Source: a virus. From it: a stretch of 50,667 bases of DNA. The notes under the pieces were generated by a model. It searched no databases. It was not told the origin of the DNA and saw nothing but the letters and a program-made list of their open reading frames with translations. Position 1 is the stretch's first letter, and every line of letters begins with the position of its first letter. The translations under genes were made by a program, and so were the position numbers. Shown one piece after another: positions 1 through 50,667 of this stretch. The stretch is from positions 1-50,667 of IMG/VR virus record IMGVR_UViG_3300005731_000081, one strand, 5' to 3'.

Positions 1-171
1 ATTGGACTACCCTACGAAAGCGTTGGCAAGAACCCAATCGGTGGTTGGACTGACCACTGGATGAGCAGCGAAAGCGTACAAGTTGCGCCACAAGAACATG
101 AGATAACATCTTACAAAATTGGTGCAAGCAAAAACGATTTAGAAGATATGGATTTTGGAGATATTATTTAA
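1..171 (+). CDS. nrdB: Ribonucleotide reductase class I beta chain, C-terminal end (partial)
   Basis: The window opens inside a reading frame whose last 56 residues match the C-terminal part of class Ia ribonucleotide reductase beta chains. The segment GKNPIGGWTDHWMSSESVQV followed by APQEHEITSYKIG lines up with the E. coli NrdB stretch [30 protein letters not shown]. The acidic tail ending DMDFGDII corresponds to the flexible C-terminus that docks on the alpha chain. NrdA/NrdB reduce ribonucleotides to deoxyribonucleotides in the cytoplasm. The iron ligands and radical tyrosine lie off the left edge, so activity cannot be judged. The dUTPase gene starts 20 bases downstream, consistent with a nucleotide-supply operon. 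Assignment rests on remembered family sequence, not on a search. Confidence 0.85.
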   Translation: MGLPYESVGKNPIGGWTDHWMSSESVQVAPQEHEITSYKIGASKNDLEDMDFGDII

Positions 172-190
172 TTACTATGAGGAATAATAA

Positions 191-700
191 ATGGAAACTA
201 ACCTAGACCTACAAGCAAAGCAACAGCAACTTTTTTGGAAAACTGATAATCGCTTTAAATTCAACACGAACAATACTATAAAAGTAAAAGTGTTAAAGGA
301 TTGGTCACTTTTGGCAACCGTTCCAACAAAGGCTAATAAAACAGACGCTGGCTGGGATTTATATTCTGTTGAAGAGCTAGATCTACTACCCGGAAAACGT
401 CACGCATTTCATACAGGGATCTCCCTAGAGATACCAGATGGATACGTTGGTTTGATTTGGCCAAGATCTGGAATGTCAGTAAAGAAAGGTGTTGATGTAT
501 TAGCTGGAGTTGTTGACTCTGGATACAGAGGAGAAATAAAAGTTTGTCTATTAAACACAGGAGAAGAAGCATGTAAAATAAATAAAGGTGATAGAATTTC
601 TCAGATTTTATTTCAACAAGTGCCAAGCTTTCACTTAACACTTTCAGACTTGACTGACTCCGATAGGGGTGATAACGGCTTTGGAAGTAGCGGCAATTAA
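191..700 (+). CDS. dut: dUTPase (dUTP diphosphatase)
   Basis: Trimeric-type dUTPase that hydrolyses dUTP to dUMP and pyrophosphate, keeping uracil out of phage DNA and supplying dUMP for dTMP synthesis. All five family motifs are visible in the 169-residue product: motif 1 AGWDLYS (53-59), motif 2 PRSGMS (91-96), motif 3 around GVVDSGYRGEIKV (106-118) with the catalytic Asp109 and the uracil-stacking Tyr112, motif 4 GDRISQILF (133-141), and the Gly-rich motif 5 RGDNGFGSSG (159-168). About 30 residues precede the usual family start, so either there is an N-terminal extension or translation starts later; the ATG used here follows a GAGGAAT ribosome site. It lies between nrdB and phoH. Confidence 0.95.
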   Translation: METNLDLQAKQQQLFWKTDNRFKFNTNNTIKVKVLKDWSLLATVPTKANKTDAGWDLYSVEELDLLPGKRHAFHTGISLEIPDGYVGLIWPRSGMSVKKGVDVLAGVVDSGYRGEIKVCLLNTGEEACKINKGDRISQILFQQVPSFHLTLSDLTDSDRGDNGFGSSGN

Positions 701-722
701 TTTAACATAATGGTAAATAAAC

Positions 723-1397
723 ATGTCTAGAAAACGACTTATTAAGAACACGCAATCAAGATTAAGACCAAAAGTCAAACTAGTTTCCTCAAAGACAGAA
801 AACCAAAAAAATTACATACACGGAATAGTAGATAATGATATTATTTTTTGTTCTGGCCCTGCTGGTTCAGGGAAATCATTTATTGCTGCGGGTATGGCTT
901 CTCAGTATTTATATCAAGATGATATTGAAAAGATAATCATAACTAGACCGCTTGTATGCACAGGTAAAGATATTGGTTCTTTGCCCGGAGAGCTACAAGA
1001 AAAGATAAACCCGTATTTAGTTCCAATGAGAGAAAACTTAAAATACTTCTTAGGTCTTATGTATTATAATGAATTTTATCAACAGGGGCAGATTTGTTTT
1101 GAGCCATTAGAGATGATGAGAGGTATGACTTTTCACAACTGTTGTATGATTCTTGATGAGGCTCAGAATTGCACATTTGAACAAATCAAGATGTTTATAA
1201 CCAGAATGGGTAAAAATTCTAAAGTTATAATCAATGGTGATATTAATCAGACTGATTTGACTAGGGGTAGGAGCGGACTTGAAAACTGCATTAACAAACT
1301 TAGAGAAGTAGAAGGTATAGCCATTTGTGAACTCAACCACGACGACATACAAAGAAATGATTTAATAGCAAAAGTATTAAGAGCTTTGGAGACATAA
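723..1397 (+). CDS. phoH: PhoH-like P-loop ATPase
   Basis: 224-residue PhoH family ATPase. The Walker A P-loop is GPAGSGKS at residues 45-52 and Walker B is MILDEAQN at 142-149, in the arrangement found in PhoH and the related RecD-type helicase core. PhoH genes are widespread in marine and other tailed phages; their exact role is unsettled, with RNA metabolism and phosphate stress both proposed. The gene ends in an overlap with the next start (TAATG), suggesting coupled translation. Length is typical of phage PhoH proteins, which lack the extra domains of some bacterial versions. Confidence 0.93.
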   Translation: MSRKRLIKNTQSRLRPKVKLVSSKTENQKNYIHGIVDNDIIFCSGPAGSGKSFIAAGMASQYLYQDDIEKIIITRPLVCTGKDIGSLPGELQEKINPYLVPMRENLKYFLGLMYYNEFYQQGQICFEPLEMMRGMTFHNCCMILDEAQNCTFEQIKMFITRMGKNSKVIINGDINQTDLTRGRSGLENCINKLREVEGIAICELNHDDIQRNDLIAKVLRALET

Positions 1398-1738
1398 TGC
1401 CATTACATGATTACCACTGCGAGAATTGCGCGGTAGACTTTACTGATATTTATCAAAAATATGAAGATGCCCCATTAACAAAATGTGATCAGTGCGGTAA
1501 AAACACATTGATTAAGATATTTTCTCCTCCAACTTTTTTTGTGTCACAGGAGGCAACAACAGTTGGTCAAATAGCCGACAGGAACGCAAAGAAGTTGGGT
1601 AGGCAAGAGATACAAGAGCGGAGTCTGAAAAATAAAGATGAAACAAAAACAGCATTAAATGAGGCTAAAAAAGAGATGAACTCAAAAATTAACAAAATGT
1701 CAGAGGTTCAGAAGAGAAAGTTCATTGACAATGGGTAA
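1397..1738 (+). CDS. FmdB-type zinc ribbon protein
   Basis: 113 residues. The N-terminal 45 residues resemble the FmdB/CxxC_CxxC_SSSS zinc ribbon family: MPLHDYHCENC, then CDQCGK about 20 residues later, giving two CxxC knuckles that should bind one zinc, followed by a short segment with FSPPTFFV. The rest is Lys/Glu-rich and probably helical. The family is linked by name to formamidase regulation, but phage members have no established function. The start overlaps the phoH stop by one base. Confidence 0.75.
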   Translation: MPLHDYHCENCAVDFTDIYQKYEDAPLTKCDQCGKNTLIKIFSPPTFFVSQEATTVGQIADRNAKKLGRQEIQERSLKNKDETKTALNEAKKEMNSKINKMSEVQKRKFIDNG

Positions 1739-1943
1739 TAAGGCTGTTATAATAGTAACCACACACACATCAGAGCAACGTCCTGATGGAATGTATTTTC
1801 TTGAACCGTTATCGAAAGAGCATGCTGACGAAGTTGGTATACCAAACATGATAGAATTTAAGAAGAACACGGGATCTTTTATAGAGTCTGTGTCCGTACT
1901 AGCCGATAAAATGAAAAGGATCAAGGACATATTAGATGAGTGA
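1731..1943 (+). CDS. Small hypothetical protein
   Basis: Short protein of about 70 residues starting MGNKAVIIVTTHT. I chose the ATG at 1731; a TTG two codons upstream is also possible. It overlaps the end of the FmdB-like gene by 8 bases and its own stop overlaps the next ATG. The N-terminal hydrophobic strand (AVIIVTT) followed by acidic and Lys-rich helices suggests a small soluble alpha/beta protein. I do not recognise the family. Confidence 0.6.
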   Translation: MGNKAVIIVTTHTSEQRPDGMYFLEPLSKEHADEVGIPNMIEFKKNTGSFIESVSVLADKMKRIKDILDE

Positions 1944-2259
1944 AAACTTTTACGTAGAAGAAGACAAAGTAGAGGTCGAAAGCCAAACCATCCTGTACGA
2001 TAAGGATGGAAAGGTTGTTGACGATAAAGACGGTATGTTTTTTATGAAGGAGGTAATTACAAACCATGGAACTAAATACTTTTTAATGTTTAATAAATCT
2101 GAACTTGTTAACCCACTAGGAGAAAACACATTCTTTAGGAACTACGACGATTTAAAACCAAAGAAGGTTGGGGCTAAAGCGGCCAAACTATACCTTCGTT
2201 ATTTACAAGAAAAAAATTCAAGATACTTTACACTATGTAGGAGAGACCTAGATGCCTAA
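1936..2259 (+). CDS. Hypothetical protein
   Basis: 107 residues. The N-terminus is acidic (MSENFYVEEDKVEVES) and the middle suggests beta strands with a DKDGKVVDDKDG turn-rich segment. The C-terminal part is basic (KPKKVGAKAAKLYLRYL). There are no catalytic motifs or membrane segments. It overlaps both neighbours by a few bases, which supports it as a real operon member. Function unknown. Confidence 0.65.
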   Translation: MSENFYVEEDKVEVESQTILYDKDGKVVDDKDGMFFMKEVITNHGTKYFLMFNKSELVNPLGENTFFRNYDDLKPKKVGAKAAKLYLRYLQEKNSRYFTLCRRDLDA

Positions 2260-2680
2260 GAAAAAATCAACAACTCAAAAAAGTAACGCAGTAAAAAAAT
2301 CAGTAACTCCAAAGGTGGAGGTGGAGATGGAGTCGCAACAAGATGCTACTCCTGAGGAAAAATCCTCACTTACTGACCTTGAGAAATTCTGGGTTGAACA
2401 AAACTGTAAAAACGGTAAGTCTTTAGATGAGGTCATGTCTGCCAATATTCAACCAATTTCTTTAGTGGAGGCCCATTACAAACAAATAGATGCAGAAATG
2501 AAAGAAGAGGCGACCACAATTAAAGCATCAAAGCTTTTTGGCCGTAACGAAAAGTATGGAGCAGTTGTTATGACTCAAACAGCTTCCGAACTTGGAGATA
2601 CAAAAAAACAAAGTCAAGAAAAGGCGAGGAGAGCCAGTGAAGCAAAACAAAACCACATCCACAAATTCCGCAACCGATAA
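2252..2680 (+). CDS. Lys/Glu-rich hypothetical protein
   Basis: 142 residues with a long, Lys- and Ser/Thr-rich, probably disordered N-terminus (MPKKKSTTQKSNAVKKS) and a more ordered middle containing LTDLEKFWVEQNC. That stretch resembles a short helix-turn-helix-like segment, but too weakly for a call. A clear AGGAG ribosome site lies upstream of the ATG. It overlaps the previous gene by 8 bases and the next by about 44. Function unknown. Confidence 0.6.
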   Translation: MPKKKSTTQKSNAVKKSVTPKVEVEMESQQDATPEEKSSLTDLEKFWVEQNCKNGKSLDEVMSANIQPISLVEAHYKQIDAEMKEEATTIKASKLFGRNEKYGAVVMTQTASELGDTKKQSQEKARRASEAKQNHIHKFRNR

Positions 2681-3071
2681 ACGACCTTACAAGTCAATGT
2701 TTAAAGAGGGTTATGTTACACCAGCTAATTACATAACGGAGTTGGTGTTCAACAAGCGGAATGAAGCTTTTAATTCTGGAAGGTGTCCAGAAAGTTTTTG
2801 GACAAGCCCCAAGTACACAGGGCCGTATAAGGGGCAGGTCATTCAGGCTGGCAGACTTTTAAAGAAATATAACGCTGAATCAATCATTAAAGCCGTAAAG
2901 TCTAAAGAGGCAAAGTTTATACATAAACTACAAGATCCTAAATTAGCAAAAATAATTGATAGGTTTGAAAAACAACGTAGCGAAACAAGTTTTGACAAAA
3001 GCGAAAAAGTTGAAGATAGTAAACCCATGAAAGCGTTTGGGTTTGGTAAAAATAAATTGAGAGGATTATAA
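2637..3071 (+). CDS. Hypothetical basic protein upstream of recombinase
   Basis: I place the start at the GTG at 2637 because an AGGAGAG ribosome site ends two bases before it; a TTG further upstream at 2592 would add 15 residues but has no comparable site. The 144-residue product contains the segment YVTPANYITELVFNKRNEAF and a basic C-terminus ending GFGKNKLRGL. The position of a sequence like SPKYTGPYKGQVIQAGRLLK suggests a compact folded core. The stop overlaps the recombinase ATG (TAATG). No known function recognised; conserved small proteins next to phage recombinases are often accessory replication factors, but that is only context. Confidence 0.6.
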   Translation: MKQNKTTSTNSATDKRPYKSMFKEGYVTPANYITELVFNKRNEAFNSGRCPESFWTSPKYTGPYKGQVIQAGRLLKKYNAESIIKAVKSKEAKFIHKLQDPKLAKIIDRFEKQRSETSFDKSEKVEDSKPMKAFGFGKNKLRGL

Positions 3072-4102
3072 TGAGCAAGAAAAAGAAATTAATAAATTTT
3101 AGCGATGAAAAAGCTATTCAGAAAGAGTTTGGAAAGGTTATATCTGATGGCACAGAGCTAATAGCTTCAAAACAAAACCTGAAGGCGTTAACTGTTAGCC
3201 CCGCGATTGATTTGGCGTTGAATGGGGGGCTTTTAGAGGGTAGCTGGACAATTATTAGTGGAGATCCTAAAACTGGCAAAAGTACAAGTTGTCTACAGGT
3301 TTGTAAAAATGCCCAAGACGAAGGTCGGCCAGTAATATACATTGATGCAGAAAGTAGGCTCAAGACTTACAACTTGATTGGGATTGAAGGTTTAGATTTA
3401 GAAAAAATACAGATCGTGCATGGGCCAGATGATGGCGAACAGCTATCAGCAGAAGACTTCTTAAAGATATGTGAGTCCATGATTAAGATGCCAAAAAATA
3501 AAGGCGCTGTATGTGTCATTGACTCTTGCTCTTCTTTAGTTCCGAGGGCTGAACTCGATGAAGACCCATCTGGATCAATTCGTGCTAGTTTACCCAAGCT
3601 TCTATCTCACTGGATTAAAAAGAACTCTCAAACGGTTGTAAAGAATAGAATCATTGTATTGATTATTACTCATTACATTACCAATACCAGTGGTTGGGGA
3701 AAGCAAAAGATACCAGACTGCGGAGTCATGGTACAATATCAGGCTGACACTAGAATGGATATCGCAAAGATTGAAAGCTGGGAAGAGAGTAGTAAAAAAA
3801 TAGGGCAGTTAGTTCACTGGAAGGTTAGCTGCTCCAGCATGGGAGCTTCTGGTACAGAGTGCGTTAGTCATATTAAATTTGGAAAAGGAATAGACAAGAA
3901 CAAGGAAATCATAGAATTAGCTGAGTCATTTTCTATTGTTGAAAAATCCGGAGCTTGGTATTCTCTAGACTTCCTAGCTGGCACTGATGAATTTGAGGAA
4001 GCTCCAAAGTTTCACGGACAAGAAAATCTTTACAAATTTCTTGAATCCCGACCGGACGTTTTTAAATTAGTTTTAGATAAGGTTCAGAGTGTTTTAGAAT
4101 GA
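3071..4102 (+). CDS. RecA/UvsX-like recombinase
   Basis: 343-residue RecA-superfamily ATPase expected to form filaments on single-stranded DNA and drive strand exchange in phage recombination and recombination-dependent replication. Walker A is GDPKTGKST (64-72), preceded by the family's LNGGLLEGSW stretch; a conserved acidic segment YIDAES and the Walker B-like VCVIDSCSSL follow. A later ITHYITN is in the place of the strand that senses ATP state. Length is close to T4 UvsX and bacterial RecA. The neighbours, a small nuclease and a possible UvsY-like protein, fit a recombination module. Whether it is closer to RecA or UvsX cannot be settled by eye. Confidence 0.85.
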   Translation: MSKKKKLINFSDEKAIQKEFGKVISDGTELIASKQNLKALTVSPAIDLALNGGLLEGSWTIISGDPKTGKSTSCLQVCKNAQDEGRPVIYIDAESRLKTYNLIGIEGLDLEKIQIVHGPDDGEQLSAEDFLKICESMIKMPKNKGAVCVIDSCSSLVPRAELDEDPSGSIRASLPKLLSHWIKKNSQTVVKNRIIVLIITHYITNTSGWGKQKIPDCGVMVQYQADTRMDIAKIESWEESSKKIGQLVHWKVSCSSMGASGTECVSHIKFGKGIDKNKEIIELAESFSIVEKSGAWYSLDFLAGTDEFEEAPKFHGQENLYKFLESRPDVFKLVLDKVQSVLE

Positions 4103-4521
4103 TCTACGTAACTGGTTTTGACGGTAAAGATCATAAGTTCAACTACTCTAAAAATAAATCAAGAAGGTCAAGGTCTAACAAGTCCTCTTATCATAAAGAG
4201 GCAAGACTTTTAATATCTAGCTATTTTAATAACTATTCAATCTACGAGGAGGTAACTCTTCCCGGATCTAAAAAAGTAAGTCGCAACTCTCTTCTTTATG
4301 CTGACTTTTATATACCTGAAGTAGCTTTGATTGTTGAGGTTCATGGAGAACAACACTATACCTATAGTCACTTCTTTCATAAGAACAAGTACAACTTTTT
4401 TAAGTCCAAAAATAGAGACCGCGACAAAATTGAATGGTGTGAATTAAACGATATAGATATTCTTATCCTACCATACAACGAAAGAGATAAATGGAAAAGT
4501 ATGATTATGCAGAAAAGATAA
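4099..4521 (+). CDS. Small Vsr/DUF559-like endonuclease
   Basis: 140 residues with the core of a PD-(D/E)XK or Vsr-like nuclease: KEARLL with Glu34 in an opening helix, ADFYIPE with Asp69, then IVEVHGEQH with Glu80, Glu84 and His86, and NRDRDKIEW with acidic residues around 107-109, ending in the strand DILILPY. This order (E, D, E, H, D) resembles very-short-patch repair and homing nucleases of the EDxHD group as well as DUF559-type proteins. Its start overlaps the recombinase stop (ATGA), so it may process recombination intermediates. A nick- or junction-cleaving role is inference. It shares its core pattern with the product of the gene at 20988-21794. Confidence 0.7.
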   Translation: MIYVTGFDGKDHKFNYSKNKSRRSRSNKSSYHKEARLLISSYFNNYSIYEEVTLPGSKKVSRNSLLYADFYIPEVALIVEVHGEQHYTYSHFFHKNKYNFFKSKNRDRDKIEWCELNDIDILILPYNERDKWKSMIMQKR

Positions 4522-4991
4522 AAGGTTTAGATGTTTTTATTCTTTGGGTTGACGAATATTGCGTTGAGAATAATATTCCAAATTTAGAATACGACGCGAC
4601 AGACGCCCTAATAATGAAGATGGGTTACAATGCTTTATTAGATCTTACATCGGAAGAGTGTTATGCAAACGCAATATGCTTAATGAACTATGCATCCTCA
4701 CTACAAAAAGAGGCTGATAAATTAAAATCCCATTTGTCTTGGTGTAATGCCGCAATGGATTATTTGTTTAGTCAAAAGTGGGACGCATACTCTGTGAGTA
4801 GTGGAGGGTCTTACACCCCAAAAGAAATTATTAAGCAATCAATAATCCGTAATACCCCATATGCCCAAGATTTAGAAAAGTGTAGAATTAGACTAGATTC
4901 AGTTTACAACATAGTTGTAGAGCAGTGCAAAGACGTCAAAACAAGAGTTGATTTATTACAAAGTTTAGGAAAAAAGAGGAGCTTTTCATGA
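4491..4991 (+). CDS. Possible UvsY-like recombination mediator
   Basis: 166 residues, mostly predicted helical, acidic in the N-terminal half, with a coiled-coil-like stretch SSLQKEADKLKSHLSWCNAA followed by a KWDAY motif. T4 UvsY, a 137-residue mediator that loads UvsX on ssDNA, has a comparable helix ending in KWEYY. The gene sits one gene downstream of the RecA/UvsX-like recombinase and just before the helicase region, which fits that role. It overlaps the preceding nuclease gene by 31 bases with an AAAGAG ribosome site. Identity is suggestive, not proven; otherwise it is a hypothetical helical protein. Confidence 0.45.
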   Translation: MEKYDYAEKIKGLDVFILWVDEYCVENNIPNLEYDATDALIMKMGYNALLDLTSEECYANAICLMNYASSLQKEADKLKSHLSWCNAAMDYLFSQKWDAYSVSSGGSYTPKEIIKQSIIRNTPYAQDLEKCRIRLDSVYNIVVEQCKDVKTRVDLLQSLGKKRSFS

Positions 4992-5425
4992 GTAAAGAAC
5001 TAATTCAAGAAATGTTAGATTCAGCAAGGGATTTGATTCAGGCTGCTAGGGATGTCGCTAGTGGTTTGGGAGTTGAGTGTGTGGATGAACCAAAAGCAAA
5101 AAAAGAAGAAGTAACCCAAGAAAAAACACCACCAAAAATCCAGAGCTTTGAGAATGAATTCCAAGTTAAACCAGTTGAGTCAAAAAAGCCAGTTTGGAGT
5201 GGTAATAAGTTCGAAGATATGGGAGATATAGAAATTGAGAAGCCGGAAGGTTATGACAAAATTAAAGACGATATCAAGCCAACAAAAAGAAATAGAAGAG
5301 CTTACTCTACAATAGATATTGAATGTACATCTTGCCATAAACAAGTTTCAATAAATCCAATTTTTAAAAAAGATATTTTTGTGTGTGACAGGTGTGTAAG
5401 CAAGCGTTACGGGAAGGGATCATAA
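4988..5425 (+). CDS. Zinc-ribbon protein, function unknown
   Basis: 145 residues. The N-terminus is a short amphipathic helix (MSKELIQEMLDSARDLIQAA), the middle is Lys/Glu/Pro-rich and likely disordered, and the C-terminus carries two knuckles, CTSC and CDRC, about 17 residues apart, which should form a zinc ribbon. The stop lies directly against the helicase ATG with no gap, so the two are probably translated together. A role with the helicase or in transcription is possible but cannot be shown. Confidence 0.65.
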   Translation: MSKELIQEMLDSARDLIQAARDVASGLGVECVDEPKAKKEEVTQEKTPPKIQSFENEFQVKPVESKKPVWSGNKFEDMGDIEIEKPEGYDKIKDDIKPTKRNRRAYSTIDIECTSCHKQVSINPIFKKDIFVCDRCVSKRYGKGS

Positions 5426-7930
5426 ATGCCAAAAGAAAGTGCTTTGAAAAATATTGCCTCTGAAAGAGCTGTTCTGGCTGGTATATTTAGCCACGGTATA
5501 GACTGTTTCATTGATGTTGAGATGTTGATTGATGAAGACACTTTTACTCTAGACCATAATAAGGTTTTATTTAAGTGCGTAGAAGACGCGGTTAAGAAAA
5601 GTGAAAAAATTGGTTTCACTGAAATACTTTCATCAGCAAAGAGTTTAGGACTTAGCGAATACATCGAACGCCAAGACGTAATGCAACATGTCAACGGGGT
5701 AATAAATACACCTATCGACATAGAAAACGTTAGGCTTCATGCGGCTAAAATAAGAAGACTTCAATTTGCTAGAAATGTCCAGAATGAGCTAAGAGATATT
5801 TATAGGGGGTTGGATGATATTTCTGGAGACGAAAGCATTACAGAAATTTTATCCATAGCAGAAAAACCCATTCAGGATATCTGCATGTCATATACTCGTG
5901 AAGACAATAACACCCCGACTAAACTGGGTGATTCACTGGAAGAATATATCGAGCATGTGAAAAACAATAAAGCTCAGAGTATTGGACTATCTACCGGGTT
6001 TTCAATTTACGACAAGGCTATCGGTGGTGGTCTTAGGCGAAAGTGTGTTGACTTGATAGCCGCAAGGCCAAAAGCTCTTCGTGACGGATCTTTGGTATAT
6101 AAGTCTACCGGCCCAGTAAAAATTGAAGACGTTATGGTTGGTGATAAAGTGCTTCATCCGACAAAGGGCGAGACAACCGTAACAGAGGTTTGGCCACACA
6201 AGGGCGTTGACATATATCGAATATCTTTTAAAGATGGTGATTTTGTCGATTGTTGCGAGGACCATATTTGGCATGTTAACTTAATGTACGGAGGTCATAA
6301 GGAGCATTTAAAAACCACAAAGGAATTGATTGATGATATCACATATGGTAATCAAGGTCGATCCAAATGGTCTGTCCCACTTCCTGACCCTGTCGAGTTT
6401 GAGCAGCAGGATGTTCCTATAGACCCATATGCTTTGGGAGTTCTTTTAGGTGACGGGTCTGTAGGTAATAACACTTGCGTTTATCACACAGCTGACGAAG
6501 AAATTCACACCTACATGAGTTCGTATGCAGAATCTTTAGGATTGGATATAAAGATTGATAGACATGTAGAAGGAAATAAATGCAATTCATATAGGATTAA
6601 CTCATTTCAAGACCAACTACGTGAGTCTGGAATCTTTGGGCATAATTGTTACAGCAAATTTGTGCCAAAAAAATACATATACAACACACAAGAAGTAAGA
6701 TTGGCTGTTTTAGCCGGTTTGCTAGATACTGACGGTGATTGTACTATTGATAGGAGAACCAATAAATCAAGAACCAGATTTGGATCAGTATCTTTACAAT
6801 TATGTGAAGACGTAAAAGAGATCGTACAATCGCTTGGTGGGCTTTGCTCAATTAACAAATGTTCTACAAAATGTAACGGTAGGAGTTTCCAGTCATACAG
6901 GTGTGAGATTAGGCTTCCAGAAGGTGTGAATCCGTTCAGGCTTAAAAGAAAGAAGGATGCATTTACTAAAAGAACAAATAGCTTAACGAAAAGGGTAATA
7001 TCCAGCATAGAAAAAGTAGGCAATGATAATGCCAGATGTTTAACTTTATCTGAAAATGATGGTTTGTTTATGACAGACAACTATGTCGTAACGCACAATA
7101 CTGGGAAGTCATTACTCGCTGATGAGGTGGCTATGCACGTCTCTAAAGAATTGAAGACTCCTGTCTTAATGTTGGATACAGAGATGGGCAAGGAAGATCA
7201 TTGGAATAGAATTTTAGCAAATATTAGCGGTGTAGAAATTAATGATATAGCTACCGGGGCATTTGCTGACGATCCAGATAAAATTGACAAAGTTAACCAA
7301 GCGGTACAAGAAATAAATGATATACCATATGAGTATATTAGCATCGCCGGTAAACCATTTGAAGAAACGATTTCTATTGCTAGAAGGTGGATTCTTAAAA
7401 ATGTTGGATATGACGAGAACGGTAGACTTAATGATTGTTTAATAATCTATGACTACTTAAAGTTAATGAGCGCGGCTAGTATTAGCAGCAACCTAGCCGA
7501 GTTTCAAGTTCTTGGTTTCCAGATAACACAGCTACATAACTTCTGTGTTGAACACGACGTCGCCTGTTTGGCTTTTGTGCAGCTAAATAGAGATGGTGAG
7601 ACAAAGGAGAGTACCGATGTTGTAAGTGGCTCAGATAGGCTTGTGTGGCTTTGTACGAGTTTCTCAATTTTCAAAAACAAGACTGAGGACGAGAAGGCTG
7701 CTGACGGCATTCTAAATGGTGACAAAAAATTAATACCAATCGTATCTCGTCACGGTCCCGGAATGGAAGATGAGGGATACATATGTTTAAAAATGGATGG
7801 AGAATTTGCTAGAGTCACAGAATTAGGAACAATACGGGAGATAAATAAAAATGCTAAAGACGAATACAAAGGAATACCAGACGCAGAAGATGCTTCAGCT
7901 GAAGATGAAGCTGATGACCCGAATTTCTGA
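5426..7930 (+). CDS. dnaB: Replicative DnaB-like helicase interrupted by an intein
   Basis: 834-residue precursor. Residues 1-216 hold a DnaB N-terminal helical domain (SERAVLAGIF, then helices up to about 150) and the start of the RecA-fold motor (GLSTGFSIYDKAIGGGLRR, IAARPK). Residues 217-558 are an intein, after which the P-loop resumes at Thr559 as TGKSLLADE. The spliced helicase is 492 residues and restores Walker A ARPKTGKS. Later motor motifs include a Walker B region CLIIYDYLKLM and an H3/H4-like CLAFVQLNRDGE with SGSDRLVWL. It would unwind the fork for the split DNA polymerase, with the primase gene immediately downstream. Without splicing the ATP site is broken, so intein removal must be required for function. 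Confidence 0.92.
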   Translation: MPKESALKNIASERAVLAGIFSHGIDCFIDVEMLIDEDTFTLDHNKVLFKCVEDAVKKSEKIGFTEILSSAKSLGLSEYIERQDVMQHVNGVINTPIDIENVRLHAAKIRRLQFARNVQNELRDIYRGLDDISGDESITEILSIAEKPIQDICMSYTREDNNTPTKLGDSLEEYIEHVKNNKAQSIGLSTGFSIYDKAIGGGLRRKCVDLIAARPKALRDGSLVYKSTGPVKIEDVMVGDKVLHPTKGETTVTEVWPHKGVDIYRISFKDGDFVDCCEDHIWHVNLMYGGHKEHLKTTKELIDDITYGNQGRSKWSVPLPDPVEFEQQDVPIDPYALGVLLGDGSVGNNTCVYHTADEEIHTYMSSYAESLGLDIKIDRHVEGNKCNSYRINSFQDQLRESGIFGHNCYSKFVPKKYIYNTQEVRLAVLAGLLDTDGDCTIDRRTNKSRTRFGSVSLQLCEDVKEIVQSLGGLCSINKCSTKCNGRSFQSYRCEIRLPEGVNPFRLKRKKDAFTKRTNSLTKRVISSIEKVGNDNARCLTLSENDGLFMTDNYVVTHNTGKSLLADEVAMHVSKELKTPVLMLDTEMGKEDHWNRILANISGVEINDIATGAFADDPDKIDKVNQAVQEINDIPYEYISIAGKPFEETISIARRWILKNVGYDENGRLNDCLIIYDYLKLMSAASISSNLAEFQVLGFQITQLHNFCVEHDVACLAFVQLNRDGETKESTDVVSGSDRLVWLCTSFSIFKNKTEDEKAADGILNGDKKLIPIVSRHGPGMEDEGYICLKMDGEFARVTELGTIREINKNAKDEYKGIPDAEDASAEDEADDPNF
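6074..7099 (+). other. Class 3 intein with LAGLIDADG homing endonuclease domain
   Basis: 342-residue protein intron within the helicase P-loop, between Lys216 and Thr559. Its first residue is Ala, not Cys or Ser (ALRDGSLV). The three residues that define class 3 inteins are all present in the expected blocks: Trp282 two residues after the block B His280 (EDHIWH), Cys538 at the block F position normally held by Asp (ARCLTL), and Thr556 in block G (VVTHN). The end is His557-Asn558 with Thr559 as the +1 residue. Two LAGLIDADG motifs, ALGVLLGDG (336-344) and LAGLLDTDG (429-437), keep both acidic residues, so the endonuclease looks intact and the element may still be mobile. Boundaries are by comparison with known DnaB inteins. 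Confidence 0.88.
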
Positions 7931-8903
7931 CTTATTAAATTTTTTTGAAATTTACGATTGCTTTCACGGCGATCTTAAAATAACATCTGCCTGCCCAGTC
8001 CATCAGGGCGATAACCACACAGCTTTCAATATCAATATCGATCACGACGATGTCTTTTACGGAACTTGGTTTTGTAATACAAAGCGGTGTCATGAGGATG
8101 GCAATGATATTATAGCTCTTATCGGTAAGCTAATGTCCCTCAAGAATGGCGATCAAGTGCCGTTCACTAAAGTCTTGTCTTTTTGTGAAGATTTTGTAAA
8201 GGATGTTGACGGAGACTTTTCTAAATTTTCTAACAAACGAGATACTTTGTCCTCCATATTGGCAGCAAACTCAAAAACAAAAACTAAGGGTAAATATGAT
8301 AGATCGCAGGTCAGGAGCAGGCTTGTATTCCCATGCCAATACTATCTTGACCGAGGTTATTCTCCTGAGGCTCTAGATCATTTTGATGTTGGAGTTTGTA
8401 AGGACTTTAGGTCAGAAATGTACAATAGAGCTGTTTTTCCAGTTTATGATGAGTCTGATGAGTTTATGATCGGTTGCGTCGGTAGGACAATCTCTAACGA
8501 CGTAAAAAAATGGATTAACAAAAAGGGGTTTAATAAAGCCAGTTATTTGTACAATTATGGAAAAGTGTTGAGCGATATTAGCCGCACCAGTACTATAATA
8601 CTAGTAGAGGGGCAGGGAGATGTTATTAGACTTTACGAGGCTGGAATAAAAAATGCTGTTGGCATATTTGGTTCTAACATTTCTGACTCTCAAGTTTTCC
8701 TGCTTCAGAAAAGTGGGGCTTTAAACATAGTTATCATGACAGACAATGATGACGCTGGTGGTGTTTGCAGATCAAAAGCAAGAGATAAACTAAAGCTATC
8801 TTTTAATGTTTATGATGTTGTTACTCCGACATGCGACGTTGGTGATATGACAACAGAAGAAATCAACAAAATTATAAAACCTCAAATCAAAGGTTTATTC
8901 TAA
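7851..8903 (+). CDS. DnaG-like DNA primase
   Basis: 350-residue primase-type protein that would make RNA primers at the fork. A CHC2-like zinc finger is formed by Cys48, His51, Cys75 and Cys80 (CPVH and CNTKRC). A TOPRIM fold follows: LVEGQGD with Glu253 and Asp257, and MTDNDDAG with Asp298 and Asp300, the metal-binding residues. It is shorter than bacterial DnaG, lacking the C-terminal helicase-binding domain, as in T7-type and many phage primases. The ATG at 7851 has a GGGAG site but overlaps the helicase by 80 bases; ATGs at 7890, 7905 or 7914 would remove most of that overlap and still keep the zinc finger. Confidence 0.85.
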   Translation: MLKTNTKEYQTQKMLQLKMKLMTRISDLLNFFEIYDCFHGDLKITSACPVHQGDNHTAFNINIDHDDVFYGTWFCNTKRCHEDGNDIIALIGKLMSLKNGDQVPFTKVLSFCEDFVKDVDGDFSKFSNKRDTLSSILAANSKTKTKGKYDRSQVRSRLVFPCQYYLDRGYSPEALDHFDVGVCKDFRSEMYNRAVFPVYDESDEFMIGCVGRTISNDVKKWINKKGFNKASYLYNYGKVLSDISRTSTIILVEGQGDVIRLYEAGIKNAVGIFGSNISDSQVFLLQKSGALNIVIMTDNDDAGGVCRSKARDKLKLSFNVYDVVTPTCDVGDMTTEEINKIIKPQIKGLF

Positions 8904-8927
8904 CACACTATTAAAAAGGACAGAAGC

Positions 8928-9812
8928 ATGACTCAAATAATTGCTATTGCCGGTAAAAAACAGAGCGGTAAAAGTACTTTGTCAAACTTTATGCACGGGC
9001 ATGAAATGAAGTTGCACGATGTGATACAGGACTTTTCTATAAATGAATTTGGAAACCTTGTTGTTAATTACGTTCAGTTTGACGACAAGGGTAAAGACGA
9101 AGAGGGAACGGCAGTTTTCGATTTGTGGCAACAGTCAGAAGATTTTATTAATTATGCCCAAAGGTTTATATGGCCTTTGATCAAAGGTTATAACTTTGCC
9201 GACTCTCTTAAAGAAATATGCATCAACTTATTTGGATTGTCATATGAGCAAGTTTATGGTTTAGATAGTAATAAAAATAGCTTAACAGATATTATGTGGG
9301 AGAATATGCCGGGAGTCGTTACCGACTCTGGAACAGATATTTATGGAGACGTTCAAGACGCTAATAAACAACCGCTCACTTGGCCTTCTGACTATTCTAC
9401 ATTAACAACTCACGAACCCGGCCCAATGACAGCACGCGAATTCATGCAGTATTTCGGCACCGAAATAATGAGGAAAATCAACAAAGATGTTTGGGTTGAC
9501 AACTGTTTAAATAGAATCAAGTACGATAATTCTCCAATTGCTATTATATCAGACTGTCGCTTTGTTAGCGAAGCTGAGGCTATTAAAAAAGCTGGAGGTG
9601 TTGTGATTGGTTTAAAAAGAGATGTTTACACTAACAATCACAGTTCAGAAGTTGATATGGATAATTATGAAGGTTTTGATGCGGTAATTGATAATAGAGA
9701 CATGACAGTAGATCGGTTATGTGGTTCATTTTTAGATATCGTTGTTGATATGGGATTTACTAAAAAAATAAGGAGCTTTAATAAGCGTCTTGGAACCACT
9801 AGTGCGAGGTAG
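8928..9812 (+). CDS. Deoxynucleoside monophosphate kinase
   Basis: 294-residue P-loop kinase resembling T4 gp1-type dNMP kinases, which phosphorylate deoxynucleoside monophosphates (including modified ones) to diphosphates. The P-loop GKKQSGKST lies at residues 9-17. Further on are FADSLKEICINLFGL, a segment typical of this family, PMTAREFMQYFGTE, and a DCRFVSEAEAIKKAGG stretch that matches the nucleotide-kinase core. An AAGGA ribosome site precedes the ATG. With NrdB and dUTPase it completes the deoxynucleotide supply set in this window. Confidence 0.85.
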   Translation: MTQIIAIAGKKQSGKSTLSNFMHGHEMKLHDVIQDFSINEFGNLVVNYVQFDDKGKDEEGTAVFDLWQQSEDFINYAQRFIWPLIKGYNFADSLKEICINLFGLSYEQVYGLDSNKNSLTDIMWENMPGVVTDSGTDIYGDVQDANKQPLTWPSDYSTLTTHEPGPMTAREFMQYFGTEIMRKINKDVWVDNCLNRIKYDNSPIAIISDCRFVSEAEAIKKAGGVVIGLKRDVYTNNHSSEVDMDNYEGFDAVIDNRDMTVDRLCGSFLDIVVDMGFTKKIRSFNKRLGTTSAR

Positions 9813-9815
9813 AAT

Positions 9816-10829
9816 ATGATAGTTTGCTATTTACGTAGCTCCTCAGCAGGGACGATGGAGTTTTGTGAAATGAAGTATTTTTTTCAATATGTTTTGGGGT
9901 ATAAAGACAAAACAAATAAAAAAGCCGTTCTTGGTACAATAGTTCACAGAGCTTTACAAATCCTTGGTGATAAAAAACTAGCGATGAGCCGTGGCGAGGA
10001 TAAAGTTGTCAATGATGACTTAATCGATTTAACGTTCGAACAGTGTGATGATATTGACTATATTGTAAAATTATGTTTTGATTACTACGCGGAGGTAGAA
10101 AAGGGTGAAGTAGTTTTAGAAGATAAAGATTTACGAACGTGTACTAACTGGACTTACAAAGCAATATCTCATAAAAATGGGGAGTTAGACCCAAGAAATC
10201 AAGATATTTTTGCAACTGAACAATATTTTGATATTGAGATCAAGAAAGACTGGGCAAAGTACGATTATGAAGTTGGGGGTAAAAAGCTTTCAGGATACTT
10301 GTCGATTAAGGGCACTGTAGACGTTATAGCGAAAGAAGGTGAAAAATACTTTCAAATCCTAGACTACAAAACTGGAAAGAGGTTAAACTGGGCGACTGGA
10401 GAAGAAAAAACCCATGATGACCTGCATAAGGACACGCAGTTGCTGCTATACTACTACGCTCTTAAGAATCTTTACCCAGATTATTCATTCTACGTAAGTA
10501 TCTATTACATTAATGCGGGAGGTGTTTTTGATGTTGTATTCGATGAGAGGGATTATAATAAAGCTGAAAACTTACTGAGGAAGAAATTTCATCAAATTAG
10601 GAACAACGATAATCCAAAACAGTTATCACCAGACCACTCACATTGGAAATGTAAATATCTTTGCAAATTTTCCGAAATCGACAAAAAAACTGGAAAATCT
10701 ACTTGCCAAATGTTCAAGGATAAGATACAATTACATGGTATCGGAGAGGTTACAGCAAAGTACGCAAACATAGAACGGATAGCTAAGTATGGACAGGGGG
10801 GAGGAAGGTTAGAAGGGGCAAACGATTAA
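9816..10829 (+). CDS. RecB/Cas4-like PD-(D/E)XK nuclease with likely Fe-S cluster
   Basis: 337 residues with the full RecB/Cas4 nuclease signature: His44 in GTIVHRAL, Asp169 in GTVDVI, Asp183 and Lys185 in LDYKTGK, and Gln208 with Tyr in QLLLYYYA. Four cysteines are placed as in the iron-sulfur nucleases AddB and Cas4: Cys17 near the N-terminus (EFCEMKYFF) and Cys279, Cys283 and Cys297 at the C-terminal side (WKCKYLC, STCQMF). The enzyme probably resects DNA ends or processes recombination intermediates. No helicase domain is fused. A GAGGTAG site precedes the ATG, which starts four bases after the kinase stop. Confidence 0.85.
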   Translation: MIVCYLRSSSAGTMEFCEMKYFFQYVLGYKDKTNKKAVLGTIVHRALQILGDKKLAMSRGEDKVVNDDLIDLTFEQCDDIDYIVKLCFDYYAEVEKGEVVLEDKDLRTCTNWTYKAISHKNGELDPRNQDIFATEQYFDIEIKKDWAKYDYEVGGKKLSGYLSIKGTVDVIAKEGEKYFQILDYKTGKRLNWATGEEKTHDDLHKDTQLLLYYYALKNLYPDYSFYVSIYYINAGGVFDVVFDERDYNKAENLLRKKFHQIRNNDNPKQLSPDHSHWKCKYLCKFSEIDKKTGKSTCQMFKDKIQLHGIGEVTAKYANIERIAKYGQGGGRLEGAND

Positions 10830-10857
10830 CAAACATCTATTAAATTGAAAGTGAAGT

Positions 10858-11067
10858 ATGAAAATTACAACAAAAACATTAAAGAGCATTTGGAAAAAAG
10901 AATTAAAAAATATGGCACCTTCTCCACGTAAGGACTCGTTGAAAAATTTGTCCTTTAAACGTTGGTTGGTAGCGTCTGGTCCAGACATTTGCAAATCGAT
11001 AAATTCACTAGAGGGCGAAGTCGAATTTTCTGATAAAGCATTGAAGTTGCTAGGGGAGTGGCTGTAG
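10858..11067 (+). CDS. Small basic hypothetical protein
   Basis: 69 residues, strongly basic (MKITTKTLKSIWKKELKNMA), with a central segment FKRWLVASGP and an acidic C-terminal end. It ends one base before the DNA polymerase gene and sits in the replication operon. No motif recognised. Its charge would allow nucleic-acid binding, but nothing more can be said. Confidence 0.55.
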   Translation: MKITTKTLKSIWKKELKNMAPSPRKDSLKNLSFKRWLVASGPDICKSINSLEGEVEFSDKALKLLGEWL

Positions 11068-11068
11068 A

Positions 11069-12928
11069 ATGTTAGCCTCTTTGAGAAATCATTCACATTA
11101 CTCTTTGTTGTTATCAACTTCTAAACCTAAGCAAGTTGTAGACAAATGTGTAAAATCCGGCTATGAATGTGTCGGGTTGACAGACTTAACCACTGTTAGC
11201 GGATGTGTAAACTTTTTAAAATCATGCAAAGATAAAGGGGTAAAGCCCGTTATCGGGTCAGAGATTAAACTTAGTTGCGGAGGTAGTCTTACATTAATTT
11301 GCAAAAATAACGAATCTTGGCGGCAGTTGCTAATACTAATATCGCTATGTAATGATCCAGAAAATTATAACGAGCATCCAGAGATAAGCTATGACAAGTT
11401 AACAGACATGGTCTCTCCTGACAATTTCATTGTAATTGATGGGTACATAGGCTCACGCTTATTTTATAAGTTATTTACATCTCCGTCAAGCGCAGTGTAT
11501 TCAGCTGACGATGATGAAGTTAATGGTTTCTTGATTGATAACTGGCTAGAAGAGGCTAATGAGTACGTGAAAGAGTCTAAAGGCTTTTTCAATAGTTACT
11601 ATCTAGAAATCAATAATCAAGTTTTTGACACAATGCCAGCAATCAACATAATGTCTGAATGTGTGAAACAGGTTGATGTTGATAAATCGCTAAGTATTTA
11701 TGACACATGTAGCTACTATTGCAACGAGAGTGATTCAATAGACCATCGCGTTCTTCTATGCGTGCAGCTAAAAACAACGCTTAAGAAATTAGCACTACAA
11801 ATAGATAGTGGCGAAAAGCAAGACCTTGTCAAGTTTATTAGAAGTAGCCAATTCAATATTAAAACAGTGGAAGAGTTAGAGGGTTTATACTCCGAAGACA
11901 GCCATGTGTTTAAAAATATGGAGTCACTCATTAGTCAATGTGAGGATGTTTCTATTTTATCCAAGCCAAGACTGCCAAAGTTTCAATGCCCTCAAGGACT
12001 CAACGAAAACGATTATCTCAAACAGTTATGCCGTGATGGATGGGCTAAATTTCTAAACGGTAAAATAGACAAGAGTCAGGTAGAAACTTATAAAGACAGA
12101 GTTTTAAAAGAGCTTGGGGTTATCGAGAAAGCTGATTTAGCTGGTTACTTCTTAATTGTGCAGGATTATGTAAACCACTTTAAAAACAAAGGGTGTTTAA
12201 TAGGTCCGGGACGTGGAAGTGGTGGTGGATCACTAGTATGCTTTCTGACTGGTATAACAAGCGTTGACCCCATTAAATACGGATTAATCTTTGAGCGGTT
12301 TTATAACGAGGGGCGAAATACAGAGGATCATATTTCACTACCTGATATCGACGTTGACTTTCCACCCGACTGGCGTGAGAAAGTTATTCAATATTTAAAA
12401 GATAAATATGGCGGGAATAAAGTTTGTCAGATGCTAACGTTTGGTAGACTTGCTGGACGATCTATCATTAAAGAGGTTTTACGTGTAAACGAAGCCTGCT
12501 CTTTTGAAGAGATGAATGAAATAACCAAGAAGATACCAAACCAAGCTGATATTTCTGACCTTCTTGAAGAAATGGAGAATCCATCTGTTATCAGGTGGGC
12601 TCTTGAAAATGACAGAGATGCTTTATCAGACTATTGCTACTTAGATGACGACGGAAAGCTATCTGGTGATCACGCTAAGGTCTTTGATCAAGCTATGAGG
12701 ATGGAGGGTATTTTTAAGACTCAAGGAAAACATGCTGCTGGAGTTGTCATCGCTTCAGATCCTTTAGACGAAGTTTGTCCTATGGTCAAGGCGTCTAGAA
12801 ATAACGATAAGATAGCGGGGCTTGAAATGGGAGATTTAGAAGCCATCGGCTGTGTTAAGTTTGATATTCTAGGTGTTTCAATTTTAAAAAAAATATCTGA
12901 AACCGTTGAGGAAATAAATAATGACTAA
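11069..12928 (+). CDS. dnaE: DNA polymerase III alpha, N-terminal part (PHP, palm)
   Basis: 619 residues covering the PHP domain, palm and thumb of a DnaE-type replicative polymerase, and then a stop. The PHP start LRNHSHYSLL keeps HxH, but the usual GLTDH reads GLTDL and other ligands look lost. GPGRGSGGGSLVCFLTGIT is the conserved nucleotide-binding loop. Catalytic aspartates are Asp426 and Asp428 (PDIDVDF) and Asp599 (VKFDILG). Then GKHAAGVVIA is the usual pre-catalytic segment. The chain ends about 20 residues after Asp599 in a linker, where intact DnaE continues into the fingers. The missing fingers, beta-binding and OB domains are encoded at 13644-15188. No intein sequence is present, so the halves must work as two chains. 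Confidence 0.92.
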   Translation: MLASLRNHSHYSLLLSTSKPKQVVDKCVKSGYECVGLTDLTTVSGCVNFLKSCKDKGVKPVIGSEIKLSCGGSLTLICKNNESWRQLLILISLCNDPENYNEHPEISYDKLTDMVSPDNFIVIDGYIGSRLFYKLFTSPSSAVYSADDDEVNGFLIDNWLEEANEYVKESKGFFNSYYLEINNQVFDTMPAINIMSECVKQVDVDKSLSIYDTCSYYCNESDSIDHRVLLCVQLKTTLKKLALQIDSGEKQDLVKFIRSSQFNIKTVEELEGLYSEDSHVFKNMESLISQCEDVSILSKPRLPKFQCPQGLNENDYLKQLCRDGWAKFLNGKIDKSQVETYKDRVLKELGVIEKADLAGYFLIVQDYVNHFKNKGCLIGPGRGSGGGSLVCFLTGITSVDPIKYGLIFERFYNEGRNTEDHISLPDIDVDFPPDWREKVIQYLKDKYGGNKVCQMLTFGRLAGRSIIKEVLRVNEACSFEEMNEITKKIPNQADISDLLEEMENPSVIRWALENDRDALSDYCYLDDDGKLSGDHAKVFDQAMRMEGIFKTQGKHAAGVVIASDPLDEVCPMVKASRNNDKIAGLEMGDLEAIGCVKFDILGVSILKKISETVEEINND

Positions 12929-12961
12929 AAAATATAACAAATTTATTACCAGAGGAAATTT

Positions 12962-13654
12962 ATGAATTATCGTGATTACATTGTGTATGACTTTGAGACA
13001 ACTAGTCCTAACCCATTGACAACGCAACCTGTTCAAATTGCTGCCGTTGTCGTCCACGGTCGAAAGTTAGAAATAAAAAAAGGGTCTCAATTTGAATCTT
13101 TAATGAAACCATATTTAACGCAGGAGGAGTGTGATAAGCATGGCGTGGACATGTTAGAGGACGGGGCTGTGGCTGTTCATGGAAAAACGGCGGAGATGTT
13201 AGCAGAGGCACCGTCTACAGAGGCTGTTTGGAAGAACTTTACAGAGTACGTTAAGCAATATAACTTTAAAAGTAGTAATTTTACAGCCCCTATTGCTGTG
13301 GGTTATAACATAACAAACTTTGATAACCCCATCGTTGATCGACTTTGTACAAAAGATCCGTACAATTTTGGACCAATAGATAAGAAGGGTAGACAGGATG
13401 TGTTTAACAATATTCACAGTTTAGATATGCTAGATTTTATGTTTACCATGTTTGAAAATAACAAAGAGGTTCATTCTCTGTCTGCTGATAATCTGATTCG
13501 TGGGCACATGGGGTATTCTAAAGGCCGGGCTCACGACGCTATGTCTGACGTTATGATGACTGCTGAATTGTTTTGCAAAATGATGCGCATGCTTAGAACT
13601 CTTGCATCCAGAAAAAACTTCCGAAACGCATTTGGAGAACAAGATGAAGATTGA
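12962..13654 (+). CDS. DEDDh 3'-5' exonuclease, ExoI/DnaQ-like
   Basis: 230-residue exonuclease, the likely proofreading or ssDNA-degrading partner of the polymerase. Catalytic residues are Asp10 and Glu12 (YDFETTSP), Asp121 (NFDNPI), His191 and Asp196 (AHDAMSD). Details such as QIAAVVV, AVHGKT, VGYNITNFDNPI and HDAMSDVMMT resemble the nuclease domain of E. coli exonuclease I (SbcB) more than short DnaQ. The SH3-like and C-terminal domains of ExoI are absent. An AGAGGAAA ribosome site precedes the ATG. It sits between the two DnaE gene halves and overlaps the second by 11 bases, implying co-expression and probably a shared complex. Confidence 0.9.
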   Translation: MNYRDYIVYDFETTSPNPLTTQPVQIAAVVVHGRKLEIKKGSQFESLMKPYLTQEECDKHGVDMLEDGAVAVHGKTAEMLAEAPSTEAVWKNFTEYVKQYNFKSSNFTAPIAVGYNITNFDNPIVDRLCTKDPYNFGPIDKKGRQDVFNNIHSLDMLDFMFTMFENNKEVHSLSADNLIRGHMGYSKGRAHDAMSDVMMTAELFCKMMRMLRTLASRKNFRNAFGEQDED

Positions 13655-15188
13655 AGACCTTGATTTTGAAGATTCGCAAGTTTGGGATATGTTATCAGAA
13701 GGTCGTGTTAAGGGCTGCTTTCAGATTGAGGGCTACCTTGGTAAAACTTGGTGTCAAAGACTTAAACCAAGGAATATTGTAGAACTAGCGGCTGTAATCA
13801 GCTTGATTAGACCGGGTTGTGTTTCTGCTAAAGTTAATGGCAAGACGATGACAGAAAGATATGCTGACAGGAAAGCTGGCACAGAAGATGTAGACTACAT
13901 GCATGAATCAATTGAGGATATATTAAAAGAAACTTACGGCGTTATCGTTTACCAAGAGCAGGCGATGCAAATTGCCGAGAAGATGGCCGGATTCTCTCTA
14001 AAAGAAGCTGATAACTTAAGGAAGGCTATTGGTAAAAAAGACGCAAATTTAATGGGTAAGGTTCGCTCTAATTTTATTAGAGGGTCTATAAACAAAGGTA
14101 TTGATGAATCAAAAGCTCAAGAAGTCTTCGATATCATTCAAGAGAGTCAAAGGTATAGTTTTAATAAATCTCACGCTGTTGGATACGCACAAGTTACATA
14201 TTGGTCTGCGTGGTTAAAGCGGCATTACATAGATAAGTATTTTAAGTTTTGGCTACGCAACTCCGACGACAAGCAAGATACTGATACTGAGCGTCACCAA
14301 TTGATAATGGCTGCTAAAATAGATGGTGTGGAGGTTGTAGGCCCATCTATTAAGTACCCATTTGAAAACTTTACTAAACAAGAGGGGAAGATATTTTTTG
14401 GAGCTTGTAACGTAAAGAGTGTTGGTAAAGCCCATCTAGACAAATATCTTAAACTAATATCAGAATGGGATAGGCCGCTAACTTGGCTTGAGTTGGTTAC
14501 TATCATTTTGCCAAACATAAATAAAAGATCTGTAGAAAATCTAATAAAGGTTGGCTTCTTTAGTGGGTTGGGAAAATCAAGAAGTAGCATGCTTCATGAA
14601 TTCTCTTGCGTTAAACAACTAACTAAAGTAGAGCTTACTCATTTATGTGAGGGTGTTGATGAGCAAAATAACCAGAATACACTACTTGATCATATAAAAC
14701 TTTTCGCGGCTAAAGGTGTGAAGAAGGATGGCGGGTATATATCTAGTGTAACAAGACAATTAAAAGTTGACGAAATCATATCTAGATTGGAAAATCCGGG
14801 ACGAGAACTGTCTGACAATCCAGCCATGTACGCTAAGATGGAAGAGAAGCTCTTAGGTTGCTCCGTAACGTCTTCTGAGTTAGATGCTTGCGCCGACGCC
14901 TCACATGCTGACAGTACGTGTGTGGAGGTGTCAGACGGCAAGAAAGGTAAATGCACAATAGCCTGCGTGATAAAAAAGGTTATGGAACACACAACAAAGA
15001 ATGATGAAACGATGGCTTTTATAGCTGTTGAAGATAATTCGGGCGAATTAGAAGATATTGTCATTTTTCCTGACGTATATAGCCAACACAGGGATACAAT
15101 ATATAATGAATCAACGGTCTTAATAACTGGTGAGACAAAGCATTCAAAAAGAAAGTCTTTTATAGTTGATAACATGTTTAGCATTTAG
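13644..15188 (+). CDS. dnaE: DNA polymerase III alpha, C-terminal part (fingers, OB)
   Basis: 514 residues that continue the DnaE sequence where the gene at 11069 stops. IEDLDFEDSQVWDMLSEG and GCFQIEG match the first fingers segment of DnaE; LIRPG, MTERYADR, GVIVYQEQAMQIAEKMAGF and FNKSHAVGYA (His177) are conserved fingers motifs that hold incoming nucleotide and template. The C-terminal 80 residues (CTIACVIKKV to FIVDNMF) form the OB-fold of bacterial alpha subunits. I chose the ATG at 13644, which has a GGAGAA site, over a TTG at 13602 that lies deeper in the exonuclease gene. Alone it has no catalytic aspartates, so it must pair with the N-terminal chain. Confidence 0.9.
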   Translation: MKIEDLDFEDSQVWDMLSEGRVKGCFQIEGYLGKTWCQRLKPRNIVELAAVISLIRPGCVSAKVNGKTMTERYADRKAGTEDVDYMHESIEDILKETYGVIVYQEQAMQIAEKMAGFSLKEADNLRKAIGKKDANLMGKVRSNFIRGSINKGIDESKAQEVFDIIQESQRYSFNKSHAVGYAQVTYWSAWLKRHYIDKYFKFWLRNSDDKQDTDTERHQLIMAAKIDGVEVVGPSIKYPFENFTKQEGKIFFGACNVKSVGKAHLDKYLKLISEWDRPLTWLELVTIILPNINKRSVENLIKVGFFSGLGKSRSSMLHEFSCVKQLTKVELTHLCEGVDEQNNQNTLLDHIKLFAAKGVKKDGGYISSVTRQLKVDEIISRLENPGRELSDNPAMYAKMEEKLLGCSVTSSELDACADASHADSTCVEVSDGKKGKCTIACVIKKVMEHTTKNDETMAFIAVEDNSGELEDIVIFPDVYSQHRDTIYNESTVLITGETKHSKRKSFIVDNMFSI

Positions 15189-15196
15189 GTAGAATA

Positions 15197-15508
15197 ATGA
15201 ATGATTGCAAATTTTTTGGTAAAATTGTTTCGAGGTCCATTACAAAGAGGTATGACACTAGCAGAATAGAATTACAGGTTGAGGTGCAAAAGCAACGAAA
15301 ATCTAAATCGGGACTTCCGGTTATAGAAAAATCAGCGCTTAATTTTGAAGCTTGGGACTCAGCAGCTGAAACCCTAGAACACAATAGCACAGTCGGAGAT
15401 TACTTAGTGATCAGCGCCACGGCGAAGATCCGTGAAACAAATAAAGACGTATACTTTAGAATTAATGAGTTTAAAATCGTGTCATCAACCAACTTGATTG
15501 ACGCTTAA
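15197..15508 (+). CDS. ssb: Single-stranded DNA-binding protein (SSB-like OB fold)
   Basis: 103 residues with the order of an SSB OB fold: FFGKIVSRSITKRYDTSRIE, a basic loop KQRKSKSG, LNFEAWDSAAETL (as in FEAWGKTAE of bacterial SSBs), VGDYLVISATAKIRE and VYFRINEFKIV. It would coat single-stranded DNA at forks and during recombination. It is shorter than bacterial SSB and lacks the acidic DDDIPF-type tail that recruits partners. It follows the polymerase genes, consistent with a replication role. Confidence 0.75.
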   Translation: MNDCKFFGKIVSRSITKRYDTSRIELQVEVQKQRKSKSGLPVIEKSALNFEAWDSAAETLEHNSTVGDYLVISATAKIRETNKDVYFRINEFKIVSSTNLIDA

Positions 15509-15525
15509 CATTGAAAGAATTGAAA

Positions 15526-16050
15526 ATGAATATTGAAAAAACAATTGAAGAAAACATGGGCCTTGTTAACAAAATGGCTTCTAATCTGTATAGAAAAAAT
15601 TCCATATACTGCGTGGAGGATTTGATTCAGGTTGGGGTGGTTAACTTACTTACATCTTTGAATAATTATAACAGCGAAAGATCACGACTATCAACTTTTA
15701 TTTGCCATTGTGTAAAAAATAGTATGATAAAGTTTATTAAGAAAAACCATGACGAAAACAAAATCCACCAATCGCGATTTGATTCTCTTCCTCTGTCCGG
15801 TAGTGGTGACCAGCGCAGGAAAAGCACTTTCTTTAATAGTTCCTTTATTAGTGGCAACTCCTATTATAACCCAGATATTAAGATAGATGAATACATTGGG
15901 GATAGTGATACACTAACTCATAAAGTCGTAAAGCTAAAATCCAAAGGAAAATCTAATGCAGAAATTTCTCGTCAGGTTGGAGTTTCGTCTGCTAAAGTGA
16001 AGAAAATGCTAAACAAACTAGAAGCATCAATTAAAGGATACGATGAATGA
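15526..16050 (+). CDS. Sigma-70 family RNA polymerase sigma factor
   Basis: 174 residues. Region 2 is recognisable as YCVEDLIQVGVVNLLTSLNN then RLSTFICHCVKNSMIKFI, matching the DLIQEG and FSTYA segments that bind core polymerase and the -10 element. After a Ser-rich linker, a helix-turn-helix LKSKGKSNAEISRQVGVSSA stands in for region 4. I chose the ATG at 15526; a TTG five codons upstream is also open. A phage sigma factor would redirect host polymerase, most plausibly to late genes on the opposite strand. Its stop overlaps the next ATG (ATGA). Confidence 0.8.
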   Translation: MNIEKTIEENMGLVNKMASNLYRKNSIYCVEDLIQVGVVNLLTSLNNYNSERSRLSTFICHCVKNSMIKFIKKNHDENKIHQSRFDSLPLSGSGDQRRKSTFFNSSFISGNSYYNPDIKIDEYIGDSDTLTHKVVKLKSKGKSNAEISRQVGVSSAKVKKMLNKLEASIKGYDE

Positions 16051-17717
16051 GAAAAAAAAGAGTGTTATTTTTAACCGAAGCCGCATATTTAAACACTGGT
16101 TATGCGACTTATTCTAAGAATGTTTTAAACCACATGAGGGACACTGGAAAGTATGAACTAGCTGAATTGTCTGTTTATGGTTCTTCTGAAGATCCTCGTA
16201 GAAACTTAATACCTTGGAAGAATTACCCCAACTTACCAGACTCTACCACCCCAGATAATGAAAGGGATATTTATAATTCAAACCCAGCAAATGTTTTTGG
16301 GGCTTGGAGATTTGAAAGAACGTGTTTAGACTTTAAACCAGATGTTGTTTTGACAATCAGGGATTTCTGGATGGATTCCTTTGTTTACAACTCACCCTTT
16401 CGTAGGATCTTTAAAAGGGTTTGGATGCCAACGGTAGACGCATCACCACAGAATGAGGAGTGGATCGATCAGTTCTGTGATTGCGAAGCCGTCCTGACAT
16501 ACTCAGACTGGGCGAAGAGTGTTATCGATGAGCAATCTGGAGGTGCAGCCAATGTTATTGGTTCTGCATCTCCTTCTGCCAGTAAAGATTTTCAAATGAC
16601 TCTCAATAAAGCTGCCGCCAAAGAGGCTATGGGGTTTTCAGCAGACTGTAATATAATTGGTACAGTTATGAGAAACCAAAGACGTAAGTTATTTCCAGAT
16701 CTTATTAGTGCATTTTCCAAATACTTAAAAGCAACTGGCGATAAAAAAACCTACCTTCATATTCATAGTAGCTATCCAGACGGTGGGTGGGACTTTGGCG
16801 AACTTCTACATAAGTATGATGTATCGTCTAGAGTTTTCTTTACATACATTTGTAATCACGCTGAATGCAACGCTGTAGAAATATCAAAGTTTAACGACGC
16901 TAGAAAACCCTGTGGTCAATGTGGTAATTTTACGTCAACACAGTCTAATGTTAGTAGTGGGGTTAGCGATGACGTTCTGGCAAAGATATACAATATGTAT
17001 GATCTATATGTTCAATGCGCTAATTCTGAAGGTTTTGGACTTCCTCAAGTGGAGGCCGCAGCGTGCGGCGTTCCTATTGCGTGTACCAATTACTCAGCAA
17101 TGCAAGATGTGGTTGAGAAGCTAGGAGCTTACCCTATAGAGGTTCAGGCAAAATATAAAGAGCTTGAAACTGGATGTATGAGGGCTGTTCCTAGTATTGA
17201 TAGCATGGTTGATATATTCACAAACTTCTTCTCTAAAACGTCTCACGAAAGAGAAGCAAGTAGAATTAAAACCAGAAAATTATTTGAAGCTAATTATGGA
17301 TGGGGCAAGTCAGCTCAGGCGTGGATGGACGCAATCGACAATCTAGACTTTGCAGATTGGGATGTTGATCCAGTCATCAAGCCTGTATTTGATGTTAAAA
17401 TAGATCCACAAGAAGGGAACGCAAGCTTTTTAAGAAGATGTGCCGATGCATACTTTATTGATCCAAGCATGATAAAGAGCCATATGATGCGAGTTTTCCT
17501 TAGAGATTTAAACTCCGGGTCATTTAAGCCAACGCCGGACGGATTCTGGGGGAGTGAATTTTCCCCTTACACAAGCAGAGTAACCTCCCAATCATTTACC
17601 AGAGAGAAAGTAATAGAAATATTAAAAGGTCGATTAACCAATTCAAACGTTTGGGAACAGGCCAGAGTAAACCCTAGCATTATTAACGATGGAGAAGCGA
17701 AGTGGCTAAAAAATTAA
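16047..17717 (+). CDS. GT-B glycosyltransferase (GT4-like) with a zinc-knuckle insert
   Basis: 556-residue glycosyltransferase of GT-B fold. The N-terminal half begins VLFLTEAAYLNTGYATYSKN; the C-terminal half holds the sugar-nucleotide site with Glu328 and Glu336 in EGFGLPQVEAAACGVP, the E-x7-E motif of family 4. Between them lies an unusual Cys4 insert, Cys269, Cys274, Cys289 and Cys292, likely a structural zinc knuckle. About 130 residues beyond the core have no assigned role. Donor and acceptor are unknown; candidates are virion proteins, phage DNA bases or host surface polymers. It begins a run of sugar-related genes to 21006, and overlaps the sigma-factor gene and the next gene. Confidence 0.82.
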   Translation: MRKKRVLFLTEAAYLNTGYATYSKNVLNHMRDTGKYELAELSVYGSSEDPRRNLIPWKNYPNLPDSTTPDNERDIYNSNPANVFGAWRFERTCLDFKPDVVLTIRDFWMDSFVYNSPFRRIFKRVWMPTVDASPQNEEWIDQFCDCEAVLTYSDWAKSVIDEQSGGAANVIGSASPSASKDFQMTLNKAAAKEAMGFSADCNIIGTVMRNQRRKLFPDLISAFSKYLKATGDKKTYLHIHSSYPDGGWDFGELLHKYDVSSRVFFTYICNHAECNAVEISKFNDARKPCGQCGNFTSTQSNVSSGVSDDVLAKIYNMYDLYVQCANSEGFGLPQVEAAACGVPIACTNYSAMQDVVEKLGAYPIEVQAKYKELETGCMRAVPSIDSMVDIFTNFFSKTSHEREASRIKTRKLFEANYGWGKSAQAWMDAIDNLDFADWDVDPVIKPVFDVKIDPQEGNASFLRRCADAYFIDPSMIKSHMMRVFLRDLNSGSFKPTPDGFWGSEFSPYTSRVTSQSFTREKVIEILKGRLTNSNVWEQARVNPSIINDGEAKWLKN

Positions 17718-18577
17718 AACCAAAGAATGAAGATTTATTTAAAGTTGAAATTCCGGAAATGAAGAGTGAGCTAAATACTTACCAAAAAAATGATACTAAA
17801 ACTGAGCCAAAAAGCAAGAACGAAGCAGCGTACTTGGGCACAAACTGCAAAGAGTGTATTTTTCACGAAGTGGATGGTAAAAACTGCTTACTCGGAAAGA
17901 TTAATAAATACATTGAGAGAGGAGCCAAGATCGAAGAGAGGGATGACAAATTTTTAATAGATAGAGTGTGTAGCTTTAGGAGAACTCAAAAATGGAAAAA
18001 AGAACATCGTAGACGTAGAAATATTGACCAATGCATTCAAGACGCTAAAGGGGAAGTTCATGTTAGCGGAACAATATTTGTTTACGCTGACGATTTAGAA
18101 GATCTAGATAAATGCTTCAGTCAACTGTCTCAAACAAGTTATGTAGAACATTTTAAGGTGGTAGTCGCTCATTTTGATGACTTAAAAATTAAAGATGTTT
18201 ATGATTACTTTCATGAGCAAACATATATCAACTCGCCAATCGCCGTTGGTATTAAGGACTCAGAGGATACAAATTTTCTTGATGAAGCTTTTAAAAGAGC
18301 TGATAACGGGCTTATGATCTCACTAGATTCTAAAATGGATGTAGATAAGGACATGCTAAACAAGTTACAGAAGTATATCTATAATGAAATGCATAGAATT
18401 ATTTATGTAAAGCCAACCAAAGGAGTTCATGGACTTGTATCGTTAGCACTACTTTATAAGTACTTAAAAGGTAACAAGTTGGAAACGTTCGAAGAAAAAT
18501 TAAAGCTAATTGCGAAAGAACAAGGTATTGAGTCTCAACTCACTACGTGGGAGGTCATAAATGAAAGTATTAGTTAA
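17702..18577 (+). CDS. Cys-cluster protein with GT-A-like domain
   Basis: 291 residues. The start is a GTG with a GGAGAA site, 16 bases inside the glycosyltransferase gene. The N-terminal part has four cysteines, Cys49, Cys52, Cys62 and Cys90 (CKEC, NCLLG, VCSFRR), in a pattern that could bind zinc or an iron-sulfur cluster, then a basic patch KWKKEHRRRRN. From about residue 115, the segment VHVSGTIFVYADDLEDLDKC and LSQTSYVEHFKVVVAH suggest a GT-A-like nucleotide-sugar fold. A standard DxD catalytic motif is not clear. Probably part of the sugar-transfer pathway, by context. Confidence 0.5.
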   Translation: MAKKLKPKNEDLFKVEIPEMKSELNTYQKNDTKTEPKSKNEAAYLGTNCKECIFHEVDGKNCLLGKINKYIERGAKIEERDDKFLIDRVCSFRRTQKWKKEHRRRRNIDQCIQDAKGEVHVSGTIFVYADDLEDLDKCFSQLSQTSYVEHFKVVVAHFDDLKIKDVYDYFHEQTYINSPIAVGIKDSEDTNFLDEAFKRADNGLMISLDSKMDVDKDMLNKLQKYIYNEMHRIIYVKPTKGVHGLVSLALLYKYLKGNKLETFEEKLKLIAKEQGIESQLTTWEVINESIS

Positions 18578-19127
18578 TATCATCTGCCGGCACGAAGTAA
18601 GCAAAGAGGTGCTAGACAGAATGATTGAATCCTGTAAAAGCTTAAATCATGAGGTGGTCGTTCACGTATGTGATTACTCTCTATCTAAAAAAATTAAAGA
18701 TAGTTTTGTAGAGTCTGATTCAGATGTTACTGTTGTAAAAGTGACGGAGATGAATTATGAAGACATGAGAGATCACGAGCGGAACATCAAAGAGTGTAAC
18801 ATTGCTGAAGACTGTGACGTCATAATTGATGTGGAAAGCTCTTTGGGGCTTGAGCCTGAATTTATCGATGTGTTAGGCTTGGAACACTTAGAAGATAAAA
18901 ACTACTGCTCTGTGTATAGTGATTTCTATTCTCAGACGAAGAATGGTCATAAAGTGTATGTTCACCAAAAATCATTTCCTTTGTCCAGCACATCACTTCC
19001 TTTACTAGCCTTTTCATCAGAGGATTATCTTTCAAACGTTACTGAAGAAAATGTCAAAGGTTTTTTACTATCATCTAAACTATCAAAGCATACACCTCTG
19101 GCGTTATGTTCAGTAATAAATGCCTAA
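18561..19127 (+). CDS. Possible GT-A-like protein of the sugar cassette
   Basis: 188 residues starting MKVLVNIICRHEVSKEVLDR after a strong GGGAGG ribosome site. The pattern of strand, helix and strand up to CDVIIDVESSLGLEPEFIDV looks like the first half of a GT-A glycosyltransferase, with DVE where a DxD metal motif could be. It is too short for a full enzyme, so it may work with its neighbours or be a non-catalytic partner. The last bases overlap the next ATG. Function unassigned. Confidence 0.45.
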   Translation: MKVLVNIICRHEVSKEVLDRMIESCKSLNHEVVVHVCDYSLSKKIKDSFVESDSDVTVVKVTEMNYEDMRDHERNIKECNIAEDCDVIIDVESSLGLEPEFIDVLGLEHLEDKNYCSVYSDFYSQTKNGHKVYVHQKSFPLSSTSLPLLAFSSEDYLSNVTEENVKGFLLSSKLSKHTPLALCSVINA

Positions 19128-19782
19128 TTTTATTCATAAGATCAACGACAGCAGTCGAACTAATTTTATACTTCTTGCTGCCGGTAAGAATAAAACAAAA
19201 GGACAAAATGTTGCTAAAGGGCTAACCGATGTAAATGGTAAAAAGTTAATTGACTCACAAATTTCTGTTATAAATAAAACTTGTAAAAACAAAGACATAA
19301 TCTACACTGTGGGTGATAGGTCAAAAAGTATGATAAACTATATGATTGATAATCATCCGCAAGTTAGGATTGTTGAAAATACAAAGTTTAAGACGACAAA
19401 CCCTCTTGAAAGTCTACGAATGTCATTAAATTGTGCCACTCAGCAAGACACTTGTATTATTTATGGCGATAAAATTTTTAATAAGGGGTCAATCACATTT
19501 GAAAGTAATGATAGACCATTTATAGTAGAAACTACAGAATGTGAATCAATGCCATTAAGTTTAGGGTTGGTATACCAAAAAGAAACACTCAAAAACATAT
19601 CTTACGGGGTTGATAACGCATGGGGTCAGATATTTTACATACCAAACAAACTATTTAACAATTTTAAAAAAAGGATAAATAATCTAACAAGAAGTTATTA
19701 TAACGTTTTTGATTTCATCAATTTAATAGCTAAAGAGTATAAATTTAAAATACACAAGAGTAAAAATATTAAGGAAATATAA
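19120..19782 (+). CDS. Nucleotidyltransferase-like protein
   Basis: 220 residues whose first 45 resemble sugar-phosphate nucleotidyltransferases: FILLAAGKNKTKG, then GLTDVNGKKLIDSQISVIN, corresponding to the LAAG...R...K.L..v.gkpli sequence that binds the nucleotide. NPLESLRMSL and IIYGDKIF follow in the places of the TxNxxxS and D-containing motifs (GD in place of the usual D-x-D/GD). Such enzymes make NDP-sugars or CDP-alcohols, which would provide a donor for the adjacent glycosyltransferase. The signature Arg-rich loop is weakened, so activity is uncertain. Confidence 0.55.
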   Translation: MPNFIHKINDSSRTNFILLAAGKNKTKGQNVAKGLTDVNGKKLIDSQISVINKTCKNKDIIYTVGDRSKSMINYMIDNHPQVRIVENTKFKTTNPLESLRMSLNCATQQDTCIIYGDKIFNKGSITFESNDRPFIVETTECESMPLSLGLVYQKETLKNISYGVDNAWGQIFYIPNKLFNNFKKRINNLTRSYYNVFDFINLIAKEYKFKIHKSKNIKEI

Positions 19783-20546
19783 TGAAAATATTAATGTTGA
19801 CTGATGAAAGTGATATGTTTTACCATATACTTTTGGAAGCTCTTAATAATATAGACGCCACAGTCGGTCATTCGTCTATGGATATAAGCGATTCTGACAT
19901 TAGCCAGTTTGATCCAGACGTCATCATACATAATTCAGAAAAAACCGACGTTGTTAAATATAAGGACGCTATCAGTATTGGTGTCAACGAAATAGACTCC
20001 CCAAGCTGCTTTTCTTATAGGAATGAATCGTCTAAGAATTATATTGAGCCGTTTATTAGAATAACGGATCAAGACCTTCACGACGTTAGGTATAAGTCAG
20101 ATATTGTTTATGTTGGTAGCCCATCTTTACTTCCAGACTGTGTTTCTGAGTTTCAGAGCGACTCAAGCATTAACTTTAAAATTATTCACAACACCAACAT
20201 TCCGATTACGAACTATTGCGGAGCCTGTCAATTTGAGAATTATAAAAAGTTTTTCAACATGTCAAAATGCGTTCTTGTTAATAAACCATCTCCAGAAGAG
20301 TCGAAGCTAAGCTTTAAACTTTTAGATGTTATTTACTCTGGCGGCAACCCAGTGATTCACGACAGCGATGACAAGTTTGTTGAAGACATACGTGACGCTT
20401 TAGATGGCAAGTCCTTTAGGGGGGATTTTATATCTAAGGCAGAAATTGAGGAGAGGTATACTAATTACGATAGAATGTCTGATATCCTATTAAAGATAGG
20501 TCTTAATAAGTTATCTAAAATGGTTCTAGAGAGTAAAGGAAAATAG
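19782..20546 (+). CDS. GT-B-like glycosyltransferase candidate
   Basis: 254 residues beginning MKILMLTDESDMFYHILLEA, with a first half like a nucleotide-sugar Rossmann domain (DPDVIIHN). The late segment SKLSFKLLDVIYSGGNPVIHD resembles the acceptor/donor site of GT-B enzymes (KLxxxxAxGxPVI). A Cys pair NYCGACQF lies in between. It is short for GT-B and lacks a clear E-x7-E motif, so a degraded or partner protein is possible. The ATG overlaps the previous stop by one base. Confidence 0.5.
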   Translation: MKILMLTDESDMFYHILLEALNNIDATVGHSSMDISDSDISQFDPDVIIHNSEKTDVVKYKDAISIGVNEIDSPSCFSYRNESSKNYIEPFIRITDQDLHDVRYKSDIVYVGSPSLLPDCVSEFQSDSSINFKIIHNTNIPITNYCGACQFENYKKFFNMSKCVLVNKPSPEESKLSFKLLDVIYSGGNPVIHDSDDKFVEDIRDALDGKSFRGDFISKAEIEERYTNYDRMSDILLKIGLNKLSKMVLESKGK

Positions 20547-20547
20547 C

Positions 20548-21006
20548 ATGAAAACAATGATTTTATTGGATCACTTAGGATTCTCAGAACAGAATTATGA
20601 CATAATTAAAGACGTTAACGAGTTTGTTGTTGATTCTATAGACGAGATTTCTATTGTTGTTAATGATGTTAGCAGCAAAATTATAGAGGTTAACACAGCT
20701 GTTAACAATGTGGCAGAAATTGGCTGTTATCAAGACGGTCTACTTATGTGTACTAACTTGATTAACGCAGACCACATCCTGTCTGTAAACACGTCATCAA
20801 GAAAAGTACTATACTTATGGGATGTAGACTGGCTGCACAACACATTTAATTTTGAATGGTTGTATGATGTGCTTACTAATGATAAGTTGGATATTATCGT
20901 AAGGTCGGAAGAGCATAAAAGGGCTTTAAAGATGTTATGCGGAAAAGAGCCTTTGGGAGTTTTACAAAATTTTAAACTGGAGTTATTATGGAATTTGCTA
21001 GAATAA
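20548..21006 (+). CDS. Hypothetical protein of the sugar cassette
   Basis: 152 residues starting MKTMILLDHLGFSEQNYDII after an AAAGGA site. It has alternating strands and helices including VLYLWDVDWLHNTFNFEWLY and DIIVRSEEHKRAL, a pattern seen in the N-terminal domain of some GT-B enzymes, where the RSEEH segment leads to the donor domain. The donor domain itself is absent. The gene overlaps the following endonuclease-like gene by 19 bases, so a truncation by insertion of that gene should be considered. Confidence 0.5.
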   Translation: MKTMILLDHLGFSEQNYDIIKDVNEFVVDSIDEISIVVNDVSSKIIEVNTAVNNVAEIGCYQDGLLMCTNLINADHILSVNTSSRKVLYLWDVDWLHNTFNFEWLYDVLTNDKLDIIVRSEEHKRALKMLCGKEPLGVLQNFKLELLWNLLE

Positions 21007-21794
21007 ATAAAGACAAGATTATAAAACTATATGTCGAGGAAGAAAAAAGCAGCTATGAAGTAGCAGAGGCTTTGAATACTTACTCCACTAGAATTTTGAG
21101 AGCGCTTGACTTTTTAGGGGTTGAGCGGCGTACATATAGTCAGGCACAATCAAACTCTTTGAAGAGCGGACGAACTGTCCACCCAACAAAAGGAAAAAAA
21201 TTAGAAGACGAACACAAGCGTAAAATTGGTGAGTCAAAATCAAAGAGCTGGCACGACCTACCGCAAAAGGAAAAGGACAGAATGTCTAGCTTGAGCAAGG
21301 CTGCTTGGGAAAAAAAGAGTGACTCAGAGAAGAGTGAAATGCGAAGAATGGCAATGGAAGCTGTGCGAGAAGCTAGTAAGCAGGGGTCAAAAACTGAAAG
21401 ACATTTAAAAAATGGCTTGACAAACGCAGGATACTCTGTTATGTTTCATAAGACTAATCTAGTTCCGGGTAGTAAACTTGAGGTAGATCTATTTTTACCA
21501 GAAGTTAAAACAGCTATTGAGATAGATGGTCCGGGGCATTTCTTACCTATTTGGGGTGAGGATAAGATGCGTAAGCAGCAATCTGCGGACACTATAAAGC
21601 AAGGTATTTTAATCAGCCATGGGTACGTAATTCTTAGAATTAGACAAATTGATAAAAGTATTTCAATGACAAAAATGAATTCCTTGCTTGAGACGATCTT
21701 GTCTGAGTTGGATAAGATTAAGGAAAAATTTCCTAGTAAAAATAAACGATTGATCGAAATTGAGGTATGCAATGGCAAAACGAAAAGAGTCTAA
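20988..21794 (+). CDS. Homing-endonuclease-like protein (NUMOD3-like plus Vsr-like nuclease)
   Basis: 268 residues. The N-terminus has a helix-turn-helix (KIIKLYVEEEKSSYEVAEAL), followed by a GRTVHPTKGKKLEDEHKRKI stretch that matches the NUMOD3 DNA-binding module of phage homing endonucleases. The C-terminal domain has Glu137 (SKTERHL), Asp167 (LEVDLFLPE), Glu178 and Asp180 (AIEIDGPGH) with His184, the acidic and His layout of Vsr-like EDxHD homing enzymes such as I-Bth0305I. It is a free-standing gene, not inside an intron or intein, and its catalytic residues look intact. It starts inside the previous gene after a GGAG site. Confidence 0.72.
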   Translation: MEFARINKDKIIKLYVEEEKSSYEVAEALNTYSTRILRALDFLGVERRTYSQAQSNSLKSGRTVHPTKGKKLEDEHKRKIGESKSKSWHDLPQKEKDRMSSLSKAAWEKKSDSEKSEMRRMAMEAVREASKQGSKTERHLKNGLTNAGYSVMFHKTNLVPGSKLEVDLFLPEVKTAIEIDGPGHFLPIWGEDKMRKQQSADTIKQGILISHGYVILRIRQIDKSISMTKMNSLLETILSELDKIKEKFPSKNKRLIEIEVCNGKTKRV

Positions 21795-22470
21795 CACTAA
21801 AGAGTCAGAACAACAAGAGGTTCCACACTATCTTTCACCTGAGTGGAATAATTATGTTATGGGGTTGTTTCAGACTAATGAACTGATTGATGGCAATCCA
21901 AACGTCGCTGGCTTAAGGCGAGTTGCTGAAATGCTTATAGGGGAAATTATTAGCAGCAAACCAACTCAAGTATTTCCAGTTTTATCAGATGGTGTTGGAA
22001 GGGCAACTGTTGTCTATGAGGTTGTTTTTGAACTTGGCGATAAAACCAAAACGTATGGAGATACAGCAGAGGTTTGGGCTGGCAATACTGACGACCTATT
22101 TTGCGTTCACGCGGCAGCTACGGCCTCAACCAAGGCTGAAGCCAGATCTTTGCGAAAGGCTCTTAAAATCAGAGCTGTGGCCGCTGAGGAGCTATGTAAG
22201 AAAGATGTGTCTAAGTATGTGGCTCAAGAAGACAATGATCGAATACAAAGTGAACAAATTACATTTATCGGTATGAAGTGTAAAAAGCTAAATATCGATG
22301 TTATGCGTTTTGTGAATTCTGGAACTAAACAATATAAAAGTATCTATGAGGTAACGAGAGACACAGCAGCTAAAATGATTAAAAAAATTGGTTCGTTCTC
22401 AAGCGACAGTAGCTTGATTGAAGAAGATATTAAAAACTATAAAGATGATTGGAATGACAATGCAAGTTAA
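21772..22470 (+). CDS. Possible Rad52-family single-strand annealing protein
   Basis: 232 residues from the ATG at 21772, which has a GAGGT site. The region VVYEVVFELGDKTKTYGDTA then AAATASTKAEARSLRKALKI resembles the beta-sheet plus A-T-A-x-x-RALR helix of Rad52/Sak-type annealing proteins. The C-terminal part (EQITFIGMKCKKLNIDVMRF, with a later TRDTAAKMIKKI) resembles the small helical domain often fused to such proteins. If right, it would anneal complementary strands with help from SSB. Motif similarity is moderate and from memory; a general DNA-binding protein is an alternative. Confidence 0.45.
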   Translation: MAKRKESNTKESEQQEVPHYLSPEWNNYVMGLFQTNELIDGNPNVAGLRRVAEMLIGEIISSKPTQVFPVLSDGVGRATVVYEVVFELGDKTKTYGDTAEVWAGNTDDLFCVHAAATASTKAEARSLRKALKIRAVAAEELCKKDVSKYVAQEDNDRIQSEQITFIGMKCKKLNIDVMRFVNSGTKQYKSIYEVTRDTAAKMIKKIGSFSSDSSLIEEDIKNYKDDWNDNAS

Positions 22471-22870
22471 ATGGAAAAATAACAAGGGGAATGTAGAGGT
22501 TTCTTTTGAGGTTAATACTGAAAACGATCTTGTAAAAAAGATTGCTTTACTTGAAAAGTTGCAGCCTAGCATGAGCGATGTTGAGGATGTGGATTTATTC
22601 GCGGCTCTATCAGCCTCGCACAACAACGACGTTCTTAATGAAGAGATTTGTGGAAAGTGCAAATCGAAGAATGTTTACAACATCATTCGCACTGACAAGA
22701 ATGATAATAAATATCATGAAATGAAGTGTAAGGACTGTTACGCGAAACTTCCGTTTGGCGTCAACAAGGTTGGCGGCGGACTATATGCTAAACGTAGAGA
22801 TGAAGATGGAGGTATTAGAGGCTCTAAAGGTTGGGTGGTTTATAATCCTAAAACAAAGCAGGAAGAATGA
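22460..22870 (+). CDS. Zinc-ribbon protein, function unknown
   Basis: 136 residues from the ATG at 22460; in-frame ATGs at 22454 and further upstream are possible, so the start is uncertain. The N-terminal half (MQVKWKNNKGNVEVSFEV) suggests a beta sheet, followed by a helical stretch. The C-terminal half has CGKC and CKDC about 25 residues apart, giving a zinc ribbon, then a GGGLYAKRRDED segment. It overlaps the preceding gene by 11 bases and the next by 4. It may bind nucleic acid, but no family is recognised. Confidence 0.6.
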   Translation: MQVKWKNNKGNVEVSFEVNTENDLVKKIALLEKLQPSMSDVEDVDLFAALSASHNNDVLNEEICGKCKSKNVYNIIRTDKNDNKYHEMKCKDCYAKLPFGVNKVGGGLYAKRRDEDGGIRGSKGWVVYNPKTKQEE

Positions 22871-23103
22871 AATACTATAGACTTATATTCAGAAAAGATA
22901 AAGAAACGGTTATGTTCTCTGAGATTCAGGAGCATACAGTTGACCAAGAAGAATTTGAGCAGATTAAGTGGGACAGGCCAATTATCAGACAGATCATGGG
23001 AGGAGACTTCCATTTTCTAGCTCTAGACGCTACCTATTTAGACGCTATGGTGCTTGGGATCGGAACCTATCTAGAAATGGACAGTGGCAATAAAATTGCC
23101 TAA
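22867..23103 (+). CDS. Small hypothetical protein
   Basis: 78 residues, the last clear gene of the rightward operon. It begins MKYYRLIFRKDKETVMFSEI and has an acidic middle; the final 20 residues are mildly hydrophobic (MVLGIGTYLE) but too short and polar for a membrane span. The start overlaps the previous stop (ATGA). The transcription terminator starts 22 bases after its stop. Function unknown. Confidence 0.6.
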   Translation: MKYYRLIFRKDKETVMFSEIQEHTVDQEEFEQIKWDRPIIRQIMGGDFHFLALDATYLDAMVLGIGTYLEMDSGNKIA

Positions 23104-23124
23104 CATTCATTCTCAACTTACGAC

Positions 23125-23149
23125 GGGGTGGCTTATGCCGCCCCTTTTT
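23125..23149 (+). terminator. Rho-independent terminator of the rightward operon
   Basis: GGGGTGGC (23125-23132), loop TTAT, then GCCGCCCC (23137-23144) form an 8-pair GC-rich stem with one G-T wobble, followed by TTTTT (23145-23149). It lies 22 bases after the last rightward gene and before the end of the leftward genes. Read on the other strand it has no T tract after the stem, so it should stop rightward transcription only. Confidence 0.85.
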
Positions 23150-23174
23150 ATAATTAAATTAGGTTTAAATAATA

Positions 23175-23246
23175 ATGAAGGTTAAAGTCGGCGACGTTGT
23201 GTGCAACAGCAATGAAATACCTATAATTTTGATGTTAGATAACTAG
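23175..23246 (+). CDS. Possible micro-ORF between the convergent operons
   Basis: 23 codons, ATG to TAG, reading MKVKVGDVVCNSNEIPIILM and three more residues. It is the only open frame with a plausible start in the 147-base gap between the two operons. The sequence looks like the first strand of an SH3-like small domain, so it may be a remnant of a longer gene. A ribosome site is weak (AGG about 12 bases upstream), and it lies beyond the terminator. Low confidence. Confidence 0.15.
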   Translation: MKVKVGDVVCNSNEIPIILMLDN

Positions 23247-23250
23247 TATC

Positions 23251-23703
23251 CTACCATTTTCCGACTGGGCATCTAGAAGATTTCCAACTAGCTTTTGTCG
23301 CACATGGGCATCCACACTTTGAACAACGATCAACATCTGCCATGTAAAACTCACAACCAGCACACTCATCCAACCTTTTTTCATAGGTCTCAGGATCTGT
23401 TTTTCCAAATCCTGTGAGAGCATGTTTAAATAACGAACCGGCAAAATTCTTTGCCATGGCAGCTGTGCTAGGCAGAGATAGTTCTTCCTTAGGTCTTTCC
23501 TCGCTCACTTTATTAGTTTCAGCACTATCATTTTTTGCCTGAATGCATTCCATCTGGTTCTGTCCCGGACCTTTGCATTTTTCCCACTGGTCATAATAAC
23601 CTTGGTGGTTTTGGCATAGCTTGTGATAGTGTGGCGTTTTTTCCATTTTATGTCTATTGCAAAGTCCAGCTAACGGACATTCGCAAGGTGTTTTCTTTTC
23701 CAT
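23251..23703 (-). CDS. Cys-rich small protein, last of the leftward operon
   Basis: 150 residues with 14 or so cysteines in CxxC-like pairs. The N-terminal half has CECPLAGLC and further single Cys/His residues; the C-terminal half carries CAGCEFYM, then RCSKCGCPC and CPVGKW, a pattern of zinc-binding knuckles seen in small proteins near phage structural genes. A glycine-rich hydrophobic stretch (MAKNFAGSLFKHALTGFG) separates the halves. An AAGGA site precedes the ATG. It may bind zinc; it is not a recognised structural protein. Confidence 0.65.
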   Translation of the reverse strand: MEKKTPCECPLAGLCNRHKMEKTPHYHKLCQNHQGYYDQWEKCKGPGQNQMECIQAKNDSAETNKVSEERPKEELSLPSTAAMAKNFAGSLFKHALTGFGKTDPETYEKRLDECAGCEFYMADVDRCSKCGCPCATKASWKSSRCPVGKW

Positions 23704-23714
23704 TTTATAAATCC

Positions 23715-25556
23715 TTATTCAGTAATTGTCATTTTTACCATTGATTCAGTGCATTGATCGTCTTGTGTTGAGGATGTTGGCATAAAACCACATCCACAGT
23801 CTGCTGACCACCACCCAGTAGTTGGATGCTCGTTGTAAACACCAGAAAAATTTCTTGGCTCCATTAATCCGACACCGGAACCAAGTCCGTTTATATAATA
23901 TAGATTATCACATCCTAGTGGTAGCGGTGCCCTATATGTCACATCGCATAACCCCTGTGTTGAATCACAAATGTCAACATCTTTGGGGTCATAAGTATAC
24001 AAGTAATTCGTACAATCCCAAACTAGTGTACTGCTAACTTCGCCAGCGTCATATACATAATCAGTTATTGGGTTACAATCACTATCGTTAAGCCAAAAGT
24101 AAGCCCCTGAAGGGTCTAGAGGTCCGGTAAGGTGATTACACGATCCAGTGTTGGCAAATCCGCTAACAGGAGGAATCAGAGTAACACCTCGTCCTAAAAC
24201 AATGGTTGCAGGAACAAGACCATTTACCTCAAGAAGACCACTAGTTCCAGCGGCTACTGGAACAGTACATGAAGCACCTGAGTGGGTTACTGGGATAATT
24301 TGATACTGCGCCCTTAAATCATAAACTAACTCACCAGTACTACGAAATGGTGGATAGTTTCCGTTGCAGTTCGTTTCAGAGCATGAGCATGGTGGGTTTG
24401 TTCTTAAAGCTCCACATGCAGCTCCGGGCATAGATGAAATAAAACTTAAACTTGTAGGTTCATCTGTTGGGGTATTAAACCGCTTAACCCTGTTTGTTGA
24501 GCATTCAACATCTACTAAAATCTTGAATGGGTTAAATAAGCAATCATCCCCACCAGAAGCACCGACTTTTTCTATTGGAAGGTTAGGAGATCCGCTAGGA
24601 GATTGTAAGGTGTAGACCCCTGTGTATCCTACTCCGCTAGATGCAAATCTTCCATCTCCAGCCTTGTCTAAATAATACCCCATAGCGTCAAACTTGTTAG
24701 TTGACCAAGTTTTTGGGGCAAATATTCCAACCCTTATTGACTGGTCTGTGTGCGTAGGTAGTGCAAAATGCTGACCACAACCAGTAGATAGAACAACACA
24801 ACTTTTAGTAGATACGGTTGATCGCCATCCGGGATGTACTACTCCTATCAATGGAAGATAATCCCTAACACTAATTTTGGAATCATCGATACCAACAGCG
24901 TATGGGTAAACCTCAGTTAATATCTTATCATCGCAAATATCAAAAAATCTATTTTTAATTTCTCGCTCAATGTAGTCCGGGTTTTCATAAGGATCTATAC
25001 TGCCATCCCAACCAACATAGCGTCTATCACGAACCCTTTCAAGGCTCGCTTGACAAACCGTTGTTGATCCAAACGGTGCAACTAATGTTCCATCGCCATT
25101 TATTGTTGGTGTTGAATATGGTGGCTCAGTAACATATCCGGGACTTATGTACGTTGAAGAGGCTTTATAACTTCTTCGAGGGAAGAATAACTTGTTACAC
25201 CACAATTCACCACCGCATTCAGAAATGTCCTGAAGACAACTATGTTTTGAGTTGGTCTCTAGTATTCCAAACAACCCGGAAGGACTAGTAAATAAAGAGG
25301 AGGAAAATATACTCTCATCATAATCCGTTGCATTTAAGGGAATTGCGCTGGGGCAAATACCCTCATCTACATAAACTCCGGTTCCTTGTTGGTGTTGTGA
25401 CAGTTTTGCAATGTAGTTTCCACTTTCGTGTATGCCATATACGGAGCTAGTCCCTATACCATCGTGCGGATAACCAGACGTGTAAAACAAATTAAAGTAA
25501 TTCCAAGTGTTGTCGCCGCCTGTTGCCGCGTGTAGCACTCCTGAGCAATCAGCCAT
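23715..25556 (-). CDS. Cys-rich virion-type protein, tail tip/appendage candidate
   Basis: 613 residues, beta-rich and low in Lys, with many Cys, Gly, Ser and aromatic residues (for example CGGELWCNKLFFP, GAACGALRTNPPCSCSETNC). No enzyme motif is visible. It is the last large gene of the tail module, so it probably belongs to the tip or fibre region that meets the host surface. The cysteines could form disulfides outside the cell or bind metal. An AAGGA site lies upstream of the ATG. Exact role unknown. Confidence 0.6.
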   Translation of the reverse strand: MADCSGVLHAATGGDNTWNYFNLFYTSGYPHDGIGTSSVYGIHESGNYIAKLSQHQQGTGVYVDEGICPSAIPLNATDYDESIFSSSLFTSPSGLFGILETNSKHSCLQDISECGGELWCNKLFFPRRSYKASSTYISPGYVTEPPYSTPTINGDGTLVAPFGSTTVCQASLERVRDRRYVGWDGSIDPYENPDYIEREIKNRFFDICDDKILTEVYPYAVGIDDSKISVRDYLPLIGVVHPGWRSTVSTKSCVVLSTGCGQHFALPTHTDQSIRVGIFAPKTWSTNKFDAMGYYLDKAGDGRFASSGVGYTGVYTLQSPSGSPNLPIEKVGASGGDDCLFNPFKILVDVECSTNRVKRFNTPTDEPTSLSFISSMPGAACGALRTNPPCSCSETNCNGNYPPFRSTGELVYDLRAQYQIIPVTHSGASCTVPVAAGTSGLLEVNGLVPATIVLGRGVTLIPPVSGFANTGSCNHLTGPLDPSGAYFWLNDSDCNPITDYVYDAGEVSSTLVWDCTNYLYTYDPKDVDICDSTQGLCDVTYRAPLPLGCDNLYYINGLGSGVGLMEPRNFSGVYNEHPTTGWWSADCGCGFMPTSSTQDDQCTESMVKMTITE

Positions 25557-25607
25557 TAATTAAATCCTTCATTATGATATTAAAGTACACAACAGTCACT
25601 ATATCGG

Positions 25608-28600
25608 TTAAACCCCATCACCGCCGGGTCCGGGTCCGCCACCGGGTCCGGGTCCGGGTCCGCCACCGCCACCTCCGGGAGGCTCTTCGGTTCCACCACC
25701 TCCAGATGGAGCAACTCCGATACCAGTAGGTACTGCATAAATAAAGTCCTGAGTAACATATTCTCCAGTAGACGGGTGAACACTGCAAGGTGCTGCATAA
25801 ACTGGAGTAACTGAATCTGTTGGCACAGAGTACGGTATGGGTGTGCAACCAGTGCATCCAGAAGCATCTGGAAAAAAATAAGCTCCAACTATATGCTTAC
25901 CACAAACATTTCCTTCGTCACCAAGAACAACCCTTCGCCAAGTTCTATCGTGAGTATAATATTCTCTAGAAACCGTTAAATCAAAATATGGATAACCATT
26001 TAACTCTTTACACTCAATCTTGTTAACTATCATCGTTTCTGGGAAACAGGCTTTTCTTTGAACTGCAACATTTGTTTTTACCTTAGAGTCATTCCACTGA
26101 CTGTTGTAAATTGGTTGTTTACAATTGGCCGAATCAACCCTGTTGGTTGGGTCTACGGCGCATCCAGAATGTTTCATTCCGTTTTGATCATATCCTGTCG
26201 GACAAGTCTTGACACTTAAAGTGTCACACCCTTCGCCAAGTTGAGTGTCGTTTTTTATTACTACAGGTCTGACTAAATCATGTTGAATCCCAGTACTCAA
26301 ACTGTTTGCGCCATGAGAATAGGTAAACCAATCCCTTGGAGACTCACCGTCTAAATCAAACGCTATGTTTGGGTGGTTTGGAGGGCCAGTATTTATCATA
26401 AATGGTCCGATACCGTTTATTCCAGTTTCGTTTGTTGACCCTCTTGACATAGAATACCAATAAACCGCAGTGCCTGTCGGTATAGCATAATCAAGCTGTA
26501 GACCGCCGACCTCTCCATTTTCTCCAGTGACCTCATAATGCCCAAACAATGTTGGGTTTTGACATAAGCATTTACACTCGTTAAACTCATAATTTCTTGG
26601 GGCTTGAACGTGCCATTGAGGATCTCCATCCGTCCCCATTCCTAAATACCCACCATCAGTGCTGTTTGGACAGTTTGGGTCACAAATCACATCACCGTCT
26701 GGATAGCTACCCGCAGGCCAATTTGTGCTGCTACATGTGTTGCAAAGCGTTCTTCCGGCGCAGCCAGCTCCACTAACGCCGTAAAACATCCCAGTTACTC
26801 CGCCTATAACCAATAGAGATGCGTTTGAGCCCATGCTGACACCATCAGCACCGCTTTCTAAAAAACACCCGAAGTTGTATATTTTATCACCTGAGCAAAG
26901 TCCGAATATATTATAGGGCGACACTCCACGACCGTCGGTGAGGGTTTGTATTCTACCACCGTCAACAACCTCGCTCCTATATAGCTCAAGTTGATGCTTG
27001 TTAATAGCTTCGAACAGTGATTCGTACTCTGGAGCAACCGCCCAGAAGCTACCATACAGATTTAAATCAGCCTGATCCCTGTTAACTGCCACATCATCAT
27101 TTTCTAGATATTGAGTTAATTTAGTGGGGTAGTGACCCGGACATCCAACGCCCCCAAATGAAACTCTTACGGCATCTGTGGTTCCAATATCTAAGTATGC
27201 AGTGTTCATTCTAATTGGCTGGGTCAGGTCTATTTGAGAATTTTCCTTACCAGCATTCATATTTGGACACCCAAGTCCAATTTTAGCATATAAAGAGTAG
27301 CCATCACTAGCCATTCTATAACTTCCGGGCTGCTCATTAATAAAGTTGCTACCATCGTCAGTAAATAGTTTGACGTATGGATCTTCTCCGGACCCAGTCT
27401 GCCACCCCTTGCTATAGTTACTTGTTCCAAGCATTCTACTGTTTAGAGTAACGGACAGTCCGCTCAAAGCAGGACATGTCTGTCCAGTGTTCGGAACTCC
27501 ATACGTCTCGTAATACCCATCACCGTTATCACTGTACGCGGTCGTTGTCTCTGGTCCGCTATACCCAGAAAATGTTCCCGGAGGACAATAGTTTCTTTTA
27601 AACCCGCTGGCGCACGTAAATGTACTTGTAGCATCAAGAGCTGGACCGCCGTTGTTGCAATGGTTATAACCAAACATCTCACCGCCAAGATCCGGCTCAT
27701 TCCCAATACCATGAGATACTTCATATAAAAACTTAGTAGTTAAACTCTCTATATTAAGCGTTAGGTTTCCAGTCTCCATCATAGAAGACGTGCATCCTAC
27801 GCAGCGATTGTCAGCTTCTATCTGTACTAAGAATGGAACATCATCTGTCGGCCAACCCTCTACGTAATTGCCGCTTGAATCAAAATCAATATAACCAGAA
27901 GGACCAAGGTTCTGAGAGCAATAAGCTACCCCTTCTTTCGTTTTATAGTATGGAGATATCAAAGCCCCATTAACATCTCTTAAGCCCCAGTATCCAGCAT
28001 TTTGACCTGTAGGCTCAAGTATGTAATCCTCACCAAGAAGGCCAGACACCTGCCAATAGTCTCCAGTGTTATATGGCTGAGGAGATGGTATCGTAAACCC
28101 TCTATAAAACGGCTCAGTTACCCCATCACACCCAGATGGGTATAAGTGGTTACAAGTTCCAGATTGATGTAGGTTATTAAACGCCTCAATAACACCCCTT
28201 CTACTCATAGGTTGAGTGCCACATAAATTCATGATGTAGCCATACGTTGTATATGGCTGACGGACGTTGCACGATTCTGTAAGTTGTGGAACCTCACTGC
28301 AAAACCCTTGTGGTAGTTGACCAGCGTCTGGACTTCCACCAAAGGCTGATGAGCCGATAGCATACCTTAAATATTGAGCTAATTGAAAAGTATCATCGTC
28401 ACAACCATACTCAGTTGGCTTTAAATCAAAGTCTGGAAAAGATGGGAATGTTACAGGCGATTGAACTGGAATCTTTTGTATTAGTTCTGGAAGAGTGCCT
28501 CCGGGGAATTCAGGATCTGTACATGCACAATCTTGAATGATGCTAGACCAAGCTTCTCCAAGATTGAGGAACATGTGAATCTCTTCACCTCCACGTCCTT

Positions 28601-30389
28601 GACGTAGATCCTCAATTGTCGTAGGCTCAACGTAAGGAAGACCAGATTCATTGAACGAGCAAGAGTCGTGATAATTACAACCTCTATACACAAAAGATAG
28701 TCTAGGAACCCGATTAACTTCATATTTATCGATTCCATCGGTGCAGTCTTTGTACTTATGATATTGCGTATAACAATCTGGGAAAACTTCCAAAGTGGAC
28801 TGCTTTGTAAAGCATGTGGCGTTCGAGGATTTTCCTGTATTTAATTTTGTCTCTCCTCTAGTGATGTTATCACAAGTGTCTGTATCGTAAAACACTCCAT
28901 AGTAAGGAAGTTGTTTTGGGAAATAAGGTGTATAACCATTATCTACAACGGTTCCACTTGGTGTGCCATCAGACTTTGTTCCAATATAAGACTTGTCATC
29001 TCTAGCTCCGCTTACATTTGCGTAGGGTGAAACAGTTCCATAATCATATGTTTCTCTATTGCTTGGCGCTCTATTCGACTGAATTTTGAATTTAGAATCA
29101 TTAAACACTCTTCTAAAGTCTGAATGATAAACAGGGTTACAATCGAGACGCTTAAATTGTTGATCTACACCAAACGCATTTAGTCCGCAACAAGTATTCG
29201 GATCGTAGGTGTTGGTAGCAGACCATGAGCCTTGCGATCCAGATATGTCAACAGAAACAAACCCACTACCATATGTTCCAGCCAAGGTAGCAATAGTATA
29301 GTCATAAGATAGTTCTGCTAAAGAACGGTGTGCCACTTTAGATAAAGTGTAAAAACCATCATACGATTGATCTATACTGTTTTTTACTAGAAGAGTCTGT
29401 CCAGACCTCAGCCCTGTTGCAGATACTAACTCTCCGCTATTTGACCAGTTTCTATATGTTAGATAAAGGTCTAGGTTTTGTGTAACACCAGACGGTCTAT
29501 AAAATCCGCCCAGAATTATACCAGAAACTCCACTATGAGCCATCTCACCAGCGTACTCTCCAGCAACACTGCCGTCCGGAAGACACCCCTTTGTGACGCA
29601 GCTGATATCTTGAGTTCCAGTCTCAAGAACATTTAAATTTTTAACCCTAATTTTTGACGCATCAAAATATTGAAGAGCGTTCTCTCTATTCGCAAAGTTT
29701 TGTTTAGGCTTAAGTTCACACGTTAAATATTCACCGCTAGGACCATAAGGTCCAGAACCCGCCAACTGACCCCCTGAGTCATATCTTTCAATGTTTGCGT
29801 CTTCGTAACAAGCGCTATAATCAATCATCCTCCATGCGCCGGTTATATTCTTATAAAGAGAAGTGTCAAAGTGTATTTTATTTCCCCACCCGAAATTTTC
29901 TGGGAATCTTTTAAAAGACTCCGTTGGGTCAACTGATGGGCAAGTTCCTTTATCTTCTGTGCCCCCAGCCCCAACTTGACCGGGAGACCTATTAATGAGA
30001 TAGCTTACTGCGCCACCTCTGTTTTCAGTCTCAGGAGTTGCTCCGTCGTAGTGGGTTGTCTGTCCAGTATCTGGATCATAAACAGAGCGGTATGTGACAT
30101 CTGGACGTTTTTCGTTTGGCCCAAACTTTGGTGAATCATTACCGCAAGAACTTTGACCAATCCAATTTTCGTCAAACCCTTCAAAATAATCGTAATTACC
30201 CTGATTAAAAGAGGCGTAACCAGAAGTCAGAACCCCAGAAAAACCCCAATACGCCTGATTGGCATAAATAGTTACTTTTAGATTCTTAGGTAAATTAAGA
30301 CCTTCGTAAGACTCATTTTCAGTAGAGCAAAACTCAACGTTTATACAGTCTTTTCCGCAGTCAAGACAGCCTGAGCTTAGACTTCCCAT
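25608..30389 (-). CDS. Giant Cys-rich virion protein with Gly/Pro-rich tail
   Basis: 1593 residues, beginning MGSLSSGCLDCGKDCINVEF with Cys8, Cys11, Cys15 and a further Cys21. Most of the chain is rich in Gly, Ser, Tyr, Asn and paired cysteines (for example CAGRTLCNTC and CKCLCQ), and looks like many short beta repeats, suited to an extracellular fibre or tip protein. The last 40 or so residues are almost pure Gly, Pro and Glu (GGGGGGPGPGPGGG), encoded by GGTCCG-like repeats. An AAAGGA site precedes the ATG. It may be the main host-contact protein of the tail; no homologous family is recognised. Confidence 0.6.
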   Translation of the reverse strand: MGSLSSGCLDCGKDCINVEFCSTENESYEGLNLPKNLKVTIYANQAYWGFSGVLTSGYASFNQGNYDYFEGFDENWIGQSSCGNDSPKFGPNEKRPDVTYRSVYDPDTGQTTHYDGATPETENRGGAVSYLINRSPGQVGAGGTEDKGTCPSVDPTESFKRFPENFGWGNKIHFDTSLYKNITGAWRMIDYSACYEDANIERYDSGGQLAGSGPYGPSGEYLTCELKPKQNFANRENALQYFDASKIRVKNLNVLETGTQDISCVTKGCLPDGSVAGEYAGEMAHSGVSGIILGGFYRPSGVTQNLDLYLTYRNWSNSGELVSATGLRSGQTLLVKNSIDQSYDGFYTLSKVAHRSLAELSYDYTIATLAGTYGSGFVSVDISGSQGSWSATNTYDPNTCCGLNAFGVDQQFKRLDCNPVYHSDFRRVFNDSKFKIQSNRAPSNRETYDYGTVSPYANVSGARDDKSYIGTKSDGTPSGTVVDNGYTPYFPKQLPYYGVFYDTDTCDNITRGETKLNTGKSSNATCFTKQSTLEVFPDCYTQYHKYKDCTDGIDKYEVNRVPRLSFVYRGCNYHDSCSFNESGLPYVEPTTIEDLRQGRGGEEIHMFLNLGEAWSSIIQDCACTDPEFPGGTLPELIQKIPVQSPVTFPSFPDFDLKPTEYGCDDDTFQLAQYLRYAIGSSAFGGSPDAGQLPQGFCSEVPQLTESCNVRQPYTTYGYIMNLCGTQPMSRRGVIEAFNNLHQSGTCNHLYPSGCDGVTEPFYRGFTIPSPQPYNTGDYWQVSGLLGEDYILEPTGQNAGYWGLRDVNGALISPYYKTKEGVAYCSQNLGPSGYIDFDSSGNYVEGWPTDDVPFLVQIEADNRCVGCTSSMMETGNLTLNIESLTTKFLYEVSHGIGNEPDLGGEMFGYNHCNNGGPALDATSTFTCASGFKRNYCPPGTFSGYSGPETTTAYSDNGDGYYETYGVPNTGQTCPALSGLSVTLNSRMLGTSNYSKGWQTGSGEDPYVKLFTDDGSNFINEQPGSYRMASDGYSLYAKIGLGCPNMNAGKENSQIDLTQPIRMNTAYLDIGTTDAVRVSFGGVGCPGHYPTKLTQYLENDDVAVNRDQADLNLYGSFWAVAPEYESLFEAINKHQLELYRSEVVDGGRIQTLTDGRGVSPYNIFGLCSGDKIYNFGCFLESGADGVSMGSNASLLVIGGVTGMFYGVSGAGCAGRTLCNTCSSTNWPAGSYPDGDVICDPNCPNSTDGGYLGMGTDGDPQWHVQAPRNYEFNECKCLCQNPTLFGHYEVTGENGEVGGLQLDYAIPTGTAVYWYSMSRGSTNETGINGIGPFMINTGPPNHPNIAFDLDGESPRDWFTYSHGANSLSTGIQHDLVRPVVIKNDTQLGEGCDTLSVKTCPTGYDQNGMKHSGCAVDPTNRVDSANCKQPIYNSQWNDSKVKTNVAVQRKACFPETMIVNKIECKELNGYPYFDLTVSREYYTHDRTWRRVVLGDEGNVCGKHIVGAYFFPDASGCTGCTPIPYSVPTDSVTPVYAAPCSVHPSTGEYVTQDFIYAVPTGIGVAPSGGGGTEEPPGGGGGGPGPGPGGGPGPGGDGV
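25612..25685 (-). repeat. GC-rich tandem repeat coding for Gly/Pro tail
   Basis: The + strand shows repeated GGGTCC/GGTCCG units and CCACCG blocks, far more GC-rich than the surrounding sequence. On the coding strand they specify Gly-Pro-Gly repeats at the end of the giant Cys-rich protein. Such short repeats can slip during replication, so copy number may vary between isolates. Confidence 0.7.
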
Positions 30390-30400
30390 TGATTTCCTTT

Positions 30401-32167
30401 TTAATAAGAGTTTATGAACGCCGTGTCTTCACCGCAGTGTTCACAGGTCTTAAATCCTTGAGTTTGTATTTTCATTGTACAGGTTTGCAAAACACCAGCA
30501 GAGCAATCTACATGTGTAACGACTTGTTGACTCTTAAACTCAGCTTGTTGAATCCAATGTATTGGCAACGTTTCTGTATCTGCTGTTGCATCTGATGGTA
30601 TAATTTGAATTGGGCAGGTTCCGGTTGATTGTAAGCCTGTTGATGGATCAACGGTCCCACTAGCCAATCCATAGTTTCCATTAGTTTCAAAATATAATGT
30701 TATGTTAGCGCAGACATTGCAACCTGACAGTAACCCAAATCCCCCAGCGGTATATCCACTTCCAGCACTAAGTATCTGTACGCTTCCAGAACCACTGGCG
30801 TCAACCACTAGGTTAGCACTTGCAACACCAGACACTGAACCACCAGAAAAAGTTCCCGTGTTAACGTTTTTACTACGTCCAGTACTAATAGTAAAACATA
30901 AATCACCAGCATCTAAAGATTGCCGTAAGGGGTTCTCAATTAATATTTTTCTACCTGTAGAAACTCCACTATGAGCGCCAAGAGTGCTAGAGCCAGAAGC
31001 AGCTGCTGGGTTTTGTATTACGCCAGCATCACTACAGTCTTCCGTCCATATATTATAATAGCTAGAGTTATTAACCTCGTCGGATGTGCTTCTAATTATG
31101 AATGCTTCATAGTAAGGAAACTCTACACTGCTATAATCTAAGCTTTCGTACTGGCCAACATTTTCAGGATTGTTATAATAAGCAACATACTCAGGATCGT
31201 ATAACGCTTCGCTTGAATTAAAAGGTCTTCTTGTTGTGGGCGCATTTCTAGTGTATTGATCTCTAGTCCTACTTCTGTCTACCTCAAAAGAGAAGCTGGT
31301 AGGATTATAAACATTCGTTACTTTTGACAGATAAAAGGCGGATGTTCCACCACCACCAGCAGCCCATACCTTTCTATCATTATCCCATCTTGCGTCTAAC
31401 GGGCCAGTTTTCCAAATGTTTGGATTTCTAGTAGCCTCTGGGTGCATACTACCACCACTGGCTGGAACGGCATTTCCTTCAGTATCGTATCCCCAGCCAG
31501 ATAGAATAAGTGGGGATCTCAAAGCAACAGATCTTATGCCTGTGGTTTCAACCTTATGCCTTACAAAATAGTCTTTTTCGAAGGTCATATCCACAGGTCT
31601 TCCAGAGCCAGAAGGGTAAACTCCTGACACGCCAATATACCCGCCGCTACCATCAACGCCTGAATCATAAGGGTTATAGTTTAAAGCAAAGGATATATTG
31701 TGCCCACCATCATACCAACCTGTGTCGGCATAGCTTGTTCCATCTACAGTGAGAGAGTTAAATGGATTGAATGGGTCTAATGTTTTTGACGTTGCAACTT
31801 CTGATGAGGACGGCTCCTCAAAGTGTGGCAAGTATGGGACACTATCATCTCTTGAGTTTGAGTAAGGAACAAAAAGCCCGTCAAGACCAACAGCTCCAAT
31901 TGTGTTCCAAGGAGTCTGATCTACGTTAGATAATCCTGATTCTTCTGAAAAATGCCCCAAAGACTGTGAGAGTTCTTGATAAGACATTATTCCTATCGTG
32001 ACGTGGCTCACTGACTGATAAGCTCCTTTTATTGGCGGATCTGCCCCTCCAGTCGGACTTAGACCAGTAGCCATAACATCGCCAGTAGCCCTAATACCAC
32101 AGTCTATTTGACCGGCTATTACGATATTTGGAGCTATATTAAAAACTGATTCAGGTTGTATTGTCAT
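30401..32167 (-). CDS. Ser/Gly-rich virion protein
   Basis: 588 residues with a strikingly high number of Ser-Gly pairs (for example GVSGVYPSGSGRP and FSGGSVSGVAS), beta-rich and without enzyme motifs. The N-terminus MTIQPESVFNIAPNIVIAGQ is ordered; the C-terminus ends in CEHCGEDTAFINSY, a CxxC knuckle. The gene starts within the stop of its upstream neighbour (TAATG). Order after the hub-like gene suggests a tail tip or fibre-network component. Function unknown. Confidence 0.6.
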   Translation of the reverse strand: MTIQPESVFNIAPNIVIAGQIDCGIRATGDVMATGLSPTGGADPPIKGAYQSVSHVTIGIMSYQELSQSLGHFSEESGLSNVDQTPWNTIGAVGLDGLFVPYSNSRDDSVPYLPHFEEPSSSEVATSKTLDPFNPFNSLTVDGTSYADTGWYDGGHNISFALNYNPYDSGVDGSGGYIGVSGVYPSGSGRPVDMTFEKDYFVRHKVETTGIRSVALRSPLILSGWGYDTEGNAVPASGGSMHPEATRNPNIWKTGPLDARWDNDRKVWAAGGGGTSAFYLSKVTNVYNPTSFSFEVDRSRTRDQYTRNAPTTRRPFNSSEALYDPEYVAYYNNPENVGQYESLDYSSVEFPYYEAFIIRSTSDEVNNSSYYNIWTEDCSDAGVIQNPAAASGSSTLGAHSGVSTGRKILIENPLRQSLDAGDLCFTISTGRSKNVNTGTFSGGSVSGVASANLVVDASGSGSVQILSAGSGYTAGGFGLLSGCNVCANITLYFETNGNYGLASGTVDPSTGLQSTGTCPIQIIPSDATADTETLPIHWIQQAEFKSQQVVTHVDCSAGVLQTCTMKIQTQGFKTCEHCGEDTAFINSY

Positions 32168-35100
32168 TATATTAACTTAAGCTTACTTACTGTATTAGAT
32201 ATTTTAGTCAATTTCTTCTCAATATCTTTATTATTTTTTCCAAATCTTGGAGAAATAGTCTTAAAAGTATAAGAAGTGCTAACTTTTGAGTTATTAACTG
32301 ATACTTTCATGTCTGTTACTTGTTGTACGCCATATAAAGAATCTCCTAACCTCTTAATCCTTGGCGGTCCCTGTATAGTAATACTGCCTTGCTCTTGAGC
32401 AAATAAAGCAAAATCATCTATTGCGTTTGCTCGACCCTGTGCCGCTAGATCTAACCCTGTTAGTCCACTCGTTTGGTTTAGTGTGAAGTCTCCAAACTCT
32501 CCAAAATTTAATGGTATCAGGAAGTTTTCTGGGACTAACGAATCATCTTGCTCGTATTCTACCTTTCCACGAAATGGTATTACTGATAGACTGGTCATCC
32601 AAGGGCCATACATGTACCTAGTTGACCTCTGAGCATAACTGATGGATTTAGGAGCAACGCAAGCTGGATAAGGGTCCATAAGTAGAGTAGCTGGAGAATC
32701 CATAGGCTTTAATTTATGCTTCTTTTTTGAGCCTACGAAATATGAAAATGGGGCCTTGTTTGGCTGCACGTTGAATTGCTTACCGTTGCTTAGTATTGGC
32801 AAGAATACGCGGCTCGTTGTAACCTTTAAAAAAGGAAAACAAAAATCACCATTATCTGGATAAGACAAATTTGTCAAGTCATCTAACATTTCAAACGCTC
32901 GATCTTCAGTTTGCCAGCACCAACCAGCCGGATTTGGTGTTTTAACTCCCGTCGGAGGAGGATTAGACGCCGAAGGTTTGTTTATACCAATAAAATTAAG
33001 AATCAGCTTTGCATCTTCTTCATCTACCCCCAGATTAACTAGACTATCAAATCTTCTGTTGAACAGTCTTGTTGCTCCAATTGTCTTAGTCTTATTCCCC
33101 GTTGGGTAGTATTGTGTACCAGTGCTTGTTATGTCAGTAAACTTAATCTGACTCCTGTCATACGTACTTGAATAACCATATGGCAAAAACGAATATCCAT
33201 CATCAATTTTCTCAGGGGCGGCATGTTTTACGCTAACATTACCATACTTTGTAAAAGTTAAACTATCTAGATTATATTCGGAAAAATTATAAACTTGATT
33301 GGTTATACCATTTACCGGACTTTGTAAGTCTTGTGAGTATGCGTCATCAAAATACGTTCCAGTATCAGAATAAATAAAATCATTGTCATAATTAACAAAG
33401 GGCGAAACTAGACCATTTTGAATAAATTTACTAGACTGTGGAATTTCTCTCTCATAATAAAGATTTGGCTCTACATACCCAGCACTTGATAATTCCCAAG
33501 ACCTAGTATAGTTACCAACTAGATTATTACCGTCTAGATCAAGACGAGTTTTCAAGTAAGGTACTGGTACATACCAACTTTTACCGTAATGTGTGTCCCC
33601 AATGTTTTTAATTATCTCATGAGCTTTTGGTAGGTAAGTTTCACGAAGTTGGATATCAGCTAACCAACAAGGAACCCCTGTGGAAAATAAACCGCTCGGA
33701 AATGTAATGCCGGTCCCACTAGGCGCTATAGTATCTTTTGGGATGCCGGATTCGTCAAAGCCAAAATTGTATACATTGTGACTTGTGTCTACAGAGGTAA
33801 ATGGATTTGTACAGTTTAGAATCTCAGATATCGTTGTATACCCAATGCCACTTTGAGAGTTTAAGATTTTTGTAGCCTCCACCTTGGCGTTGTAGTCTAT
33901 ACCTGAAGGGTTTGAACATCCCGGATAGAAAAATTCTTTAATTTTATTAAACTTTAAAGCCTTGTTTGCCTCAAACCATTGACGCCATTGTTCGTAGCTT
34001 GTCATTGCCATTCTTATCTCCCACAATGACGCTGCATACACTCCGTTTCTTAGCACATTATCTATTGACGTATTGCCAAATATTGATTGCATATCAATGA
34101 ATATAAAATCATCCATATCTCGTGGGTCAAGCAATTGCGTGACGACTGGTATTTTCTTAACAGCCTCTTCATTTAATCCATATTCATCAGTTTCAGTGTC
34201 GTTGATAACTCTTGGGTCTATAGCTCTACCTATTAGAGAAATGTCGCCCCAATAATGCCTAATTAGAGATCTTGGAACTTGAACTATTCTACTTTGATAG
34301 CCACCAACCACAACCTTCATAGTCACAACATCGGAAGAGCTTAAAGATACGTTAGAGTTTGTTATCTTAATATTGTCCATCTGGCTACTATCGAACAGGC
34401 CAGTTGTTGTTGGGAAGTTTCCTCCATTTGCTAAGGACTGGGTTCCAACCTCGATAAAGCCATCAGAGGCCGCGTCTAAGCCTTCGCTATCAAGTGGGTC
34501 CATGTACGTGCCACTGTTATCTGCAAAGCCATGGGCGGGCTGTCCGGGCCTTTTACCCGGATGTGAGCCAGTAGCTGAGGTAAACTCAGTCTGGTTTAAG
34601 TCTGGAACCTCTAATCCAAGAAGGTTATACGCTATATTGCTAAACGGCCTACTACTATTAAAGAAAGAGTTTTTATCTATGGTTTGGATTCTGATGGTTC
34701 CGCCGTACTTACCACCTTCCGTAAACTTGCGTTCATCCAGTCCATCCCAGCTACAGTTAGAGGGCTGAGCCCAATTCTCATCTACCTCACGTAATGTTGG
34801 CTCTCCGAACCCTTCAGTTTTATTAATGTCTATGTAGCAAAAGTATTCAAAGTTTGCTTCTTGACACAAGAATGATACTATCTCATTTATTGTACTTACT
34901 GGTCCGGGAACTCTAAATTGAGGGCCAAGTTTATCTACGATCTGGTTATAAAAATGAATTGCGTCAAAGTCAAAAAAGTAAGGTATTCCTTCAAATGAAG
35001 CATTAATGTTATAATTTTGCCTACCATATAATAAATTACCGCCATGGGTGCTTTGTTGTTGGGAGTCCGATGGCTTAGGCATGTGGTTAACGCCGAGATG

Positions 35101-35781
35101 TAGAGCCCATATGAGGTTGATCAATGGGATGCCATCTTCATTAACAGAAGAAAACCCAAAATCCCCAAAAAAAGTTGTGCCACTTAATGGGTTTAAAGAA
35201 GAACTTGTGTTTCTTGGGACTCTATATAGTAGATCGTCATTTTCTAAAATTCCAAACACATTAATAAGGTTTGATACATTAAACCAATGATATGTACCTG
35301 CCTCGTTATCTATTATTACGGAATCATTTTTACTACCAAAATCAATGTTTCCATAGCTAGTAAAGTCTGCATTGCCCTCTTGAGAGCCGCCAAGTCCCGC
35401 ATAACCATTCATTATGACTTTGGCCGCGTCTAATATTTTAAGAGGACTTGAGATAGTAGCTGAATATGTTTTTGTAGTAGTAGACGCTGCCCTACTAAAG
35501 TCACTGACGATACCAATGTATTCAAACAATAGCGTATCATCGTCTTCCCTGACCTCAAATATAAAAGGAGATCCCATAACTGGTATAGAAAGTCTATCGC
35601 CATCCGCTTCATCTTCTATTAAGTTAATTGATAGATTGCCAGCTTGAGAACCCCAGTCAGCAGACAGGTTAAAATCAACAACTGTACATCCAAACGCCTT
35701 AATTACTTTTAAAGTCTTGCTCTCTATTCCATCTAAAGTTGGCGAATCAGTAGATGTTCCAAATGGTTCTATACTTGACAT
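32167..35781 (-). CDS. Tail hub/tip-like structural protein
   Basis: 1204 residues. The N-terminal 130 residues resemble the hub family of tail proteins (T4 gp27/Tal-like): VVDFNLSADWGSQAGNLSIN, then SPFIFEVREDDDTLLFEYIG and SDFSRAASTTTKTYSATISS, the sequence type that forms barrel domains at the tail tip. The rest is long, beta-rich and contains many Ser-Gly turns. It lies two genes downstream of the tape measure, where Tal/hub proteins usually are. A C-terminal segment (GQEN-free, basic, IKRLGDSLYGVQQVTDMKVS) could be an assembly domain. Assigned from position and N-terminal pattern, not from a search. Confidence 0.6.
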   Translation of the reverse strand: MSSIEPFGTSTDSPTLDGIESKTLKVIKAFGCTVVDFNLSADWGSQAGNLSINLIEDEADGDRLSIPVMGSPFIFEVREDDDTLLFEYIGIVSDFSRAASTTTKTYSATISSPLKILDAAKVIMNGYAGLGGSQEGNADFTSYGNIDFGSKNDSVIIDNEAGTYHWFNVSNLINVFGILENDDLLYRVPRNTSSSLNPLSGTTFFGDFGFSSVNEDGIPLINLIWALHLGVNHMPKPSDSQQQSTHGGNLLYGRQNYNINASFEGIPYFFDFDAIHFYNQIVDKLGPQFRVPGPVSTINEIVSFLCQEANFEYFCYIDINKTEGFGEPTLREVDENWAQPSNCSWDGLDERKFTEGGKYGGTIRIQTIDKNSFFNSSRPFSNIAYNLLGLEVPDLNQTEFTSATGSHPGKRPGQPAHGFADNSGTYMDPLDSEGLDAASDGFIEVGTQSLANGGNFPTTTGLFDSSQMDNIKITNSNVSLSSSDVVTMKVVVGGYQSRIVQVPRSLIRHYWGDISLIGRAIDPRVINDTETDEYGLNEEAVKKIPVVTQLLDPRDMDDFIFIDMQSIFGNTSIDNVLRNGVYAASLWEIRMAMTSYEQWRQWFEANKALKFNKIKEFFYPGCSNPSGIDYNAKVEATKILNSQSGIGYTTISEILNCTNPFTSVDTSHNVYNFGFDESGIPKDTIAPSGTGITFPSGLFSTGVPCWLADIQLRETYLPKAHEIIKNIGDTHYGKSWYVPVPYLKTRLDLDGNNLVGNYTRSWELSSAGYVEPNLYYEREIPQSSKFIQNGLVSPFVNYDNDFIYSDTGTYFDDAYSQDLQSPVNGITNQVYNFSEYNLDSLTFTKYGNVSVKHAAPEKIDDGYSFLPYGYSSTYDRSQIKFTDITSTGTQYYPTGNKTKTIGATRLFNRRFDSLVNLGVDEEDAKLILNFIGINKPSASNPPPTGVKTPNPAGWCWQTEDRAFEMLDDLTNLSYPDNGDFCFPFLKVTTSRVFLPILSNGKQFNVQPNKAPFSYFVGSKKKHKLKPMDSPATLLMDPYPACVAPKSISYAQRSTRYMYGPWMTSLSVIPFRGKVEYEQDDSLVPENFLIPLNFGEFGDFTLNQTSGLTGLDLAAQGRANAIDDFALFAQEQGSITIQGPPRIKRLGDSLYGVQQVTDMKVSVNNSKVSTSYTFKTISPRFGKNNKDIEKKLTKISNTVSKLKLI

Positions 35782-35796
35782 TTTTTTCCTATTGTG

Positions 35797-37506
35797 TTAA
35801 ACTTCTTTTTCGTAGGTCCACTCAATGCTATAAGAGTAACTCCTTGAATATGCGTCCCAAGACTCTGTAGGGGCTGAATGAAAGCATTTACCATTTCTAA
35901 CTGTAAAGCTTGGGTCATTCACTGGATTAACAGCTTGGAATATATTTTCTAAATCACCGCTTGGTATAGTTATATTACTAGGCTTATCAGTTAATAACCA
36001 TTTTTGTATATTGCTTTGAGTAGCTCCAGCCCAGTAACCGCCAGAGGCATCGTTGTATGACCAGTTATTCTGAGGTTTCCCCATTGTTACGTTTATGTTT
36101 AAAGACCTCTTGTACTCACTTCTTGAGTTAAGATATTGTAATACTGGTTGGTTGCGACCAATAACCGGAGTGGCTGAAAATAATTCTCCCGGATAAGTAT
36201 CATTAACTGTTATAGTTTCTACTAAAGAGCCTGATACTAAGCTCGGCATTTTATCGTCAAAGCTGTATGTGTAAGCGATGACCCCACCAGCAACATCTCG
36301 TGACAAGCTCTTGGAATTAGGTCTTGGATTTAACCAATCAAACTCCCCAAGTGTCTTTGCATAGTAATATGCGGATGGTATCACGTAAGCGGCATCATTA
36401 ACGCCAACATTAAAGTCATTATTAATTAGAGCGTTAAAGCCACTGGCGTTTAAGAAGTTATTCTTTGTGTTGGCAAACGGGTCTAGTGTGTTAAAACCGC
36501 GTATTGTTCCGTTAACTGACACAGAAACTTTTTCAGAGTTATCAGAATCAGTGTCTACATTGATAGTATGAATTACTGGCTCGCCACTATACAAAATATA
36601 GGACTCGGTAATGTTATACGTTCCAGCCTCTTTATCAGTTGATTCTGTGATTGAAAAGTCTGCTGCCTTATATCCAGAGGTAGATAATGGAATGTTAAAC
36701 CTTGAATCTGGAAGTTTACCACTACCCAAACCAAGTGTTGTATACACATAACCACTTGCCTGCTGCCAAGGAGCCAGCCCGCTAACATAGCTACCGTTAC
36801 TATCATACACTGGTGAGCCACCAACACTAATAGACCTACTAACTTGGTACAATTTACTAGTAGACTCTAATGCCGCATTAACACCCTCTCCATTAAAGTT
36901 TACATTTAGCTCATCTAGCTCGGCTATATCGAACGTCTCAGAGATGCTTGACACATGATATTCCGGAGTGAATTCATTACTATTATCAGAAAAATCACCA
37001 TTTGAACTTTCTAGAAAATTTGATGTACGTAGTGATATAGTGTATGACTGTGGATTAACACCCCGTCCGTCAGATCCAAAACTTACATCATCTACAAAAG
37101 CAGCAAACCTTAAGCCGGATGTTGTTTCTCCCCAGTTTGTAATGTTAACCATTATGGGTTGGGACACGCCACTGACGGAATTATTGGAAAACAAAGATCT
37201 AATCTTCTCTTCTTTTCTCAGTGTTGCCGCAAGTAGGTTGTCTGGATCATAACCGAAGTTTGGTTCATCGGAAGAGCTAGACCCGGCGGTTGATGGCTTT
37301 GTCCACGAGTCTTGACTAAGCAGAGCTGCGTCACCACTAAAATAGGGGTTACCCAAGTGTGGAACTAGTGTACCTTCTAATGTTGCAGAGTATTCAGCAC
37401 CAAACCCAGCACGCCCAACATTATTAAACGTAGTTCTGCTAAATGATAAAAGTGGTGATGGAACCAAATAAAAGTCAGTTCCTTCTTTTGTTATTATTAC
37501 TGGCAT
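35797..37506 (-). CDS. Distal-tail-like structural protein
   Basis: 569 residues, beta-rich. The N-terminal part FYLVPSPLLSFSRTTFNNVG followed by EYSATLEGTLVPHLGNPYF resembles the first barrel of distal tail (Dit) or related marine phage structural proteins. It has no enzyme motifs. It sits between the tape measure and hub-like genes, the usual place of Dit. It is longer than typical Dit, so added domains are likely. The ATG follows a GGGATAAG site. Identity is an inference from order and the N-terminal pattern. Confidence 0.55.
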   Translation of the reverse strand: MPVIITKEGTDFYLVPSPLLSFSRTTFNNVGRAGFGAEYSATLEGTLVPHLGNPYFSGDAALLSQDSWTKPSTAGSSSSDEPNFGYDPDNLLAATLRKEEKIRSLFSNNSVSGVSQPIMVNITNWGETTSGLRFAAFVDDVSFGSDGRGVNPQSYTISLRTSNFLESSNGDFSDNSNEFTPEYHVSSISETFDIAELDELNVNFNGEGVNAALESTSKLYQVSRSISVGGSPVYDSNGSYVSGLAPWQQASGYVYTTLGLGSGKLPDSRFNIPLSTSGYKAADFSITESTDKEAGTYNITESYILYSGEPVIHTINVDTDSDNSEKVSVSVNGTIRGFNTLDPFANTKNNFLNASGFNALINNDFNVGVNDAAYVIPSAYYYAKTLGEFDWLNPRPNSKSLSRDVAGGVIAYTYSFDDKMPSLVSGSLVETITVNDTYPGELFSATPVIGRNQPVLQYLNSRSEYKRSLNINVTMGKPQNNWSYNDASGGYWAGATQSNIQKWLLTDKPSNITIPSGDLENIFQAVNPVNDPSFTVRNGKCFHSAPTESWDAYSRSYSYSIEWTYEKEV

Positions 37507-37528
37507 GACTTATCCCATTTTATATTTA

Positions 37529-40500
37529 TTATACTGAAGCGTTTGCTGCGTTAAAGTTTTTAGAGATATTTTGTGCTAACTCTTGTGAATTTGTGGTCGG
37601 GTCTGTATTTTGCGCAATTTCCGTCATGCTAGCTCCAAGGAATCCAATTACGGCGTTCCTTACAGCATCCGTCGCTATAGCCTCTATTTTTTGAAGCGAA
37701 TTACCATCAATTTCAACTGGTTTTACCGTGACGTCTCCCATTTGAATCTGAGTTGGGGCTTGAGGCGCTAACCCCATACTACCACCACCACTGAATGGTT
37801 GTCTTTGTAGGCTACGTCTTCTACTTAATTGTTCATTTTCTATAAGTTCTCTTCTTTTGTATTCATTATCAGCTATAGAGCTAACAAGAGCAGCGCGCTG
37901 AGGCTGCTCCTCCTTTATTTCTTTTCTGTACCTATTCTGCAACGATTGACCGATAACATTACCGGCGTTCATCATTCTTACCTTTTCCCTTTTTTCTTCT
38001 AAAGCTTTCTTATCTTCCGCTATTTGTTTATTTAACTTATCCAGCTCCTTCTGACGATTAGCCTCTAATTCCTTTTTCTTTGCTACTTGCTTCTCATCTG
38101 GCGTTATCACCTCATTAGTACCCCTGATTTTTTCCAAATCCTGCGTAGTTGTAACCTTCTTTTCGAATAGTGGCGCTACAGCATTTGCGAATTCTGCAAC
38201 CGCACCGCTAAACAACTCAATGTCACTTCTTTGCGAATCTACAATGGCCTTTTCACCAGCGTTAATAGCCTTTTGACTTTTCTCAATTTCATCATACGTG
38301 GAATTGATAACTTCTTTTATTCTATCTTCTACAGGCACAGCTTTTTTAGCGGCGGCGTCTGCAAACTTTTTAAACTCACTAGGTTTAATAAGTCCACCTC
38401 TAACAGCTTCTTGAGCGGCGAAATTACCCTTAACCTGAGCTGCTGTTTTGCCACCTAATATATCTAGCTGCCCAGCCCCAGCAAACCTATCCAAGAAAGA
38501 ACCAACGGCACCTCTTTGGTCTCCTGTTAAACCCTGAAGACCACCCTGACTTATTGCAGACTTCGCTAAAGCCGATTGTTCGAAAAGGTCAGATCTTTGT
38601 TTATCTGTTCCAAACCCAAACTCTAAAATAAGGTCTCCAACAGCGTCGTTCAATGCCTGAATTTGATTACGTCTCGCGTTAGCCTCTTCAATCTGTAGAG
38701 CGAGCGACTCTTTTCTTAGACCAATGTCAGTGTTAAGAACTTGGTTAATCTGTTTAATATTCTGTATAGACTCTTTTCTAGCCTTATTTTCCGCCACTCG
38801 ATCTGTCACGTCTTGTTCCACGTCTGTAGCTTCTTGATCAAGCTGTTTTAACCTATCGCGACTAAGAAGATCTGCATCTGCCGAAGCTAAACGATTACGC
38901 TGTTTTTCTGCCCCCTCCCGAACGCCAGACGAACCACGATCAGAAGCTGGAAATAAAAGACCCGAAGGCTGGTCTGCTAATTTTAGATTTCTACTACTAC
39001 GACTTGCTATACTGGATCTCCTTGCAGATCTTAAAGCTCCTGAATCTAACCCTGCTGATTGGAGGGCGTTAATTCTATCCTCTGACAACTGACCTATGGA
39101 CTCATTAGCTCGTTTGGCCTGATCAAACAACCTTTGCGCTTGATCAAGCTCTAAATCGGCTAATTTACCCTTCATTGTTCCAAGCTCAGCCGCCGCTTTA
39201 GCTTGCTGACCGAGTTGGTCTTGAACGGCTTTAACAGCTTGTGCAGATAACTTTGTTCCGCCATTTTCAAATATTTTAGATAGCTGCTCCGCTGAAACTT
39301 CTCCAGCTTCAAAGGCTTTAGAGACCTCAAGAACAATACCCTTAATTTGTCCCTCTAACTCTGCTGGTATCGATCCTCCAAATACATTATCTTTTAGAAA
39401 ATCTTCAGTTATATCGCGTCTTTGCCTATTAGCGGTTGCAGTATCAATCACACCACTTTTCTTTTCTGCCTCTACGGTTAAAATGTTCTGATTTGCTGCG
39501 TCTAAGGCTTTAGATAAACTTTTGCCATTAGTTGTTATGTCTTTAGTCACTGCGTCAGCAGCTTTTTGTAGTAAAGCGCCACGCTTAACTTGCTTTCCAG
39601 CCTCTGGACCAAGGAAGGTCTCAGCTTGCTGTCTCAAGCTTCCTAATTGACCTTTGCTGCTAACATCCTTTAGTGAGCCCGACAATTTATCGGTGCCAAA
39701 ACGCCTTCTCAACACACCAGTTCCAGAAGTAGCTCCAAGCGGAGTAGATGCCAACTCTCGTGCTAAATCAAGGTTTGCCACTTTACTGTCTAAGTCATTA
39801 AGTTCTGCTGTGAGAAGTCTAAGAGATTTAGCTGCATCACGATATGCCGCGTTAATAATTAATTGCTCTTCGCGTAGAGCCCTTGCAGCTCCTTTTGCGG
39901 CTAGTGACGCTTTAGCTGCCGCAATCCGCTCCTTAGTAAGCTTTTCCTCACTCTCAAGAGCCTTGACGTTTGCACCCTCTATAGCCTCAGCATTACCAAA
40001 CCAATCATCAGCAGCTTCGGTTCTACGATCTTGTGCCTCCTTTAATTTTTTCTGGGTTTCCTCCAGCCTTTCATTGGCCTTTGCTATATCTTCTGAGCTT
40101 CGTAGTAAACCAAGATTTTTTATAGAGCTACCAAATTTTTTGTCAACAGCCGCCGCCGCTTCTTCAGCGCTTGCCCCGGCTATTATCATCTTAGCTTCAA
40201 ACGCATCAATCGCTGGGGACACAGAGTTAACTGCTTTTATCATATTGTCTGCAAATCGCTCAAAAGCTTTGGATGCTGTTGTTGCGCTGGCAGCTACAAC
40301 CTTACTTGATGATCCAAGGTTCGTAATTGCGCCGGTTGCTGCACCTAGAACAACCCCAAGTCCGCCACCGATAAGAGCGCCTAACGGACCCCCTAAAAAA
40401 GTACCAATGGTCGCTCCAGTCGCCGCGCCTGCCACTCCGCCTCTGGCTGCTCCGACCCCAAGGTCTCTACCAGTACTTCCACGATTAGCAGATCTTGCCC

Positions 40501-43500
40501 CTCCAAGAACATTTTCACCTCTTAATTTTTCATCCTTAGCGGCTGAGGCTATAATTGCTACCTGCTCATTAATAGCAGATGAGTCTCCAACAGCAACGGC
40601 TTTATTTAGATTCTTAAATGATTCAGAGAAAACTTTATCATTTTTTACAAAAGTGGCTTCTAGCTCAGCTGAAGCCTTGATTACGCCGCTAAGCCCACTA
40701 ACCCAAGCGGCAAAAGTATTCGCTCCGAAAAAATTCAAAAAACCTCCAATAATCGGAATGGAATTATTTAACTCTTGCCCGAACGCTTTAACAGCAGCAG
40801 CTCCAGCTTCTTCTGCATTACCACTCTTAATCGCAGCGTCTCTAGTTTTAGAAGCGTCCCCCTGAACCGCAGCTAAAAGAGATCCGCCAATATCAAGAGC
40901 CGCTAACACCCCAAGACCCTTAGCTAGCTTAGCTCCGTTTTTAGCTATACTTGATCCAAGTTTTCGAACGACACCGCCAAGCTTTTTCGCCGGACCTCCA
41001 AGACCAACTTTTTTAGCAAGATCCTGTATATTACCACCTCTAAGATTAGCGCCAAGACGCTTAATTTGTGCCGAATAAGAGATTAAAGCAGCCGCAGTAG
41101 AAAGCAATAAAATGGAGTTCTTCTTCTGAGCGGCTGAAACGCTGTTCATTTCCAAACCAAAAGATTCTAATATTCCTCCGACAGCTGACAGACCAAAGCC
41201 AAACGTAAGAACGGATGATCCACTTAAAGAAAAACCCTTTTTTAACTTTGTAGTCTCTTTTGTTAGCTCCTTTTGGGCTTTAGCCTGCTTTTGCCCTGAT
41301 TTGCTCATTCCACCTATTACGTCTCGCCCGGCAAGTTTACTAGGCTTGGCAGATATAAATTCTTCTCGCGAGGGAACGCCATCGAATCGACGAGATGATA
41401 TGTTTCTACCTTGTTTGTTTGCAAGCATCTGCTGGTCTAACGGAGAATATCGTCTTTTCAGACGGTCCTTATACGCGGTGCCTCTCTTTTTACTTTCTAT
41501 TTTTTGGCTTTTAACCAACTCCCTTAACGCTTTAGTGTTCTCCTTAGCTTCTTTCGATTGATCTTCTACCACCTTAACATCTAAAGTGCCGTCTGATTTT
41601 ACAGGTATGACTAAACTACCGCTGGAAGTGCCGCCACCGACTCGCCCACTAGCCGGGTTCGAACCATTTCGCTGTGAAAACTTCTGCCTACTAACATGTC
41701 CACCCTTAGCATACTTGTTAATCTCACCAAGCTTACCATAACCAAAAGCTTGAGCTGATTTTCTATTGATTACAAACTCACCGGGTGTTAAAAGAGCTGG
41801 AACCGTATCAGTTCCTACAGGTCCACCCTTAGCAAATTTTGGTATGTTAGCCTTTCCGAATTTAAGAGATTTGCCTTCAGCTTTTTCTTTTACGACGGCT
41901 GCTATTTGGGATGGGTTGTCTGGATAATATACTGTTACATTTTTACCTTCTTTATATTGACCAGATCCAACTAATTTTGCTAGCATTGTCTCGTTGTTGT
42001 TACCCTTGCGAAAAACAGCTTTGTTTTCAACATCCTGATCTCTATAAGTTACCCCCTCTTTTAAGAACTTTGCATCGCCCGGTTTTCTGGGGTAATCAAG
42101 GTAAGCGTTGGACTTTGAGTTTAGCTGTGTGTTAAAAGCGTAAGCGATGCCATCTTCAAACAATTGCCAAGGTAAGTTTTTGGGTTTTTTTCTCTTAGAT
42201 GCTATCATCCCGGCTAAAACACGATTATGTGTTCTAACGTTTATCTTTTTAGCTATTACATTTGCGGTATATTTTTCATCATCTTTAACATTTTCTAACC
42301 CCTTATATGTGGACCTCAACTGTCCGCCAGTAAGAGAAACCTTACCACCTAAGCCATACTTGTTTATATTTTCTAAATTCTGAGTCCCATAAGCTTGTAC
42401 GGCACTTTTTCTAATGACAAACTCTCCCGGCTCAAGCATTGCAGGAACGGTATCTCCATTACCACTTCCGGGTACTGGCCCTCCTCTATTAAAGCCCTGT
42501 GCTTGATTTTTAACCCCTTGAAATTTATTAAAAGCCGCACTTGCTACCTTAAAACCCTTAAACGCACCAATGGTGGCGAATATAGGAATTAGTGGTTTTA
42601 AAGCTCTCGTAAGATCAATAGCAGCCCTTGCTGTTTCAATAAAAAGAGTGGCTATAAGTTTAAACCCAGCAGTTTGCGTGATTTCGAATATTAAAGCTCT
42701 AAAATCAGCAGTCAATTGAGCTATTTGAAAAGATAGAGATTTCTTAGCCTTGGCTACATCGTCTTCACTTTCCGCCTCAGCCGCATTTGCTACAGCGAGC
42801 GCATCTTGAGCGTCAGAGAACTTAGTCAACAACGGAATAACTTTAGATAGCTGTCTAATACCACCAACCTGCTCAGCAACCTCAGCAAACTTAATACTAC
42901 CCGCTCTAATTCCAAGCTCGTTTAGACCTCGACTAATTCTCTCTATCGCAGCATAGCCGCCAACAAAATTACCCTGAGCGTCAGCAAGCTCAATATTTAA
43001 TTCTTTAAAGTAATCAATGGTCTTGGGCCTCTGCAATCTACCAAAGATTGTTCTAAAGGCTGTTGCGATAGTCTCGCCAGATTCACGAGACGTAGCCCTA
43101 ACAGAGGTGAACAGGGCGATCAGCTCATTGATATCTCCACCGGCAGCACTAAATGCTCCACCAGTCCTTTTAATAGCTTCTACGATGTCTCCAGATTCAA
43201 CAGCGAATCTTTTCGAAACGGCGTTGATAGCCTCCAAACCCTTAGCGGCGTCAACGGTAGATAGATTAAAAGAGTTCATTAAGGCGATCAAACCCTCAGT
43301 GGTGTCTTTTAAGCTGTCAAAACTAGCTAGTAGCTCTGTTCTAGCTAGTGTTTTAGCTCCATCCGCAGCTTGTCTAAAACTAAGGCCAGTCTGAGCCAAC
43401 AACCTAGTTAGCTCACCGACTTTATTCGTTGCTAAGCCATACTCCCTAGATATATCCGTAATGATTCTGGCATTTTTGATAATCTCAGCGTTGCTCTTCC

Positions 43501-43846
43501 TAGTAGTCTGAGCAATCTTAATAAGTTCTTTTTCAAACCTAATAGCCTCATTTGTAGCCCCTGCAAAAGCAGAGGTTAGCCTAATGATTACACCACTCAC
43601 TAACGCATAGCTTAAATAGCTAGTACCTTGCGCGCCTATTCTGTCGCCAAAGTTTTTAACCTTTTTGCCAGCGTCGTCCGCAGCTTTGCCGATATTCTTA
43701 ATGTCCTTTATAGCTTTTTTTGAAGCTCTATCGTTATAGTTAAACGAAATGCTAGAAAAGGATCGTTGTATCTCGGCGTTTACTTTTCTTTTATTTGCGG
43801 CAGTCGGAGCTTGTAGCTTCGTCTGGAGTGTGTAATTATATGCCAT
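37529..43846 (-). CDS. Tail tape measure protein
   Basis: 2105 residues. Residues about 80-400 match TP901-type tape measure proteins: LTSAFAGATNEAIRFEKELI, SGDIVEAIKRTGGAFSAAGG and SVRATSRESGETIATAFRTI are typical. Two copies of a GGxVPxxGDTVPALxPGEFVI unit lie near residues 453-500 and 671-716, with about 170 residues of a separate domain between them. A glycine-zipper hydrophobic segment lies near 1135-1178, where a membrane-inserting piece would be. Much of the rest is helical, Ala/Lys/Glu/Gln-rich coiled coil. At about 0.15 nm per residue the tail would be about 315 nm. A GAGGTAAG site precedes the ATG. Confidence 0.92.
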   Translation of the reverse strand: MAYNYTLQTKLQAPTAANKRKVNAEIQRSFSSISFNYNDRASKKAIKDIKNIGKAADDAGKKVKNFGDRIGAQGTSYLSYALVSGVIIRLTSAFAGATNEAIRFEKELIKIAQTTRKSNAEIIKNARIITDISREYGLATNKVGELTRLLAQTGLSFRQAADGAKTLARTELLASFDSLKDTTEGLIALMNSFNLSTVDAAKGLEAINAVSKRFAVESGDIVEAIKRTGGAFSAAGGDINELIALFTSVRATSRESGETIATAFRTIFGRLQRPKTIDYFKELNIELADAQGNFVGGYAAIERISRGLNELGIRAGSIKFAEVAEQVGGIRQLSKVIPLLTKFSDAQDALAVANAAEAESEDDVAKAKKSLSFQIAQLTADFRALIFEITQTAGFKLIATLFIETARAAIDLTRALKPLIPIFATIGAFKGFKVASAAFNKFQGVKNQAQGFNRGGPVPGSGNGDTVPAMLEPGEFVIRKSAVQAYGTQNLENINKYGLGGKVSLTGGQLRSTYKGLENVKDDEKYTANVIAKKINVRTHNRVLAGMIASKRKKPKNLPWQLFEDGIAYAFNTQLNSKSNAYLDYPRKPGDAKFLKEGVTYRDQDVENKAVFRKGNNNETMLAKLVGSGQYKEGKNVTVYYPDNPSQIAAVVKEKAEGKSLKFGKANIPKFAKGGPVGTDTVPALLTPGEFVINRKSAQAFGYGKLGEINKYAKGGHVSRQKFSQRNGSNPASGRVGGGTSSGSLVIPVKSDGTLDVKVVEDQSKEAKENTKALRELVKSQKIESKKRGTAYKDRLKRRYSPLDQQMLANKQGRNISSRRFDGVPSREEFISAKPSKLAGRDVIGGMSKSGQKQAKAQKELTKETTKLKKGFSLSGSSVLTFGFGLSAVGGILESFGLEMNSVSAAQKKNSILLLSTAAALISYSAQIKRLGANLRGGNIQDLAKKVGLGGPAKKLGGVVRKLGSSIAKNGAKLAKGLGVLAALDIGGSLLAAVQGDASKTRDAAIKSGNAEEAGAAAVKAFGQELNNSIPIIGGFLNFFGANTFAAWVSGLSGVIKASAELEATFVKNDKVFSESFKNLNKAVAVGDSSAINEQVAIIASAAKDEKLRGENVLGGARSANRGSTGRDLGVGAARGGVAGAATGATIGTFLGGPLGALIGGGLGVVLGAATGAITNLGSSSKVVAASATTASKAFERFADNMIKAVNSVSPAIDAFEAKMIIAGASAEEAAAAVDKKFGSSIKNLGLLRSSEDIAKANERLEETQKKLKEAQDRRTEAADDWFGNAEAIEGANVKALESEEKLTKERIAAAKASLAAKGAARALREEQLIINAAYRDAAKSLRLLTAELNDLDSKVANLDLARELASTPLGATSGTGVLRRRFGTDKLSGSLKDVSSKGQLGSLRQQAETFLGPEAGKQVKRGALLQKAADAVTKDITTNGKSLSKALDAANQNILTVEAEKKSGVIDTATANRQRRDITEDFLKDNVFGGSIPAELEGQIKGIVLEVSKAFEAGEVSAEQLSKIFENGGTKLSAQAVKAVQDQLGQQAKAAAELGTMKGKLADLELDQAQRLFDQAKRANESIGQLSEDRINALQSAGLDSGALRSARRSSIASRSSRNLKLADQPSGLLFPASDRGSSGVREGAEKQRNRLASADADLLSRDRLKQLDQEATDVEQDVTDRVAENKARKESIQNIKQINQVLNTDIGLRKESLALQIEEANARRNQIQALNDAVGDLILEFGFGTDKQRSDLFEQSALAKSAISQGGLQGLTGDQRGAVGSFLDRFAGAGQLDILGGKTAAQVKGNFAAQEAVRGGLIKPSEFKKFADAAAKKAVPVEDRIKEVINSTYDEIEKSQKAINAGEKAIVDSQRSDIELFSGAVAEFANAVAPLFEKKVTTTQDLEKIRGTNEVITPDEKQVAKKKELEANRQKELDKLNKQIAEDKKALEEKREKVRMMNAGNVIGQSLQNRYRKEIKEEQPQRAALVSSIADNEYKRRELIENEQLSRRRSLQRQPFSGGGSMGLAPQAPTQIQMGDVTVKPVEIDGNSLQKIEAIATDAVRNAVIGFLGASMTEIAQNTDPTTNSQELAQNISKNFNAANASV

Positions 43847-43857
43847 ATCTTACCTCA

Positions 43858-44703
43858 TTAAGTAACGGGCGACTCGTCTGGTTTTTTACGTCTAGCTTTA
43901 GTAGGCTTTTTTACCGGCTCGTCTTCTAAGGCTAAGTCATCTACAAACTCCAAACCATCTAGACTGTCGTCTTCGATAACAGGGTTGTTGTTGATGTCAA
44001 TCCTGACTCCTTCCTCATTAATTCTAGCACCTTCTGAATCTATCAGGTTACCATCTTCGTCAACTCGCCTTTTTTTGCGGTCTACTAGAAACCCTTTGTC
44101 GTCAAGGAGGTTGAGCTTTTTCAATAGTTTGTTCTCAAGAAAAGTGCTGGCAAAATCCTCTTCTAACTCGTAAAAGAAGCTTGCAAATTTACTAGCACAG
44201 GTTTCTGCCAATTTGGAATCAGCTTGACTCTCGTAATCCTCAACAGATGAAAATACTAGCTTTTGAGTCTTATAGTCAAACACAGAGGCTGAGACAAAAT
44301 AATTAAACTGAGCGTTGTCTGCTAACCCCTCAGCTGTAACGGGGTCCATAGAGTCACGGACAGATGCCAAAGAAGTTGTTTGAGCGCGTAGCCTTTTCAA
44401 CTCCAAGGCTTTTTGCTTTAGCTCAGAAGCGGTTTTATACTTTCCGCTTTTAATCTTATATTCAAGATCTGCACTTTTTTTAATAAGTGATAGATACTCA
44501 TCCTGCTTCGCATCGTCCCACAGCCCCTGTTTTCGCATGTGGTCATCAAGGCTCTTTTTTAAGATAGCGCCTTCTTCGATGGCTTTTTTAAAAGCTTTGG
44601 TGTAAACTTTTCTACCGTAGGATAAACTTTCCGCGCTAATTGACTTAACTACGTACTCTACACCTTCAAATTCAAATCTAAGTTCTTGTTTTTTATTTTT
44701 CAT
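43858..44703 (-). CDS. Putative tail assembly chaperone
   Basis: 281 residues just upstream of the tape measure gene. The first 100 residues are Lys/Glu-rich helices starting FEFEGVEYVVKSISAESLSY; a repetitive acidic stretch (VDEDGNLIDSEGARINEEGV and similar) follows, and the end is basic (KPTKARRKKP). Tail assembly chaperones normally lie in this position and bind the tape measure. No slippery sequence or second overlapping frame is visible, unlike lambda G/GT. The role is from position; the sequence family is not recognised. Confidence 0.5.
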   Translation of the reverse strand: MKNKKQELRFEFEGVEYVVKSISAESLSYGRKVYTKAFKKAIEEGAILKKSLDDHMRKQGLWDDAKQDEYLSLIKKSADLEYKIKSGKYKTASELKQKALELKRLRAQTTSLASVRDSMDPVTAEGLADNAQFNYFVSASVFDYKTQKLVFSSVEDYESQADSKLAETCASKFASFFYELEEDFASTFLENKLLKKLNLLDDKGFLVDRKKRRVDEDGNLIDSEGARINEEGVRIDINNNPVIEDDSLDGLEFVDDLALEDEPVKKPTKARRKKPDESPVT

Positions 44704-44709
44704 ATTTCC

Positions 44710-45054
44710 TTATTCCTTATTGTGTTTTTTAATTTGCCCTAGTTTATCTATTTTTTGTACGGGTATGTTATAGTGATACTTATTCCAAGTGACGTCATAG
44801 TTCTCTATATCTAATTCCGCATTTTTTATCTGCACATTGCCTTTGTCCAAAATCTCAGACCTAAGCTCTTCATAAACCTCTTTAATCGCAGCTTGTTCTG
44901 GAGTTTGGACATCCTCGTTGTGCCCCCAAAAAGATCCAAAAAACTTTTCTATGCTGGCTAATGAACCAATCATGGTAGTTTCTATTTTCTTTTTGACGTC
45001 TTTCTTTAATCTGAGTTTTGATCTTTGTTCTAAGATCATTCTCTTATCCATCAT
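44710..45054 (-). CDS. Hypothetical protein of the tail module
   Basis: 114 residues, basic at the N-terminus (MMDKRMILEQRSKLRLKKDV) with a central FFGSFWGHNEDV and a short beta-like C-terminus (IENYDVTWNKYHYNIPVQ). A GAGGTAG site precedes the first ATG, which overlaps the previous stop (ATGA). It lies between tail tube and tape measure, so it may assist tail assembly. Function unknown. Confidence 0.6.
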   Translation of the reverse strand: MMDKRMILEQRSKLRLKKDVKKKIETTMIGSLASIEKFFGSFWGHNEDVQTPEQAAIKEVYEELRSEILDKGNVQIKNAELDIENYDVTWNKYHYNIPVQKIDKLGQIKKHNKE

Positions 45055-46067
45055 CTACCTCTTTCTTTTGCTTGTCTTAAACCTTCCATCTGTATTTCTT
45101 GCTTAACGTGGTTGAGTTCCGACTCCTTAAATGAACCTCCTTTTTTGAACTGTTGTTTTTTAGATTTTAAAACTGATTTTCCATATCCGTCATTGAGGGC
45201 TAAAACGTTTTCTGAATCTCTTTTTGTTTTAACTGGTATAAACACCTCGCCAGCATCAGACATTTTATCTGATAAGAGCTTCTCACCCTCTTGCTTTTTC
45301 TCTTCTTCTATTCGCTTCCTATCTTGATGAATAAACCAACCATCTATCGCTGTATTATCTTCAATTATTTCACTAGACGGTCTATCCATAGATTCATAAA
45401 CGCTGTCATAATATCTAGACCAAGAGATTAGTGAGAGTTGTTCATTAGTCAGTTCACAAGCTTTGTTCTTAAATATGCCTATGTCTTTTGCCGACCAAAT
45501 ATTCCTCCAACTACCTTGTTTAGATAAATTCCTTATGTCAGAATCTTTTGCTGAGCATTGCAAACTTTTATTTACAATGTTCAGTAAACTTATCTTGTCA
45601 GTAGCCGGTGTGCCATCTATTAAAAAGGAGGATCTTTCTATTAGAAAACACATCCTGCTATAATCCCTGACATACTCACAAGTCTTGTCAAAAAACTCAT
45701 ATTTCTTCATAAAAAGTTGGTTGACCTTTTCCTCTAAGTTGTCAATCGCCTTCTTTATATATTCCCTAGCGTCTGTCTTAAAAAAATTCATGTAATAATC
45801 TAGCTTCATCTGCTCTAGATTTTTATTCATAAGCTCAAGCGATTCTTCTTCTTCTTTTGTCCACCAACCCTCTTTCAGGAGCATACTATCAACATCTGAT
45901 TGAGTTAATGAGCAGTCTAATAAAGATTCCTCATACATTTCTTGAGCGTAAAAATCCGCGAGAGTCTTGTCTTCTACCGTCGCAGGCTTTACTTGAACAC
46001 ACATTCCTCTTAAATTAAAGACAATAACACCAGAAAGTAACCTATTAATTAAAGGTGTACTATCCAT
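45051..46067 (-). CDS. Hypothetical helical protein of the tail module
   Basis: 338 residues, mostly helical with a coiled-coil-like stretch (KKAIDNLEEKVNQLFMKKYE). A C-terminal basic part (KKQQFKKGGSFKESELNHVK) might bind the tail or nucleic acid. Between tail tube and tape measure, where chaperones and minor tail proteins usually sit, but the length and composition do not match a known chaperone family. AGGA site upstream. Function unknown. Confidence 0.55.
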   Translation of the reverse strand: MDSTPLINRLLSGVIVFNLRGMCVQVKPATVEDKTLADFYAQEMYEESLLDCSLTQSDVDSMLLKEGWWTKEEEESLELMNKNLEQMKLDYYMNFFKTDAREYIKKAIDNLEEKVNQLFMKKYEFFDKTCEYVRDYSRMCFLIERSSFLIDGTPATDKISLLNIVNKSLQCSAKDSDIRNLSKQGSWRNIWSAKDIGIFKNKACELTNEQLSLISWSRYYDSVYESMDRPSSEIIEDNTAIDGWFIHQDRKRIEEEKKQEGEKLLSDKMSDAGEVFIPVKTKRDSENVLALNDGYGKSVLKSKKQQFKKGGSFKESELNHVKQEIQMEGLRQAKERGR

Positions 46068-46085
46068 AAAAATCCTAAATTTACA

Positions 46086-47324
46086 TTAAAAGAAGTCTGC
46101 CCAGTAAGTAGCTCCGCTAAGTCCAGCTGGTTGACCAAGGATTGGATCTCCAGAGTGAAGAACAACAAAGTCATTAGAGTTGGTCATTGAGTAAGCAACT
46201 GTGGCGTTTCCTCCGCCAGCATCTCCTCCACCATAAGTCACACTAGTAACCTTATTTTTATCGCCAAAACATAGAACAGTAGAGTCGTCGCATACAATCT
46301 GAATTGAGTGATCCGACAAGTTACGGCTTTCTTCAGCCGCGTTGATGTTGTCTCCACCAATAGCGGTCGTTTCAAGATCAACAGTAACATCTACTGGGAA
46401 GTTTACGTATCTGTAGTATGGGCCTCTTTTACCAAGCTGGTTAATAGATTCACGACCAAGGTCAATACTGCAAGAAAGTGAGCTTAGATACAACGTTCCA
46501 CCATCAGGAATGTAAGAGCAGTTACTACTAATACCTGTTCCCCCTGCACCTTCGATGCCTATCGCTCCGGGGGTAGCACCTTCGATAAAGTCTGGAACGA
46601 CAGTTCTAAAAACTGTGCCGCCATCAAAAGTCAAGCCAGCAGAACCAACAACGACATTTTCTCGACCTAAAACGCTACTGTTAATACCTAGTGGTGCATC
46701 TTGACCAAATAAGTCCGTATCAAAAACTGAGTTGATCAGTCCGTTTGCTCCAACAAGCAGGTTGTCGCCATTAGTATCTGCCGTTAGCCACGTCTTATCA
46801 TTACCAACAAAAGTTGCAGATTCTGTGAAGCTTCCATCTGTGGATAGACTGTAAGAAATCGAGCTAACATACATACCAGAGCAATAAAGTTCTGCAACAC
46901 CAGAGTTTGTTCCGCCAGTTTGGATTGAATCTTCAGTGTCAAAACCAATAGCAGCTCTTACATCGGCGCGAGCGTTTGATCGTCCAGAAAGGGTTGGGTT
47001 TGTTGCGCTTGATGTACCAAGGTGGTAAAGCAATGGATAGCCATCGAGCAATCGCTCAAAAGTAACTTCAATCTCTGGAATTTCTTCGCGGTTTTCATAT
47101 AGAGATAGTTGGCCAAGCTCAAAAATCTGCTCAAGGTTAAAGTTGGTCGTGACCCCCATAGACTGTAATCCGTGAACTACAGCCACTTTATTGGTAACGT
47201 CAGACATTGTACCGCCACGAGCGGTGTAGGGGTCTATTACATCAGTTGCGCCAATATCGCCAACGGCGACACCTTGCGTAGCGTAAAATACGCGCTTATT
47301 GTTGTTTGTTGCAAAATTTGCCAT
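46086..47324 (-). CDS. Probable major tail tube protein
   Basis: 412 residues, beta-rich, with a typical tail-tube layout: EIPEIEVTFERLLDGYPLLY, then VSSISYSLSTDGSFTESATF and, near the end, a separate strand-rich segment. It is larger than most tail tube proteins, so it may carry an added Ig-like or display domain; the GGGDAGGGNATVAYSM stretch near the end would be a flexible loop. It lies upstream of the tape measure with a strong GGAGA site, as expected for an abundant protein. No tail sheath gene is present nearby. Assigned from order and composition. Confidence 0.65.
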   Translation of the reverse strand: MANFATNNNKRVFYATQGVAVGDIGATDVIDPYTARGGTMSDVTNKVAVVHGLQSMGVTTNFNLEQIFELGQLSLYENREEIPEIEVTFERLLDGYPLLYHLGTSSATNPTLSGRSNARADVRAAIGFDTEDSIQTGGTNSGVAELYCSGMYVSSISYSLSTDGSFTESATFVGNDKTWLTADTNGDNLLVGANGLINSVFDTDLFGQDAPLGINSSVLGRENVVVGSAGLTFDGGTVFRTVVPDFIEGATPGAIGIEGAGGTGISSNCSYIPDGGTLYLSSLSCSIDLGRESINQLGKRGPYYRYVNFPVDVTVDLETTAIGGDNINAAEESRNLSDHSIQIVCDDSTVLCFGDKNKVTSVTYGGGDAGGGNATVAYSMTNSNDFVVLHSGDPILGQPAGLSGATYWADFF

Positions 47325-47369
47325 TATGGATCTCCATAGAATATTTTAAAAAAAGCTTTTTCTAATTAA

Positions 47370-48323
47370 TTATACGCCAAATATTATGGTTTCGGCTGTA
47401 AATTTAACAGTTCCTACATGAATATCCGAACTTATCGAATATACAGAGTCAATATTAAGGTCTATTAATCTAATTTCAGTACCTTGATATGTATTTATTA
47501 GTTCTGGATATAGCATAGCTCCTGAGTTTGGAACCCCTCTATAATCAAGTGGGAACGCTCCGCTACTAGAAACCTCGTTTAGGTTAAAAGTTCTCATATT
47601 GTGAAGATTTTGTAAGGATACGATGTCTGTTAATGTGTCGCGTGTGTATCCATCTTCAGCAATGCAATGGAAGTAAAAATCTGTTTTAAATATTTGTCCG
47701 CCACCTAATTGGTAGGGGGTTCCCCTTCGACTGCCGCCAGTTTCTATTCCAATTGCTGGAATTTGGTAGCGATTATCTGATAGTATGGCATAATCCCCAC
47801 TGCCACTATTAAAGTTAGGATTTTCTGAGCGTTCAGAGTTCTTCTGTAGTTCTTGAAACCAATTCAGGCCATCAACTTTTACTACATTTATATGCTTATA
47901 ACTATACTCACATTCTACATCAGATGAGGTAGATATAGGAGAGTCAAAAATAACCCGACCTAAAGGATGGTTTATATGATGTGCGTATTCTCCAACTCCA
48001 CTAGATGGATAAAAGGTAGAGTCTACATAAACGCCAGAAACTCCGGGGTTTGCATCGTCTGTGCTTGTCAAAGCCCCAATCCCACTCTGCCAAACCCAAT
48101 TAGATTTAAACCCCTCCCAAACCTGACCGTAACTATATCTAGGATCATCAACGACTCTTAGCGAATGCTCAGAGCCACCATAGTAACCAGTAGTTGGAAT
48201 CTCTATGTTTGAAAAGTTACCTTTTTCTAGAAGACCATAGTCAAAATATTGTACGAGGTTTTCTCTTATATGGTTGGTAAGAGTCGCATACCCTAGATTA
48301 GAAAATCCTTTTAAAAATGCCAT
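47370..48323 (-). CDS. Virion protein, tail/neck candidate
   Basis: 317 residues, beta-rich, with at least seven Ser-Gly pairs (WQSGIG, GVSGVY, SSGVGEY, NSGSGDY). Start MAFLKGFSNLGYATLTNHIR is helical and amphipathic, the rest strand-rich; the middle holds HHINHPLGRVIF. It follows the neck-type genes and precedes the tail tube, so it is probably a tail completion or neck protein. The ATG overlaps the previous stop (TAATG). Family not recognised. Confidence 0.55.
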   Translation of the reverse strand: MAFLKGFSNLGYATLTNHIRENLVQYFDYGLLEKGNFSNIEIPTTGYYGGSEHSLRVVDDPRYSYGQVWEGFKSNWVWQSGIGALTSTDDANPGVSGVYVDSTFYPSSGVGEYAHHINHPLGRVIFDSPISTSSDVECEYSYKHINVVKVDGLNWFQELQKNSERSENPNFNSGSGDYAILSDNRYQIPAIGIETGGSRRGTPYQLGGGQIFKTDFYFHCIAEDGYTRDTLTDIVSLQNLHNMRTFNLNEVSSSGAFPLDYRGVPNSGAMLYPELINTYQGTEIRLIDLNIDSVYSISSDIHVGTVKFTAETIIFGV

Positions 48324-48985
48324 TATGTTAGAGCCTCTATGAATGTTTTAAATACTTCATCTCTTATTTCAGGTATAATAGGATCTAAAGCTCGTGTGAC
48401 AAAATTATCATTTTCCGTTCCAGCAAAGCCGGGTTCCACTCTAAATCCAGATCTACCCCTTTGCATAACTGACTCGTTACTCCTACTTGTTCCGGATATT
48501 CCTTCAAAAACATAGAAATCGCCGATAACAACTGTCGTTCCTCTGGTAAGCAACCAAGTTAGCCAAGTCACATCTCCACCACCATATTTTCCAGAGCTTA
48601 TATAATTACCTGCTGGAAGTTGTGATAACTTATCCATCCCCAAAGGAAGTAGATCTAAACTAAAAATAGCAATATTGGCTCCTTTATATGAATACTTTAT
48701 GCTAACTTTAATATTGTCTATCACATGAGATATAATGCTATTTACAGCAATCTGAGCTGCTGGATATGTGAGTCCAAAATCAGATCTTAGCTTGCCGTTA
48801 AGTATGGACTGTGTTGTGCCGGAAGAAAAAAGATGTTGCCTAATTTTTTCCCTAACGGCAGTGGTCACTCTAGATTCCACCTGTTTATAAGTGGCTGTAG
48901 CTCTCTTATTTATATAATCACGAACAGATCTATCCAATTCCCCAAAACCATCAACGGCTGTAAAGCTAATGCTACCCTTACCCAT
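48323..48985 (-). CDS. Putative tail completion/neck protein
   Basis: 220 residues from the ATG at 48985, which has a GAGGG site; a TTG five codons upstream is open too. The N-terminal region is helical (LDRSVRDYINKRATATYKQV), then beta-rich (NIKVSIKYSYKGANIAIFSL) with a WLTWLLTRG loop, an order like HK97 gp10-type tail completion proteins. It overlaps the upstream stop by one base. Position next to other small connector-sized genes supports a head-tail joining role, but it is inferred. Confidence 0.5.
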   Translation of the reverse strand: MGKGSISFTAVDGFGELDRSVRDYINKRATATYKQVESRVTTAVREKIRQHLFSSGTTQSILNGKLRSDFGLTYPAAQIAVNSIISHVIDNIKVSIKYSYKGANIAIFSLDLLPLGMDKLSQLPAGNYISSGKYGGGDVTWLTWLLTRGTTVVIGDFYVFEGISGTSRSNESVMQRGRSGFRVEPGFAGTENDNFVTRALDPIIPEIRDEVFKTFIEALT

Positions 48986-49464
48986 TAGGCCCTCTTCCAA
49001 TAAGATATTAAGTACCCCTTGTCTAAGCCATGAATTGTTGGCTCTGCGGCTTTTTCAAATTTCCAAGCAGCATGATCTGTTTTATCAGTTTGAATCAATA
49101 AAAAGGCAGCTTTCCTTATTTTAGCCAATTCAGAATATTTTCCGATAGCCATAACTGACCCGTCTGGCATATGGATGTTACCAAACTTTTTAAAGTCTTT
49201 CTCATCCCAATAAATCCTAAGTGTAATATCTTCAGTCGTTTCTACCGTCTTAAACTTTTTATTACCCCTGCCAAAACCAGATGAAGGATTTGTCTTCTGA
49301 AGGTCAAACACTTTCTTCTGTTTAAAGTCAGGGACTGAATAGTCCATTAACTCTATTTTGTCAGTATAAACAAGCTTACACTGCGTGCCAAAGCCAGTAA
49401 GCGCCAGCATTTGATCTGCCAACTCGGCATACTTAGTAAAAAGACCTGAAGGTATACAGTCCAT
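48985..49464 (-). CDS. Putative head closure-like protein
   Basis: 159 residues, beta-rich, resembling stopper or head-closure proteins in size and order. Motifs such as MDCIPSGLFTKYAELADQML, ITLRIYWDEKDFKKFGNIHM and GYLISYWKRA are visible, but none is diagnostic. It lies between other small connector-sized genes. A GAGGT site precedes the ATG. Function inferred from gene order only. Confidence 0.45.
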   Translation of the reverse strand: MDCIPSGLFTKYAELADQMLALTGFGTQCKLVYTDKIELMDYSVPDFKQKKVFDLQKTNPSSGFGRGNKKFKTVETTEDITLRIYWDEKDFKKFGNIHMPDGSVMAIGKYSELAKIRKAAFLLIQTDKTDHAAWKFEKAAEPTIHGLDKGYLISYWKRA

Positions 49465-49466
49465 TA

Positions 49467-49976
49467 CTATACAACCTCACTAGAATAAATTTCTCTAGCT
49501 TCACTTTGCTCCTTGAGTTCCCAACCATCAAGCTGTAGGTTAGAAGCAATATCTAGATTCATTTTATCGCCCAAGTTGCCAACTAAATATTTAGTTGTTC
49601 CAAGGTCGTCAAACTCTTTAACAGAAAAGTTGTTACTATCGGCCCACTCCTGAAAAGTCTTTTGATATGTATTATCATTTTCATCAGTGCCTGTGGAACC
49701 AACCCAATATGCTGGTAAAGTAGTGGAGGGGTCTTCTGTTGCGACATACCAAGGATACTTCTCAACGCTAAGAATCCAGTCTACATCATTGACGACCAAG
49801 ATGGTGTTTAGATTAATAAGAGACAAGAACAGCTCTTTATCTTGAGGTACATATTCAAAATTTTTACCTTTAAAGGTTGGATCTAGGGCTGACAATGTTT
49901 TTACCAATCCGTTTAACGGGTGGGTGTCGTCAGCCAGTGTTGTTAAGTAATACTGTGTTAGTCCTGTAATTTTCAT
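49467..49976 (-). CDS. Hypothetical connector-region protein
   Basis: 169 residues, acidic, beginning MKITGLTQYYLTTLADDTHP and containing VVNDVDWILSVEKYPWYVAT and WADSNNFSVKEFDDLG. There is no known motif. Size and position suit an adaptor or tail-terminator role, but the sequence gives no further evidence. The ribosome site is weak (AGAGAG). Confidence 0.5.
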   Translation of the reverse strand: MKITGLTQYYLTTLADDTHPLNGLVKTLSALDPTFKGKNFEYVPQDKELFLSLINLNTILVVNDVDWILSVEKYPWYVATEDPSTTLPAYWVGSTGTDENDNTYQKTFQEWADSNNFSVKEFDDLGTTKYLVGNLGDKMNLDIASNLQLDGWELKEQSEAREIYSSEVV

Positions 49977-50010
49977 AATTTTGCTCTCTAATAGTTTAAG
50001 TTAAAAGTCT

Positions 50011-50667
50011 TCAGGTTGTAACTGGGAACGTGAATTTAACTAAGTCGTAAACTTTGTTTCCGGTTGTCGATACGCTGAACGGTTGCTCTACCGTGTCTCC
50101 GGCTTGATAGCTTACGTCGGTTAGACGGTTGTAAACTACGTCGGTATCGGTTCCGTGATTGACATTCGAGGATAGGTCAAGCGAACAACCAAGGAGTGGC
50201 ATATCAACCCATTCTGCACCGTTGTTGTTTGCTGCAAATCCGCGTGCTGATATTTCGGAGAATGAGGTTAGTGTGTTCGCCGCACCAAGTCTTAATTTAA
50301 CATTTTGCGAAACAGAAGGAGCGTCGTTGACTCCTGAAACATTGTCGCCATCAATCCCGACCGTGATTGTTCCGCCAACTCCGCCTGTGTAGCTGAACTC
50401 CGAAAGGTATTCAATATTCTCGGTAAATTCTGCGGTTGTGAAATCGTAACTCCCGTTAATAATCGCCCTGTTTTTCAGATTATTTGATTGCAAAGCATAA
50501 GCCCCGCTTGACACTGACGTAAACAGATAACCCGTTCCTATATTCGCCTGCGTAATTCTCATCGCCAAATCAAACGCATTGGCCCAATTGAAGTTATTTG
50601 CGGCGTCCAAGTAGCTTGTCGCACCATTGAAGCTCGCATCAATCCACCGCTGCTCTAGCCACTGGTT
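50011..50667 (-). CDS. Partial structural or lectin-like protein (runs off the right edge)
   Basis: At least 218 residues, open to the window edge, so the true start is outside; the visible frame begins NQWLEQRWIDASFNGATSYL. The start of the visible part, ATSYLDAANNFNWANAFDL, resembles the opening strands of concanavalin A/LamG-like domains; the rest is beta-rich with a Gly-rich, Ser-rich composition and no enzyme motif. By hand count about 47-48 percent of two 120-base stretches (50021-50140 and 50161-50280) is G or C, against 34 percent for 49801-49920, so composition differs from its neighbours. It may be a decoration or adhesion protein acquired from elsewhere. Confidence 0.5.
   Translation of the reverse strand, partial: NQWLEQRWIDASFNGATSYLDAANNFNWANAFDLAMRITQANIGTGYLFTSVSSGAYALQSNNLKNRAIINGSYDFTTAEFTENIEYLSEFSYTGGVGGTITVGIDGDNVSGVNDAPSVSQNVKLRLGAANTLTSFSEISARGFAANNNGAEWVDMPLLGCSLDLSSNVNHGTDTDVVYNRLTDVSYQAGDTVEQPFSVSTTGNKVYDLVKFTFPVTT

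Follow-up and report, generated by a model that had tools for sequence, protein, structure and literature searches.

What interrupts the Walker A motif of a phage replicative helicase, could it splice itself out and could it still move between genomes? The locus lies in a 50,667-base virus contig (the window, i.e. the whole stretch of DNA analysed here), where the open reading frame at positions 5426-7930 (+ strand) reads through 834 codons with no stops. The frame is assigned to phrog_19, and Pfam matches are found at both ends of the precursor (DnaB, residues 7-95, and DnaB_C, residues 559-729), identifying a DnaB-like helicase, while LAGLIDADG_3 and Hom_end match its middle. The N-extein (216 aa, 5426-6073) ends ...VDLIAARPK inside the Walker A motif and the C-extein (276 aa plus stop, 7100-7930) starts Thr+1-Gly-Lys-Ser. 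Between them, in frame, lies a segment of 1026 nt, or 342 aa (6074-7099, precursor residues 217-558), running from Ala1 to Asn342, so that the split motif reads ...VDLIAARPK/ALRDGSLVY ... DNYVVTHN/TGKSLLADE, where the slash, here and below, marks an insertion point or intein end. The segment thus falls between residues 4 and 5 of the P-loop (ARPK/TGKS). Among viral contigs, many close relatives lack the insert while keeping frame and extein residues intact; their empty-site junctions mostly read ARPKTGKS, ARPKVGKS or ARPKCGKS, and ARPKEGKS once. Because insert-free homologues read ARPK followed by Thr, Val or Cys and then GKS, the boundaries are exact at both ends and are not a chance feature of the frame, and because these homologues keep frame and extein residues, the insertion is seamless and in frame. 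The original prediction of a 342-residue P-loop insert, starting with Ala and ending His-Asn before a Thr, was therefore exact. An intron or riboswitch was ruled out, Rfam matches in the window being nil. As detailed below, we are highly confident that this phage DnaB-family helicase carries, within its Walker A motif, a class 3 intein that is full-length and includes a LAGLIDADG homing endonuclease.

We followed the class definitions of PMC3196547 and PMC6195587, class 3 being defined by a position 1 without a nucleophile together with Trp at B12, Cys at F4 and Thr at G5 (the WCT set; PMC3196547). Block A (6074-6112, + strand as for all blocks and motifs below) starts with Ala1, i.e. not Cys, Ser or Thr, and this first residue is fixed by the empty-site homologues. 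Block B (DGDFVDCCEDHIWHV, 6233-6277) holds His64 (B10, 6263-6265) and Trp66 (B12, 6269-6271), block F (NARCLTLSENDGLFMTD, 7028-7078) holds Cys322 (F4, 7037-7039), the predicted initiating nucleophile, and block G (NYVVTHN, 7079-7099) holds Thr340 (G5), His341 and the terminal Asn342. Trp66, Cys322 and Thr340 correspond to precursor residues Trp282, Cys538 and Thr556, which had been predicted to lie in blocks B, F and G; their columns indeed agree with those of 15 other phage inteins and of the solved structures 6rix and 6bs8. In the alignment of the window intein with these 15 (hosts DnaB, terminase, SNF2, UvrD, PhoH and Cas4), H64, W66, C322, T340, H341 and N342 are invariant across all 16 sequences. 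Thus, with Thr+1, the insert has the B10 His, the penultimate His, the C-terminal Asn and a Ser, Thr or Cys at +1. A profile built from the 16-intein alignment was used to search the PDB, where its best matches were 6rix/6riy (M. chimaera DnaB1), 6bs8 (M. smegmatis DnaBi1) and 6riz, which is gp41-1 engineered to WCT, i.e. to class 3. The HMM alignment to the solved class 3 inteins brings the splicing blocks into register and the WCT residues into the same columns.

In the intein tree, class 3-type inteins stand apart from class 1 phage inteins (split 100/100), with an outgroup of just five class 1 rows, all of one type, and with class 2 rows absent. The class signature is complete, and alignment and tree both place the insert among class 3 inteins, as had been proposed. 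Every sequence feature of the class that could be checked is present, which supports its assignment as a class 3 intein and predicts that it splices. Splicing as in class 2, in which Thr+1 would itself attack the N-terminal junction, would likewise begin from a start without a nucleophile; class 2 has however been reported solely from KlbA (PMC3196547) and lacks the WCT set, whereas the host here is DnaB, the set is complete and the tree position is among class 3 inteins. We give this reading almost no chance.

Ala at position 1 would disable a class 1 intein, and the element could accordingly be imagined as splicing-dead or cleavage-only, having lost its position-1 nucleophile like the Arthrobacter Arth_1007 pseudogene. 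This is very improbable: Cys F4 and His B10, both missing in Arth_1007 (PMC3196547), are present here, the helicase frame is intact on either side of the intein, +1 Thr or Cys, His and Asn are found in all members examined, and dN/dS between the window and its relative L002 is below 1. For this pair, whose inteins are 98% identical, the Nei-Gojobori method gives an intein dN of 0.010 and a dS of 0.038, with no stops, a low dN relative to dS that fits a functional splicing element; dS is saturated in nearly all except such near-identical comparisons, and we make no selection claim for distant pairs.

In class 3 splicing of this precursor, Cys322 would directly attack the Lys(-1)-Ala1 bond, the N-extein would then be transferred to Thr+1, and cyclisation of Asn342 followed by an O-N acyl shift would restore ARPKTGKS. 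In co-infecting phages whose helicase gene is free of the intein, the endonuclease would cut at the ARPK/TGKS site, and repair would copy the intein into the cut gene, the +1 Thr or Cys codon being carried along. We infer this splicing chemistry, the DNA cutting and homing, and a dependence of the ATPase on splicing. The earlier statement on this point, that splicing must be complete, goes too far: ATPase activity needs spliced molecules, not every molecule spliced. Splicing out of the P-loop could plausibly also serve as an on/off switch. A redox or stress gate on splicing, of the type proposed for M. smegmatis DnaBi1, could hold back phage replication; it would come on top of the class 3 mechanism and not replace it. 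Block B contains Cys60 and Cys61, the former invariant in an eight-sequence alignment. However, the partner residue in DnaBi1, Cys48, which lies outside the splicing blocks (PMC6195587), has no equivalent cysteine here, and other phage class 3 inteins commonly have a Cys at B6. Gating of this kind is improbable for the window intein.

The endonuclease part has three recognisable motifs. Motif C (YALGVLLGDGS, 6428-6460) carries the acidic residue Asp127, motif D (YSKFVPK, 6650-6670) the invariant Lys195, and motif E (LAVLAGLLDTDG, 6701-6736, including LAGLLDTDG and matched by Pfam LAGLIDADG_3) the acidic residue Asp218. All three motifs align with PI-SceI, and both LAGLIDADG acidic residues are kept, as predicted, together with the motif D Lys. 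An AlphaFold2 model made from eight sequences has a mean pLDDT of 87.9 and a pTM of 0.89, and in the PDB it most resembles PI-SceI and other intein-endonucleases, followed by free LAGLIDADG endonucleases such as I-DmoI. The structure prediction suggested at the outset thus returned the fold of a PI-SceI-type intein-endonuclease, and in sequence and fold (acidic residues of motifs C and E, Lys of motif D, endonuclease fold) the domain has the attributes of a LAGLIDADG homing endonuclease.

Has the intein moved? Dozens of relatives of the window helicase have an uninterrupted site, and the window's own nearest relatives (L044/L006, L005 and L045) are all empty. On a tree of 46 helicases computed with the intein columns left out (six rows intein-bearing, 40 empty), the distribution of the intein takes five changes, at least four of them forced by well-supported branches, a count that does not distinguish gain from loss. 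L039 stands beside the empty L059 and L060; L004, L123 and L125 sit on long branches and their exact placement is unsure. Two syntenic plus/minus pairs were compared. In the first, L126 (the L004 contig) and L127, the N-exteins are 93% identical and about 8 kb align at about 83-86% nucleotide identity, with a clean 1026-bp insert separating the two contigs at this site. L039 and L060 repeat this picture at about 78-84% nucleotide identity. Intein and extein histories are also incongruent: the intein of L004 shares 67-71% identity with its counterparts in the window, L039 and L122, versus 40-43% for the exteins, while window and L122 are 68% identical in the intein and 63% in the extein. Together, the plus/minus alleles and this incongruence show that the intein moved, or was precisely lost, repeatedly, strengthening the original suggestion that it may be mobile.

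Synonymous identity offers a further clue. Within 40 codons of the insert, a flank width of our own choosing, it is 53% versus 71% further away for L126/L127, 36% versus 55% for L039/L060 and 41% versus 56% for L039/L059, two independent intein alleles lying behind these three comparisons. An equally large dip occurs in 0.5-5% of 217 comparable empty-empty pairs, and the dip is absent with more distant partners of L039. It fits co-conversion of the flanks during homing and is suggestive of it. Could the intein nevertheless splice and no longer home, its endonuclease being inactive and its scatter resulting from ancient presence and many precise losses? The change count on the tree is silent on gain versus loss, repeated precise loss could produce the scatter, and decay does happen in the clade, since the same-site intein of L203 has a degraded endonuclease. 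Against this, the window intein still has all three endonuclease motifs (C, D and E) and their two acidic residues, the inteins of distant helicases are more alike than their exteins, and the flank dip of the closest plus/minus pairs is rarely matched by empty-empty pairs. We consider such a loss of homing unlikely, and favour a class 3 intein that may still home; the shortened L203 intein matches what a late stage of the homing cycle would be expected to leave.

The residue following the insertion point bears on which alleles can receive the intein. Inteins of this kind have Ser, Thr or Cys at +1, and Val or Glu cannot support splicing. Val or Glu occupies the would-be +1 position in 22 of the 40 empty rows of the helicase tree, while all six intein-bearing rows have Thr or Cys. 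The chance probability of this pattern is about 0.014 on the assumption, not in fact valid, that rows are independent; L203, L219 and L243 were left out of the count, having been found with a pattern that requires Thr. Because +1 must be Ser, Thr or Cys, alleles with Val or Glu would accept a splicing intein only with their +1 codon replaced.

The exact register of the insertion differs from the one known in DnaB. M. smegmatis DnaBi1 occupies DnaB site b, where it separates the P-loop Lys from the Mg-binding Ser (GK/S; PMC6195587). The P-loop placement of the original prediction stands, but the insertion is three residues upstream of this known site, at ARPK/TGKS, and yet is still flanked by Lys and Thr; the intein is thus not a member of the DnaB-b allele group, whose insertions fall directly after the P-loop Lys, ahead of the Mg-binding Ser or Thr. 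Nine distinct inteins were found at sites of the ARPK/TGKS type (window, L004, L039, L122, L123, L125, L203, L219 and L243), and they form a single clade (100/99) nested in class 3. The one in L203 (ARPK/TGKT) is down to 274 aa, its LAGLIDADG motifs lost. The nearest neighbours of the clade are L022 and L032 (grouping 99/98, inner order not settled), and since both sit at GK/T, a shift from GK/T to the upstream Lys-Thr is a plausible origin of the ARPK/TGKS site. Phage DnaB-type helicases that we examined from outside the window's helicase family likewise carry their class 3 intein at GK/T. In the open-access literature, subscription papers and the InBase site list being outside this coverage, we found no DnaB intein at ARPK/TGKS, and the position may be undescribed. 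A scan with the clade for relatives in bacterial and archaeal genomes gave none. The 16-intein profile was too diverse for a collection scan.

We tentatively propose, while holding it somewhat doubtful, that the nine inteins (ARPK/TGK or ARPK/CGK, followed by Ser or Thr) are an undescribed DnaB allele group, derived from a class 3 intein at the canonical GK/T that moved nine nucleotides upstream to a Lys-Thr of the same motif, and that the variable host +1 residue (Thr, Val, Cys or Glu) makes alleles differ naturally in whether they can be spliced. If so, wild phages would supply a built-in resistance or co-conversion experiment. The idea that the x/TGKS or x/TGKT register is unique was dropped after a scan for the pattern VTHN/TGK, which found it also in class 1 inteins (GxxG/C...VTHN/TGKT) and in class 3 inteins of SNF2-type and terminase-type proteins. 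In the SNF2-type helicases L246 and L201, class 3-type inteins at MG/TGKT and VG/TGKT, respectively, apparently have Pro as first residue (PQPLYSKV and PQPLHAQV), which is unusual. At GK/T of a phage DnaB, the intein of L041 (1613-2680) and L042 (3501-4568) has Ser at position 1 and the full Trp-Cys-Thr set, and could in principle begin splicing by either route.

Class 3 inteins are abundant, with 1,701 in databases in 2020 (PMC7891396), and earlier publications describe phage members of the class whose endonuclease is active as well as members in the P-loop of DnaB (PMC5050341, PMC6195587). DnaBi1 of M. smegmatis and DnaB1 of M. chimaera (6bs8, 6rix) likewise have the class 3 residues and interrupt the P-loop of a DnaB-type helicase, but are mini-inteins of about 140 aa without an endonuclease, as against 342 aa with one in the window; the GK/S site of DnaBi1 is three residues downstream. 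Mycobacteriophage inteins (Bethlehem, Catera and others) are phage-borne and class 3, some with an active LAGLIDADG endonuclease (PMC3196547, PMC5050341), but occupy other host genes and sites (terminase and others), and those of Traft412 and ScoobyDoobyDoo are about 30% identical to the window's. The GK/T P-loop inteins of phage DnaB, TerL, SNF2 and UvrD (e.g. in Enterococcus, Vibrio, Eggerthella and Klebsiella phages) share with it the class 3 residues, a size of about 330-365 aa with endonuclease and, mostly, a Lys(-1)/Thr(+1) junction, but are about 24-35% identical and lie at GK/T instead of xK/TGK. Saccharomyces PI-SceI (the VMA intein), the top structural match, has the same two-domain layout and motifs C, D and E, but differs in class 1 splicing and host gene and is about 16% identical. 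With the window intein, phage replicative helicases gain a distinct class 3 lineage that is still full-length, and a second register of the DnaB P-loop now has class 3 inteins. The understanding of how inteins work stays unchanged, and the closely related plus/minus phage contigs are material for studying homing, co-conversion and the cost of a non-splicing +1 residue.

Some other genes were noted. Directly after a RecA-like gene, the window encodes a 140-aa frame (4099-4521, +) with an ...EVHGEQHYT... motif, which by eye is like small very-short-patch-repair-type nucleases or free-standing homing endonucleases and has no Pfam match. In the L039 contig, an HNH-type endonuclease-like frame, likewise recognised by eye (L369 121-537, ...WHIDHIKPLSSFNF...), lies just upstream of the polymerase gene and is missing from the same place in the window. 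The window's DNA polymerase III alpha is split in two genes (11069-12928 and 13602-15188, +), with no intein ends seen at the break, and between the halves lies a gene for a DnaQ-type 3'-5' exonuclease (12962-13654, Pfam RNase_T). This three-gene order of polymerase, exonuclease and polymerase is repeated in the L039 contig (L369 531-4582), and in the L004 contig, too, the first polymerase part stops early, with other genes after it.
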